Source: Eurosta solidaginis (taxonomy: Eukaryota > Arthropoda > Insecta > Diptera > Tephritidae). Taken from it: DNA of 64,000 bases. Positions 1-64,000 of the stretch are shown here, piece by piece (the stretch's first letter is position 1; every line of letters begins with the position of its first letter). Made by a program: the position numbers and the translations under genes. The notes beneath the pieces were generated by a model. It was not told where the DNA came from and did no database searches. It saw only the letters and a list, made by a program, of their open reading frames with translations. The DNA is taken from contig NC_090321.1 of NCBI RefSeq assembly GCF_040869045.1, positions 133,415,689 to 133,479,688 on the forward strand, given 5' to 3'.

Positions 1-248
1 ACATGTTTTATGCCGACTCCGAACGGCATCAGCAAGGCAGATGAGTTTTCACTGAGAGCTTTTCATGGCAGAAATACACTTGGAGCGCTTGCCAGACACT
101 GCCGAGGGGCGACCCCGCTTAGAAAAATTGTCTTCTAATTTAAAAACCTTATTTCTAAAATTTTGATGTTGCTTTGCCCGGGAGTTGAACCCAGGGCATA
201 CGGTGTGATAGGCGGAGCACGCTACAATCACACCACGGTGGCCGCGGA
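1..248 (-). mobile_element. tRNA-derived SINE, copy 1 (runs off window start)
   Basis: Read on the minus strand, this is the same sequence as the repeat at 19724-20081: a tRNA-like head with an A-box-like segment (GTAGCGTGCTCCGC), a strong B box (GGGTTCAACTCCC, about 178-194), then a body that includes CTAAGCGGGGTCGCCCCTCG. A tRNA-like head with pol III boxes fused to an unrelated body is the usual plan of tRNA-derived SINEs. It is not a functional tRNA gene: there is no acceptor stem pairing and three diverged copies exist in the window. It interrupts gypsy gag sequence, which resumes at about 251. The 3' end lies beyond base 1. Confidence 0.8.
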
Positions 249-250
249 AT

Positions 251-927
251 AAAGACATCAGGCAATAAAACAGAATTAATTATCCGTTTCCAAAACGTTC
301 CTGACGAAATCCGTGGAAATTTCGAAGATTTTGCAGTCGACGTCGACGCTGCGCGAGACAACAGTGGAGACAGCAGCGACAAGGCACAAGCCAACAAAAT
401 CAACGAAGAAACGAGCAGTGTGGAAATCGTTAACGAAATAAGTACACAAATTCAAAGTAACGAAGAAGCAATTGAACAAACGAGTGTTGCAGCTGAAGAG
501 AAAAAGAGTGATAAAAAAGAGTGTGATTCAAATGAATGGCTTCTATTAAAATATGAGTTGGAGTTACTAAAACGCGAGTGTGAAATACAAAAGAGAGAAA
601 ACGAAATACTAAAGAGAGAAAAAGAACTGTTGAACAATGGTTGTGATCAAAAAGAGTATTTCCAACAAGCATGACGTTAAAGAACTTATTTCTGAATTTT
701 CTGGTAACGCAGATTGCTTTAAAATGTGGCAAACTCATTTGCAAAATATTCGAAGTACTTATAATTTGAACGACAACAACATGGGAGCACTAATTGCAAA
801 TCGACTAAAAGGTAACGCGTTGAAGTGGTTGCACTCTCGTGCCGATTTAATCACAATGCCTTTCGATAAATTCTTATTGGAAATTAACTCTCTATTCGAT
901 GAAAAGGCAAGTAAGTTGATGTTGAAG
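251..927 (+). pseudogene. Ty3/gypsy gag, N-terminal part (broken)
   Basis: An open frame runs from about 251 to 674 and encodes a charged coiled-coil stretch rich in KREKEIL-type heptads (residues about 40-75 of the frame starting at 420). A second frame (637-927) encodes a capsid-like segment with GNALKWLHSRADL, typical of retrotransposon Gag. The two frames overlap, so a frameshift separates them. The element is on the plus strand and continues after the inverted-repeat insertion at 928-1283. The true start is lost: a SINE occupies the upstream side and no 5' LTR is in the window. As Gag it would assemble the retrotransposon core particle in the cytoplasm. This copy cannot encode an intact protein. 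Confidence 0.7.
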
Positions 928-1283
928 CAAAGAGTATATATTTGTTAAGAGGCGTCACTCGATACTTTGTTGTTGCCAAAGCAACCCTGTCATGTCGAAT
1001 GTGATTCTCAAGGAAGTTTTGTTTAGTTTTTTTTAATTGAATCCTATATAGTTATGCGGTAAAGTGACTTTGCATAATTACGATTTTTGGAAAGAGAATT
1101 AATTAATTAATTTAATACAATCAATAAAATAAACACAAATACCCCACGAAAATATATAGAAGGCGTTTTTATAAATACATCTGATAAAAAAAACCAACGA
1201 CTACCTTGAGAAAACATCGAGTAATTTGCTTTGGCAACAACAAAAGTATCGAGTGACGCCTCTTGACAAATATATACTCTTTG
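928..1283. mobile_element. 356-bp inverted-repeat element (MITE) inside gag
   Basis: Left arm 928-984 and right arm 1226-1283 are near-perfect inverted repeats of about 57 bp. Both ends begin CAAAGAGTATATATTTGT, with one mismatch and one 1-base indel further in. The 7-bp sequence GTTGAAG flanks it directly (921-927 and 1284-1290) as a target-site duplication. The interior is AT-rich and non-coding. Terminal CA..G matches the hAT end rule (A2, G5), but hAT duplications are usually 8 bp, so the superfamily stays open. Removing the element plus one GTTGAAG puts the two gag frames back in register, which shows that it landed in an open gag. Confidence 0.88.
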
Positions 1284-1911
1284 GTTGAAGAGAAAACTTG
1301 AAACCAGACGGTGGTTGATTTCTGAATCGTTGGAAGAATATTTTCATGCGAAATTGATTTTAGCAAACAGAATTTTAATTGAAGAAGATGAGTTGGTTGA
1401 GTATTTAGTAGAAGGAATACCAAAAAAAGCATTGCGTTCACAAGCCAAAATGCAAGGGTTTAGCAACAAATATGAGTTGTTAGAAGCATTTAGAACAATT
1501 CCATTACCAAAGTACCCATTAAAAAAGAAATTACACCAAATATCCAACATGAGCAACCAAATGGCGAGCAGCAAGTAGCCACAGCCAACAGGTGCTACAA
1601 CTGCAACTCAGTTGGACATTTAGCAAATGAGTATCGTAAATCCAAAGGTGAGTGGGGTGCTTGCCATGTATGTGGAGTAGTTGGCCATTATGCATCAAAT
1701 TTTCAACAGAGAAAGGTCGCGCCAGTTCATTATGTCACTAATTCGATGGAGGATGACGAGTTTGTAAGATCTATTATTTGTAAGTTTATACTTAAATTCT
1801 AAACTTTATTATAAAACTCCTTTAGACTCACTAATTGATACAGGAAGCCCAATTAGCATTATTCACCAGAAGTTCGTACCAAGTGGTCAATTCCCGTTCT
1901 ATGAAGTGGTG
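1284..1911 (+). pseudogene. Ty3/gypsy gag C-terminus, zinc knuckles and start of protease
   Basis: Frame 1285-1578 continues Gag after the MITE; a +1 shift near 1550 leads into two zinc-knuckle motifs starting at about 1593 and 1662. Each has the C-x2-C-x4-H-x4 spacing, but the last cysteine is replaced (CYNCNSVGHLANEY and CHVCGVVGHYASNF), so both knuckles are disabled. At 1837-1848 the codons for D-T-G-S form an aspartic protease active-site motif, followed by a stretch ending at about 1911. The protease/RT coding sequence resumes at about 13.8 kb, so roughly 11.9 kb of later insertions split this gene. Confidence 0.75.
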
Positions 1912-2038
1912 AAGTGAAAACAGTTTTCACCACTTCACCTGATATGCGATTCAGTTTGAAAAAAAAAATAGTTATATTTACCGTCAAATTTTTTCATTTA
2001 ATGAATATTTTTTCAACCTTGAATTTGTCCGTGAAAAA

Positions 2039-2554
2039 TCTATATATTTAAAAGAAAGTGGTGTTAGTTACACTATAACTCAAGAACTGATGAACCGATT
2101 TGGCTGAAAATTGATGCGAGAGGTAGCTTAGAACCAGGAGACGGACATAGGATACTTTTCATCCCGTCTGAATGGGTTTCAGGATCCGTCCGAGATCCCG
2201 TCGGGGTTATTTTGGAACTTTTTCGGGACTATATCAGGGTCATTTCCGGATCCTTCTGGGATCCCGTCAGTGTTATTTCGTGACATTCTCGGTATCCTTC
2301 AGGCATAATTTCTGGATAGTTTTCGGGATCCATATGGGATCACGTCGCGGTCATTTCGCGGCTTTTTCTGGATAATTTCGATCATTTGGGGATCCTATCA
2401 GGTTAGCAGCTCATTTAGTTATTTTTTTTAACTCTATTACAAAAATGAAATATATTAGACAGACAATTTTTTTAAACAAATAACTTGATAAGCAGGTTAA
2501 CGTGAATGTTCTATTTATTTTCTCCTTGCGGACGAGCTCGCGGGTAAAGGCTAG
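2039..2554 (+). mobile_element. Helitron-like non-autonomous element
   Basis: It starts with TC (2039) after an A and ends with CTAG (2551-2554) before a T, which fits the Helitron rule 5'-A[TC...CTRR]T-3'. Just before the 3' end is the palindrome CGAGCTCG (about 2533-2540), at the usual place for a Helitron 3' hairpin. The 5' part contains CTATAACTCAAGAACTGATG and AGGAGACGGACATAGG, and the 3' part a GCGGACGAGCTCGCGGG segment. In my memory such phrases recur in insect Helitron-like repeats. The middle is an imperfect GGATCC/GGGATC-rich repeat without coding capacity. No RepHel protein is present. Confidence 0.6.
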
Positions 2555-3197
2555 TATAATATATATATTAAGTAGTGATATATACCACTTGAGGTAAACC
2601 CACTTCTTAGGAGGGACCATACCTACAAATAAGAATAGATACAAGAATACAGATAAGGGTAGAAAGAGCATATGAATAGGGAGAGGAAGAAGGCATATGA
2701 GAAGAAAAAGGGAAGGGAAACAAAAAATAAAAAGTATAGGGAAAAGAAAGTGGAGAAGAGTAAGAGATGGGGAGGGCGAACGAGAGAGAGGCTGAGAAGG
2801 AGAGGAAAAGGGCAAGGAAAGGAAAACGAAAAGGAAATTTGGGAAGGAAAGAGAGAAGGAATAGGGGAAGGAAAAAGGAAACGAAAAGAAGTGGAAGGAA
2901 AGGAGATGAAAAGCGGAACGGAAAAGGATAATGGGAAGGGGAGGGAAAATGGAAAGGAAATAAGGCGAAGAAAAAGGAAAGGAGAAGAAAAATGGGACGG
3001 AAAAGGGTAGGGAAGTGGGAAAAGAAAGGGGAGGAGTGGAAAGGCGAAGGGAGAGGGGGAGACCGAGGGAAGGAGAATGAGAGGGAGGGAGATAAAAAGA
3101 TGGAGAAAAGGAAGAGCCGTAAGAATGAGGCTAAATGCCCAAAAAGAAACCAGTAATAAATTAGAAGCGTTAATTGCCAAAATTCTTTAAAAAGTTT
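2555..3197. repeat. Purine-rich low-complexity tract
   Basis: From about 2640 to 3110 the plus strand is almost pure A/G (GGAAAGGAAG-like runs, imperfect and not a single clean unit). The long open frames on both strands here (185 codons minus, 112 codons plus) follow from this composition and are not genes. It lies between the Helitron-like end and the Penelope-like inverted repeat. Nothing else is recognisable in 2555-2640 or 3110-3197. Confidence 0.8.
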
Positions 3198-3367
3198 ATT
3201 ATTTACTTATTTTGTTTAAAGCTGGCTTCAGGTCAAATTGAGTAAAACACAATATATTTAAGTTTTAGTACCATTATATTTTGGCTACTCTTCCGGTAAC
3301 CGTCTTCAGGGCGTAACTATTGACAAAATCAAAACAAAATAAAATAAAACATTGACAATTGCACATA

Positions 3368-4390
3368 TTAAAAATTATAAAATTGAACAATAATATATGT
3401 ACATACATTGCATTTATTTACACGTCTGCTCTGTCTGACGTGGTGCGCGCAGTTCGCTATATCTGTCTTATAATTGAGCCTAACGTTTGTATCTTTGTCG
3501 ACGATATGTAACATTTCTAGAGTGAAACGTTTGCTATAATGTTGTTCTTGCTGGAGAATCTTTGTTTCTTCAAAATTTGGTGTATGTGCTCTCATTTTAC
3601 AGTGCATCATGAGTGCTGCTTTTTGATTCATTACATTATGGCAATGTTTTAAATCCGACTTGTGTTGGGCAAGTCTACTTTTCAATTATTGTTTGCTTGT
3701 TCCTACATAAACACTATGGCAAGGCTCATTGCTTTTACCTCCTTTGCATGAAACTTCATAAACTACGTTACTTTTTTCCATTTCGGGTATTTTAGAGTTT
3801 GTTTTGTTGAAAAAGTTTTTCAAGGTATTTATAGGTTTGTGTGCTATTTTAATATTTTCTTTATTGTAACAATCTGACGTCGGGAGTCGTTCAGAGAGTT
3901 GAGGTACATAAATAACTGATTTGAAAATTACTGGGTTTTCGGATTTTTGCTTTTGGTTTTGATGTTTTGATTTATTTAATAAGCTTTTAATAGTTTTATC
4001 GGGGAAATCGTTATTCCTTAGTAATACAAATATTTCTTTTTCTATTTGGTTGTGGTACATCTCATCTGAACTTTGTAACATCCTTCGAATACAGCCCATT
4101 GCTGTATTTCGTATCATCGCCTTTGGGTGTTTAGAAAAAAAGTTGACGATTCGTCCTGATGCCGTCGGTTTATTGTACCACTTTAATTTGAGTACATTTC
4201 CATACTTGTTTATCATTGAATCCAGATAAGTTAATTTTCTGTCTTGTTCTAGTTCTATGGTGAATTGTATACTTTTGCTGAAAGAGTTTAGCGCGTTTGG
4301 GCGGTAACGACGTATTAGATGTAAGTTTGCTTCTTTCGGCCTTTGTAATAATTTATGGCTTACCCAAAACTCATAAGGAAGGATTACCAC
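3368..4390 (-). pseudogene. Penelope-like RT C-terminus + GIY-YIG endonuclease
   Basis: One frame runs 4390 to 3368 with a single in-frame TAA at 3686-3688. The first part has the RT C-terminal segment (LTYLDSMINKYGNVLKLKWY, then TASGRIVNFFSKHPK). The second part holds the GIY-YIG nuclease: NVVYEVSCKG at the first motif, SVYVGTS at the second, then KSRLAQHKSDL after the stop. The nuclease normally nicks target DNA for priming. The stop falls between the second motif and the downstream helix, so the copy is dead. Its 5' side joins the opposite-strand half at about 4300. Confidence 0.78.
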
Positions 4391-4785
4391 TTAGACCGAT
4401 ATGTTCGGAAATCGGATCGCCATCGTACGGATTATGTAAATATATTACGGATATACTCAAAAATTTAACAGCGAACTCCATATATAATATACGAAACACA
4501 CTAGATTTTAAAGAAAGATTAAACAATGCCTACATAGGTGATGACGAAAAACTTATATCATTTGACGTTATTTCCCTATTCCCGAGTATACCTATACAAT
4601 TAGCACTTGACGTTATTTTAGAAAAATGGACAATAATACAAGAACACACAATGATACCAAAGCAATTATTTATGGAAATAGTAAAATTCTGTATTCAGGA
4701 AAATAGATATTTTAAATACAGTATACAATTCATCATAGAACTAGAACAAGACGGAAAATTAATTAAAGAAATCCCCAGAAGATGA
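4297..4785 (+). pseudogene. Penelope-like RT, N-terminal fragment
   Basis: The 162-codon frame has Penelope-type RT landmarks: IIYGLPKTHKEG and PLRPICSEIGSPSYGL (the PKTHK...RPI motif), then LISFDVISLFPSIPI with the first catalytic aspartate. It breaks off after QFIIELEQDGKL and joins 3' untranslated sequence without the YADD region. The same IELEQD segment appears in the minus-strand half, so the halves overlap slightly in coding content but come from opposite-strand copies. Confidence 0.75.
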
Positions 4786-4816
4786 CGTGAAAAAAGAACG
4801 TCGAAACGCGTCGGGA
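4770..4816 (+). ncRNA. Hammerhead-like ribozyme motif A (Penelope-like)
   Basis: Core CAGAAGA (4776-4782) stands where CUGANGA is expected, with U4 changed to A. Then come one U, stem II GACGT (4784-4788) pairing with ACGTC (4798-4802), and GAAA (4803-4806). After that CGCGTC gives a minimal self-complementary stem III (CG/CG) and cleavage site U-C, followed by GGGA, which pairs with TCCC just before the core as stem I. A four-base palindromic stem III would favour a dimer, as proposed for Penelope-type hammerheads. The U4 change and the extra U before stem II may weaken activity. Confidence 0.55.
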
Positions 4817-5035
4817 AAAAACAACAACAACTGTTTTTAAATTTTTGACCATATGTGCTCAACCCAGCAAACATAAATATTATAAATTGGTCCATCTATA
4901 AACATAAAACAAATATTTACTTTCCAACAAGACAGTACACAGCTCCACCTCAGACAGAGCAGACGTGTAAATAAATGCTACATACATTGCATATATTTTT
5001 GTTCAATTTTATAATTTTTAATTTGTCAATAGTTA

Positions 5036-5080
5036 CGCCCTGAAGACGGTTACCGGAAGAGTAGCCGAAATATATTGGTA
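5036..5080 (+). ncRNA. Hammerhead-like ribozyme motif B in the Penelope terminal repeat
   Basis: Core CTGAAGA (5040-5046) is followed by an extra C, stem II GGTTAC (5048-5053) with GTAGCC (5061-5066), loop CGGAAGA, then GAAA (5067-5070). TATA follows as a self-complementary stem III with cleavage site U-U, then GGT that can pair with the GCC before the core (one G-U). The layout matches motif A. The inverted copy at 3281-3310 keeps the CTGAAGA core and stem II but has AAAA for GAAA, so it is probably inactive. Confidence 0.5.
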
Positions 5081-5229
5081 GTAAAACTTAAATATATTGT
5101 GTTTTACTCAATTTGACCTGAAGCCAGCTTTAAACAAAATAAGTAATTAATTAAGAGGTCGCCAAAATCACAAGTGTATTATTTACTAGGATATTTACTG
5201 ATATGGGCTATGGGCTTCTGACTTCGGAC

Positions 5230-6206
5230 ACTCTAGCTTTCAACTTTATCCCTGACAGGACGGACTATTGTATGCCGATAACTACTCCCTGAGCAACCTC
5301 CACCACAGTCGGGAGAGGAATGGGAAGAGGACACATCCGGGGAAGGGGACTGGTTTATTTGTTCACGGATGGGTCGAATATGGACTGAAAGGTTGGTGGG
5401 GGTATTTTGTCAAGAGCTAAATGTAAGCCGCAAATTTAAGTTGGCTGGTCACTGCATCATCTGACATCCTTTGCTCTGAAAGCAATGGAGAAGATTGAAT
5501 ACCACTACATCGAGATCAGCGGGCATATAGGACAGGCAGGTCGACAGAAACTGCATTTTATCAGCTGTCCACAGAAATCCAAAGTGCATTCGAATGCGAG
5601 GAGGTTGCGCTATGCGCATTTTTGGACATAGACGGGGCATTCGACAACACCTCCCACGAGAGTGTGAAAGAGGCACTCGAGAGAAGGGAGATACAATGTC
5701 CGATCCATGTGTGGATAAATGTCCTACTGCCTACGAGGATCAACGAAACCTCGAGTGGGGACGGTAAAGTAGAGATCAAGACAACCAAGGGACGTCCATA
5801 AGGGGCGTCCTGTTACCCCTGCTGTGGAGCCTCGTAGTAGATGAACTTCTACAGAGGCCCTCAGAAAACCGAATTCGATGTCAGGGGTACGCAAATGATA
5901 TTGTAATAATTGTAAGAGGCATATTTGAGAGCACCACTTGCGACATAATGCAAAGGGCATTGAAGTTAACGAAAGAATGGTGTACTGAGGTAGGGCTAAG
6001 TATCAACGCTAACAAGACAGCCATTGTGCTCTTCACCAGGAGCAGAAAACTGGAAGGGATGAGGCACATCGCAATGGATGGAGTACAGTTGCTGCACACG
6101 ACCGAGGTGAAATACTTCGACAACACCATATCAAAGGCCACAAGAGCAATAATGGTGTGCAGACTTATTGCAGGAAGATTCTGGGGATTTAGCCCAAAGA
6201 TCCTAA
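5230..6206 (+). pseudogene. R1-like non-LTR element: RNase H scrap + RT (5' portion)
   Basis: 5250-5455 reads as the start of a C-terminal RNase H domain (WFICS, GVFCQELNVS), out of order relative to the RT that follows, so the 5' side is rearranged. From about 5460 the RT is readable across frames: GRSTETALHQLS, CAFLDIDGAFDNTSH (catalytic D), then CQGYANDIVII with YADD changed to YAND, and LSINANKTAIVLFTRSRK. It ends in WGFSPKILK at about 6205, where the Jockey-like element is inserted; RT thumb and RNase H continue from about 12383. Order RT-RNase H suggests the R1/I group. Many stops and shifts. Confidence 0.68.
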
Positions 6207-6558
6207 AATGTAATGTAATGTAATGTATTTATTTATTACGGCTTTCCTAAGCTTAACTTAAATCTATTTTACATGTTTATAATTGTCTTCTGGACTATGC
6301 AATCTAGAATAGTTACATCTATGTCCTACCTTGGAGTACTATGGATGGGAGACTTCCAGATCATGCGAACAAAGTGTTGTGCTTGTGTAGTAGGCAACAC
6401 CTGCACGGCGATGCACTGAGTTAATCGAGTGATGTGTTTCAGTATGTGCTTCGGCAACCTTTTTTGTATGCGTACAAGAGCTTGGAAGTCTTGGCGCTAC
6501 ATAGCAGTATAGTTTCGCTGCACTTCTATCGATGCTATGGAAGCCCGCCTGTCCAGCA

Positions 6559-7904
6559 CTAAATTGGTAGTGTTCTGCAATAATTGTACAATTTTTGTAT
6601 AAATTTATTGGAATGACATGATCTAATATCATTCGGTAGTTCATTATAGGATTTAAGACCTTTATAATACAGATTACATTTGTCTGCTTCAGTTTTATAA
6701 GCCGGCAGATTAAAATCATTTTTATTACGAGTATTTACAGAGTGCATATCTTTTACATATTTTATATTAGTCCTCAAATACGCAGGCAAAGTTCCTTCTA
6801 TTATGTTTTTAATAAATTTTATGGTATAATAAAAAAGTTGCTGTCTAATGCTAAGCCAATTAAGAGAGCATAGCATGTCTCTGATAGGTGTGTCATACCG
6901 TTTTTTGAGAATGAATCTCATAGCTCGGTTCTGTTGCTTTTGTAGCTTGTATATCTGACTATCTCGCAAGATGAAAAATATAGTTGGGCAATAAATAAAA
7001 TGAGGTTCGATTATAGATCTGTAGACGATGATTTTATACCTTCTATTTAAATATTTTTGCAGGTTCGTTGTGTAAAATATAACTTGTTCGCTATTTTTCC
7101 TACCGTATAATCCACGTGCTCGTTGAAATTCAGCTTATCATCTATTTTTATTCCCAAGTATTTCATGGTGCTGACTTTTTCAATTAGTTCGTTATTTATA
7201 TTTAAGTTTTGTAGCTCACTGTTTTGAAAATTGCGTCTAGATATAACCATAAATTTCGTTTTATCGACATTCACTTTTAGTCTGTTTACGCATAACCAAC
7301 CATATACGCTGTTAAGATCTTCTTGCAGCTTAGCATATATTTCAGTAATATTGTTCCCACTTATCATCAGCAATGTATCATCAGCAAACAGTTTTATTTC
7401 ACAGTGCTTAATGGAGCTACTTATATCATTAATATATATATTGAACAGTATGGGTGCCAGCACAGACCCTTGAGGTAGACCAACAGGTACCTCCCTTTTA
7501 TCCGATACGGACGTTCCAGTCACTGTTCTTTGGTATCTGTTAATTAGGAAGTCTTGAAACCATTTTAGTTCTATACCAGAAACACCAATTTAAGAAAACT
7601 TTTTCAGCATTAAGTTTTGGTCGATCGTCTCGAATGCACGTTTTAAATCCAAAAACACAGCTAATATGTGTTTTTTCCTGCTTAAGTATTCTTTCCAGTT
7701 AGCTGCAACCAAATTCAAAGCACTTTCACAGGAATGTTTCTTTCGAAAAACAGATTGTTGAGGTATAATAATTACATTATCTTCTAAATACTTTGCCAGC
7801 TGATTTTTTACCACTGTTTCCAAAATTTTTTCATCACATTGTAACGTGTTAATAAGTCTTATCTCCTCAGCTTTGATGGTATTTTTAACTTTTTCTAATG
7901 GCAC
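6559..7904 (-). pseudogene. Jockey-like ORF2: reverse transcriptase and C-terminal domain
   Basis: Three frames in order (7904-7590, 7523-7047, 6969-6559) encode RT motifs: FRKKHSCESALNL, then AVFLDLKRAFETID (catalytic D), VGLPQGSVLAPILFNIYIND, and IKLFADDTLLMIS with the FADD active site at about 7377-7388, then MKYLGIKIDDKLNF. The last frame is the cysteine-poor C-terminal region (QQNRAMRFILKK, SYNELPNDIR). The catalytic aspartates are intact, but frameshifts near 7560 and 7010 break the reading. It reverse-transcribes element RNA at the nicked target site. Confidence 0.75.
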
Positions 7905-8089
7905 AACTATAGAAGATTAACAAGTTGAGAATAGAAAAAAACTGTATACGTTATGGAGTCTTTAACGACTCCTTCCGACACAAGTTTCTTCCCTCCAATT
8001 TTATTTTTAAACTTACTTACTATATGATCTATTTCAAACAACTATTTATAAACAAACCACCGCTGTATAGCTAAATGGTTAGCACAGCA

Positions 8090-8157
8090 TGCCTAAAGCG
8101 TACTGATGATGAAGGCTTAGCACCCTTCGAAATGGATCTATCTGCGCAGCTATGGCA
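8090..8157 (+). ncRNA. Type I hammerhead ribozyme in the 428-bp unit (unit 1)
   Basis: Core CTGATGA (8103-8109), one extra U, stem II GAAGG (8111-8115)/CCTTC (8124-8128) with loop CTTAGCAC, then GAAA (8129-8132). Stem III is minimal: A-U, U-A and G-U pairs closing loop GATC. The predicted cleavage is after ..TATC (8142/8143). Stem I pairs GCGTA (8098-8102) with TGCGC (8143-8147), then across an internal loop TGCC (8090-8093) with GGCA (8154-8157). All invariant core bases are present. The unpaired U between A9 and stem II is the one oddity. Confidence 0.7.
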
Positions 8158-8517
8158 GGTTGTCTGAAAAATTTTCTACTTACTATTCCAAAAACAAAAT
8201 AAAATTTTTCAAATTTAGAAAAATTTAAAAATAACAATAATTATCATTAGAGAAAAATTATTGTTCTGGCCTTGAGCTCGATTCGAACCTTGAATGATTT
8301 ATCAATAGGCCGATAAAAACAAAAACAATTGTTAATAAACCATGAGCACTTGGGAATGTCAAACAAAGTAATTGACAATAAACAAAAATCCAGCATTATC
8401 AGTGATTTGCACCAGATGGCGCAACCCTGAATAAATATAGTTGGTAAAAAGGAATAGAAGTAGCAAATTTGCCAGTCAAACAAACCACCGCTGTATAGCT
8501 AAATGGTTAGCACAGCA

Positions 8518-8585
8518 TGCCTAAAGCGTACTGAGGATGAAGGCTTAGCACCCTTCGAAATGGATCTATCTGCGCAGCTATGGCA
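8518..8585 (+). ncRNA. Hammerhead ribozyme, unit 2
   Basis: Same structure 428 bp further on. The core reads CTGAGGA (8531-8537): the only core change falls at N7, the one position of CUGANGA where any base is allowed. Stem II GAAGG/CCTTC, GAAA and the stem I halves are unchanged. Such a silent change is what a selected or recently active ribozyme would tolerate. Confidence 0.68.
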
Positions 8586-8945
8586 GGTTGTCTGAAAAAA
8601 TGTCTACTTACTATTCCAAAAATAAAATACAATTTTTCAAATTTAGAAAAATTTAAAAATAACAATAATTATCATTAGAGAAAAATTATTGTTCAGGCCT
8701 TGAGCTCGATTCGAACCTTGAATGATTTATCAATAGGCCGATAAAAACAAAAACAATTGTTAATAAACCATGAGCACTTGGGAATGTCAAACAAAGTAAT
8801 TGACAATAAACAAAAATCCAGCATTACCAGTGATTTGCACCAGATGGCGCAACACTGAATAAATATAGTTGGTAAAAAGGAATAGAAGTAGCAAATTTGC
8901 CAGTCAAACAAACCACCGCTGTATAGCTAAATGGTTAGCACAGCA

Positions 8946-9014
8946 TGCCTAAAGCGTACTGATGATGAAGGCTTAGCACCCTTTCGAAATGGATCTATCT
9001 ACGCAGCTATGGCA
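8946..9014 (+). ncRNA. Hammerhead ribozyme, unit 3 (variant)
   Basis: Core CTGATGA at 8959-8965. Stem II loop side has one extra T (CACCCTTTCGAAA), and the stem I 3' strand starts TACGC instead of TGCGC, which pairs better with GCGTA (A-U becomes Watson-Crick at the former G-U). Otherwise as unit 1. Confidence 0.62.
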
Positions 9015-9374
9015 GGTTGTCTGAAAAATTTTCTACTTACTATTCCAAAAACAAAATACAATTTTTCAAATTTAGAAAAATTTAAAAATAACAATAATTA
9101 TCATTAGAGAAAAATTATTGTTCTGGCCTTGAGCTCGATTCGAACCTTGAATGATTTATCAATAGGCCGATAAAAACAAAAACAATTGTTAATAAACCAT
9201 GAGCACTTGGGAATGTCAAACAAAGTAATTGATAATAAACATAAATCCAGCATTATCAGTGATTTGCACCAGATGGCGCAACACTGAATAAATATAGTTG
9301 GTAAAAAGGAATAGAAGTAGCAAATTTGCCAGTCAAACAAACCACCGCTGTATAGCTAAATGGTTAGCACAGCA

Positions 9375-9442
9375 TGCCTAAAGCGTACTGATGATGAAGG
9401 CTTAGCACCCTTCGAAATGGATCTATCTGCGCAGCTATGGCA
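9375..9442 (+). ncRNA. Hammerhead ribozyme, unit 4
   Basis: Core CTGATGA at 9388-9394, with stem II, GAAA, minimal stem III and stem I identical to unit 1. The array stops 142 bp later, inside the unit, at the junction with Jockey-like ORF2. Confidence 0.68.
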
Positions 9443-9585
9443 GGTTGTCTGAAAAATTTTCTACTTACTATTCCAAAAACAAATTACAATTTTTCAAATT
9501 TAGAAAAATTTAAAAATAACAATAATTATCATTAGAGAAGAATTATTGTTCTGGCCTTGAGCTCGATTCGAACCTTGAATGACTT

Positions 9586-10508
9586 AGCTTACGTTTATTT
9601 AAGTTAGCCAGCTCAAAATCATACCACTTGTTCATAAGTTTGACACTGACTTCTTTAGAGTATGTCAGGGTGGTCACTGCGCTTGGTAGCGTATTATATC
9701 GGAATGTTGCCTTATTTTCGATGCTCAGATTTTCACAGTCAGTGTAGTTAAGCTGTCGTAATTCATTAACAAGGCTGTCGCTTGTATAATTTTCCCAGGG
9801 AATTAGTGTTCTCTTCGTTCTCATCTGAAATAGTTTATGTAATTTGATTTTGAATTTAATCGTTTCATGATCTGAAATCTGAAGCTCTTCTAATTTTAAA
9901 CATGATATAGAGCTACTATCTGTAAATAACAAGTCGATCAATGTATCTGTCTTATCGCCCTTTCGTGTATAAAAATCTATTTTTTGCTCCATAGCAAAGG
10001 ATCGAAATAAGTCAACTAACTGTTTACTATAAGTTGTGCTCTTGTAAAGGTTTATATTGAAATCGCCCACAAAGATAATATTATCCTGTGTTACGCAGTT
10101 ATTATTTAAAATGTCGTATAAGTACGTTATAAATTCTGCATCACTCGAGCTCGGTGAGTGATATATCAGAGCTATTTGATATTGGGGGAAAATATTTTTA
10201 ACTTTTAGTATAATACACCAGATGTTCTTGTTTAATGTTCTGTTGTAACTTATTGAGTATTCAATTGTTTCATTTATATATATTAGCACACCGCCTGTGT
10301 GCCTGCTGTGGGAATCGCGCCGTACAAGTTTATATGTTTGTATCTGTAGCTCTTGATTCGTTATTTCTTCATTCGAACAAGTCTCCGAACAAAATATTAA
10401 ATGTGGTTTATGTACATCTATCAGACGCTCTAGTTCAGCTTTATTGGCGACGATACTGCTAATATTTAAATATATATAACTTAGCTCCTCTGGTATTCGT
10501 TGCTAAAC
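9586..10508 (-). pseudogene. Jockey-like ORF2: AP endonuclease domain
   Basis: Open from about 10508 down to the array junction at 9585. Endonuclease landmarks in order: LIFCSETCSNEE (catalytic E of the ET motif), RRDSHSRHTGGVLIYI, VGDFNINLY (the GDFN motif), DTLIDLLFTDS, and LQISDHETIKF (the SDH motif). All three signature motifs are intact, so this part looks recently functional; it would nick target DNA to prime reverse transcription. The frame is cut by the 428-bp array before the RT. Confidence 0.8.
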
Positions 10509-11738
10509 TCGTGCCTTATTTCTTGGCTGCGAATATTTTTTATACGCAGGACAATCTTTGCTGAAAGCGTAATGGCTAACATCCACGTCAATAACTTTTT
10601 TTTGAACAAGTTCGCTACAGTTTACACATTTAACAATGTTAGATGTGCACTCTTTGCTATCATGGGGTCCAGCACATTTGCTGCAAGCTACTTTATTCGT
10701 GCACTCAGCTGCTTTGTGCTTATATCCCAGACATTTAAAACACCTCAAAACACTTATATGCTCGTAAGCGACGCAAGTATCCAACTCTATATATAGTTTC
10801 TTTTGTTGCAACACATTATCGAATGTTACTGCATCTGTTTCCACTAACGCAATGTAGCTTACTTCTCTCCGATTGGTATTTTCATACAGTTTTAACACTT
10901 TAAAACCCTTTCCGTTACATGAGTCATTTTGCTTAGTTAAGCATTCTACCAAACGCTCATTGCTAGCTTTTTCAGTTAAACCAACAATTTTTATTTTCTT
11001 TTTTATTTCATCCTTATTTTTTGTTTTCTCTGCTTCGTAATCGTTCCCAGTACTTTCTCTTACCTTTAGCTGGACTTTTTCACAGGCGTTTTTATTTTTA
11101 CATTCTACAATAATGGCACCACTATTTACTTCTTTAACATTTTTAACAAGGCCTTCGGTAGGTTCGACAACTTTTTTTAGAGCTTCCTTGGTTTCCTTAG
11201 CTTTTTTGCCCTTCTTGTTCGGTTTAATGACAATTTTATTCTCATTTACTGAAGCGACCTGAGCATAAGATAGTTTTTCTGGCTGATCATTTGCCACGCG
11301 TAAATCGTTAAGCAATTCATTGCTCTTTTTTAATTCATTAGATAAATCTTTTACTATCTCATTCTTCATTGCAATCAATTTTACTTCTATGTTATGCTCT
11401 AAAAGGGAGTTGAAGTCCGTAATAATGCTACTTTTAATATGGGAGAATTTATTACAAAATATCTGCTCGACTATCTGTTTAATATCAACGGCTTTCATTT
11501 TTGTGTCTTCACATTTATTAATCAAATGTTTGATTTCCACAAATTTAGTATTGGTATCCGATAATGCACATACATTACAGAACCATTTTATGTTCATATT
11601 ATCTTCTATTATCTTTTTTTCATTTCTTTTAATATTACTGCATTTCAAGCAGAAAGTATAGCCACACCCACCAGAGCATGCTACTATGTCATCTACCTGA
11701 AGCAGTTTCGCGGTACATTCTTTGCACTCTGCTGGCAT
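10503..11738 (-). CDS. Jockey-like ORF1: PHD-like + zinc-knuckle RNA-binding protein
   Basis: A 411-codon intact frame starting ATG. The N-terminus (residues 1-60) has a PHD/RING-like cysteine pattern: CKECTAKLL, ACSGGCGYTFCLKC, WFCNVC. The middle is lysine-rich with coiled-coil character. The C-terminal 80 residues hold zinc knuckles CFKCLGYKHKAAEC and CSKCAGPHDSKEC plus a CVNC pair. ORF1 proteins of this group bind element RNA to form the ribonucleoprotein. It is the longest unbroken frame in this element and ends at the start of the ORF2 frame, which reads from about 10508. Confidence 0.82.
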   Translation of the reverse strand: MPAECKECTAKLLQVDDIVACSGGCGYTFCLKCSNIKRNEKKIIEDNMNIKWFCNVCALSDTNTKFVEIKHLINKCEDTKMKAVDIKQIVEQIFCNKFSHIKSSIITDFNSLLEHNIEVKLIAMKNEIVKDLSNELKKSNELLNDLRVANDQPEKLSYAQVASVNENKIVIKPNKKGKKAKETKEALKKVVEPTEGLVKNVKEVNSGAIIVECKNKNACEKVQLKVRESTGNDYEAEKTKNKDEIKKKIKIVGLTEKASNERLVECLTKQNDSCNGKGFKVLKLYENTNRREVSYIALVETDAVTFDNVLQQKKLYIELDTCVAYEHISVLRCFKCLGYKHKAAECTNKVACSKCAGPHDSKECTSNIVKCVNCSELVQKKVIDVDVSHYAFSKDCPAYKKYSQPRNKARV

Positions 11739-12382
11739 TGTAAATGTATATCTTTATAAGAAAATGTAAAAGATATGCAACTTTACATGGCAACTTTGTG
11801 ATACACAACTTTAAATATTCGCAAGACTGGTTTGAAAAAATAAACTAAAAAATATGTATAAATATATATTTTTCTACCGTGATGGCAGCCCTGTTTTAGG
11901 CTAACACTTTTCACTCTTTTATGTCTTCCACTTGCCCTTTCTATCATTCACCTTTGTATAAAAATTCAGTGCTTATCGGGCGCAAATTTTTCGCGCTAAG
12001 TTAATGATAGCAAAGAAAAGTCAAAAACACAAAATAAAGAGCACAATTAGTAGCGACAGTATAGCAACAAAGCGGCTTGACAGGTTGTTGATGTTCTCAC
12101 CCGTACTCAGCGTATCAGCAGGCGTTTGTGTGAAAGTGTGCTTGGCGATGTTTGCAGCGCGCCGACTGCGGTAATGGCAGCACAGCAGATAGTTTTTGCA
12201 AATTACTAACCACCTAAATACTCCACTCTGCTAAACTATACTATATGAATACAGCTTCCCGCACCTGTTGTTAGATGTACGTTTTTTTAGCGCTTTTGTA
12301 TGTTGTTTACTATTTTTTTGTTTAATAAAAACACGGAGCACGTATCAAAACGACCGTCTTGTTCTTCTCTTCTACTAATCTT

Positions 12383-13490
12383 CTGGATGTACACTACTAT
12401 AGTTAGATCTATCGTAGTGCTTGGGCATCAAGGACAACCATGGTGACCGTACAAAAGTTACTCGCGAAGCTTCAACGCTTGGCATGTGTCTGCATTATGG
12501 GAGCCATGCGAGCATGCCCTACGGCGGCAATAGGGGTGCTGCTTAAGTTAACGCCTCTACACATAATAATTGAGCAGGCAGCCAGGATTACTTTAGTAAA
12601 CATAGCTAAAGAGGGATGTGGAAGGGGCAAAGTGATACACTCACGGAACATGGAGAAGCTGAAGGAGCAAATTCCACTCATCCAACTTCCCAGCGATGAC
12701 ACGAGGAAGCTAATTAAGTTTGAGAAGTGCTTCAAAATAGAGCTGGGGAACAGGTGTACATAGTACGCCTCCAGAATTGAAGCGCTTCACCAGGAACACA
12801 ATATAATATGGTACACCGATGACTCGAAGGCACCGAAGGGCTTAGGAGCGGGGATCTTCGGCCCTGAACCAAAATGTCCCTATCAATCGGAAAATATCCG
12901 AGCATCTTCCAAGCCGAAGTTTTCGCCAAGAGCCGGTGTGCGAGATAAATTTACAGCGGGGATATACAAACGAAAGAATCGCTTACTCAGCGACAGTCAG
13001 GTTGCGCTCAAGGCACTATCTTCAGTTGAGATTAAATAATCAACAGTCCTTGAGTGCGTAGAGGTTAAGCAGTCTAGGGGCCAATAACACCGTCTGTTTA
13101 GCCTGGGTACCTAGACACAGAGGAGTGGATGGTAACGAACTTGCCAGGTTGGCGGCGGCGGAAAAGCCAATAGGACCCGAGCCCATCATACCGATAGTGT
13201 CACACACAATAAGGGAAGAGTTCAAGCAAAAAAAAGTGTGCCTCAGCACTGGCGCGAAAGTTCAGGATAGGAGGATACAGCTCAAAGCGATATATAAAGC
13301 CATGATTAAGCTCCCAAAAAGCAGCCTTAGAATTTTAACAGGCATACTCACAGGTCACTGCAGGCTAAAGAGCCACCTGGATAAACTAGGTATATCGTCT
13401 AGTAGCCTCTGTCGATTCTGTGATCGCGAAGATGAGACTGCAGAACACATCCTGATGGATTACGATGCAGTCGCGAGAGGAAAATGAGAA
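12383..13490 (+). pseudogene. R1-like element continued: RT thumb and RNase H
   Basis: Continues the sequence broken at 6206. WMYTTIVRS resumes at about 12385, then VTVQKLLAKLQRLACVCIMG (frame from 12440). RNase H motifs follow: IIWYTDDSKAPKG (first D, about 12812), LLSDSQVALKAL (D), and VDGNELARLAA. The C-terminal zinc-like segment LCRFCDREDETAEHILMDY is at about 13406-13462. Several shifts and stops make it non-functional. 13491-13790 has only AT-rich sequence with a poly-T run at about 13728 before the gypsy protease resumes. Confidence 0.7.
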
Positions 13491-13799
13491 TTCAATGAAA
13501 TCAAAAGGCGAATATTGGGCATTTTCTACTTTTATTATTGAAAAGTTGAATTTATTTACTACTTTCATTAATTAAATTTTCTTTTTTTGACAGAAAATAT
13601 CATTTTTTTATTCACCACAGTGCTCGTTATTAGATTTTCACAACGAGTATTGCAAAGAACAGGAATCGCCTAACATGAAAAAGTGATGTGATAAAATGAA
13701 AAAATAAATTTCACAGCGGGCATGAATTTTTTTTTTTTTTACTTCATCACTTCATCGCACATGAATTGACCCCCAGTTATATTATTAAATAAAAATAAC

Positions 13800-15520
13800 A
13801 ACGTGTTTTTGAAATACAGTGGCATAAATAAAAGGCCTTTATCTATTATTGGAAATATAAACAGTTTTGTGTTTTTTGCAAATGAAAAAATTTAATTAAA
13901 AGTTTTTTTGTAACAAATGAAACAATGAGTTGATTTTAGGTAGGGATTTTTTAGCTGAATCTAATTTAAAATTAGAGTGTAAAGATAAAATTTCAAAATG
14001 CGAAATTGAAAGTGATACATACGATAAAGAGTGTCATAGGTTAATGAAAATTGAATCTGATACTACACAGGTTTTTATAGAGTGTAATGCGGTAATGGAA
14101 GTTGAAGCTAAGAAGTTTGAGTTCTGTTTAAAAAATGTCGATATAAATATTTGCGCAAAAGAAAGATTTAATAAGATGATTCATGATTCTTATGTAAACT
14201 GTAAGCGCCCCGATACGCCAAAGATTAGATGTGAGATGAAACTATTACTGAGTGGTGAAAAACCTTTCCATTGTCCACCGAGGAGATTATCTTATAGCGA
14301 AAAAGAGCAGGTCAGAGTTATCTTAGATGATTTATTACAAAACCAAATAATTCGACCTAGTAATTCGGAGTATTCTTCTCCCATTGTGTTGGTAAGGAAG
14401 AAGACGGGTGATATCAGATTATGTGCTGATTTCCGTAATTTAAATAAGGTAACTTTAAGAGATAACTTTCCATTGCCTTTAGTTTATGATTTGCTTAATC
14501 GGCTATCAAACAAGAGTATATTTTCGCTACTAGATATAAAGAGTGCATTTTATCACGTACACATGACAGAAGAATCAGTCAAGCACACTTCTTTTGTAAC
14601 ACCTTTGGGCCAATATGAATTTTTAAAAATTCCTTTTGGCCTTAAATATGCGCCTTCAACATTCCAGCGTTTTGTCAACCATGTTTTCGATGATCTTATT
14701 CGAGCAGAGAAAATTGCAATTTATTTATATGATATAATGATAGCCACAAGTACCGTTGATGATAATCTAGACATTTTGCAGGAAGTATTTGATAGATTAG
14801 TACAAAATAAATTGGAATTGAGATTAGACAAATGCCATTTCATGGAATCAGATATACGCTATTTAGGGTAAAATATATCGAGTAAGCGTATACGACCAAA
14901 TGAAAAGAATATAGAAGCTATAGTTAATTTCCCAATCCCTAACAATACAAAGACTGTGCATAGTTTTTTGGGTTTGTGTTCTTATTTTAGAAGATTCGTG
15001 AAAGATTTTTCACGGGAAGCTCAGCCCTTGTACAAGCTCATTAAAAAGAACGTTAAATTTACATTTGGTGAAGAAGATTTAGTCTTCTGAAAAACAAATT
15101 AATTAAGGCACCCATCTTAGCAATTTACGACCCAAGAGATAATACAGAGCTGCATTGTGATGCAAGTTCTTTAGGATTTGGGGAAATATTATTACAAAAG
15201 AAACGTGACGGAAAATTTCATCCAGTTTTTTTTCTCCAAGGGTACGAGTGAATCCGAATCCAAGTATCACAGCTTTGAGTTGGAAGCTTTGGCTATTATT
15301 TATGCTCTTCGGAGATTTCGTGTATATTTACAAGGGTTAAAGTTTAAAATATTCACTGACTGTAGTTCTCTTATGCTAACCTGAATAAGAAAGAAGTTAA
15401 TCTCAGAATAGCCAGATGGGCACTTTAATTACAAAATTTTTAATACATACTTGAACATCGTAATGGAAGTAAAATGTTGCATGTAGATGCCCTGAGCCGC
15501 ATTTGAAATATCCTAGTACT
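13800..15520 (+). pseudogene. Ty3/gypsy pol: protease end, reverse transcriptase, RNase H
   Basis: The protease C-terminus (SGINKRPL, then ILGRDFL) leads into a 313-codon RT frame (13930-14871). RT motifs: LVRKKTGDIRLCADFRNLNK, SIFSLLDIKSAFYHV (catalytic D), LKIPFGLKYAPSTFQRFVN, and the active-site box YLYD at 14722-14733, where gypsy RTs have YLDD, so the second catalytic aspartate is lost. After a TAA at 14869-14871 the connection domain continues (SFLGLCSYFRRFVKDFS), then RNase H (ELHCDASSLGFG; SKYHSFELEALAIIYALRRF) with a shift near 15090 and breaks after 15380. Confidence 0.8.
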
Positions 15521-15539
15521 TGAAGAAAACACATTTGAA

Positions 15540-16831
15540 CAAAATCTGTAAATTTGTCAAAACAGAGACAAGAGAATTACTGAGATTCGCGGGAAGTTAG
15601 AAGATAGGGAGAGCAATGTTTTTGAAATGCGGAATGGCTTAATATACAGGAAATACGGACAAAAGATGTTATTTTATGTACCATTGGAAATGGAAGGAAA
15701 TTTAATGAAAATGTATCACGATGAAATGGGTCATATGGGGTGTGATAAAGTTTTTAGTGCCATAATAAAAGCATATTGGTCTCCTAACATGAAGGAAAAA
15801 ATTAAGCAATATATTTCAAATTGTTTGAAGTGTATTGCATTCTTACCAAAAAGCGGGAAACATTTTACATAGTATACCAAAGGGAAACGTACCATTCGAA
15901 ACTCTGCATATAGACCACTTTGGTCCAGTGTCACTTAAGCACTCAAAAAAGAAGTATGTATTTTTGGTTATAAATGCGTTTAGTAAATTTGTTAAATTAT
16001 ATGCGGTGTGTTCAGCAGGCGCGAGGGAGGTCCTCAGCTGCTTAAAATCTTATTTCAGTAGTTATAGTCGCCCGAAAGTATTGATATTTGATAGAGGCAG
16101 TGCATTTACATCGAAAGATTTTGAAAGTTTTTTGGAAAATAATACATAAAACACATTAAAATTGCAACGGGCTCACCACAAGCCAATGGCCAAATAGAGC
16201 ACGTAAATTGTAGTCTTGCACCAATGATAGCAAAGTTAACTAGTGGCGGCTTTAATTTTAGTTTAGATAGGGTCTTGCCGGAAATAGAGTTTGCGTTAAA
16301 TAATACGATACATCGTAGTACAGGTACAACGCCAAGTGAAATACTTTTGGGAGTTCCACAAAGGTCATGTAATAGATTTTCTAAAAGAAAAATTTGGAAG
16401 AAAACATGTTGTACGAAAACGATCGCAGTGTGACAGAAATAAGGGAAAAAGCAGTAGCAAATATATTAAAGTCTCAAAATTATAATAAGTTATTAAAAGA
16501 TAAAAATCGAATTCAAAGAACGTATAAGGAAGGCGATTACGTTATATTTAAAAACTATATAAGTACTCCAGGTGTGTGTAAAAAGTTTGCACCTAAGTTC
16601 AAAGGTCCTTACAGAGTTTGCAAAGTTCCCCCAAATCATAGGTATTTAATTAAAGACGTCGAGGGATTTCAACTTAGTCAAATCCGTTATGAAGGAATAT
16701 GGGAAGTAGCGAACATGACACCTTGGTTAAACCATAATCTCTTTAATGAAGGCGTAATCGGGACGATTACAGGTCAGGATGGTGTAACTGTACTGAATAC
16801 TTTTTCAATAATAAACGATTGGCATCCATAG
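15540..16831 (+). pseudogene. Ty3/gypsy integrase
   Basis: Zinc-binding domain in frame 15627-15872: LMKMYHDEMGHMGCDKVF (H, H) and ISNCLKCIAF (C, C). The catalytic core follows in 15835-16149: LHIDHFGPVS (first D), PKVLIFDRGSAFTSKDF (second D), and after a stop at 16147-16149 ATGSPQANGQIEHVN with the third catalytic E. The C-terminal domain (16394-16831) has YKEGDYVIFKNY and FAPKFKGPYRV, typical of gypsy integrase tails. D, D and E are all visible, but stops and shifts at about 15870, 16148 and 16433 disable it. The integrase inserts element cDNA into the genome. Confidence 0.8.
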
Positions 16832-18202
16832 TAATATACATTTGAAGGTATTTTGGCAACACTAGGTGAAGCCATTTTTAAATATAAGGGAGTTGATGAA
16901 TAAACGTGAGAAAGTAAAGATCGTAATATTGAGTTTTATTGGTTCGTCCATAATGTAATGATAGAAGGTGGTGGAAGATTTGACAGCTGTCATATCGAAC
17001 GCCCTTAGCTCCAGTAAGCTCCAGGTTTTATTTTGGAAGTACATAAAAGAGGGCCCGATTTTTAAAATAGTACTTAATTTCATACTTTTTTATTTAATGT
17101 TAGAATTGGATTGCAAAGTAAAGAAACGATTTTAAATATAATTTAAATAAAAAAACATGTTTTCTTTCGGCGATTTTTTATATTGAAAAAAAGTCCAATG
17201 CATTTTACCGCTTAAATTAGAATTAAATTTAAAAGAAAAATCAAGCGCTGCGTTGGTTAGGTAGAGGATTAGAGAACAAAATTCAAAGATACCAAGCTAT
17301 CTAAAAATAGGATTGGCGCTTAGTAGAAATGAATTTCTTCAAAGATACAGTAATCATTTCCATGTATCTATGTAGGTTGCGAAATTTTAAGAAAAAAATA
17401 CTAATTTGATCCATCAGATTGGCGATTCGTTAAAGTTTTATTTATGTTTTAGGAAAATTTAACGTTAGAAAAAATTACTTTACATCAAAATTGACATAAG
17501 ACTAACATTACTTACAAAATACTTATATTCATACTTATATTCTATTACAAAGTTTTCCTTTAATTTAATTTTACCAAGTTTTTGAAATTAATAAATTGAG
17601 ATAAAATTAAATTAATAAGTTGTTTATATTAATCTACATATTTATTTGTATACATTTTGGAATAAGTGAAGATGGAATAATGGCGGTTATGACAATGATA
17701 ACGATTAAAATACAGATGACTTTTTTGAATTTGGTAATAATGGCAATAAAAATATTTTTTTTTTCTTCGCTACCCTAAAACCGGTTTCACATTTCTTCTA
17801 CACTCTCCAGTAGAAAAATACGCAGATTTCTAAAATTGCAGCACTTGTTAGTACCTATAAGCTGTTTGATAATAACAGAATTAAGTAATGGTTGAAATAA
17901 ATTTAGGTAAGTGCTATAAGGCAAAAAAATTCACACTTATGCGGCTTCTCGTTACAATGGATAAGTTGATGCTTATTTAATTCAGATTTTCTTATATTTT
18001 TACCACAAAGATTCGCAGCAACGAAATCTTCGGGAACTAAAGGGACACCTGAAAGGCTTATCTTCACCACGACCGAGACGGTGTCTATTTAGGTTGCTAA
18101 GTATTGTTTATAGATAACAAGCGAAACATTTATTAATTCAACAAACTTACGTTTTGAGATATTCGAGTTTTAAACATTTTTTTTGTGATATTTGAAATTT
18201 TT
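16832..18202. other. AT-rich non-coding, probable gypsy 3' region
   Basis: No coding signal. A short purine run TATAAGGGAG (about 16883-16892) downstream of integrase is a candidate polypurine tract, but I could not delimit a 3' LTR because the 5' LTR is outside the window. The rest is AT-rich with no recognisable repeat. Confidence 0.4.
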
Positions 18203-18410
18203 TTAATAAGCAGCGGCCGCCGCGGTGTGGTTGTAGCTTGCTTCGCCTACCTCATCGAAGATCTTGTGTTCACGCCCGGGCAAGACAATATAAACATTTT
18301 AGAAACAAGTTTTTTTTCAATTAGAAGAAAGTTTTCTAAGCGGGGTCATCCCCTCGGCAGTGATTTGGCAAGCACTCCGAGTGAATTTCTGCATGAAAAG
18401 CTTATCAGTA
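18203..18410 (+). mobile_element. tRNA-derived SINE, copy 2 (3' truncated)
   Basis: Same family as 19724-20081: CCGCGGTGTGGTTGTAGC head, degraded B box (GTGTTCACGCCCGGG), then TTCTAAGCGGGGTC and GGCAAGCACTCCGAGTG body. It stops after the GAAAAGCTTATC segment, where the minus-strand RT fragment begins. More diverged than copies 1 and 3. Confidence 0.72.
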
Positions 18411-18664
18411 AACATTTATTTATTTACTTAAGACAGTCAGTTGCCGAAGATTTGGTAGTTGACAATGTCAGGTTTCGCGAGGCGATGAAACTGGAAAGGC
18501 GAGGAGGATTGTCGTTTATTTTGTTGCATATCTCATCAATAGTTGGGCCGGGACCTTTAGCCATTATCGTGCAGCCATCGACGTAGGATGCAATGGTAAC
18601 TCCTTCAGGTGGCGAGAGGGCTTCCATATATAAAAGTTAAACAAAAGCGGGGATAGAGCACCAC
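18411..18664 (-). pseudogene. Jockey-like RT fragment, downstream part
   Basis: Minus frame with EALSPPEGVTIASYVDGCTI and SSFIASRNLTLSTTKS. It is clearly the same family as the RT at 56290-56640 (PPEGATIISYAHDCTIM...). The YADD box reads YVDG, so it is inactive. The upstream part of the same RT lies beyond the hAT insertion at 20983-21290. Confidence 0.72.
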
Positions 18665-18851
18665 CCTGTGGGCAGGGGCGGATCCAGCATTTTTTTTGGG
18701 AGGGGGAACACACAACGAACCCGCAAAAAAGTTAACAAGAACTTATATAAATATTTAGAAGTAGCATACCTACTTCAAAGTTATTTATAGAGGTTGAAGT
18801 ATATACATACATATATAGGAAGGCTTATAAAAGTGTCAAAATAATAAAAAA

Positions 18852-19550
18852 TTAAGTGTACAGTAAAGGCATTTTTCTTTTATATTTCCTGCTGAAAATG
18901 TCCAGCACTTCATTAGGGTCCATTTTTCCCGCAATATCATCATTGATATGCATTAAAGCCAATCCATTCAAACGCTTTCCTGTCATCCTGTTGCGAAGAT
19001 ACGACTTTAATCGGCGTAAGGTGGAGAAAGATCGCTCGGCAGTGCTGGTAGTCACTGGAAACGTATACAGCAATTGACAAAGAGTTCTAATATTTGGCAA
19101 CGCCGTTGCTCGTTTGTAGGCATCTGCTGCAGAATCTGCAATATTTTCTATCATTTCTTTCCAAATTTTTAAGTCACCCTTAAAAGCTCGAAAACAAGGA
19201 AGGTCTTCTTTATATACTTCTGCGCCTTGTAAAACGTTCTCCAAATCTTCATCGCTGAAGTTTTGGGACAGCAACTTTTGCAATTGCCCAATTCTTTGCA
19301 TGGAGGCGTTAGGAAACCTGGATGACATTTCGTTTATAATAAAGTCTAGAAAAGGAATATATACTACAACTCGGTAACAATCCTCAACTGACTGAGTCTG
19401 AATGTTTGGTCGATTATTTTGCCGCCCGGTGATTCTGGGGACCGTGATTTCTGCACCAATCTCATTCGCGATAGCCTTAGCCTGGTTGAAAAGGTTTTTA
19501 AAAGAGTCAGTGCTAGTTTCACGTTGTCGCTGTAAACTTGATGTGGTCAT
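18852..19550 (-). pseudogene. hAT transposase, C-terminal half with dimerisation domain
   Basis: A 232-codon frame. N-terminal side QTQSVEDCYRVVVYIPFLDF; C-terminal hAT dimerisation motif FPVTTSTAERSFSTLRRLKS, then RLNGLALMHINDD. Compared with the 43.9-46.6 kb transposase it lacks the zinc finger and first two catalytic acids, so the 5' half is deleted. It resembles the family often annotated as 52-kDa repressor of protein-kinase inhibitor-like or ZMYM1-like. The frame itself is open, the gene is not complete. Confidence 0.8.
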
Positions 19551-19723
19551 ATCAATAAGCTTAACTGCAGAAACTATATCGATATCTTTGGTTTGTAATT
19601 TTGGAAGTGTTGTTTATAACTCAAATTTTCTGTTTTAAAATTATTTAGAAGTGTGAAAATAAATTTAAAAAGTACATTTCCTTAAAATTAAATTCGAATA
19701 TTATGTACATATGTATATAAATA

Positions 19724-20081
19724 CCACCGTGGTGTGATGGTAGCGTGCTCCGCCTATCACACCGTATGCCCTGGGTTCAACTCCCGGGCAAAGCAACATC
19801 AAAATTTTAGAAATAAGATTTTTCAATTAGAAGAAAATTTTTCTAAGCGGGGTCGCCCCTCGGCAGTGTTTGGCAAGCACCCCGGGTGTATTTCTGCCAT
19901 GAAAAGCTCTCAGTGAAAACTCATCTGCTTTGCAGATGCCGTTCGGAGTCGGCATAAAACATGTAGGTCCCTTCCGGCCAATTTGTAGGGAAAATCAAGA
20001 GGAGCACGACGCAAATTGGAAGGGAAGCTCGGCCTTAGATCTCTTCGGAGGTTATCGCGCCTTACATTTATTTTTTTTTTA
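19724..20081 (+). mobile_element. tRNA-derived SINE, copy 3 (full length)
   Basis: Complete copy, 358 bp, with 11-bp direct repeats GTATATAAATA at 19713-19723 and 20082-20092. Head: CCACCGTGGTGTGATGGTAG, A-box-like GTAGCGTGCTCCGC, B box GGGTTCAACTCCC (19773-19785). Body as in copies 1 and 2; the tail ends GCCTTACATTTA then poly-T. The right copy of the duplication overlaps the TA that flanks the MITE at 20093, so the SINE inserted at the very edge of that MITE. Confidence 0.9.
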
Positions 20082-20092
20082 GTATATAAATA

Positions 20093-20327
20093 TGAGCCGT
20101 TTATTTTGAAAGTGGCATAAGTCATTTCCAACTCATGGTCTTAAATGCATTGTTATTTTTGAACGAATGCATATATAGATGGTTCTACAATTATAAAATA
20201 ATAATAAGAATTGCATCTTTTGGATATTGGACTCTAAAAAACTGGAGGCGAGGAGAGATACAAACAAATTACCACTGAACCTAAACGACATGAAATGACT
20301 TATGCCACTTTCAAAATAAACGGCTCA
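20093..20327. mobile_element. TA-flanked MITE, 235 bp
   Basis: Terminal inverted repeats of about 36 bp, starting TGAGCCGTTTATTTTGAAAG on the left and ending with its complement at 20327. TA flanks both sides (20091-20092, 20328-20329), as in Tc1/mariner-type insertions. The interior is non-coding. Confidence 0.82.
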
Positions 20328-20982
20328 TATACAGTTCACAAGAGAAATTTTCATTAAACTTAGATATTTCTGTAGAATTTCAAAATCTATAAGAATTATG
20401 ATTTTGATTTATTTGAGTTATTGCTTACAATTAAAAAAAACGGGTAAAAATCGCAAAATTGGGCGACTCAAAACGTTATTTCCTACTTAGTTTTAAAACT
20501 TTAATTTAACTAGATTTTTTGTTACTGGAAAATATGTGAATTTTAAATCGCTTTGCAAAAATTCCTCGAAACCAATAAACAATTTGTAAAGAAATATAAA
20601 TTCGATCATATTGCCCCAAATACCACTGAAGCTGCTTTTTTACCACTTTAAAATTCAAGATATCAACGTCTTGAACTGGTAAAAGCTTTACGTTTTTTAA
20701 GCTAAGCTTTGAAAAATTATAGTCTTCGGAACCGTTTTTCTTAACATTTACTATTTATTGAAAATTTTACAGCCCTAGCTATTACCGTTGCTGAGGAAGT
20801 TGATTTAGATAAAAGCTTACCCAAAATTTCCATTAGTGTGTAGTTTGATTTTAAATTTAACAATAGCTATTGTGAAAAATTTTGAAATTTAATCAATTAT
20901 TTAGGTCCTGTACCAAATGCTTAAAAAAAATTATTTCCCCCTCCCCCCCCCCCCCCCCCCTGGATCCGCCAATGCCTGTGGG

Positions 20983-21290
20983 TGCTCTTGTTTAATTATT
21001 CTGGGCTTAGATGTTACGTTCCTGAACTGTACCGTTGCCTGCCGTCCATGACAGATAATTTGCAGTCACCTTTTGAGACTAGACGAAGGGCGAACCCTTC
21101 CAAGTCTTGCAGCATCGTTCCGTGATTTAGTGTATAACAGCAATAAGTCTAACGCTACGAGAACTGTTCGGTGGTGGGCTCTTAATGCAATCCGCAATTT
21201 ATCTATTTGTTGATGGCGTTTATCGCGGTGGAAGGCCCCGACTTAGAAGTATGTCTATGCAAAAATGGGGTTGCTTTGATAACAAATAGA
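20983..21290 (-). pseudogene. Jockey-like RT fragment, upstream part
   Basis: Read on the minus strand across frames it gives RT sequence with a DLEGF-like segment, GRQATVQFRNVTSKPRIIKQ and a QEHPQGG box corresponding to the QGG region, leading directly to the fragment at 18664 once the hAT element is skipped. Same family as 56806-57444. Heavily mutated. Confidence 0.6.
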
Positions 21291-21534
21291 AAATAGGTAA
21301 CATGATATTTTTCTAATAAACATTTTTTGAAATTGGGTATTTAGAATAAAGGATTTTTTTTTTTTTTTTTTGTATTTTAATCCCAGGCCAAAATTTTAAA
21401 CAACTAATTGTTTACCATGCTGGATTTTATCTGCGGGCAAAAGATTCTTAGGTGGTTGCTGACGAGATTTTTCGACATCTTTCTCCACTACAAAGGATAT
21501 GACAAAAAAATTACAAATTTAAGTAAGTTTAAGT

Positions 21535-22870
21535 TTAGCCTATTAACAACTCAGTCATATCAATAATGAGTCCATTTCTATTTACATTAGTGCGACGCTG
21601 GAAGAGCTCACTTTCACGCACTGGCATACTAATATCAGGTTGTAACCTCTTCAATTGTGGGCGATTCTGTGGGGAATGTGGCAAATTCAGATTTAATGCG
21701 CAAGCGACCTGTAGAAGCCCAGTTTGTATTTTGTTTAGCTTTAGCGGATGCAGTAGCGGCTGCACTACTTGTTGTCGGTTCATCGTCTCAACTAAATTAA
21801 TTGTCTCAAGTGGCACATTTGAAAACTCGCTTTTAACGCGTATACGCATAGGTGATTGTAGCGAAAGTGGGTGGACATTCTCATTTCACGTCTCTTGCTG
21901 CGCTTGTGCTTTTCATCTGGAGATTCTTCCATGTCCATAGCTTCGACATGTGTAAGTTTGTGCGATTTCTTTTTATGCTTTTTATGTGCCTTACTTGTAA
22001 TGGATTCAAGTTGTTCTAATTCTTTCAAACGCTCGCTAAATTTTCTTTTTAAATCATTATTTACATCTTCAAGACGCTCTGCAGCATGATCAACAAGTAA
22101 ATCATCAAAAAAGTTGTCTGATATGTTCGCTGATTGTGTTGGTTCGGGCGCTACTTCGTTAAGAGTTGGTTCACTTTTTACTTCGAATTCATTAATTGGT
22201 ATGGCTGTAACTACTGGGGTCGGAGTAGCCACTGCTGCTGGTACAGCCGCTTGTAATGCAGCTGCAGTGATATCATCAGCATTTTGTAATAGATCGTCAA
22301 AGAAACTCTCTGGTAATGTTTCGTCATGTTCGGCAGTTTCTGTGTTTTTATTGGCAGCAGAAGTAGTTGGTAGAAGAGGTAAAACTGGGGCTATAGTTGC
22401 TACTTCTCCAAACGTGGCAGAAGTTGCTGTTATTGCAGTTGTGCTCTGATCTGCAGCTGCTACATTTTTATCTGTTTGTTCTGATTTAATATATATTCCT
22501 AGCACATTTTCTTGTTGACTTTCTACGACAAGAGCTTGTGCTTCCTTAGCCTGCACTTTCGTTTGAACATTCATCCGTTAGTTTACAATCTTCAAGAGCT
22601 TCCTTCTTAACTCTTATTACGCTATCCGGCATTAATGTTGCCGCAGGTTTTACGGTTATTTTATTAATGGCAAAATACTCAGCTGTCGCATTTGCAGCTG
22701 ACGTAGTTGCAGAAGTTTCCAGTGAATTTTCAGAGCTACTTATTCTTGTTAAACCATCAGCGCTACTTTCAATATTGTCGGTTGTTAATCTTCCGCCACC
22801 TTCTATCAATACATTATGGATATAACACTCCGTTCAGTGCATGCAAGGCGAAACCTACAAGGAAAGATGC
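21535..22870 (-). pseudogene. Unrecognised host-like gene fragment with FFDDLL repeats, frameshifted
   Basis: Read from about 22870 downwards: a stretch preceded by a splice-acceptor-like CTTTCCTTGTAG (about 22861), then TECYIHNVLIEGGGRLTTDN, a Ser/Thr-rich part, two acidic ESFFDDLLQNADD / DNFFDDLLVDHAAERL segments, KRKFSERLKELEQLES, a HKKHKKKSHK basic stretch and a Gln/Pro-rich end. It spans at least three frames, with shifts near 22570 and 21850. Composition (acidic motifs, basic nuclear-signal-like runs, KSEP motifs) suggests a nuclear regulatory protein, but I do not recognise it. It could be a pseudogene or an assembly with indel errors. 21291-21534 holds only a poly-T run. Confidence 0.45.
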
Positions 22871-22954
22871 AAAAATTTATTTGAAACATTAATCATCGAA
22901 TTTATATTAATTGCAACATCTTACCATCATTAAACGCAGAAAATATGCGATTTT

Positions 22955-23115
22955 TATTAATTGTGTTCAAATAGACAAAGTCATTATATAGAATTGTCAC
23001 ACGTTTGAATGATAGAAAAGTCAACACAAAGAGGAATTTGAGAAAAAAAGTGATGCCGTTGCATATTTTTTCAGAAAAAACGATTTGTATAGTTTTACAC
23101 ATGATGTAATAAAGC
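22955..23115. repeat. Repeat shared with 28141-28290
   Basis: Both copies contain AGAATTGTCAC, then GATAGAAAAGTCAACACAAA (CTATAGAAAAG.. in the other), GAGAAAAAAAGTGATGC and GTTGCATA. About 110 bp align by eye with few differences. Each copy lies immediately upstream (minus sense) of a host-like broken gene fragment and next to an apparent splice acceptor. Probably the remnant of one mobile element family in introns. Confidence 0.6.
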
Positions 23116-23834
23116 CAGGTGTTCTATGTCGTGACAGCTCATTCTGAAGACTCCCACATAATACGAATTATGAGAGAAAGGGGAAGAACAGAAGAAGCCG
23201 TAGAAGTATTAAATTGGATACTTTTTTGAATAAAAGCATTAAATCCTTGATGGTAACGAAACTGGATTTTTTTTTTAGTTTTTAGATTAAAATATAACCT
23301 ACATTAATCTTAAAACTTAAAATTTAAAAATTCGTTTTGTATATTTATATATTCAGTACTACTCTGAATCGCTTCAACCGATTTGGATGAAATTAGGTTT
23401 ATGGATAGTGTACTATTTATATTTGTAATACTCCTATATTTCTAGTAAAATATGCTCACGATGAGTTTGAAGGAGAACTGATAGTTAAATGCTTCATATC
23501 CGTAAAAGATTTGATATATAAAATGGGATATGTTCGAGCGGTCTTCTACATGTATGCCATATCTTCCTATTTACCTTCATAAACGACATAAGTAACTTGC
23601 ACGACAATTTTGAATTTTAAAATTAAGACTATGTTCAACTGTGAAAGAGTCATTTCATTCACACTGCACAACAATAACTAGCGCTTTAACATTTTTTTTT
23701 TGTCATTGAACTCCTTTGTAAAAAAATATGGAAAATGCTGGATTTGGTATGCCACGTCGATTTACAGAAAAATTCGAAAAATATCTCTTGTTATTAGCAG
23801 GGACAGGAAATAATAATTATATTCTTTTCGGAGT
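23116..23834. other. Non-coding AT-rich stretch
   Basis: No open frames of note. 23355-23410 (TCGCTTCAACCGATTTGGATG) resembles the generic 'accessory' text of insect Helitron-like repeats, but no TC start or CTRR end is evident. Nothing else is supported. Confidence 0.4.
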
Positions 23835-24255
23835 CAAAAAAGTCCGGGTCAAAAAATTTAGGTGAATATGTCGAATCATACATCCTTTTTATTTTTCGAA
23901 CTTTTTACATAAAAGTCCACATATAAAAGTAAAATCTGTATTTTATATTTCTTGAGTCCGACAGAACTAATTAAACTCGGACTTTTAAAAATAAAAGTCC
24001 AGAAATAAAAGTTAAATCCCGACTTTTATTTTTTAAGATACGACTTATCGGAACTAAATTTTTTTTATTTCGGTTAAGCCGTTTCTTTGTTATCATGCCG
24101 GACTTTTATTTTGGCCTTAAAAAATAAAAGTCGGGATTTAACTTTTATTTCCGGACTTTTATTTTTAAAAGTCCGAGTTTAAGTAGTTCTATCGGACTGA
24201 GGTAATAAAAATCCGAAAGTAATTTTTATCTTGATCCAAATATATTGAAAGTCCA
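23835..24255. repeat. Long imperfect palindrome (fold-back element)
   Basis: Left arm about 23945-24045 and right arm about 24112-24215 are inverted copies: AACTCGGACTTTTAAAAATA on the left faces TATTTTTAAAAGTCCGAGTT on the right, and the GTTAAATCCCGACTTTTATT segment likewise. The arms repeat a short GGACTTTTATTT word several times in both orientations. It has no coding capacity and abuts the Harbinger element at 24283. Likely a fold-back MITE. Confidence 0.7.
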
Positions 24256-24578
24256 AAATTAATAGTTTTTCAAGGAATTATATTCAGCCTTATTGTAAAC
24301 TTCGCGTGAATGCAATTCCCAATGGAAAAATTCCCACATTTGTTCTGTTCTCATTGTAAACTTCACATGTGAAAAATTTCCCATTTTCGAAAAATTACCC
24401 TAACCGTCAACAAATTTTTTTCCACGTGAATGTATAGAATTTGTTCGCAAAACTGAAAGTGGGAAACAACATTCGATAAAATGTAAGGATTGTTTATTGC
24501 TTATTAAACTTAGTTAAGAATTATTTTATATCACTTAGGTCTATAAACAAAACTCAGTTGACTTTCTTGGTAAGCACT

Positions 24579-25429
24579 ATGGCCGAAAATCCTGAAATAG
24601 GAAAGGGCTTCCAAAAAACAAATAAAGATAAAGTGCTGGCTTTTTGGAAGAAATTGAACAATTCCCTCAATAGCATGGGCCCACCATCAAAATCAATCTC
24701 CGAATGGAAAAAGGTGACTATCAATGCAATGTGGCTATGGAATGTGCATAATTTATATAGACAGGTTTGGATTGATCAAAATCGATACGTACGAAACAAG
24801 GCTGTCGAAAATACCAAAAATCGGAAAAAGACCGGTGGAGGACCTTGCAAGCAACATGTTTTTTCTGTATTAGAACAGTCAATTTTGGATATAACTGCGT
24901 CAGTAGCAGCTGCGGAAGGTGGCGAAGATGGCAAGCCTTTTGGTTTGAATGCAACGAAATCAACTGGTAAGCAACGTGAAAATAACAGTAGTGATGAAGA
25001 CAGCAGCTCTAGTGAGGACTCTAAAAAGGAACTTTATTGTCCATGCTTGGACGAAAATAGCACCGAAACTGCCGGTGACACGCAAAGGGAAAGTGCTTTG
25101 CCTGCACAAAAAACCAGCCAGCAAACTCGCAAAAAAATTAACCCTTCGGAGCTATTAAACATTGAACTAGATGTTCAAAAAGAAATGAATGACAACGTCA
25201 GAAAGGGCTTGGAAATCCAGAGTCATCACTATACTGAAATAGAACCCACTTAAAGGAATTAAACCAAGGCCTCGAAAACTTTCAAAATATTCAAAACAGT
25301 TTACTAAAGGAAACAAAACGCCACAATTCGGAAATTGAAGTTGACCGTAAACTCATACTTATAAACAGCCAAATCGAGGTTCAAAATTTGAAAATACTTG
25401 CTGCAAAGAAAAGCTTAGGCATTAATTAG
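24579..25429 (+). pseudogene. Harbinger Myb/SANT-like DNA-binding protein (one frameshift)
   Basis: I chose ATG at 24579 (MAENPEIGKGF) over the upstream TTG of the same frame. Residues about 1-75 form the Myb/SANT-like domain: KVLAFWKKLNNSLNSMGPP, WKKVTINAMWLWN, with the spaced tryptophans. A Ser/acidic low-complexity region (NNSSDEDSSSSEDS) follows, and a C-terminal coiled coil (GLENFQNIQNSLLKETKRH, EVDRKLILINSQIEVQNL). A frameshift at about 25248 puts the coiled coil in another frame ending at 25429. In Harbingers this protein recruits the nuclease to the transposon ends in the nucleus. Confidence 0.8.
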
Positions 25430-25586
25430 ATTGTTTCGAACGTTTTTGTAAAAAAAATTTATTTTATGTACTTTATTTTTTCAAATTGGTAAAGGACGAT
25501 TAACAATAAAGCCGCTTTTGAGCTAATACAAATCAGACATTTCTTTGAAGAGTGTCATTCAATTATAAAAACATTTTGTCATAAAT

Positions 25587-26786
25587 TTACATAAGGCAAT
25601 TGCCTATATTTGCTCTAATACGCTTAGCCTCATTGAGGTATGATGAATGCGATTCAGATTCTTCAAACTGCATGTGTTCAGAAATTTCCGGTTGAGAAGC
25701 TCTATATGAAATAAAAGGTGTGTCATCGCATAGATACTTTAAGCATATATTGTGCAACGCGCAACAGACATTAGTAATTTGAGCTGCTTTCTTAGGCGAA
25801 TAATGTAGCTCTCTGGCTCCTAGTACACACCTCCATCTATTTTTTAAGACGCCATTGGTCCTTTCCACAATGCTACGTCAACGTGCATGAACCTCATTAA
25901 ATTTGCTTTCTGTGGAGCCCTCTTCCGATGAACTGTGGGGTGTTAGCAACCAAGGCTCCAGTGGATATCCAGCGTCGCCTATGAACAAAATTTGATTTTG
26001 GGACTTACAGATTTCATTAAAATTTTACCTAGCAGCCAAACATTTCTAGTGCCTAGCAAGTAATCCTGCTCCATTTAAACCCTCAATTCACTTTTATTCC
26101 AAATTAATGAGTCATCGCAGGCTCCAGCGTGTGTAGCATCGACGTATCTTATTGCCATTTTGTTATCACATACCTGCAGATAAAATTCTTAACATGCGTA
26201 AAAGCATACACAAATTTTACCAATCTACCAGCAAAACACTCATACTATAGTAACCCTTTCTGTTATAATATAAGTGTTTATTATTCCTAGGGTCTATAAT
26301 TCTAACGTGTATGCCATCTATGCAGCTAATAATGCCTGCGATATTAAATTGTTGATGAAAATCCAAAGCAATTTCACGCATTTCGTCTTTAGTAGGCCTT
26401 TTTATCCACTGATTGCAAAGGCACTCCTCAAAAACATTCAATACTTCAGACAAGACGTGGCTAAAACTTGACTGCGATAAGCCAACATCCACTTGCCTCC
26501 CTACTCCTTTTTGGTATGCTCCTTCACCAAAAAATCTTAGAGCAGCTGAATATTTGAACGCCGGCTTATTTATTCTATACAATTGGTGAAAGCTATGTAT
26601 AAATAGTTAAAACGCGATTATTTATTTGGTTTACGAGTATAATTATTTGCATGTTTACCTTGCATTGGGTAATTCAAGGGGATTACACTTGTCGCATAAT
26701 ATCCTCCTGGACACTCGTTCAACCAATTGCTGACTGGTATTAGTTTCTTCTTCAATTAAACAAAGGCGCAAGTAAGCACTAATCAT
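25587..26786 (-). pseudogene. Harbinger HARBI1-like DDE nuclease, four exons, two stops
   Basis: ATG at 26786. Exons: 26786-26659, 26592-26229, 26173-26029, 25978-25587, with introns of 66, 55 and 50 bp that all have GT..AG ends and rejoin the frame. Motifs: YQKGVGRQVDVGLSQSSFS (helix-turn-helix region), IISCIDGIHVRI (first D), GDAGYPLEPW (second D), [14 protein letters not shown] (E). All three catalytic acids are present. Two in-frame stops spoil it: a TAA in exon 3 (about 26072) and a TGA replacing a CGA-type codon in exon 4 (about 25877). It would cut and paste the element. Confidence 0.85.
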
Positions 26787-27010
26787 TACAATTTTAATAT
26801 TTAACGCAAAAATAAAAATGTCTGACTACACAACAGCAATTTTTTCTGCAAAAATTTGTAAACAAAACATGAGTGATGTTCACAGTAGCGTATTCGAAAT
26901 TCGAATATAAGGATTGATTCACATGAAATTAACGATACGAATTTTTTGTTCATGGGAAATAAAAAATTTATGGGATTGATTTATTCACATGAAGTTTACA
27001 ATAAGGCTGA

Positions 27011-27492
27011 TTATAAAAGGAATAACAGTTTCCGCCCCTGGTTATTAGAGTTTAAACTCTGTCGCCCGGTTTTTCAGTGCGACTTTGAGTTAAATAGGGT
27101 TTAATATTGTCACTTTAACTGAAAGGAACGGTAAAATTCTAATGCCTAGGGCCAAAACAGTAAAGTTAGATTGAAAGTAGTTCTCTGCAGAAGCTGCCCA
27201 GCCCAACTCTAAAGTGAGATTGATTGTTTTAATAGGAGTTTGTGTAATATCTCCAAAATAGTCTAAGAAGTTCAGTGACTTAATTTTTCAACTATTTTAG
27301 TTAAAAATTTTCGTTTTATATATTTAAGTTGTCCTTTAAAATAATATTTACGATAATAATAAAAACAGATACACATATACACATTAAGTGATTACATTTC
27401 GGTATATGATTTTGTTAGGATAAAATATTACAACAGACACAGTAAAAGATTCATACGAAGTCATTAGTTGGTCATATACCAACATGTACTTC
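27011..27492. other. Non-coding spacer
   Basis: About 480 bp, AT-rich, no open frames or repeats that I can recognise, between the Harbinger right end and the RING-DM9 fragment. Confidence 0.4.
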
Positions 27493-28127
27493 TTATTCAG
27501 ATCTGTTCACCTCAGTGGCATTGTTTGGCATATACATTACTCTATGTGAAGGATGTACTTTGCCTAGTAAAATTTTGTCTTTATATGTAGCACGTGAAAT
27601 GTATGTTTCACCTAATTCCGAATAACCACCAACCACAGCTCCTTCCGGTAGATGTCCATTTAAATCGGCCACCCATTTATGTTTGAAATTATTTAATAAC
27701 TCGACGTTTTGACTAAAACATTATTGCTATGTGAAGCGTGTGCGAGACCTTTTGCCGGTGCATAGGCGGCAGGCAATAGATCTTGAAAATAGACACGTGC
27801 TACATGTTGGATTACCAGCTGAATCTGTTCCAGTTTGTATAGCATCAGATGGTTCAGGTGGGGCCATTGGTACATTTCTAGATCCATTTAATTCTAACTC
27901 GAAAAGTGGTGTCCACATCGGCATATCGGTATACATATCAGCCGCATCGGAATCATATAATTTCTTATCCAACTCTGACCGTTCTCCGTAGGGTGCACTC
28001 GGTTACGTGTGCATGGTCGTCTACATTCTGGACAATACTTTCGATGATTTAATGCCGCGAAAAAGCAACGATTGAGAAATAAATGACCACGGGCTGTTGA
28101 ATATATTCGATCGGGTTTCTCATAGAA
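27493..28127 (-). pseudogene. RING-half + DM9 domain gene fragment, frameshifted
   Basis: Begins at an acceptor-like TTTTTTAG (28128-28135, minus). The first frame carries the second half of a RING finger (GHLFLNRCFFAALNH, then KYCPECRRPC). A shift near 27985 leads to ELDKKLYDSDAADMYTDMPM, another near 27850 to an IQLVIQHVARVYFQDLLPA stretch, and a third near 27725 to a DM9-type domain: HKWVADLNGHLPEGAVVGGY, ETYISRATYKDKILLGKVHP. It stops at 27493-27495. RING with DM9 in one protein suggests an E3-ligase-like insect gene. Three shifts in 630 bp indicate a pseudogene or poor sequence. Confidence 0.5.
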
Positions 28128-28140
28128 CTAAAAAATGGCA

Positions 28141-28552
28141 AATTTAAATGTTTTTATTGAAAAAATAATGATTTTTTTGAGAATTGTCACTAGTTTGAGC
28201 TATAGAAAAGTCAACACAAAATAGAATTGGAGAAAAAAAGTGATGCTGTTGCATACTTTTCCAGGAAAATTGATTTTTATGGGTTTTACTACGATTTTTC
28301 CTCTGAATAAAAAGGCAGTTTGGCAAAGAGGCAAATTGAGTTTGAGAGTGGGAGTTCAAGATGGCGGATTAGAAAGAGAAGCTGCCAACGTCAGCCACCT
28401 TGTAATTACATCATGAGTTTTACATAAATTTTTTCCTCTGAATAAAAACGGAGTTTTGTAAAGCGACCACATTCTTATTTCTAAGGGCGTTCAAGATGGC
28501 GGCGTTAGAGCGAGAAACTGCTTACATCCGCCACCTTCTATAATTCCATCAT
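28141..28552. repeat. Repeat shared with 22955-23115, plus a two-unit tandem repeat
   Basis: 28141-28290 is the partner of 22955-23115. Then TTTTTCCTCTGAATAAAAA..., GTTCAAGATGGCGG and GCCACCTTGTAATTACATCA occur twice (about 28293-28415 and 28428-28552), a diverged tandem pair. The second unit ends at the LTR insertion point (TCAT, 28549-28552). Confidence 0.6.
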
Positions 28553-29009
28553 TGTAAAAGATTAAAATGCAATAAAAAAAAGTTATGACCTTAATGAGTG
28601 AATTCTGAATGAATCTTTATTCAAATATTTCAGCTTATTTATATTAAATTATTCTAAACATATTCTTACATACATATTTACATTTAGACATACATACTTA
28701 CATGCATATCTACCTTAAGCATACATACTTACATACCTACATACAACTCGATACAAAATATGTACCTACACTCTGTGTTGAGCTGTGACTTCTATGGGAA
28801 ACGCAATGTTTGCAAATTTGCTAGAATTCAAATTTGTTTGGTTGTGTGTTGAACACACACCTGTATTAAATCGTGTGAATGGCTATATCAGCAATAATTA
28901 TCAAATGCATATTTATGTGTTGATGAGCATTTAGACTATTTTTGTATCAGGGTAGCATATTAGACTGATTTAAATATTTGGCATTAAATTGTTGCCTGTT
29001 TACACTACA
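28553..29009 (-). repeat. 3' LTR (in element orientation)
   Basis: 457 bp. Pairs with 33288-33744. Contains several ACATACATACTTACAT-type microsatellite-like words. Preceded, on the minus strand, by the polypurine tract. Confidence 0.92.
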
Positions 29010-29023
29010 TCTCCCTTTTTTTC
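29010..29023 (-). promoter_or_regulatory. Polypurine tract (plus-strand priming)
   Basis: The minus strand reads GAAAAAAAGGGAGA directly before the LTR start TGTAGTG. Position and composition are those of an LTR-element PPT, and they fix the orientation of the element. Confidence 0.85.
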
Positions 29024-29563
29024 AGAATGCTTATGCATTTGGAGAATGCATGAGCATTCTATTTTTATAAATTAATTCTACTTTTGTATTTTATGTTTGT
29101 AGGTTGAACCTTTTCTTATTCTACTAATTTAAGTCTATTTTTGTGTATTTTTATTTTCTTATTATTTATGATATTGCTATTCTCTATGTTACTGAGAAAT
29201 TTTTGCTTATCCTCATTTCCTATTCTAAATGGGATTAAAGTGTCATTATTTTTATTATAAGTATTTTCTTCTTTATAGGGTATTGGAGTAAAATTATTAT
29301 TTTCATCGATTTCTTCTTCCTTATAGGGTATTACTAAAATAATTTTTCCTATTGATATCTTTTTTTTTTGTTTTTTTTTCAGGTTATTAATAAAATTATT
29401 TTCCTATCGGTATTTTATATTCTGCAGGGTTATAGAATTATTTTTCCTCTTGATACTTTCTATTCCGCAGGTCATCAATAAAATTATTTTTCTATTGAAT
29501 TTCCTATTCCGCAGGTCATTAATAAAATTACTTTTCCTATTCTACAGGGTTATTAATAACATT
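29024..29563. other. LTR-element internal remnant
   Basis: T-rich sequence with a repeated word TATTTTTCCT(A/C)TTG..TATTC(C/T)GCAGG (29340-29550, about four imperfect copies). No coding signal. Ends at the Harbinger-derived insert. Confidence 0.5.
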
Positions 29564-30691
29564 CAGCCCTATTCTGCATTTCGACTTGGATTGGAATTTT
29601 TTCGATTTGGCAATTTTGGTATTCTGTGTTCCAATCTCTTTCGATCCAACTTCGAATCATTCGATTTTTTGTATTCTGCATTTCGATCGTAGTTCCGTTT
29701 TTCTAAGTTGTAAATTAGTTGCCGGAAAAATATTTTCTTTTTATTTTTTTATTAATTTATAACAGAATTTTAACAAAAATGTAAGTAAAACTTGTTAAGA
29801 AACGTAGAAGGCTTGATGATGATTGTTTTTTATATGTTTCCAGGTCAAAAACAATATGTCGATGTCGAAGTCCTTGGACGTATTTGCCCCGCAAAAGTAT
29901 CTAACACATACTTGAAAGCATCCTTGTTAAGTCGAAAGTTTTTTTTTGAACCTAGATAAGAAAATATGTCATTAAACTTTACCACTTTTAAGTTCAATTT
30001 CTTACAATTCGTCACTCATCTCAAATAGATTACACAAATCTCGCAGTATTTGCCTTTCCATTCTCGCCTGGCCATTTTCGTATGCGTTGCTTTCCAACTC
30101 CACAAATAACGCCGCGGCTATTGATTCCATTATAATAGACAGCTATAATTTGTGTCTGTTCGTTGGGTCCAGTTATATGCCAAAGCAAGCTGCCGGCGTA
30201 GAGGAAGGTGAAGCGAAAACGTAAACAATCCTTGCGGAAAGAATAAATAAACCTTTATAAAGTAATTTAGGCCAGTGCAATGAGATTAGCATCCTTAAAA
30301 TTCAGAAAATGTTAACTATATTCGTGCAGGAATCCGTTTTAACAAAACTCGGTGGCCACGGCAGGGAATTGGCCAAAAGAACGACAAAAACACACTTACA
30401 ATTATGAAAGCACTTCACTCAAAAAAATATAACACTGAGGCAATATATAATATTGCTTTTTTTTGTACAAAATGGCGTGGACAATAAAATATAAACGTTT
30501 TTCAGTGTTTTTTTACAAATTTTCTTTAATTTATTTTGTTCCAATGTTCACACATTCCGTACCAACAGCTGATTTCGAAAAATCATTTGCTCTTCCTCTT
30601 CTCTTTACGATTCCGTCGTAATGCAGAATACCAAACTTCGATTAAAGCGGAGCGTAGAACGGGAACGTAATCGAAATGCAGAATAGGGGTG
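29564..30691 (-). mobile_element. Harbinger deletion derivative, copy 1 (1128 bp)
   Basis: Inverted ends CAGCCCTATTCTGCATTTCGA and TCGAAATGCAGAATAGGGGTG; ATT lies on both sides (29561-29563, 30692-30694). Nearly the same sequence as 48067-49191. The minus strand keeps the first two exons of a HARBI1-like nuclease (detail under copy 2), with the rest deleted. It sits inside the LTR element. A long poly-T variation (TTTTTTTTTGAACC) distinguishes it from copy 2. Confidence 0.85.
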
Positions 30692-32894
30692 ATTATTTTC
30701 CTATCGGTATTTTATATTCTACAGGGCCCTATATGTATCTCTACTATTTACCTTATGACCTCTCTAAAAGGCGAGATTTTCCTTGATGAAACAGGTCAAA
30801 CTTATATTTATATTTTTAAAAAATAATGAAGATTAATGATTTAGTATATCCTATCGACTAAATAAAGGAGATTTAGTTTTCCTTACCTTGACTATTTCTA
30901 TTAAACAAAGCTTTTGCATTGTTAATAAAATTAAAGCGTATAGAATAGGAGGATGGTTACAGTCAACATTTGCTGAAAATTTACATTTTTCTAAAAAAGC
31001 GGGATATTTGAACGTATTATATACAGTAGATTGGGTAAATTCAGTTTCTGCTAGAGCAAGAAGTAGTTATATAGTGATAATTGGTTAAACAAAAGGGTAC
31101 AGTGGATGCAAACATTTTTCATATTCTCTTATACCATTTTTCATATTTTCCAGCAATATTTTTATTAGATCTTATGTGTCATGCGATTTTCTGGGTGGCC
31201 TTCCCAGATGGTATCGTCATGATATTTATGAAGAATTTCTTTAATTTCTGTCGACATTTGTCACATGCATAACTTCTGGGGTCAATGCAAATATTAGATC
31301 TTTGAGAACTTGGGTACCTATTTTATTTTTTTTTATTTTTAAATATGCTTACTCGAGTATTCATTGTTCTTGACCAATTTGTCTCCTAAGGGACAACTGT
31401 CTTTTTCTCTCACAAGTCCTAGATTGCCGGCATTTTTAAGCCTGGTTGAATATTGTCCTAAGTCAATAACTTCCTCAAAAATCTACTTGCTTGTATTACG
31501 CTACAATTTTTCTATCCTTTTGGATGAAAGCGAGCGTGACATGTCTAATTGCAAATTTATTTATTAAGCGCTTTATTTATAATAAGGTTCTCTTTGTGAC
31601 TTTTTATTTTCTTCATTATGGCTGGTTTTGAAGTTTCCGATCTTGTGGTAACTTTAGGTATTTTGCATATTTCCACTTACGTAAGGTACGTATGTTGCGA
31701 AAGGTTTCTGGTATAAATCTTCTACTTTGACAGCTACTACTGTGAATTAGCAAATTCTTTAACCTAGACAGTGCTAATGAAGCTGTCTTAATAAATTCTT
31801 CTATTGAGTGAGGCATTTTGCAGTGATTCATTTGTAATATTTACTGTTATTATCGAAATTGGGTTGAATTTAGAGGATTTAGGGTGCTAAATTTGAATAT
31901 TATATCAAAGCACGATTCCGCAGGTTGAAACTGCTAGCCTAACATCTGAAATGTTTGGGTTAATTTTTGGCTCTGGTTCAGCTGGTGGTTTATATTTTAA
32001 TATTCTATTCTCTGATGTTTCAGAGTTTCGTTTTCCTACCTCGTAACCAACTATGGGGTTAATTTTTGTCCACGAAGACATTTTAAAGATTATGATTGAA
32101 AGGCAAAATTAAACAGAAATTAGAAATTTATTCCTGTTTCTTTGGGGGTGGGGGAAAAATGCTAATTTATGCTTATTTATTTGTTTTTTATGTTTATTAT
32201 ATTAAGCATTCCTTTTTACTTTTATTATTTTTTCTTTATTTAGTGAGCATTATAGAAGTTATTATTTAAAAGGTTTATTTCTAAAAATTTTTGTTCTTAA
32301 GGGAAAATTTGTTTAATTTAACATTTTTAACATTTTTAAATTTTCTTACAAAATCTTCTGAATTTTTTTTAGATGATGAATTGTTAAATACAGTTTATTT
32401 TATTTTTTTGTTTAACTATTAAAAATTAATTCCCATGCTATTTTCTTTTTTTTCATTTTTTTTTCTCTTTTTGTATTTTGGTAAAACATCATTAAACATT
32501 TCAAAAAAAATTTTTTTTTCAACACCCAAATGTTTACATTGCTGGAAATTTTAATTTAGTTTAACTAATTTGTCGAAAATTTGGTCAAATTGGCTATGAT
32601 TTATATGTCCTCTTCTGGGAACATATCTCAAAATTAGTAAAAAAAAAAAGGTTTTTGCAGCAGAAATTTTAATTGTTGCTTGTCAATAGGCAGCCGTTAG
32701 GTTGCCCGAATATTTTTCCTGCTTAAAAATAATGTCTAAATTGTTAAAACTATTTCAAAATTAAGCTGATTATACTTATTATGCATTCTTATACTTATGC
32801 TGCCAGTCCTGTTGTTATACCACCTTATCACCGTTTATACCACCTTATCACCGTTATGTTCCCTCCAAGGTAATATCAATATTTTTACTGGTCA
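30692..32894 (-). pseudogene. LTR-element pol/gag remnants
   Basis: On the minus strand an integrase zinc-binding scrap is visible at about 31290-31130: EIKEILHKYHDDTIWEGHP (H..H) then a degraded KCLHP where CxxC is expected, in broken frames. Frame 31831-31616 (HSIEEFIKTASLALSRLKNL) is unassigned. An ATG at 32081 opens a 58-codon frame (MSSWTKINPIVGYEVGKRNS...) ending at about 31905, perhaps the start of an element protein. The remainder (32100-32890) is AT-rich and non-coding. Confidence 0.45.
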
Positions 32895-33170
32895 TATTCA
32901 CTGCTCCTACATAATTTCCATTATAAAGCCCGTAATTTATTATGATAAAAATTGCTAAATGGCGTCATTTTTTGAGTGCTCCAAATTGGTCAAATCCACT
33001 GCTCCTGCATCAGTTCGATTATAAAGCCCATAAATTGCTAAATGGTTTCATTCTTGAGTGCTCCAAATTGGTCATATCCACTGCTCCTGCATCAGTTCGA
33101 TTATAAAGCCCGTGAATTATCATAAAAATTGCTAAATTGCGTCATTTTTGAGTGCTCCGAATTTAATTCA
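32895..33170. repeat. Minisatellite, three units
   Basis: Three units of about 80-100 bp, each with CACTGCTCCTGCATCAGTTC (CTACATAATTTC in the first), GATTATAAAGCCC, AAATTGCTAAAT and TTTTTGAGTGCTCCAAATTGG. It lies inside the leader region of the LTR element. A smaller double of TATACCACCTTATCACCGT precedes it (about 32816-32853). Confidence 0.75.
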
Positions 33171-33274
33171 TCGAAAACATTATTTGCTTCTTTTACAAGG
33201 CTTAGGCTGTAATCAGCCAGTAAAATCATTGCCAGCTATGAAATTAGGCTGATAATTCAGCCAGTAGAATCATA

Positions 33275-33287
33275 GGCAGGATCGCCA
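33275..33287 (-). promoter_or_regulatory. Primer binding site, tRNA-Arg type
   Basis: The minus strand reads TGGCGATCCTGCC directly after the LTR. Its complement GGCAGGATCGCCA matches the 3' end of an insect tRNA-Arg (...GGCAGGATCG + CCA) as I remember it. Use of tRNA-Arg is known for the mdg1/412 lineage of gypsy elements. Confidence 0.8.
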
Positions 33288-33744
33288 TGTAAAATATTAA
33301 AATGCAATAAAAAGAGTTATGACCTTAATGAGTGAATTCTGAATGAATTTTTATTCAAATATTTCAGCTTATTTATATTAAATTATTCTAAACATATTCT
33401 TACATACATATTTACATTTAAGCATACATACTTACATGCATATCTACCTTAAGCATACATACTTACGTACATACATACAACTCGATACAAAATATGTACC
33501 TACACATCTGTGTTGAGCTGTGACTTCTATGGGAAATGCAATGTTTGCAAATTTGCTAGAATTCAAATTTGTTTGGTTGTGTGTTGTACACACACCTGTA
33601 TTAAATCGTGTGAATGGCTATGTCAGCAATAATTATCAAATGCATATTTATGTGTTGATGAACATTTAGACTATTTTTGTATCAGGGTAGCATATTAGAC
33701 TGATTTAAATACTTGGCATTAAATTGTTGGCTGTTTACACTACA
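33288..33744 (-). repeat. 5' LTR (in element orientation)
   Basis: 457 bp, paired with 28553-29009. It would carry the promoter of the element; I see no certain TATA box. Followed outward by TCAT (33745-33748). Confidence 0.92.
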
Positions 33745-33748
33745 TCAT

Positions 33749-34271
33749 GGGTTCGTCGCTTAAAATATCAATAACAAAAACAATTTATTTGAATTGACAT
33801 TTCATACATAATACCCAAATATGGTTGAGCTTCTAGTAAATTTTTTCTGCTCGCTTAGAAAAAATTTCAATTCAACGTCCCATTATGCGTATTTTTTCTC
33901 TAGCTTCTTAATTTTTTCCGCATGCTCAGAACAAAATATAAAGTGGAAAACAAAAGCAAACTAAGTGAGAATATTTGTGTTGGTTGAAATTTTTTTCTAA
34001 GCGACCAAAAAAAAATTAGAAGCGATCAAAAAAAGGCCTTAGTTAGCAAAGGACTAACCTAAAAAATTTACGTGGAAATTGACAAAAAAGTTTATCTTCA
34101 CCTTCACTGAGAAAAACGAAGTTTCGAAAACACTGTTGGGCCTTTGTGAATTAAGGTAACGATATGTACCTATGTAATAGCTTAACAAGTAAATTGTTAC
34201 ATCAAAAGTAAGATTTATTTTTTTATTGACATACTTCTATGTGTGTAATCTTTTCTCTTCTATTTTCACAG
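33749..34271 (+). other. Intron sequence upstream of the kinase exons
   Basis: AT-rich, no coding signal. It ends in a good splice acceptor: a pyrimidine-rich stretch and TATTTTCACAG (AG at 34270-34271). I found no SH2 or ankyrin exon here or further left. Confidence 0.6.
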
Positions 34272-34834
34272 GTCAAAATGCGATACAAGTGAAGATATCA
34301 TAACTGAGAACAATAATATCAAAGAAGATATTAATAAAGTAATGATTCCACATACGTCTCAAGCCCTCTATAGCTATTCCGAATGGTTTGATTCATACAA
34401 TCCCACAGCAGCAAAAGAAAATGGAAATGTTAATACTCTTAGTGATGTTTCTGTAAATTATTTTATTCCCTACGAAAACGTTAAATTGTGTGACGTTATT
34501 GGCGAAGGGGAATTCGGATCTGTATATCGTGGTCGATTGAAGAGTTGTGATAATGAAGTTAATGACCATAAAGTCTATCGTGAGATAGCGATTAAAACGT
34601 TACGTGATGAACATTGTCGCACTAGTAAGCATGATTTTTTACGTGAGGCCTCTGTAATGTTTCGTTTAAAACATCATTGTATTGTCCAGTTAATTGGACT
34701 TTCTAAAAGGAATAATTTGATGATGATCCAAGAGCTAGTTCCTCTTGGATCGATGTTAAATTTTATTCAAAACAATCGTAGACAACTTTATCCAAATCGC
34801 GAACTAAAACTTTGGGCATCGCAAATAGCTTGTG
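34272..34834 (+). CDS. Shark: Shark-like tyrosine kinase, exon with N-lobe of kinase domain
   Basis: Internal exon, entered with one leftover base. It encodes a linker ([16 protein letters not shown]...) and the kinase N-lobe: [15 protein letters not shown] (glycine loop), [11 protein letters not shown] (ATP-binding K), [19 protein letters not shown] (helix C with its E) and [15 protein letters not shown] (hinge). It ends after codons for ASQIAC at donor G|GTATAA (34835). The sequence fits the Syk/ZAP-70/Shark group; GKWPIKWYAPES in the next exons favours Shark, which in flies works downstream of receptors such as Draper and in dorsal closure. Upstream SH2/ankyrin exons are not in the window. 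Confidence 0.85.
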
Positions 34835-34887
34835 GTATAAACTATTACGTTCAAAATATGATTTAATATTAATATGGAATTCTTTAG

Positions 34888-35059
34888 GAATGCAGTATCT
34901 GGAAGCTGAACATTTCGTACATCGCGATTTGGCAGCTCGAAATATTCTTTTAGCATCATTGCATCAGGCAAAAATTAGTGACTTTGGTTTATCTCGTGCA
35001 CTAGGATCGGACAATTCCTTCTATGAAGCCCGCCATGGTGGAAAATGGCCAATTAAATG
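34888..35059 (+). CDS. Shark: Shark-like tyrosine kinase, catalytic-loop exon
   Basis: Follows a 53-bp intron (34835-34887, GT..AG); the junction rebuilds a Gly codon. It encodes [18 protein letters not shown] (HRD catalytic loop with AARN, as in tyrosine kinases), [11 protein letters not shown] (DFG metal site), and [15 protein letters not shown] of the activation segment. Where Syk-family kinases have a YY pair, this has FY, so one activation-loop tyrosine is replaced. It ends within the Trp codon at donor TG|GTAATA. Confidence 0.88.
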
Positions 35060-35118
35060 GTAATATTTAGAAGTAGTATGTTTATTACAATTATTTCATA
35101 AACATTCACATTGTCAAG

Positions 35119-35443
35119 GTACGCACCAGAAAGCTACAAAAACGGTATATTTTCACATTCAAGTGATGTATGGTCTTACGGTGTAACATTATGGGAAATG
35201 TTTTCACTAGGTGAAGCACCTTATGGAGACATGCTAGGTTCCGAAGCTGTACAATTAATTGAAGACGGAAAACGTTTGTGTCAGCCATCAGTTTGTCCCC
35301 CCAATATTTATAATATTATGGAAAAATGCTGGCAATATAATCCAAAAGATCGGCCAACCTTCAGGTTCTTGATGGAATTTTTTATCAACGATCCAGACTA
35401 TCAAAATATAATGGAACTTGTTAAGACTAAAAGTATTAGTTGA
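35119..35443 (+). CDS. Shark: Shark-like tyrosine kinase, last exon (C-lobe)
   Basis: Follows a 59-bp intron (35060-35118). It opens YAPESYKNGIFSHSSDVWSY (APE and the DVWS motif), then GVTLWEMFSLGEAPYGDM, and the conserved CWQYNPKDRPTF (Arg of subdomain XI), ending DPDYQNIMELVKTKSIS and TGA (35441-35443). All kinase motifs are intact and frame and splice sites are clean, unlike the surrounding debris, so selection on this gene is likely. A possible AATAAA signal lies at about 35662. Confidence 0.88.
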
Positions 35444-35998
35444 GTTGTACATATTCGATACTTTATGTTAATTAAGGTAGTCTTACTGTATATTTGCTAT
35501 ATATGTTTAAGGCTGACGACAGAGTGGAAGTGAGAAGCGTTGCTGTCAGAAAAGCTACAATCTTGAAAAATATATGAAAATACAGTCAGTATCCAAAGAA
35601 AGTGTATACACGTCTGATGTAATAGAAAATATGTAATTCCTTTCAATTTAAGGCAAAAACAAAATAAAACTCACAACAAAAAAGGCTATGGACGAAAAAT
35701 CGGAAATACTTCAGTGTCAAAATAAAGTGTACAAACTGGGGTTCGTGTGTTTGCAAGGACAGAAGCCGTTACACCCGTTATACAGACACTGGCTTTGGAT
35801 GGCAGGAGATTTATTTGAAGTGTCTGGGTAGTCGATTTCTTATTTATATTGGCAGAAGAACATTTTTCGCAATATAAAAAAAAAATTATCGACATTTGCG
35901 AACTTGTAATAAAAACCATTAAGAAGGGAAAACCCAGCACCGAATTGTCGATATTAATATTATAGAAGTCACGACACTAAGAAATGTTATTGATAAAG
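35444..35998. other. 3' flank of the kinase gene, possible Tc1-like scrap
   Basis: The 3' untranslated region probably reaches the CAAAATAAAAC signal near 35662. From 35580 TACAGTCAGTATCCAAAGAA looks like a Tc1/mariner-type end, and 35870-35930 translates (plus) to KKIIDICELVIKTIKKGKPS, reminiscent of a transposase helix-turn-helix. Both points are weak. The remainder is non-coding. Confidence 0.3.
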
Positions 35999-38510
35999 AA
36001 AACAAGTAAGGAAGGCGAAGTTCGGGTGTAACCGAACATTACATACTCTATGGTGACAACATAAGGACAAATAACCATGTAGGAAAATGAACCGAGGGTA
36101 ACCCTAGAATTTGTTTGTACGATATGGGTATCAAATGAAAGGGGTTAATGAACATTTTAAAAGGGAGTGGGCCTTAGTTCTATAGGTGGACGCCTTTTCG
36201 AGATATCGCCATAAAGGTGGACCAGGGGTGACTCTAGAATGCGTTTGTACAATATGGGTATCAAACGAAAGGCTATAATGAGTATTTCAAAAGGGCGTGG
36301 GGTTTAGTTCTATAGGTGGACGCCTTTTCGAGATATCGCCATAAAGGTGGACCAGGGGTGATTCTAGAATGTGTTTGTACGCTATGGGTATCAAATTAAA
36401 GGTATTAACGAGTGTTTTAAAATGGAGTGGTGGTAGTTGTATAGGTGGTCGCCTTTTCGAAATATCGGCATAAAGGTGGACCAGGGGTGACTCTAGAATG
36501 CGTTTGTATAATATGGGTATCAAACGAAAGGTGTTAATGAGTATTTTAAAAGGGCGTGGGGCTTAGTTCTATAGGTGGACGCCTTTCTGAGATATCGCCA
36601 TAAAGGTGGGCCAGGGGTGACTCTAGAATGTGTTTGTACGATATGGGTATCAAATTAAAGGTATTAATGAGGGTTTTAAAAGGGAGTGGTGGTAGTTGTA
36701 TAGGTGGTCGCCTTTTCGAGATATCGGCATAAAGGTGGACCAGGGGTGACTCTAGAATGCGTTTGTACAATATGGGTATCAAACGAAAGGTTATAATGAG
36801 TATTTCAAAAGGGCGTGGGGTTTAGTTCTATAGGTGGACGCCTTTTCAAGATATCGCCATAAAGGTGGACCAGGGGTGACTCTAGAATGCGTTTGTACAA
36901 TATGGGTATCAAACGAAAGGTGTTAATGAGTGTTTTAAAAGGGAGTGGGCCTTAGTTCTATATGTGGACGCCTTTTCGAGATATCGCCATAAAGGTGGAC
37001 CAGGGGTGACTCTAGAATGTGTTTGTACAATATGCGTATCAAACGAAAGGTGTTAATGAGTGTTTTAAAAGGGCGTGTGGCTTAGTTCTATAGGTGGACG
37101 CCTTTTCGAGATATCACCATAAAGGTGGACCAGGGGTGACTCTAGAATGTGTTTGTACGATATGGGTATCAAATTGAAGGTATTAATGAGGGTTTTAAAA
37201 GGGAGTGGTGGTAGTTGTATAGGTGGTCGCCTTTTCGAGATATCGGCATAAAGGTTGAACAGGGGTGACTCTAGAATTTGTTTGTACGATATGGGTATCA
37301 AATGAAAAGTGTTAATGAGTATTTTAAAAGATAGCGATCCTTAGTTCCATAGGTAGACGCCGTTTCGAGATATCGCCATAAAGGTGGACCAGGGGTGACC
37401 CTAGAATTTGTTTGTACGATATGGGTATCAAATGAAAGGGGATAATGAACATTTTCAAGGGAGTAGGCTTTAGTTCTATAGGTGGACGCCTTTTCAAGAT
37501 ATCGCCATAAAGGTGGACCAGGGGTGACTCTAGAATGCGTTTGTACAATATGGGTATCAAACGAAAGGTGTTAATGAGTGTTTTAAAAGGGAGTGGGCCT
37601 TAGTTCTATATGTGGACGTCTTTTCGAGATATCGCCATAAAGGTGGACCAGGGGTGACTCTAGAATGTGTTTGTACAATATGCGTATCAAACGAAAGGTG
37701 TTAATGAGTATTTTAAAAGGGTGTGGGGCTTAGTTCTATACGTGGACACCTTTTCGATATATCGCCATAAAGGTGGACCAGGGGTGACTCTAGAATGTGT
37801 TTGTACGATATGGGTATCAAATTAAAGGTATTAATGAGGCTTTTAAAAGGGAGTGGTGGTAGTTGTATATGTGAAGGCGTTTTCCAGATATTGGCCAAAA
37901 TGTGGACCAGGGTGACCCAGAACATCATTTGTTGGACACCGCTAATTTATTTATATATATAATACCACGAACAGTATTCCTGCCAAGATTTCAAGGGATT
38001 TATTTCGCCCTGCAGAACTTTTTCATTTCATTCTACTTAATATGGTAGGTGTCACACCCATTTTACAAAGATTTTTTCTAAAGTTATATTTTGCGTCAAT
38101 AAACCAATCCAAATACCATGTTTCATTCCTTTTTTCGTATTTGGTATATAACTATGGCATTATTTTCGTTTTTGGTAATTTTCGATATCGAAAAAGTGGG
38201 CGTGGTCATAGTCGGATTTCGGCCATTTTTTATACCAATACAAAGTGAGTTCAGATAAGTACGTGAACTGAGTTTAGTAAAGATATATCGATTTTTGCTC
38301 AAGTTATCGTGTTAACGACCGAGCGGAAGGACAGACGGTCGACTGTGTATAAAAACTGGGCGTAGCTTCAACCGATTTCGCCCTTTTTCCCAGAAATAAG
38401 TTATCGTCCCAGAATCTAAGCCCCTACCAAATTTCACAAGGATTGCTAAATTTTTGTTCGACTTATGGCATTAAAAGAATCCTAGACAAATTAAATGAAA
38501 AAGGGCGCAT
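35999..38510. repeat. Dipteran repeat with about 14 x 130-bp minisatellite core
   Basis: Starts AACAAGTAAGGAAGGCGAAG with hairpin GTTCGG-gtgtaa-CCGAAC (36020-36037). Core (about 36090-37925): units of 129-130 bp such as AAAGGTGGACCAGGGGTGAC...GGGTATCAAACGAAAGGTGT...TCGAGATATCGCCAT. Variants CGTTTGTACAATATG and TGTTTGTACGATATG partly alternate, giving a 259-bp dimer period. The 3' part has TGGGCGTGGTCATAG, GACCGAGCGGAAGGACAGACGG and AACTGGGCGTAGCTTCAACC. Repeated 78-codon minus frames are by-products of the periodicity. Compare 50272-54216, built on the same plan. Confidence 0.85.
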
Positions 38511-38835
38511 ATCATTACTGGAGTTGAACGTTGACATAATTTACTTATATCATGCGCGGTTCCAGGGGGGGGAGGGGGGGGGCGGAGGAACTAGGTAGCC
38601 CGTGTTAGCCAGCGCGAGTCAAGTGAATGTGCTGCTACAGCAACAACCACTAAGCCATTGCGTCAGAAATACAATTCAAAATTTGAATTTGAGTTGCAAA
38701 GCATGCTGTGATAATTTATTTATTTATTTATCTCGTTTTAATCTAGAAAATGTGAACATTTTCATACAGATTACAAGAAAAAAAAAAATAGACACATAGT
38801 TATTTAATCGTAAAAACTAAAAGTTACCTAAAAGT

Positions 38836-41646
38836 TTAGGTACATAAGTCATTTAATATCGATTTAAACATATGTTTTGTGGAGGAAAAGTCCAGACCCA
38901 CAGGATTTGATAGCATATTAAACTCTTTTAAAGCTCTTGAAATTGGAGCATTAGACGCGTAATTTTTTCTAACCGTGTCCAGCCAGAAAGTATCGTGATT
39001 GCGTAGACTCCTCTGTGGGATGTTGAAACAAATTCTGGCCAGCAGAAACGGGCAGTCAATCGCTCCACTTATCAAGTCAAAAACAAAGGTGAGAGACAGA
39101 ATAGAACGTCTACTGTTTAACGATTTTAAGCTTATGAGCAAACAGCGACTACTGTAAGAAGGAATCGGGTCATTGAAATGCAACGACCGTAGGGCAAAGC
39201 GAACAAAAACTTTTTGCACACGTTCAAGCCTGGTAATGTGACAATTATAGAATGACCTCCAGATAAAGACGGCGTATTCTAATTTAGACCGCACAAGAGA
39301 GGTGTATAGCAATTTTAATGTGTAAGGATCGGTAAAATCAGAGCTAAATCGTTTGATGAAGGCAAGTGTTGAATATGCCTTCGCTATTATGTAATTCAAA
39401 TGGGTTTGAAACAGTAATTTACAATCGAATACAACACCAAGATCAGTAATTTCACTTAAAGTGGATAATCGAAGACCATCGATTTTATACCATGTGGGTA
39501 ACGGACAGCGAGACTTTGAGTAGCAAACATGTGAGCACTTTTTTATATTAAGATTCAACTTATTACGTTTACACCAGTCGGCAACATTATCTATATCAGA
39601 TTGTAGCCTTACCATATCTTCATTGCTCGTAATTGTCGAAAAAATCTTAAGATCATCAGCGTACAACAGAAAATTTGCGTAATTGAAACAGCTGGTTATA
39701 TCATTGATGAAAATTACGAAGAGAAGCGGGCCCAGTATGCTACCCTGTGGAACCCCAGAAGTCGCAATGAAAGGATCAGATGATGCCCCATCAACCGTAA
39801 CCACACATTTACGAGAGGAGAGATAGGATTCAAGCCATTTTAAAAGAGTGGAATGAAATCCTAGAGCTGTCAGTTTCAATAATAAAATTGTGTGGTTCAC
39901 CTTGTCAAAAGCTTTTGAAAAGTCAGTGTAAACTGAATCAACTTGAAGGCGATTTTGAAACGCAGAAATGCAGTATTCCGAAAATACGGCGAGGTTTGAG
40001 ACTGTTGAGCGACCTTTAACAAAACCGTGTTGTTGAGCGGAGATCAAGTGATTTACCGTAAAATAAATTTTATTTTTAACTATAGCCTCAAATAGTTTTG
40101 AGACTGATGATATCTTTGAAATTGGCCGATAATTCGCAATATTGTTTTTATTACCACTTTTAAACACTGGAGTGATAGAACTGACTTTCCACGCATCAAT
40201 AAACACTCTTCGTTCAAGTGATTTATTGAACATAACTAACAATGGGGAAGCAAGGGCAGAACATTTTTTTAATAGGTATGAAGACAACCCATCCACATCG
40301 GTTTTAGTAGACATCTTCAGTTGTCGGATTCCTTCTTCTATATCAGCGAGCGTTAGGGTTAGCGATCCAAAATTTATTGGGGAATTTATGTTCGTGTAAC
40401 ACACCTGATCAAAGTCAGTGCCAGCTTCGAAGTTTGACTTGAAGAAATCAGCAAAGAGATTAACAGCTTCAATAGTGGAGTGCGCTTTGGTCTCATTGAG
40501 ATAGACAACAGAAGGTATACTCGAACACGATTTTCTGGAATTGACATATCTCCAAAATGATTTCGAGTTTTGCTTTATATCCGATTCGAACTTACGAGTA
40601 TAATTACGCTTCAAGTCCCTGTTCATGGATTTAAATTTACTCGAATAAAACAGAAATTTCTCTTTATATATAACAGATTTGGACAATTTAAACTTCTTGA
40701 AATATTTGTTTCTTAAATTCTTAACTTTTAACAATCGTTCTGTATACCAAGGTATTTTATATCTGGGTTTCTTAAGAATTGGGATGTGCTTAACGCAAAT
40801 CTCACCTAACTTATATTTAAAGATTTCAAAGCAGTTGGCAACATCAACGTTGGAAAATATTGAATTCCAATCAATGGCATCAACTGCAAGGTTAACCATA
40901 TCGGCATCCATTCGACTGAAGCAGAAATTAGTAACTTGTTCATCATAATGAACCGAATTAAACTCATAGAATTCGACCTTTAAAACGAATGGTATATGAT
41001 GAATACCAGGAGTAGATAAAGGATCAAGGCATTCAAATAAAGAAAAATGTACATTATCGTTGACAAAAATTAAGTCTAAAATGCGAGAAAGCCGATTTCG
41101 AAAACCATTTATCTGAGAAAGGCCGCAACTGGATAAGTTATCAACCAAGTAGGATTCAGATATACTATTTACGTTATTTGCATATAGCTCATTACTATCA
41201 TCAATATAAGACCAAACAATATTTCCCAAGTTGAAGTCACCCATGACACAGATACTATCATTATTATGACTAGATGCTACTGATAAAATATTGTCCACAT
41301 GTGCTCGGTATAGCATATCGTTGCTTGTCGGAGGTATATAAGAAGCGCAGATTAAAATGTTTGAAACGCCTTTTACTGCCACGCAGACCTGATCCAATAA
41401 TGTATCATCATTCTTTAATGTCACGAGTGACGAGCGAAATTTCCGATTAACTGCTATAAGAACACCTCCGCCTCTACTGTGACCAGTTTTAATATAATCA
41501 CGGTCCTTTCGAAACACATTGTATAAATTCGAATCGAAATATTCATTATCAAAGAAACTCTCGTTTAGCCACGTCTCAACGAGAACAACAATATCATAGT
41601 CCAGGTGCGAGCTCAAGGCATAAAGCAGCTTAGATTTGGTTCTCAA
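38836..41646 (-). CDS. CR1/Jockey-type ORF2: endonuclease + reverse transcriptase
   Basis: 936 codons, counted from the non-ATG codon at 41646. Endonuclease: VVLVETWLNE (about 20-29, ET motif), VMGDFNLGN (134-142), and GIHHIPF (about 214-220) in place of the usual SDH. RT: ITPVFKSGNKNNIANYRPIS, DSVYTDFSKAFDKVNHTIL (catalytic D at about 575), ATSGVPQGSILGPLLFVIFI (628-647), LLYADDLKIF (YADD 662-665). Catalytic RT residues intact. The frame is open further up to 41772 and lacks an ATG before about residue 111, so translation probably depends on ORF1 (frameshift or reinitiation). It nicks target DNA and copies element RNA. Confidence 0.88.
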   Translation of the reverse strand: MRTKSKLLYALSSHLDYDIVVLVETWLNESFFDNEYFDSNLYNVFRKDRDYIKTGHSRGGGVLIAVNRKFRSSLVTLKNDDTLLDQVCVAVKGVSNILICASYIPPTSNDMLYRAHVDNILSVASSHNNDSICVMGDFNLGNIVWSYIDDSNELYANNVNSISESYLVDNLSSCGLSQINGFRNRLSRILDLIFVNDNVHFSLFECLDPLSTPGIHHIPFVLKVEFYEFNSVHYDEQVTNFCFSRMDADMVNLAVDAIDWNSIFSNVDVANCFEIFKYKLGEICVKHIPILKKPRYKIPWYTERLLKVKNLRNKYFKKFKLSKSVIYKEKFLFYSSKFKSMNRDLKRNYTRKFESDIKQNSKSFWRYVNSRKSCSSIPSVVYLNETKAHSTIEAVNLFADFFKSNFEAGTDFDQVCYTNINSPINFGSLTLTLADIEEGIRQLKMSTKTDVDGLSSYLLKKCSALASPLLVMFNKSLERRVFIDAWKVSSITPVFKSGNKNNIANYRPISKISSVSKLFEAIVKNKIYFTVNHLISAQQHGFVKGRSTVSNLAVFSEYCISAFQNRLQVDSVYTDFSKAFDKVNHTILLLKLTALGFHSTLLKWLESYLSSRKCVVTVDGASSDPFIATSGVPQGSILGPLLFVIFINDITSCFNYANFLLYADDLKIFSTITSNEDMVRLQSDIDNVADWCKRNKLNLNIKKCSHVCYSKSRCPLPTWYKIDGLRLSTLSEITDLGVVFDCKLLFQTHLNYIIAKAYSTLAFIKRFSSDFTDPYTLKLLYTSLVRSKLEYAVFIWRSFYNCHITRLERVQKVFVRFALRSLHFNDPIPSYSSRCLLISLKSLNSRRSILSLTFVFDLISGAIDCPFLLARICFNIPQRSLRNHDTFWLDTVRKNYASNAPISRALKEFNMLSNPVGLDFSSTKHMFKSILNDLCT

Positions 41647-41708
41647 CCCAGAAACATTTTGATAATATATTTTTAATTTTTTGGCAGGATTGTTATTAAC
41701 GGAACTGG

Positions 41709-42933
41709 TTATCGTTGTTGTGTTGATACACCTTCTTGGTGAAAAAAACGAAACGGACGAATTTTCACAAATTCAGGCCATATAGCTGGATTAAGCACCT
41801 TATCAAATGAACATTCCGAAACACCCAATTTGAAATTGACTTTGGTTAGGCTATGTATGGAAATGTCTTTCTTTACCAATGTATGACATATCAATATATT
41901 GGGTTCAATTTTAGCATGACTTGAAACATACGATAATATATCAGATTCCTTAATAGTAGGCAAAAATGACGAAATATGCATAAACTTGAAAACTGGAACT
42001 ACTTTTAACTCGCTGGTATTACAATTACCAATAACAATGGGCTTACTTAATTTCCTTCGAGTACTTTTTGCTTGAATTTCCCGCTGGGTTACTTGGCGCA
42101 CTGTGGATGCAACAGCAGATTTAGCAACAGTTGCAAATGTAGGCGTAGCAGAGGCGACGCAGCATGAGGTGTCACTGCTAGCTTACGCTTAACATTTTTA
42201 GTGCCTGCAGCATTACGCACTTTAGATTGGGACGTTGACGTCATTTCACTATCAATAGGTACATCATTGACAGAAGAGGAAGGCAAAATAGTAACGTCAT
42301 CATTTGTGCTCATTTGAGGTTCTGACTCATTTGCAATTATGTTTCCTTTATTTTTGAATTTATTGGCTTTACGCTCTCAGCATTCGCAGCAATAATTTCA
42401 GCGGTTGTAGGCTGCTTTGGTAGGTTAATAGCTAATTTAGCAACAATGCTACTAAGATTTTTAACTTCAATAGTTAGTGTTGAGAGAGCGGAATCTTTAG
42501 CATCAACCTGAGAGCGCAAAGAGCGAACTTCGGCAATAAGATCATCAGATTTCAGCAGTAGATTTTTGTTGTCTTCATGCAATGCATTGACACGTAACAG
42601 AATGTGTTGATTCTCTTGCCTTACTTTACTAAGCTCATTAGCAAGAAAAGCAATTTGATGCTTCGGATTATGCACATCTTCACTGACATCAGATATATTA
42701 TTTGTTTTAAGCGGCAGAGTTGACAGGGGCTGCGAACGTATAGATGAGCGCCTCTCAGCTGAGCAGGCTTTGCAGAAAAAAGGCTTTCCTAAAGTGAGCA
42801 GAAAATCCAAGTCACTCTGAAGCAAACCTACACATTCAAGGTGAAAAAACTCTTTACATCCATTGCACTGCACTTTTGGATTCTCACGGTTCACTTTTTG
42901 ACCGCAGTTGCACGGCATATTAAGTTTTATCAC
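41709..42933 (-). pseudogene. CR1/Jockey-type ORF1 with PHD finger and coiled coil
   Basis: First frame (42933-42337): PHD-type pattern CNCGQKVN, VQCNGCKEFFHLEC, PFFCKAC at residues about 8-58, then a coiled coil (LANELSKVRQENQHILLRVN, LKSDDLIAEVRSLRSQVDAK). The middle (42313-42089) and last (42101-41709) frames continue it after two indels near 42335 and 42110. The end (VVPVFKFMHISSFLP, FVKIRPFRFFHQEG) is a globular segment. ORF1 proteins bind element RNA. A T TTT TTT heptamer lies 11 codons before the stop. Confidence 0.72.
41742..41748 (-). promoter_or_regulatory. Candidate -1 ribosomal frameshift site between ORF1 and ORF2
   Basis: The minus strand reads CG-T-TTT-TTT-CAC, with codons CGT TTT TTT CAC in the ORF1 frame: a canonical X XXY YYZ heptamer. 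A -1 shift enters exactly the ORF2 frame, which is open there (from 41772) and runs into the 936-codon ORF2 without a stop. ORF1 stops at 41709. Confidence 0.45.
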
Positions 42934-43190
42934 TCTCTGATTTATGTTTGTGTTAATGTACGTTCGTTGTACAGAAATTATGATTTATTGGTATCATTTA
43001 ATTTATCCAACCTTCACTTTAATAGTATTGCACTTTGTCTTTTTTTATTATTTCTTAAATTTTACCCAAGAGAAAAAAGACTATAGTCATTTTTATTTTA
43101 TTTTTAAACTCATAAAGTGTACAAAACACAGAGCGATTAGTAAAACACGTCCGAACAAGATGAGCAAACAATATTTATAGCGGTATTCTA

Positions 43191-43933
43191 GCGAAATATA
43201 TTTTTTTGTGAAATCTAAACGAAGTCAAAGTGTAATTGCGGGTCGTAGAGAGTCATTGTGTTGCGATTTTAATTGCGTTATTGGTTTGTACTGTGAAAAT
43301 TAATTATTTAGGAATAATTCCTGTAAACAAAAGACACTGTAATGGTAAGTAGTTTTTCGTATAAACTAAATTTTTTCGAATATTCGCCGATATCTAATTG
43401 TGCGACTTTTGGCAATTGATTAAAATAATACGTAATTTATTGATACTTCCCATTTATGTTACTGAGGAAGTTTAACAATTTCCCTAGAGAAAATGAAAAG
43501 TATTTAGTGCAAAAGCGCAGTTTGAACGTCAAGTGCTTCGTAATTTTGAGAAGAATATTTATTTTTCTTAAGAAAACTAGAATAGTTTAAACTTATGCGA
43601 GAGATTAGTTGGGCAAAGCAGCTGAAAAAAACATGAACTTACAAGTTATAGTTTGAAATTCCATTTCCAAATGACATTCCCATTAAAATTTCCAATCATA
43701 AGAGCTTTATAAACCTATTTATTTTTTTTTATGAATAAAGGGTTTAATTTTTGAAGAGGATTAAAAATATTGTTAGTGCTTTGCCCACGCTTTGGCTGCA
43801 ACAATTTATAAACTCTTCTTGATAAGCTGTGGAATACCCGAATGAAATTCTTATTTAAGTACATACATGCTTTACAGACAGACCGCCAGAGTCCACAAGT
43901 TCTGTCACTGAAGCAGACAATTCTAGATGTGAA
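43191..43933 (+). other. 5' non-coding part of hAT gene (possible intron)
   Basis: No strong frame. GTAATG|GTAAGTAG (43339-43350) looks like a splice donor and TGCTTTACAG (acceptor, 43868-43877) opens a stretch in frame with the transposase ([13 protein letters not shown]...). A 5' exon with a 530-bp intron is therefore possible, but not established. Confidence 0.4.
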
Positions 43934-46637
43934 ATGGAGAGTTCGCACGCTAGCATACCATCTACCTCAAAAGCTGCACAACTTCAGCAAATTCTTTATG
44001 ATCCAGTAAAAGTTACGAACGACGTAGGTGATTATATAGGACAAAGAATCGACGATTACACAAAGAAATCTTTGCTTGAAAATCCTTGGGTTCCTCCAGA
44101 AAATTATACTTTTCCATTTTCAGCGAGAATGGTTTCTGGTAAAGAGATTAAAAATTATATAACCCATAAACATTTAAATGCTTACAAAGAATGGCTTGTA
44201 CTATCCAATGTGAAACAGGGCCTCTTCTGTAAATATTGCCCATGGTTCACGCCCCTAGATGGTCGCAAAATTTCTTTGGGAGCTCTCGTAGCTAAGCCAT
44301 TAACAAATTTCAAGAACTTAGTTGGAACCAGAAACGATTTAGAAGTACACGCACAAAATATTTACCACAAAAATGCAATGGTTGCGGGAAAGGACTTCTT
44401 GAGAAACCATCATAACCCTCAAAATGAAGTAATAAGTCTTCTCGACAATAATTATCTTAGAGCGAAACAAGAGAATAGAGAAAAACTTGTACGAATTACG
44501 AAGGCTATTATTTTTTTAGGAAGGCAGAACATTGCACTCCGTGGTCACAGAGATTATGGGCCGTTGCTTTGGATCAAACTTGTAAGCAGAATGAGGGAAA
44601 CTTTAGGGCAGTGCTCAGGTTGATGGTTGATTCAGGTGACAAACTTCTGGAATCTCATCTCAATAACACGTCTTCGAGAGCAACATATATAAGTAAAGAC
44701 ACACAAAATCAGCTAATTGAGTGTTGCAGGGCTGAAATATTACAGACAATTTTGATGAGAGTGACTCGAGCTGAATACTACTCGCTTGTTTTTGATGAAT
44801 CTCCAGATCTTTCAGGAAAAGCTCAGGTAATACATATTTTTTACGTTATAATTAGAGAAAACCTGTGTCGTAATTTTGAAAAATAATTTGCCGGAATATA
44901 TTTTTTAAACGAGTAATCGTTTTGCATACATTGCGGTTTATTCAAAACGCTTTTTAAATTTACTTTGTCATTAATTCGTTTCATATAGAGTTATTAGGAA
45001 GAAATATCCATACCAATTTCACACTGCATTTTCCGTGATAATTTGAATAGTAGCATGATTTGTTTCAGCTCAATTTTTGACATTCCGATGTCCAGTTTAA
45101 TTTTCTTTTTGAATTTTAAAAAATACTTAATACTTATTAATATAATTTTTTTGGTTTTGGTTGGTTACAGGTTAGTATAGTACTTCGATATGTTGATTTT
45201 TCTGTAGAAGGACCCACCATAAGAGAGGACTTCTGCACGTTTTTGCATGCTTTTGATGAGCTATCCAAGAATACTACTGCAGATGCTTATGACTCTGAAG
45301 TGGAAGATGAAAATTCGTCGCCTACGACTGCTAAAGAAGACAACCAAACTGACAGAGAATTATCTTTAACGGGAGTCGGTCTCGGGCAAATGGTTTTGAA
45401 GGAAATGAAGAAAATGGGACTTAACATTAAATTGTGTGCATCAATAGGAACCGATGCGTGTGCCGTCATGCTCTCAGATTGCGGAGCCGTCAACGAAATC
45501 CGAAAAGAAGCAGAAAATGCTGTAGTAAGTCCCTGTTTCTCTCATAAACTCAACAGCAGCATATCCAAATCTGTAAAAGTACGAGTAATCGAGATAGTTT
45601 GCAGTACCATTCGAGAGGTCGACAAGTTCTTTAAAAAGTCGTATCCTAAGCGTGCCACAGCGTTATATAATTTACTTGGGGAACAACTTGTTCAATTATG
45701 TGAAACACGATGGGTGCAACGTCATGATGCAGTGATTCAGTTTGCTGCGAAAATGCCACTGATTGTGGATGCTTTGACAAAAATAAGTGAGTGGAGGAAC
45801 AGAGAAACAGGTGGTAAAGCAACGGTTCTTATTGCAGCTGTGTGCAAATTTGAATTCATTGTCGGGCTCTTTTGTCTGTGTGATGTATTGTCGCTCACTC
45901 ATTCACTCAGGGTCATACTCCAAAAGGAAATACCGCAGATCAAACTTTCAAGATTATTTATTCAGATGCGAAAAAAATTGGCGGAAGAACTAGATGTCAA
46001 CGAGGGAAAACCAAAAACATCTAGCAGACAAACAGGACGCAACAATTACAGCATGCCAACTTGTGAAGATTACTACAGGGTCTCCGTGTATATTCCTCTG
46101 TTGGACAGTATCAGTGAAGATTTGAAAACTCGTTTTTCAAAAGAAGTTTTGGATGGATTCCAGTTATGTTCGCTGCTTCCTGAGAAAGTGTGTACTCTTA
46201 AGGCAAATGAAATTGAAAATCTGATCACCTGCTTGATTACAAGATTCAACGGTCTTCTGAATTATGACAACGTCGTTCAACGTTTAAGGCTTAAGGGCGA
46301 GTTGAATCAGTGGCAAATTCATTGGCAGCTCCAGCAAAATTTGAAAACAAATAAGTTGCCGACCTCTGCATGGGAAACGTTAAAGCAATGCGATGTCGAT
46401 ATATACCCAATAATTCACGTTTTTCTTCGCATATTCTGCACATTTCCTGTGACAAACGCGAGCTCTGAACGCTGTTTTTCCACCCTTCGCCGTTTGAAAA
46501 CATGGCTCAGAACTACGATGCTACAAGAAAGATTGCTCGGTTTGGCACTACTACATACGCATTTCGACATTGAAGTAACACCTGAGAATGTCATTGACAG
46601 ATTTGCGAAAATAGGACCACATCGTCTTGTTTTATGA
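43934..46637 (+). pseudogene. hAT transposase (ZMYM1/52-kDa-repressor-like), one intron, one frameshift
   Basis: Part 1 (ATG 43934): zinc-finger (TTF-type) region [50 protein letters not shown] frameshift at about 44555 leads to [20 protein letters not shown] and LVFDESPDLSGKAQ (first catalytic D). Intron 44827-45170 (GT..AG, 344 bp) restores frame into IVLRYVDFS. Part 2 (45171-46637): LCASIGTDACAVM (second D), CETRWVQRHDAV, and FPVTNASSERCFSTLRRLKT (hAT dimerisation motif with the third acid). Only one frameshift is seen. No terminal inverted repeats found, so this may be a transposon with lost ends or a once-domesticated copy. Confidence 0.8.
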
Positions 46638-47189
46638 TTTAATTTGTTTCAACAATTGTATCATGTACAGAGTAAATATTGACTGTAATGAAATATTAAT
46701 CTACATAGTAGTTTGGTCTACCATTTTACGTTATCACTTTATATATTTAAAAAAAATTCATCGTAAAATTTTATGTTTTTTTTTTAATTTACAAGCCAAA
46801 TATGTATTTTATTAATAACTAAAAGTTATTGAAAGTGGTTCAATGAAATTTTATTTGAGATAAAGATTAAACAGCCAACGAATCTTGGAAAAAGGGAGTG
46901 GCACTGCCCATTTATGCTAAAAAGTTTGATTTTAGTAACCGCTTTACCAATTTGTACCAAACTCGATAGACGTATTGATTTCTATAAAAATTTAATACTC
47001 GTTTGAAGGCGAAATGCCTAAGCTTTAAAATAAATTTGATAAACTTTAGAGAAATGCAATAACGAAAAGTATATATTTATAAATTACTAAATTAATTCTT
47101 TTTTTTTTTTGAAATAAATAGATATCTTATTTTTCAGTAAAGTAACAAAATTGATTAGTAAATCTCTTTTTCATCGTTGTGATAAGAAG
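46638..47189. other. Non-coding spacer
   Basis: AT-rich 3' flank of the hAT gene. I looked for terminal inverted repeats and CAC-type ends and saw none. Confidence 0.4.
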
Positions 47190-48063
47190 TGAGAAACTTA
47201 TTTTATCTTAACATAGTCATCGTCACTGGAACCATTTCTGAGCTATACGCATCTGTAAGATCTTTTTGTGTTCTTACATACCTCATAGATGTTATGACTG
47301 GATCAGAAGAGATAGCTAACATGTTGAAAAGGTCTTCGTTTTGTCTAACTCGTGATACTTTGAAGGTGTTCATACATCTATATCTTTTGTAGTCCTTGTT
47401 CTTAGATTATTGAGCTTCTTCAGACAATTCTCCTAATGGTAAGCACTGGTACTCTATTAAATCTTTTCCATGTGCTAAAATTTTATGTACCGTTGGTGTA
47501 AGTTTCTTCTCAGGTTACTTTTGATGCAGCAACTCTGTAGTTTTAGATGCATATTCTCCAAATTTGGGTCCATTAACTGGTTCATGGCAGTTTAAAATAT
47601 ATAAAATTACTCCCAATCTTTTCACAATATCTCTATGAACTCCTGTTATGCGAGCAGTCACTTCATCCTTTTCAAAAAAATTTCTTGAGGAGTTACCATC
47701 ATTTGTATTTCCGTATCCATACTTTGGACAGTCAACTCTAAAGCCAATCTCTTTATAGAATTATTTTTTTTTCTCCTGTTTTGTTTCTCCTTACATGTTG
47801 TATTGTCGTCGAAAACTTCTCCTTGTTGTGGTAGTGTATAAGCCAGCTTCAAAACAAATTCCATACATCTTATCCTAGCATGCAAAGGAGATATTCCATA
47901 CTCATAATTTAGTTTGTCAGTTATTGAATCATCAAGATTTTCAAAACTCCTCGTATTTAAATAATATCGGGCGGTACAATATAGTTGATGACGGACGTGG
48001 ATTTTTCCAATATTCTGAAGCTTCATCTTTTAGTAGTAATGGAACAATAGAAGTCATAAACAT
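47190..48063 (-). pseudogene. RAG1/Transib-like transposase relic, C-terminal half
   Basis: Read on the minus strand over several frames: SIVPLLLKDEASEYWKNPRP then SSTILYRPILFKYEEF; LHARIRCMEFVLKLAYTLPQ; DEVTARITGVHRDIVKRLGV; LTPTVHKILAHGKDLIEYQC, LPLGELSEEAQ, KNKDYKRYRCMN. The order (a WxNPxPSS..RPI block, later HKxLAHG..L..G..SEE..NK..R) parallels the RAG1 core, where the block around the third catalytic glutamate has the same HKTLAH...SE..NK..RR spacing. Stops and shifts show it is dead. The N-terminal half is at 49195-50071. Assignment is from memory of RAG1, not from a search. Confidence 0.5.
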
Positions 48064-48066
48064 ATT

Positions 48067-49191
48067 CAGCCCTATTCTGCATTTCGACTTGGATTGGAAT
48101 TTTTTCGATTTGGCAATTTTGGTATTCTGTGTTCCAACCCCTTTCGATCCAACTTCGAATCGTTCGATTTTTTGTATTCTGCATTTCGATCATAGTTCCG
48201 TTTTTCTAAGTTGCAAATTAGTTGGCGGAAAAATATTTTCTTTTTATTTTTTTATTAATTTATAACAGAATTTGGACAAAAATGTAAGTAAAACTTGTTA
48301 AGAAACGTAGAAGGCTTGATGATGATTGTTTTTTATATGTTTCCAGGTCAAAAACAACATGTCGATGTCGAAGTCCTTGGACGTATTTGCCCCGCAAAAG
48401 TATCTAACACATACTTGAAAGAGTCCTTGTTAAGTCGAAAGTTTGTTTTGAACCTAAATAAGAAAATAAGTCATTAAACTTTACCACTTTTAAGTTCAAT
48501 TTCTTACAATTCGTCACTCATCTCAAATGGATTACACAAATCTCGCAATATTTGCCTTTCCATTCTCGCCTGGCAATTTTCGTATGCGTTGCTTTCCAAC
48601 TCCATAAATAATGCCGCGGCTATTGATTCCATTATAATAGACAGCTATAATTTGTGTCTGTTCGTTGGGTCCAGTTATATGCCAAAGCAAGCTGCCGGCG
48701 TAGAGGAAGGTGAAGCGAAAACGTAAACAATCCTTGCGGAAAGAATAAATAAACCTTTATAAGGTCTTTTAGGCCAGTGCAATGAAATTAGCATCCTTAA
48801 AATTCAGAAAATGGCAACTATATTCGGGCAGGAATCCGTTTTAACAAAACTTGGTCGCCACGGCAGGGAATTGGCCAAAAGAACGACAAAAACACACTTA
48901 CAATTATGAAAGCACTTCACTCAAAAAAATATAACACTGCGACAATATATTCTATTGCTTTTTTTGTACAAAATGACGTGGATAATAAAATATAAACGTT
49001 TTTAGGTGTTTTTAACAAATGTTCTTTAATTTATTTTGTTACAATGTTCACACATTCCGTACCAACAGCTGATTTCGAAAAATCATTTGCTCTTCCTCTT
49101 CTCTTTACGATTCCGTCGTAATGCAGAATACCAAACTTCGATTAAAGCGGAGCGTAGAACGGGAACGTAATCGAAATGCAGAATAGGGGTG
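48067..49191 (-). mobile_element. Harbinger deletion derivative, copy 2 (1125 bp)
   Basis: Ends CAGCCCTATTCTGCATTTCGA / TCGAAATGCAGAATAGGGGTG with ATT on both sides (48064-48066, 49192-49194), exactly as in copy 1 (29564-30691). On the minus strand, ATG at 48632 opens MESIAAALFMELESNAYENC, ILRDLCNPFEMSDE; a 54-bp intron (48454-48507, GT..AG) leads to FKTNFRLNKDSFKYVLDTFA, the N-terminal part of a HARBI1-like nuclease, which then stops short. Both copies share the same internal deletion, so the deleted form itself spread. Confidence 0.88.
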
Positions 49192-49194
49192 ATT

Positions 49195-50071
49195 ACTATC
49201 TGTAATTGTTTCGTCTACATTTATTCTTTGTTTATATGCGCTTTGTCCTGATATCCATCACAGCCCACTTAGTTATCAATGCTAGCTCCTTTGGCAGTGG
49301 TTTCAACTTTTCTTCAGTAAAACTTTGAAGGAGTCGTGTAGGCGTATGATCCATTAGGTTTTGTAGCTCAATTTCAGCTGATAATTCGGTTATTTTGGGA
49401 CTTAGAGGAACTGCTTCTTTCTTGGCTTGAGTAATTTTTTTGTATCCAGGTAAAATATCGGCATTACGTTGCAATAATGACTTACGCAATATAATATATT
49501 TTTTCTTCGTTAAACCGATATCTATAAACAGCGCCAAAGCTTCTTCGGGAGTGTATTTCCTAGGTAGCGCATTTGGTGGTATGGGAAAGCTGTTTCTGAT
49601 CCTCGTCAGTCGCACTGGTCTTGCTACCGCAACTGCTTCTGTTATATGAGACTTCACGTTTTCTTCGCCTTTTTTATATTTAATAGCCAGTGTTTCTGAA
49701 AGATGAGTCGTGGCCATAGCTTTTGTGGTATCAGACAGCTTCCTTTTCCTTGTGTAGGTAGAACACTCTTCTATGGGTTTTGTTGGTCTCCCTCTAGTTG
49801 GATTTGTTGACGTGCTAGGCGTTTCTTCGTCCAAAAAAGTTTTTTCAGCTAGCCACTTTTCATGCTTACTTAGAAATTTTGAATTGTTACGATAGACGTC
49901 CTTCCATTTTCTTTCTATCATAATGTATTGTAAACCAATTTTTTCTTCCAGGCCCTCCTTTTCTTGAATGCTTGTTTCACTCGCTAATTCTCTCATAATA
50001 GTCTCAACGAAGTCCCGTCTTGCCTTTGTAGATTTAAACACCGCAAATAGTTTCGAGTGTTCTAGATACAT
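49195..50071 (-). pseudogene. RAG1/Transib-like transposase relic, N-terminal half
   Basis: A 279-codon frame. ARRDFVETIMRELASETSIQ near the start, RPTKPIEECSTYTRKRKLSD, then KYTPEEALALFIDIGLTKKK, SLLQRNADILPGYKKITQAK and ITELSAEIELQNLMDHTPTR. At the end a one-base shift exposes GCDGYQDKAH, with the D codon at 49257-49259 where RAG1/Transib-type cores have the first catalytic aspartate in a DG motif. The gene is cut there by the Harbinger derivative and resumes at 48063. Similar hypothetical proteins occur across insects, to my recollection. Confidence 0.5.
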
Positions 50072-50271
50072 ATTAGAATTGGCTTCGAGTGTATCTGACT
50101 AAATATTAATCTGTGAACTATATTTAAAAATACTATTCACTTTATTTAAGTAAACAGAATACTTAGTTCCTTAATCTCCAAAGACGAATGATAACGTGCA
50201 TTGTATGATGGATAGCTTTATATATCTACTCAAATTATTAAAATGAATTTCAGGTTTACAATTCGTAACTA

Positions 50272-52487
50272 AAACAAGTAAAAACGGGACTGTCTTCGGC
50301 TGTGCCGAAGACTTCATACCTTTCATGAATGGGGCTGAACAATAATCTTAACCCGCTCGTAATCTCCGAATAATCGGATGTATAAGATAAGAAATATATA
50401 GTGAACAGATCTACATACCTTAACGATTTTTAAGATAAATATAAAATAAAAAACAGGTAGGTACTTTGTGTGAGGATGCAAAGTTTCAGGTTTTTTGTAT
50501 AATATATATACCACCGACCTCTATGATTTTTTCAGACAACAATATATGCTATATACGTAAGCATATGGTGAAATTTGAAGCGTCTAGCTGTTAAAAAGGG
50601 GCAGAAATTGCGCACAGTTTCTTATCTGAACAATCGGTTGTATGAGGTATATACTATATATACCACCGATCTCAATGATTTTTTCAGACAACAATATATG
50701 CTATACACGTAAGCATTTGGTGAAATTTGAAGCTTCTAGCTGTTAAAATGGGGAAGAAATTGCGCAAAGTTTCTTATCTGAACAATCGGTTGTATGAGAT
50801 ATATACTATATATACCACCGGTATCTATGATTTTCTCAGACAACAATATATGCTATACACCTAAGCATTTGGTGAAATTTGAACATATCTAAACGATTTT
50901 TAAGATAAATATAAAATAAAAAATAGGTAGGTAATCTGTGTGAGGATGCAAAGCTTCACGTTTTTTGTGGTCTGCATGTAAAAACTATGACTACGAATCA
51001 CGTCTTTCAAAAATATATGACGTAAACGTAACTATTTGATGTGAAATTTGATGAATTTTGAAGCTTCTAGCCGTAAAAAAGGGGCAAAAATGACAGTTTA
51101 TATGAAGTATATAATATATATACCACCGATCTCTATGATTTTTTCAGACAACAATATATGCTATATGCGTAAGCATTTTGTGAAATTTGAAGCTTCTAGC
51201 TGTTAAAACGGGGCAGAAATTGCGCAAAGTTTCTTATCTGAACAATCGGTTGTATGAGATATATACTATGTATACAACCGATCTCAATGATTTTTTCAGA
51301 CATCAATATATGCTATACACGTAAGCATTTGGTGAAATTTGAAGCTTATAGCTGTTAAAATGAGGCCGAAATCGCAAAAAAATATATATATACTATATAT
51401 ACCATCATATATATATTATATATATCACCGATCTCTATGATTTTTTGACACAACAATACATACTATATACGTAAGCAATCGGTGAAATTTGAAGCTTATA
51501 GCTGTTAAAATGGGGTAGACATTGCGAAAAGTTTCTTATCTGAACAATCGGTTGTATGAGATATATACTATATATACAACCGATCTCTATGATTTTTTTA
51601 GACAACAATATATGCTATATACGTAAGAAATCGGTGAAATTTGAAGCTTATAGCTGTTAAAATGGGGTAGAAATTACGAAAAGTTTCTTATCTGAACAAT
51701 CGGTTGTATGAGATATATACTATATATACAACCGATCTCTATGATTTTTTCAGACAACAATATATGCTATATACGTAAGTATTCTGTGAAATTTGAAGCT
51801 TCTAGCTGTTAAAATGGGGCTAAAATTTGCGAAAATATATATATATATATACTATATATATATACTATATGTATATACTATATATACCACCATATATATA
51901 CTATATATACCACCGATCTTTATGATTTTTTCAGACAACAATATATGCTATATACGTAAGCATTCGTTGAAATTTGAAGCCTCTAGCTCTTAAAATAGGG
52001 CAGTAATTACGAAAAGTTCCTTATCTGAACAATCGGTTGTGGGGGATATATACTATATATACGACCGATCTCATCAATTTTTTCAGGCAACAATACGTGC
52101 AATATACGAAAGTATATGGTGAAGTTTGAAGCTTCAATCTGTTAAATTGGGTAAGATATTACAAAAATCCTCTTTTTCTGAAAAATCGGTTGTATGGAGG
52201 ATATATGCTATAGTGGTCCGATCCGGTCGGTTCCGACAAATGTCTAATCGGACACCCAAATACACCCGCTCACCAAATTTTATCAAGATATCTCAAAAAT
52301 TGAGGGACTAGTTTGCATACAAACAGACCGACGGACAGACGGACATGGCTAAATCAACTCAGCTCTTCAACCTGATTATTTCAGTATACTTAATGGTGGG
52401 TCTGTTTATTTTCCTTTAAGGACTTACAATTTTCGGTTTCGTGACGAAATTAATATACCATTTCATTTTCATGAAAGGTATAAAAAC
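50272..52487. repeat. Dipteran hairpin/minisatellite repeat, family B, copy 1
   Basis: Starts AACAAGTAAAAACGGGACT with perfect hairpin GTCTTCGGC-tgt-GCCGAAGAC (50290-50310). Body: about 14 units of roughly 115-160 bp, each with CCACCGATCTCTATGATTTT, TCAGACAACAATATATGCTA, GTGAAATTTGAAGCTTCTAG and ATCTGAACAATCGGTTGTATG, separated by TATATA runs of changing length. 3' part: GATCCGGTCGGTTCCGAC, then GACCGACGGACAGACGGACA (GTCY-type) and ATTTCATTTTCATGAAAGGT. The 5' ATACCTTTCATGAATG and the 3' TTCATGAAAGGTAT are inverted copies. No genes. Confidence 0.85.
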
Positions 52488-54216
52488 AGGTAGGTACTTT
52501 GTGTGAGGATGCAAAGTTTCAGGTTTTTTGTGGTCTGCGTGTAAAAACTATGACTACGAATCACGTATTTCAACAATATATGACGTAAACGTAACTATTT
52601 GGTGAAATTTGATGAATTTTGAAGCTTCTAGCCGTAAAAAGGGGGCAAAAATTAGAGTTTATATGGGGTATATAATATATATACCACCGATCTCTATGAT
52701 TTTTTCAGACAACAATATATGCTATATACGTAAGCATATGGTGAAATTTGAAGCGTCTAGCTGTTAAAAAGGAGCAGAAATTGCGCACAGTTTCTTATCT
52801 GAACAATCGGTTGTATGAGTTATATACTATATATACCACCGATCTCAATGATTTTTTCAGACAACAATATATGCTATATACGTAAGTATTTGGTGAAATT
52901 TGAAGCTTATAGCTGTTAAAATGAGGCCGAAATCGCAAAAAAAATATATATATACTATATATATATACTATATATACCATCATATATATATTATATATAC
53001 AACCGATCTCTATGATTTTTTCAGACAACAATATATGCTATATACGTAAGCATTTTGTGAAATTTGAAGCTTCTAGCTGTTAAAACGGGGCAGAAATTGC
53101 GCAAAGTTTCTTATCTGAACAATCGGTTGTATGAGATATATACTATGTATACCACCGATCTCAACGATTTTTTCAGACATCAATATATGCTATACACGTA
53201 AGCATTTGGTGAAATTTGAAGCTTATAGCTGTTAAAATGAGGCCGAAATCGCAAAAAAAATATATATATACTATATATATATACTATATATACCATCATA
53301 TATATATTATATATACAACCGATCTCTATGATTTTTTCAGACAACAATATATGCTATATACGTAAGCAATCGGTGAAATTTGAAGCTTATAGCTGTTAAA
53401 ATGGGGTAAAAATTACGAAAAGTTTCTTATCTGAACAATCGGTTGTATGAGATATATACTATATATATAACCGATCTCTCTGATTTTTTCAGACAACAAT
53501 ATATGCTATATACGTAAGTATTCTGTGAAATTTGAAGCTTCTAGCTGTTAAAATGGGGCTAAAATTTGCGAAAATATATATATATATATATACTATATAT
53601 ATATACTATATATACCACCATATATATACTATATATACCACCGATCTTTATGATTTTTTCAGACAACAATATATGCTATATACGTAAGCATTCGTTGAAA
53701 TTTGAAGCCTCTAGCTCTTAAAATAGGGCAGTAATTACGAATAGTTCCTTATCTGAACAATCGGTTGTGGGGGATATATACTATATATACGACCGATCTC
53801 ATCAATTTTTTCAGGCAACAATACGTGCAATATACGAAAGTATATGGTGAAGTTTGAAGCTTCAATCTGTTAAATTGGGTAAGATATTACAAAAATCCTC
53901 TTTTTCTGAAAAATCGGTTCTATGGAGGATATATGCTATAGTGGTCCGATCCGGTCGGTTCCGACAAATATCTAATCGGACACCCAAATACACCCGCCCA
54001 CCAAATTTTATCAAGATATCTCAAAAATTGAGGGACTAGTTTGCATACAAACAGACAGACGGACAGACGGACATGGCTAAATCAACTCAGCTCTTCAACC
54101 TGATTATTTCGGTATACTTAATGGTGGGTCTATCTATTTTCCTTTAAGGACTTACAATTTTCGGTTTCGTGACGAAATTAATATACCATTTCATTTTCAT
54201 GAAAGGTATAAAAATG
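52488..54216. repeat. Dipteran hairpin/minisatellite repeat, family B, copy 2 (5' truncated)
   Basis: Tandem second copy. It starts at AACAGGTAGGTACTTTGTGT (matching the interior of copy 1 at about 50452) and repeats the unit array and the complete 3' part, including GACAGACGGACAGACGGACA and the ATTTCATTTTCATGAAAGGT end (to 54211). The final 500 bp of both copies are almost identical, consistent with a tandem duplication or unequal exchange. Confidence 0.82.
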
Positions 54217-54705
54217 TATGTTGTTGACAAGTTCCAATAACAAAAACGACCTTACGGCCGTACTGAATTATATATACCTGCTCAGGCGCGTATTTATGCC
54301 CAAGGTTGTTTAACTTTGTTTGATGTAAAAAGTGAAGTTGCATCTGGACGCAGGCAGACTTTACGAATTTATGTAACTGAATATTTCACAAATAACTACT
54401 GTTAATTTGAGGGAGCACATATTTAAAATTTTTGTTTCCATCAAAGTTTTAAAAAGGGCCTAAAAATAGGCATTTCGAAAAACAGGTATATCCGCCAACT
54501 TTTAACAAAAAAAAAACAATTTTTTGTTTGTTTCAATCCTAAATTAAATTATCTTTAATGCTATACAAGAAAACGACAACCGGCCGCCTTATTTACACAC
54601 AAAACCATTTTAAATATAACGAAAAAGAAGAAAAATTTCATATTTTTCCCAATGTTGAAAATTGATCAACTTTGAGCGGCTCTACCTGGTAAACTATAAT
54701 TTTCT
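54217..54705. other. Non-coding spacer
   Basis: Contains GACCTTACGGCCGTACTG and AT-rich sequence; no frames or repeats recognised. Confidence 0.35.
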
Positions 54706-54779
54706 GTGAAAAAACATAATAATTTTCTGGAAAATTCTCTATTAGCGAAAGCTTTCATGATTTTTTTGATTTTTGCCAT

Positions 54780-55020
54780 GTTTTACCGGCAGAGGCGCCA
54801 CTGTGCGACGGTGAAGGATGTTGACTGCGAGGTAGAGGCCAGAAATGATAAGCTGCAACTAATTAGAAACAAAATTAGGAAAGGGCTGAAGTTGGCCCAT
54901 GAAAGAAGTCAAAAGGTATACGACACTAGAAGTAGGGATGTCATGTTTCAAATTGGACAAGTATATATCTCCGAATCTTCAATCAAAGTTTCGAAATCGA
55001 AAACTACAACGCCAAGTTAG
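54780..55020 (+). pseudogene. Gypsy-type integrase C-terminal scrap
   Basis: Frame 54706-55020; the part from about 54800 reads LQLIRNKIRKGLKLAHERSQ, KVYDTRSRDVMFQIGQVYIS. The pattern (helical linker with AHExSxKxYxxRSR followed by xFxxGQxVY) is that of gypsy/BEL integrase C-termini. Nothing of the rest of pol is nearby. 55021-55290 is AT-rich and empty. Confidence 0.55.
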
Positions 55021-56289
55021 CTCCTAAACAAGTCAAATGTATTAATTTTTTATTTTTTATAGGAAATTCTATGTATGAACTTGGCGAAATATTTACATGT
55101 TTCTTTGTAGTGCTAGTACGTTTGTTTAATCTTTTTTGTAGTTTTTGCTTTTTCATTTTATAAACATTTTCTTGACGTATGTACTTATTTTATTAAATTA
55201 TATAATTTTTTATTTTCCTTGATTTTATCATTTAGTTAATCTTAATTTTTTTATTTATTCCTTTATATATTTTCACTCAGTTGACTATATTTGGTTAGGT
55301 TAAGAGGGCGTGCGTGTGTATTACCCACACTTCCACTCGGAGACATTTTTGTCCATTGTGAGTCCGCACTAAGTGCAGTATGGCGGCACTTCGTTTAACC
55401 CCATTACCTCCTAGTGGTCCTCAACGAACCACTTGCTTTCTCTGATTAATCCAAGAAGAAGCGAAACGTCCGCCTTCCCAACCTCTGCCAGGCTTTGATC
55501 GACTACTCTTTCTGACAGCTTCTGCTATTGTTGTTGTTCTATTAACAGTGCTTCGCCCCATTCAATGGGCACGACTACTCACAAATTTTCATCAAAGTCC
55601 TCTAACGGAAGTCAAAGGAAACTGATTGTTTCAACAGAGGCGGACCACAGGGAGATAGGTTTTAGAGGCGCAGGTTCCACATTACAATTGAAAAGATGGT
55701 TGGTGTCATGTGCGGACACATCAAATGCAGGACATACATTACATAGGTCGGGGTTGACTCTGGACAAGTAAGAGTTTAACCTGTTACAGTATCCAGAACG
55801 AAGTTGGGCCAGGGTGACTCGTGTCTGCCTTGGTAGTGTGCTTTCTTCTTATGCAAGGGTGGGATATTGCATATTAATAACGGGGTTCACCGGGCGCGTC
55901 CTGACGAAGGCGTTTACCGATTCTGTGTGGATTTGGCTAAGGGCCTGTTTATGCTTGCCTGGATGTGTTAGCAGGTGCCGGATCTCGTCATAGTGCTTTA
56001 GGAGATGTTCCCTTAATCCCCGTGGAGGCGGTGCTAAATCAAGCAGTTGTTTGCTAGGGTGTCCTGGTTTGTGACAAGCCAGAACTGCTTGTTCAGCATT
56101 TCGTTGTGCTCTTTAATATTGAGCTCTTTGGACGCACTATGTAGATGTTGTTCGGGGGTCACAAGGAGACAGTTCTGATTGCAACATTTTGTCAGGCCTG
56201 TGGCCTTTTCCAGTGTGTATTTTTAAGACCAGGCGACCAGACTGGTGACGCGTAGCTCATGAGCGGCCGGCCAATTTCTTTGCACGTGG

Positions 56290-57444
56290 TTAGCAACATT
56301 TATTTATCTTTTCCCCATGTGCTACCGGCAAGCGACTTGAGGATTTGGTGCGACTTTGTACTTTAGAAACAATCTCGGTGGCATGAGCCTTGAAGGTTAG
56401 AGTATTATCGAACGTTACTCCTAAGATCTTTGGGTGACTGACAGTCGGTAGTGTGACACCATCGATGCGTACGTCCATTATTTGCGACATCTTTTCCTTC
56501 CACGTCGTAAACAGGGTGGCTGTGGATTTTGTCGGTGATAATTCCAAGTTGCGCGAGGTGAAGAAACCGGAAATATTGGGGAGATAGCTGTTTATTTTAG
56601 AAACTAATTCATCAATTGAAGGGTCAGGTCCTGTAGCCATAATCGTACAGTCGTGAGCATATGAAATGATTGTAGCTCCTTCTGGTGGGGAAGGAAGTTT
56701 TGATATGTAAAAATTAAACAGAAGCGGGTATAGGACACCACCCTGTAGAACCCGCTGTTTAATTTTTCTAGGTTTAAAAATTTCGTTCCTAAATTGAATC
56801 GACGCCTATCGACCACTCAGATAATTAGCGGTCCATCTTCTTAGACAAGCGGGAAGGTATGAGCCTTCTATGTCTTGGAGTAGCATGCCGTGGTTGACTG
56901 TGTTAAAAGATTTTGACAGGTCAAGTGCCACGCGCACCGTCCTATGATGGGGTTTTTGCTGATTTAATCCGTAATTAAGCTGCGTCTTAATGGCATTGAG
57001 CGCGGTGGTGGTGCTGTAGATTTTACGCAAGCCATGTTGGTGCGTGGCTAGGCGAAGATTTGCCGTGAAATGAGGGAGCAGAACGGTTTCCAATGTATTA
57101 GCTACTGGAAAAAGGAGTGATATCTGTCGATAAGACTCGCCTTCGTTAGCTGGTTTGCCAGGCTTTAGTAGCGGGATTATCCTTGCCATTTTCCATTTTT
57201 CGGGAATAACGAAAGATTCCAGTGACAGGTTGAAAACATGTGTGAGGTATTTTATTCCCTCATCGCCAAGGTGTTTAAGCATTGGCATGGCTATTCCGTC
57301 GGGGCCTATCGACTTTGAGGGCTTGGCCTTGCGGATGGCTGCTTCAACCTTTGTGGGGGTGATGGTAATGGTTGGGACGTCGTGTTTATGTTTATGAGCT
57401 CGTCTGTTAGCACGACGTCTGGCGTTATCTACAGAAGAATGCAT
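56290..57444 (-). pseudogene. Jockey-like reverse transcriptase (broken)
   Basis: Frame 57444-56806: KAKPSKSIGPDGIAMPMLKH, WKMARIIPLLKPGKP, LRKIYSTTTALNAIK, VRVALDLSKSFNTVNHGMLL (catalytic D), RRWTANYLSGR. Frame 56816-56604 continues, then 56640-56290: SPTKSTATLFTTWKEKMSQI, HPKILGVTFDNTLTFKAHAT. The active-site box reads YAHD (56651-56662) instead of YADD, so the first catalytic aspartate of the pair is lost. Two shifts. Confidence 0.75.
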
Positions 57445-57939
57445 TATAAATTTTCAGCAAAAGCCGCTCACGCATTTCTTCGAATCAGATAAAGTTTTGA
57501 CACAGAAGGCTGTAGATACTTTATCGTTGTGTTTAGTTGGATTAGACGGTTGACCACAATTTACCAACACCCGCAGAGAGGTTGCAGTTCTTAAGATGCT
57601 CCTCCCATTTGGTGCGCTTATGTTCATTACCGCATTATATCCAAGTTAAGATGGGGGCTCTCGGGCTGAGGAGTCTCGCAAGGTCACGTTCTCTTGCTAA
57701 ATTTGCGGCTTCGGCCACGAAATTCGATATGATTTCAGATATTTTACCGGCCGGGATTAAGCGTACAGAGCTGAAGCGATGACCTTGCGGAACGCACGCT
57801 CGCCTTGCCGGACATCAGTCGGAACGGGAAGAGCAGCAAAAGATTGATTTGTAAAGGTTGTGTATTCTTCCCAATTGCCTTTTTTTAAATTAATGAAAGT
57901 CCGCTTTTCAGCGGTGATAAAATTGGCAGGTCGCTCAAT

Positions 57940-58805
57940 TTAAAGGAGTATGGGCAGGTGATCAGAAGCTAAAGTAAGGATCGGTTGCCATTCAACGCAA
58001 TTTATGAGCCCTGCACTGACGACTGAGATTTCAGGTGAGTTGTGGCAATTACCTGCAATTCTGCCGTTTCTCGTGCAGAAAGTCATATTGTCTATTTGCT
58101 TTGCTAGCTGCCTGCCTCTGCTGTCGACTGGCAAGCTGGAATGCCAGAGATCGTGGCGAGAGTTGAGATCACCAAGGATAAGACGGTTTTCGCCACAGAG
58201 CAGCGTACTGATATCTGGGCAATAGCGACTTGGACAGCAGGTGGGAGGGGAAATATAGATGTTAATTATTTCTAGGTCAACATCGCCTGACCGGATGGTT
58301 ATGCCTTGACTTTGTAAGGTATTATCCCTGCGGCTGATGTTAGGTTGAAATAGACTATATTGCATATTGCCACCACCATGCGTTGGGTGGAAGCGCCATT
58401 TGGCGCGAGCAACAGCGGACGGTTGACGTCGACTGCTGAGCAGCGTCGCTGCTAGAAGGTGGCGGAGGTACGTTTGAGAGTGAACCGCGGGACGTCCTTG
58501 GACGTGAACAGCAGGGAGCCACAAAGGTTTTATAGAAATTTCGGGGCGACGAACGATAGGTTCTAACCCAGAACATCCCGAACCATGCAACCATCCTTTA
58601 CACGTGACACACTGGCAAGAGTATGACCGTCTAAAGTAAATCCTTTTCCGACATATGCAGCAGAACCACGGCCTGGGACCGGGGTTAGGTTCAATACCTT
58701 CCTGGAGCAGGAGGGTATAGAGCAGTCCAGCTGCAAGGAGCTGCCCCGAGGGTGACAATTTGTGGGATGGACGCAACAAATTAAATGGGGTTACACTGAA
58801 ATGAC
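57940..58805 (-). pseudogene. Jockey-like ORF: 2A-like motif, Cys-rich domain, endonuclease
   Basis: The open frame starts at 58929, but its first 40 codons overlap the neighbouring R1-like relic; element sequence begins near 58800. A leucine-rich stretch (LLAAGLLYTLLLQE) leads into GIEPNPGP (58675-58698), then a PHD-like cysteine cluster WFCCICRKRIYF, CQCVTCKGWLHGSGC. After degraded sequence the endonuclease appears: GDVDLEIINIYISPP, LILGDLNSRHDLWHS (GDxN), LTLASDHLPILL (SDH). The ET motif region is lost. Confidence 0.72.
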
Positions 58806-59329
58806 AGCCTTTGGTCGGGAAACAAAATCTCGAGTCGCTCCGGTACGAAGAACCGGCTGCCGTGGGAAGCTTCTGCAGAGGGAGGTTATTGGTATTCGCC
58901 ACCGTCGGAGCATTGGTGCGATAGCACAATGACCTGTGATCACATCCGTAAGTACCCTCACCGCGGATTTGTTCAGTTTGAGAAGGAAGCTGGTGCCTTT
59001 CCTATCCAAGCATGGCTATAAGACCTTGACACCTCGCAGTCAACCCTGTTGGTCCGATTCCCTGTTCCCATATTCCTCTATTCTCCCCAAAAGATAACCC
59101 AGCGGTGGTCGGACGGAGCTTCACTTTGGTCCAAATCGGAACCTTTCCTAGCCATCTCATCTGCGAGTTCATTGAAGGGAATGAAACGCTGTGCCCAGGG
59201 ACCCAGGAAAGGGAGACATTGAGATGACTTATAGAAGCCAGCAAGGCTCGACACGATACGATGTCCGATTTTATCATGCTGGACTCTAATGCCCTTAAGG
59301 AGGCTTGGCTGTCAACAAATACTGTTGTT
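58791..59329 (-). pseudogene. R1-like RNase H, C-terminal part
   Basis: Minus frames: VFVDSQASLKALES-like sequence at about 59325-59270 (RNase H D), LSWVPGHSVSFPSMNSQMRW (the PGH motif), then RVLTDVITGHCAIAPMLRRW, the usual tail after RNase H. Broken by shifts. It continues the RT relic at 59730-60655; an unrelated insertion (59330-59728) separates them. Confidence 0.62.
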
Positions 59330-59728
59330 GATGTTGTTGTAGCGATAAGGGCACTCCCCTAAGGTCTTGGGGAGTGTTATCGATGTTGATGGTCCTTCGC
59401 CGAATGCAGATCCGGTACGTTCCGGTACCAAGCCCGACCATCTCGTGGTTGATTTGTCATTACCACATGCGACCGTCTAGGCCATACGACCCGCCCACCC
59501 TCTAGATCCATGAAGAGATCGGGGTCGCCAGAGCCTCGGTTGTTAATTTAACAGAACTCGCCACAGATAGATGAGGTTCACAATTGGGTATGGAGAAGCT
59601 ATATATATATTTTTTAACCTGAAAGGGTTGCACTACACAACCCCTTGAATCTATTTGGTATTTTAGTCGCCTCTTCCCACAGGCAAAACTACCGCGGGTA
59701 TATTCTAACCCCATAACCCGCGGGGGGT
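59330..59728 (-). mobile_element. SINE-like or 5'-truncated retroposon with CAA-repeat tail
   Basis: On the minus strand it begins CCCGCGGGTTATGGGGTTAG, with a hairpin formed by CCGCGGGT and ACCCGCGG, includes AAGAGGCGACTAAAATACC, and ends CTACAACAACATCAACAACA. It interrupts RNase H coding sequence between ETKLLQ and VFVDSQAS codons. The simple-repeat tail indicates retroposition. No pol III boxes were recognised, so SINE status is unproven. Confidence 0.5.
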
Positions 59729-60655
59729 TGAAGCAGCTTTGTTTCTCTCTCTATGGCATAGACCTTGGCCTGGAATACACTGCATGCGTCAGGAAGTCGG
59801 AATGTTTGGCTTAACTGTAGATGTGCTGAGTACATCCCAGCTCCAGGTCCCTTTTCTATTTTCAAGCCGTCGGTGTAGCTTGTAATTCCCCTACCATTGT
59901 CTAGGCCTTCACATTCCTCCCTTGAAAGATATCGTCGGATTTTGGATGTTAGGTCGGTTATTATTCCGTTTAATTGTCCCTTCGTTACGTCGTCCAGAAT
60001 CGTCGCGCTCTTAGTAGTCTGACTGCACGAAGACTTGTAGAGGCGTCAAGTGAAACATTACATTTAGCGCTTCCTGAGGTGCGCTGCTCACGGCGCCTGA
60101 CATTCCCGGGCATGCCAGCCTTTGTACCTTCCCGACCCTCTGTTGATTATTATTCTTGTCTAGCGCCTTCCACCAGACCAGAGCTCCATATGTTAATATC
60201 GGTCGAATGACTGTGCTGTACAGACCATGTGGTGCCAGTCCGCAGTTCCGTCCAAAAGCCCTTTTACAGGTAGTATGCTGCTAGATCTTTCTTTGATCTC
60301 ATCTTAACGTTCCTTCTCCAGCTCAATTTGGAATCCAGTGTAATATCAAGATATTTGGCTTCCGAAGATAGTTTTACGTTGTGCCGTTTAACCTCGGTAA
60401 GTTAAAGGAGGGTCCATTTGTCTTTGTCGTGAAAACGACAAATTCGGTTTTTGTTGGGTTTACCCCCAGCTCATTTTGCCTTGCCCATCGCGAAATTTCG
60501 CAAAGTGACATTTCCATGAGATCGCTGATCGTTGGCAAGAATTTGCCTGTGATCAGAATCACTAAGTCGTCGGGGCACGCAACAACCTTTCTTCCTTTTC
60601 TCCTAAAGATTCTAGATTTGGGGTGTGCTGGTGGTCCTTTTGCCAATAGAACCAG
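59729..60655 (-). pseudogene. R1-like reverse transcriptase, 3' part
   Basis: Frame 60646-60374: VVACPDDLVILITGKFLPTI carries the RT active-site region (YADD decayed to CPDD, both aspartates kept), then WARQNELGVNPTKTEFVVFT and KYLDITLDSKLSWRRN in the next frames. Further downstream only scraps (about 60230-59740) lead towards RNase H. Upstream RT and endonuclease are missing; the border at about 60658 meets non-coding sequence. Confidence 0.65.
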
Positions 60656-60904
60656 TTCCTAAAGTTGCATTAACTGTGATATTTTATTTAATTTTTTTAT
60701 ATTTTTATCTATGATATTTGGTTTACATACTATTGGATACCTGCAGTATCTGTAATATTTGTGATATAGGTTTAAGTACGAATTAATTTGTGCATTAGCC
60801 CAGTGAAGTAGTTTGCAGGTAAACTATAGAAAAGTTTAGAAGCCTCAAGAAAATTAGGCCCGACATTTAGTCGTGGGTCGAGGCCACAAGTTGGACGTGG
60901 AAAA

Positions 60905-61627
60905 TAATCACCCTTATCGCGAAGTTCAGACGGAAAAGTGTTCACCTTCACTAGTTTTGTTCGGGTGAACTTTTTTCGGCTATCGGCAATTTCGCGCAAA
61001 AAAAAGTTCACTGATGTTCTATTGTGCATTAGCAGTAAACAAATAATTTATTTGCAATTGTGTAAATTTTGTAAACAAGCACCTTTTTCTTAAAAAACAG
61101 CAAAAATAGAGATAAAAAATTTATAAAAAACTGTTTAGTATTGCACTTAGCTTGGTATTGATTGAGCGCGAGGAGAATATAAATGTGAAAGCGATTCGGA
61201 GGCAATTTGGTCATTCCATACCTAGAAAAAGATACGTTGTCAAAAAAAATAGAATTTACATACTTCGCAATAAAGAATTTTACTTTTTTCCTCTCAGCTT
61301 CACTCTTAACAGGTGGACCAAGGCTATTAAACATAAAGTAAGCTGCTTCCAGAAGTCCGCTACTTTTTCCCGATTCTCTTTTGAAAACCCTCTTGCAATG
61401 TCCGGATTTTGCATCATCTTGTCAAGCAAAATTTCCGATAGTGCATTATTTATTGATTTACTGCTAATAATAAAAGTACATATAATTATAAGAACATCAA
61501 TATTCAAAAACAAAAATTACTTACATTTTGTTTTTCTCTCGTTCGCCTGTAAAATATAAGTGAATAAATTTGGGTTTCCCTGCTGTTAATTTCGCCCAAA
61601 CAAAGAGTTGCCAATAAGGCGAAATCT
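60905..61627 (-). pseudogene. Harbinger relic with Myb/SANT-like gene start
   Basis: Minus frames 61513-61280 and 61334-61029: MMQNPDIARGFSKENREKVA, DFWKQL, then FNSLGPPVKSEAERKKVKFF align by eye with the Myb/SANT-like protein at 24579 (MAENPEIGKGF..., NSLNSMGPPSKSISEWKKVT). Left end TCACCCTTATCGCGAAGTTC (60909) resembles Harbinger ends in this window (TCA[GC]CC[CT]TAT). A weak inverted match (AATAAGGCGAAAT) lies near 61613. The nuclease gene is absent. Confidence 0.6.
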
Positions 61628-62219
61628 TTTTCGAACGCCAAAAATTGTTTCGCCGGCGTGAAAGCCGAAAGGTAAGTTTGAAGCGAATATGTAAAAGTTT
61701 CATTAAACTGTGCCTAGTGAAGTTATAATAATAATATAGGTTTTATAGCATTTGGGTGTAGGTTTACTTTTTATTTAATGTAAGTGTTGAATTTGTTAAA
61801 TAAATTAAGAAATGTATGGATGAAAATGGAACTTTTCAATAACGCAGGGCGGGTAAGTGAAGGTGAGTGATAGGAAAATTACTAACTGTCTACGGACAGA
61901 CTAATGTCAGGTTTGGGGCACTATAAGGGAGTCAGCACAGCGCTCCCGGTTCAGCGCAAGTTACACTAAAGAGGGTGAGAAGACTCCACCTGACAGCACA
62001 GGCCTTCGCTTTCACCTCTTCTAACACTGCCGCTTACGTCTATTGTATCTTTTTCAGCTATCCCTCTTTTTCAAACTCACATGCAGGTATGATCCCTCTT
62101 TTTGTTCATGTGGCTGCATGTAATCAACATCGATAACACTACCCACAACCTTCGGAAACAATAAAAACAGTACAAAGAGCGGATGTTCTAACACACCCCT
62201 AGCATTTAGATCACCCTCC
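61628..62219. other. Non-coding spacer
   Basis: About 590 bp without convincing frames. It holds a GGTGAGAAGACTCCACCTG segment and a TTTTTCAGCTATCCCTCTTTTT/GATCCCTCTTTTTG double (about 62049-62102). No family recognised. Confidence 0.35.
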
Positions 62220-64000
62220 GCATTCATATTCATATTCATATTCATATTTATTGAGTCAATGGCAGAAACCTTACTGACTAGATTTACAAGTTTGCAAATT
62301 AACTTAAAACTAAGCAACTAAAATTAATTAATTCAAGGATGAGATAAATTTTCTCGATAGTAAGACTCAATCCGTAACTTAAACAAAGGCCTGGGCATTG
62401 CAAAGTCAAGATTTAGCATTCTGGAAATTTTATTAAACTCTTCGAGACCTCTTGTGAGAGGGGCAAAGCTAAGGTAATTGGTTCTCAGAACTTCACCGTA
62501 GAATATATTAGGAGAGCGCAGAGATCTACTAGGAACTAGAAAATTTAACTGTTCCAACAGAGCTGAGCAATCAATAGTACCAGAGATAATATCGTAAATA
62601 AACATTAAATGTTGTACTGAGCGTCTGACATGCAGTGGCATAACATTTATAAGCATGCACCTGTTTATATAAGGTGGTAGGGGGTTAACAAAATGAAGGG
62701 GTAGGAGGGCGAATCGAATGAATTTACGTTGAACCCTTTCAATTCTAGCAGAGTATGTGCTGTAAATGGGATTCCAGATGATAGAGGCGTACTCTAATTT
62801 AGATCGCACTAATGAATTATACAATATACTCCTAGTGTATGGGTCCTTAAAATCCTTCGCATAACGCCGTAAAAAAGCTAAATTAGCATACGCTTTTGGT
62901 ATAAGATAGTTAACATGGTTAACGAAAGTGAACGAAGAGTCGAAAATGACACCAAGATCACGAAATTCTTTGACCGAGGCAAGATATGTATTAGCGATAT
63001 AGTATGTTGACGTAAGCGCACTTGTAGATCTAGAAAACGTTATATGCCAACATTTGCTACTGTTAAGTCTCAGATGATTATTAAAAGCCCACACATTAAG
63101 AGCATCCAAATCTCTCTGTAGGAGCAATGCATCAGATACAGTGGTGATACGCCTAAACAGTTTTAAATCATCAGCATAAAGTAAATAATTTGAATGCTTT
63201 AAATATAAGCCGACGTCATTAATGAAGATAACAAATAAGATTGGACCGAGAATACTACCTTGTGGCACCCCAGAGGTTGCCAAGAACTCATACGACCTCA
63301 TATTCTCGATTTCAACAAATAAAATTCGGTTTGTCAGGTATGACTTTAACCATGACAGAAAAGCTGAATGGAAACCAATGTACTCAAGTTTCTGAAGAAG
63401 TATCTTGTGGGACACTGTATCAAACGCCTTAGAGAAATCTGTATATATAGTATCCACTTGATACCCATCCTTAAAAGCAGAAACACAGTATTGCGAAAAA
63501 ACAGCTAAGTTTGTCACTGTTGAACGACACGCAACAAACCCATGCTGACATGGATCGATTATTCCTTTAATAGCAAAAGCCAACTTCTCCTTTACTACTT
63601 TCTCAAACAGTTTTGAACAGGTTGATAGTTTAGAGATTGGCCTGTAGTTTGCTACCTCGCTCTTATTTCCAGACTTGAAGATTGGAGTAATAGAAGCCAA
63701 TTTCCATCGATCAATGAAAACGCCAGTGGACAATGACACATTAAAGATATGGCACAACGGCACGCATAGCGAACTACTACATTTTTTAACCAAAAAAGAA
63801 GACAGCCCATCAATATCTTTTTTTAAAGAAGATTGTAGGGACGAGATGCCAATAATAATATCTGATTCCGATACCAATAATGAGCCAAAGTCCAAGGAAT
63901 TTGCTGTATCAGAACCAACCCTAACATCAGAAATATTAGAGTCAACAACAAAATTAGATTTGAAAAAATCAGCAAAAAGGTTCACTGTTTCCACTAAACT
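62220..64000 (-). mobile_element. CR1/Jockey-type non-LTR element 2 (runs off window)
   Basis: The minus-strand 3' end is a tail of ATATGA repeats (plus strand CATATT repeats, 62221-62251). The ORF2 RT part occupies 62333-63994. Related to, but distinct from, the element at 38714-43190. 5' parts lie beyond base 64000. Confidence 0.82.
62333..63994 (-). CDS. CR1/Jockey-type ORF2: reverse transcriptase (partial, frame intact)
   Basis: 553 unbroken codons, open to the window edge. Motifs: SITPIFKSGNKSEVANYRPI, DTIYTDFSKAFDTVSHKILL (catalytic D), ATSGVPQGSILGPILFVIFI, LLYADDLKLF (YADD about 273-276), VKEFRDLGVIFDSSFTFVNH, and a C-terminal region RVQRKFIRFALLPLHFVNPL shared with the first element. 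All RT catalytic residues are kept, so it may be a recent insertion. The endonuclease and ORF1 are outside the window. Confidence 0.88.
   Translation of the reverse strand: METVNLFADFFKSNFVVDSNISDVRVGSDTANSLDFGSLLVSESDIIIGISSLQSSLKKDIDGLSSFLVKKCSSSLCVPLCHIFNVSLSTGVFIDRWKLASITPIFKSGNKSEVANYRPISKLSTCSKLFEKVVKEKLAFAIKGIIDPCQHGFVACRSTVTNLAVFSQYCVSAFKDGYQVDTIYTDFSKAFDTVSHKILLQKLEYIGFHSAFLSWLKSYLTNRILFVEIENMRSYEFLATSGVPQGSILGPILFVIFINDVGLYLKHSNYLLYADDLKLFRRITTVSDALLLQRDLDALNVWAFNNHLRLNSSKCWHITFSRSTSALTSTYYIANTYLASVKEFRDLGVIFDSSFTFVNHVNYLIPKAYANLAFLRRYAKDFKDPYTRSILYNSLVRSKLEYASIIWNPIYSTYSARIERVQRKFIRFALLPLHFVNPLPPYINRCMLINVMPLHVRRSVQHLMFIYDIISGTIDCSALLEQLNFLVPSRSLRSPNIFYGEVLRTNYLSFAPLTRGLEEFNKISRMLNLDFAMPRPLFKLRIESYYRENLSHP

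Follow-up and report, generated by a model that had tools for sequence, protein, structure and literature searches.

Introduction

Animal non-LTR retrozymes are short, GC-poor, non-coding tandem repeats with type I hammerhead ribozymes whose helix III is weak, and they occur as dimers to multimers; the cited sections give 150–450 bp for the repeats and about 170–400 nt for the expressed RNAs, and they count insects, in general terms, among the animals that harbour type I retrozymes (Cervera and de la Pena 2020, PMC7229834). In newt and axolotl retrozymes, a tiny stem III of one or two pairs carries a palindromic tetraloop and the dimer is favoured (PMC7229834, PMC6155905), and dimer action through the palindromic tetraloop has been reported for amphibian retrozymes (PMC7229834). 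The schistosome Sm-alpha repeat is a tandem non-autonomous repeat with a type I hammerhead (PMC4918200, PMC6155905), within which a tRNA sequence has been reported (PMC4918200). Hammerheads of Penelope-like elements are of type I with a minimal stem III and are thought to be dimeric (PMC7761336, PMC11167929), and these elements have been proposed as movers of animal retrozymes (PMC7761336). For one Penelope element, targets rich in AT and start sites rich in AC have been reported (PMC11167929). The dipteran/HDV-like hammerheads, found in flies among others, are of type III, and in those of toad and termite the first stem of helix I has 5 bp, an internal loop is present, and loops I and II form a pseudoknot (PMC7936874, as far as the cited sections go). 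In the open-licence literature searched by title and start of abstract, we found no description of a dipteran type I retrozyme array.

Here, we analyze a window of 64,000 nucleotides from the tephritid fly Eurosta solidaginis (contig NC_090321.1, positions 133,415,689 to 133,479,688), in which an initial annotation had proposed a retrozyme-like array of hammerhead units. The array agrees with published retrozymes, as described in the cited sections, in being a GC-poor tandem repeat of matching size with a weak helix III (PMC7229834, PMC7761336). With animal non-LTR retrozymes it shares the type I hammerhead, the non-coding character, and the occurrence in multimeric form; it differs from them in its extra U, in a circle that is predicted to be only about 57% paired, in a possible pseudoknot where classical loop contacts are described, and in its length of 428 nt, which is within the range given for repeats but above that for expressed RNAs (PMC7229834). 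When compared by description, the tiny stem III, palindromic tetraloop, and favoured dimer of the newt and axolotl retrozymes recur, whereas the array has an extra U and three stem III pairs. It resembles the Sm-alpha repeat, but no tRNA was found in it, and it is of type I and tandem, unlike the type III dipteran hammerheads. The first stem of helix I, the internal loop, and the possible pseudoknot are like those of toad and termite, and the type I layout and minimal stem III are shared with Penelope-like elements, although the unit and the Penelope-like part of the window have only short A-rich matches in common. Finally, pseudoknotted type I motifs from viral contigs (L037, L088, L138, L172, L250) have the same helix lengths and a pseudoknot such as is predicted for the array, and all of these except L037 also have the extra U; their stem III is stronger than that of the array, and no tandem array of about 430 bp was noted with them.

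Results

A tandem array within the ORF2 of a LINE

Tandem Repeats Finder, applied to the window, detected the array with 97% matches, and 15 of 429 columns were variable in the alignment of the four copies (Table 1). The four near-identical starts 428–429 bp apart that had been noticed initially were thus borne out, and we describe the array as young. The unit has a GC content of 0.336, and the array therefore combines a GC content below about 45%, a short tandem repeat, and a type I hammerhead layout, which is the combination characteristic of retrozymes, if the hammerhead is real. Elsewhere in the window, the unit had no matches other than short A-rich ones. A 20-mer query had no match in genome contigs. 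A 19-mer query had seven matches in viral contigs, of which a few would be expected by chance, as estimated from its 17 specified bases. The one viral-contig match of the 20-mer, L008, was rejected as a relative, since on visual reading it is bacterial coding sequence. No relative of the unit emerged from these searches.

The host LINE runs on the minus strand, and the hammerheads are antisense to it. Those of its ORF2 relatives that carry an organism name are from Rhagoletis, Eurosta, Corethrella, and Culex, which by themselves would suggest a fly, perhaps a tephritid. In the five relatives that match both flanks, the positions next to the array are separated by 113–125 ORF2 residues. Roughly 340–375 bp of host sequence are therefore missing, which makes a target-site duplication unreadable, and none could be read by eye at the array ends. 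For retrozymes, target-site duplications are mentioned in print only with the qualification "when present" and are thus not required. The proposal that the array had landed inside a Jockey-like ORF2 is hence correct in that it lies within a LINE ORF2, but with 113–125 codons missing this was no simple landing.

The window contains further repeats and mobile elements: a tandem array of 14 copies of about 130-bp units (36096–37916), several arrays of about 152-bp units with ATATA-rich joints in common (50498–53874), an open LINE ORF2 of 978 codons with endonuclease and reverse transcriptase (38836–41772, minus strand), and an open frame with a hAT dimerisation domain (45141–46637, plus strand).

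Table 1. Features of the array and its surroundings; positions refer to the window.
Feature	Position	Strand	Basis
Tandem array, 428-bp unit, 3.6 copies	8050..9586	+	Tandem Repeats Finder, copy alignment
Unit 1	8051..8478	+	Copy alignment
Unit 2, N7 is G	8479..8906	+	Copy alignment
Unit 3, 429 bp, extra T in 3' side of stem II, stem I U.G to U-A	8907..9335	+	
Unit 4, truncated at 251 bp, complete hammerhead	9336..9586	+	Copy alignment
Hammerhead 1	8090..8157	+	Descriptor; R2 17.4 bits, E 0.038
Hammerhead 2	8518..8585	+	Descriptor; R2 14.0 bits, E 0.34
Hammerhead 3	8946..9014	+	Descriptor; R2 17.8 bits, E 0.031
Hammerhead 4	9375..9442	+	Descriptor; R2 17.4 bits, E 0.038
Hammerhead 1, distal stem I	8090-8093/8154-8157	+	
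Hammerhead 1, proximal stem I	8098-8102/8143-8147	+	
Hammerhead 1, core CTGATGA	8103-8109	+	
Hammerhead 1, extra U	8110	+	
Hammerhead 1, stem II	8111-8115/8124-8128	+	
Hammerhead 1, loop II	8116-8123	+	
Hammerhead 1, GAAA	8129-8132	+	
Hammerhead 1, stem III	8132-8134/8139-8141	+	
Hammerhead 1, GATC loop	8135-8138	+	
Hammerhead 1, C17	8142	+	
Hammerhead 1, predicted cleavage	8142/8143	+	
AUGGAUCUAU, self-complementary over 10 nt, stem III and GAUC loop of the predicted double hammerhead	8132..8141	+	
Loop II UAGC, pairing with GCUA at 8149-8152 (3' side of internal loop I)	8118..8121	+	Predicted pseudoknot
Hairpin GCTGT..ACAGC just upstream of the hammerhead	8062..8088	+	Sequence
Host LINE ORF2, reverse-transcriptase side, frame-broken	7047..8041	-	Relatives
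Endonuclease part of the host LINE ORF2, its final codons overlapping the array	9543..10502	-	Pfam Exo_endo_phos_2
Separate hammerhead-like motif, core U4 is A, U after A9, minimal stem III	4768..4822	+	R2

All four copies have a type I hammerhead layout

The CUGANGA/GAAA core with A15.1-U16.1 and H17 was present in all four copies, with closed stems II and III, an open stem I, and one extra U after A9. Every element listed in the initial annotation was thereby recovered, namely the CTGANGA core, the extra U, the 5-bp stem II, the GAAA, the ATG/TAT stem III with its GATC loop, C17, and the two-part stem I with an internal loop. As modeled, the array has a type I hammerhead layout with predicted cleavage after C17. 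Loop II comprises 8 nt (9 in unit 3), and the stem III loop comprises 4 nt.

Three substitutions lie within the hammerhead, and they are of the kinds described initially: N7 is changed from U to G in unit 2, a stem I U.G becomes U-A in unit 3, and the extra T in the 3' side of stem II in unit 3 leaves five pairs possible, one of which is G.U. Variation was not depleted in the hammerhead, as three of the 15 variable columns fell into its 68 of the 429 columns, where about 2.4 are expected, and 92 of 204 possible single substitutions (45%) are compatible with a hammerhead anyway. The substitution pattern is therefore weak evidence of constraint.

A descriptor with 0 or 1 base between A9 and stem II and set minimum lengths for stems I, II, and III matched the four array sites and no other site on either strand of the window. 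The chance baseline consisted of 4796 dinucleotide-preserving shuffles of the whole window, scanned on both strands with insertions allowed throughout. At minimum stems of 4/4/2, 4/4/3, and 5/5/3, we obtained 123, 59, and 11 matches, respectively, and the last number corresponds to about 0.0023 chance matches per window. The real motif has 5/5/3 stems and the short loops given above, and the 5/5/3 descriptor with both loops restricted to 10 nt or less had no match in the 4796 shuffles. These values are to be read with the descriptor having been composed after the motif was seen and with the four copies counting as one independent event.

Rfam recognizes neither the motif nor, at gathering scores, a chosen set of control motifs

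At gathering scores, Rfam identified no hammerhead in the whole window. At E≤1, region 7500–10200 gave no match at all, and at E≤10, region 8051–8200 gave no hammerhead but only four C/D-snoRNA matches (E 6.5–9.3). A C/D-snoRNA reading of the unit was rejected, as these scores are far below threshold, although a C-box-like word UGAUGA is present.

As controls we used motifs from viral contigs that had been found with two core patterns and are themselves predicted hammerheads. They comprise at least 240 loci, with at least 139 distinct motifs passing the stem filter and at least 126 having loops of no more than 12 nt. Ten loci with 14 motifs, picked for long loop II, pseudoknots, or an extra base, were analyzed with Rfam at gathering scores, and none of these 14 motifs, chosen from the at least 139, was found; one other hammerhead, of type III, was detected in control locus L022. 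Six of these ten loci, searched whole at E≤10, gave 11 matches, none of which was a hammerhead. When 150-base stretches were searched at E≤10, control L037, which has no insertion, matched Hammerhead_1 with 27 bits (E 5.3e-5; the gathering score is 34), and control L138, which has the U insertion and a pseudoknot, matched hammerhead models no better than weakly (E 0.38, 0.52, and 3.7). The pseudoknotted L037:1650–1719 (minus strand) and L138:8997–9068 (plus strand) also gave weak RAGATH-1-hammerhead scores.

In this like-for-like test, the window motif has a lower score than L037 and L138, probably on account of its short stem III. The initial annotation had named the absence of a covariance-model hit as an argument against its reading, and with Rfam no hammerhead was indeed obtained in the window. 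Since none of the 14 controls passed at gathering scores and L138 reached only E 0.38–3.7, a lack of Rfam matches is to be expected in a large part of these variants, and it counts moderately, and only partly, against the hammerhead. The higher scores of L037 and L138 nevertheless lower both the claim that the motif belongs to the hammerheads and the odds of the retrozyme reading.

Covariance models built from the controls

A first covariance model, R1, was built from 16 uniform control motifs; an alignment of 66 controls, in which stem II came apart, did not enter the modeling. R1 matched three of the four copies with 9.1–11.8 bits (E 1.6–7.7), ranked below five other sites of the window. The best R1 site (22690–22741, E 0.048) has no intact core and looks like a chance match, and chance can therefore reach about the E-value of 0.031 that the second model gave for the array. 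This model, R2, was built from 122 R1 matches in 79 phage and viral-contig loci up to E 1, and it placed the copies at ranks 2, 3, 4, and 7 of 22 window matches (Table 1). According to the tool itself, these E-values are accurate only to within about five-fold. The R2 scores for the array are supportive, not decisive.

R2 was also applied to 50 further loci up to E 10 and gave six matches, two at E 0.92 and 5.3 and four strong ones in L250 and L251. These two loci, together with L249, are the three viral contigs that matched the pattern of the window's stem II with the extra U. Of the three, the R2 run covered L250 and L251, whose near-identical motifs scored 35.1 bits with a model trained on neither. 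In eight genome-contig matches of the stem II pattern, R2 found nothing up to E 10.

The top R2 match of the window (24.0 bits, E 5.8e-4) was a separate hammerhead-like motif at about 3.3 kb from the array, preceded by what on visual reading looks like a fragment of a Penelope-like reverse transcriptase. Rfam at E≤10 gave no match on this motif, and Pfam gave no support for the Penelope name of the fragment. The proximity of the array and the Penelope-like motif is only suggestive. A second possible hammerhead-like core, CTGAAGA..TAGCCGAAA, is located at 5026–5092 (plus strand) and, inverted, near 3290–3345, in an inverted pair of Penelope-like fragments; R2 did not match it.

The extra U and a possible loop I–loop II pseudoknot

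The extra U between A9 and stem II had been called unusual at first. The base is present as described, but it has natural parallels. Among the at least 126 compact controls listed, 11 have a single inserted base after A9, and it is U in all 11, of which seven came from a scan that allowed A, C, or U, not G, at that place and four (L022, L088, L120, L121) were incidental in loci of the other scan. The remaining insert-U controls are L138, L172, L178, L179, L188, L230, and L247, and all 11 are of type I. L250 and L251 have a U after A9, too, at a position where the search pattern itself required it. An unpaired A follows A9 in the plus-strand hammerhead of the viroid CChMVd (PMC3705267, in the section cited). 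For core insertions at other places, Perreault et al. report low activity after A6, and they describe an insertion in the GAAA stretch as more readily accommodated (PMC3088659, in the sections cited).

Loop II and internal loop I could form a 4-bp pseudoknot in the register of control L037, whose helices and loop II have identical sizes (5 bp in each of stems I and II, 8 nt in loop II). Pseudoknots have been estimated for about 40% of hammerheads in the cited part of Perreault et al. (PMC3088659). In the 15 control motifs with a 5-bp stem I and a loop II of at least 6 nt, the best Watson-Crick run of loop II with the 3' side of loop I had a mean length of 3.53, compared with a mean of 2.77 and a maximum of 3.40 in 500 shuffles of the partners; the class with a 6-bp stem I and a long loop II has only three motifs and little weight. 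As permuting the loop letters of the window motif yields such a 4-bp run 11% of the time, the pseudoknot alone is modest evidence. Pseudoknot runs were found in 6/11 controls with the extra U versus 16/115 without it (Fisher p 0.004), the two sets coming mostly from different patterns.

Predicted folding favours a dimer

The minimum-energy fold of the monomeric motif retains stems I and II and loses stem III. All three stems together occur in about 2e-4 of the monomer ensemble in units 1, 2, and 4, and in less in unit 3. As 112 of 126 controls, among the matches listed, attain at least 90% of the hammerhead pairs in their monomer minimum, the window motif is weaker than typical viral-contig motifs. 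Its stability (z -0.24) was uninformative.

When two copies were co-folded, 6 of 10 pairings gave a double hammerhead with open cores. The four pairings with unit 3, which is one base longer, adopted other folds, as judged by eye. The energy gained upon dimerization is ordinary, as an equal gain was reached in 214 of 300 shuffled motifs. By these predictions, the dimer is the better form compared with the 3-bp monomer hairpin, and the ribozyme would probably cut best as a dimer. The 3-bp stem III hairpin of the initial annotation is thus present in sequence, but as a monomer hairpin it is predicted to be very weak.

The whole 428-nt RNA folded more stably than any of 100 shuffles (z -4.15), and the minus strand of the unit came close to this (z -4.03). 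Folded as circles, three of the units were 56.5–57.5% paired, compared with more than 70% as printed for retrozymes in the cited section (PMC4918200).

Pol III signals

ARAGORN and Rfam at gathering scores detected no tRNA in the window. The tRNA-like hairpin noted initially therefore stands only as a hairpin (Table 1). With the A-box consensus and at most one mismatch, the whole window has 146 A-box-like words on the plus strand and 102 on the minus strand, of which one minus-strand word is within the array. A B-box-like word (10 of 11 positions) is present in all four units on the minus strand. Unit 1 has a T4 run at offset 122 and a T5 run at offset 155, and unit 2 has no T4; a plus-strand pol III transcript would end soon after the hammerhead because of such runs. 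Given the absence of a tRNA, the commonness of A-box words, the B-box on the opposite strand, and the T runs, the suggested pol III transcription did not hold up, and we see no support for pol III as the source of unit-length multimers. Nor did the unit show the mark of a tRNA-derived SINE, a tRNA-like head in which the A and B boxes share a strand.

Discussion

We consider it fairly likely that the array is a non-LTR retrozyme-type repeat that acts through dimers in a cycle of ribozyme cleavage, circle formation, and reverse transcription. The type I layout in a GC-poor array of about 430-bp units within a LINE ORF2 survives from the initial retrozyme reading, whereas the monomer stem III, pol III transcription, and the simple landing do not. 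With only 11 matches in 4796 shuffled windows, and none with short loops, the hammerhead layout is improbable by chance. The hammerhead is probably real by descent, and continued activity, probably in dimeric form, is plausible.

We infer transcription, cleavage, circularisation, and reverse transcription as follows. Read-through transcription of the plus strand, antisense to the host LINE, would yield a multimeric RNA in which neighbouring AUGGAUCUAU copies could pair to form a double hammerhead, possibly braced by the loop I–loop II pseudoknot. Cutting after C17 would free 428-nt units, a host RNA ligase could close these into circles, and reverse transcription round the circle by the machinery of another element may then generate tandem DNA copies.

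The array could instead be an ordinary tandem repeat or satellite fragment with an inherited hammerhead that is no longer active or mobile and with growth by unequal exchange or repair. The weak monomer fold, the loss of the dimer fold with unit 3, the Rfam score below both equally tested controls, and the copy number of only 3.6 are in line with this view, and the missing 340–375 bp of the LINE without a readable target-site duplication would fit a repair-type insertion or a later rearrangement. However, the layout is intact in all four copies, the truncated one included, and the three changes in the motif leave core and pairing unharmed, and we therefore regard a decayed satellite as rather unlikely.

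A chance hammerhead likeness in an AT-rich repeat, in which repetition turned one accident into four, is still less probable. Rfam without a hammerhead match, the pseudoknot chance of 0.11, and the higher rank of other window sites with R1 would be expected in that case, and the motif may have been picked from among many windows and motif types. Against chance stand the rate of 0.0023 per window with no compact-loop match among 4796 shuffles, the R2 matches, and the agreement of the inserted base, helix lengths, and pseudoknot register with natural examples. A tRNA-related or SINE-like pol III repeat with an incidental hammerhead could account for the A-box-like words and hairpin at the unit start and for the B-box-like word of all units, and a tRNA is reported inside schistosome hammerhead repeats (PMC4918200, in the section cited), but the missing tRNA, the commonness of A-box words, the wrong strand of the B-box word, and the T4/T5 runs make it very improbable.

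Returning to the retrozyme-type repeat, we found pseudoknotted and U-insert type I hammerheads to escape Rfam at its gathering scores, as none of the 14 motifs of the chosen subset passed, and routine annotation may therefore undercount them. A more specific proposal is that dimer-only, pseudoknotted type I hammerheads with a U insertion represent a dipteran retrozyme lineage that shares its core variant with the nearby Penelope-like element. We hold this to be doubtful at present; if it were true, the ribozyme of the retrozyme and the presumed mobilising element could share descent. The array near a Penelope-like hammerhead motif is a tractable place for questions of dimer cleavage, circle formation, and mobilisation.
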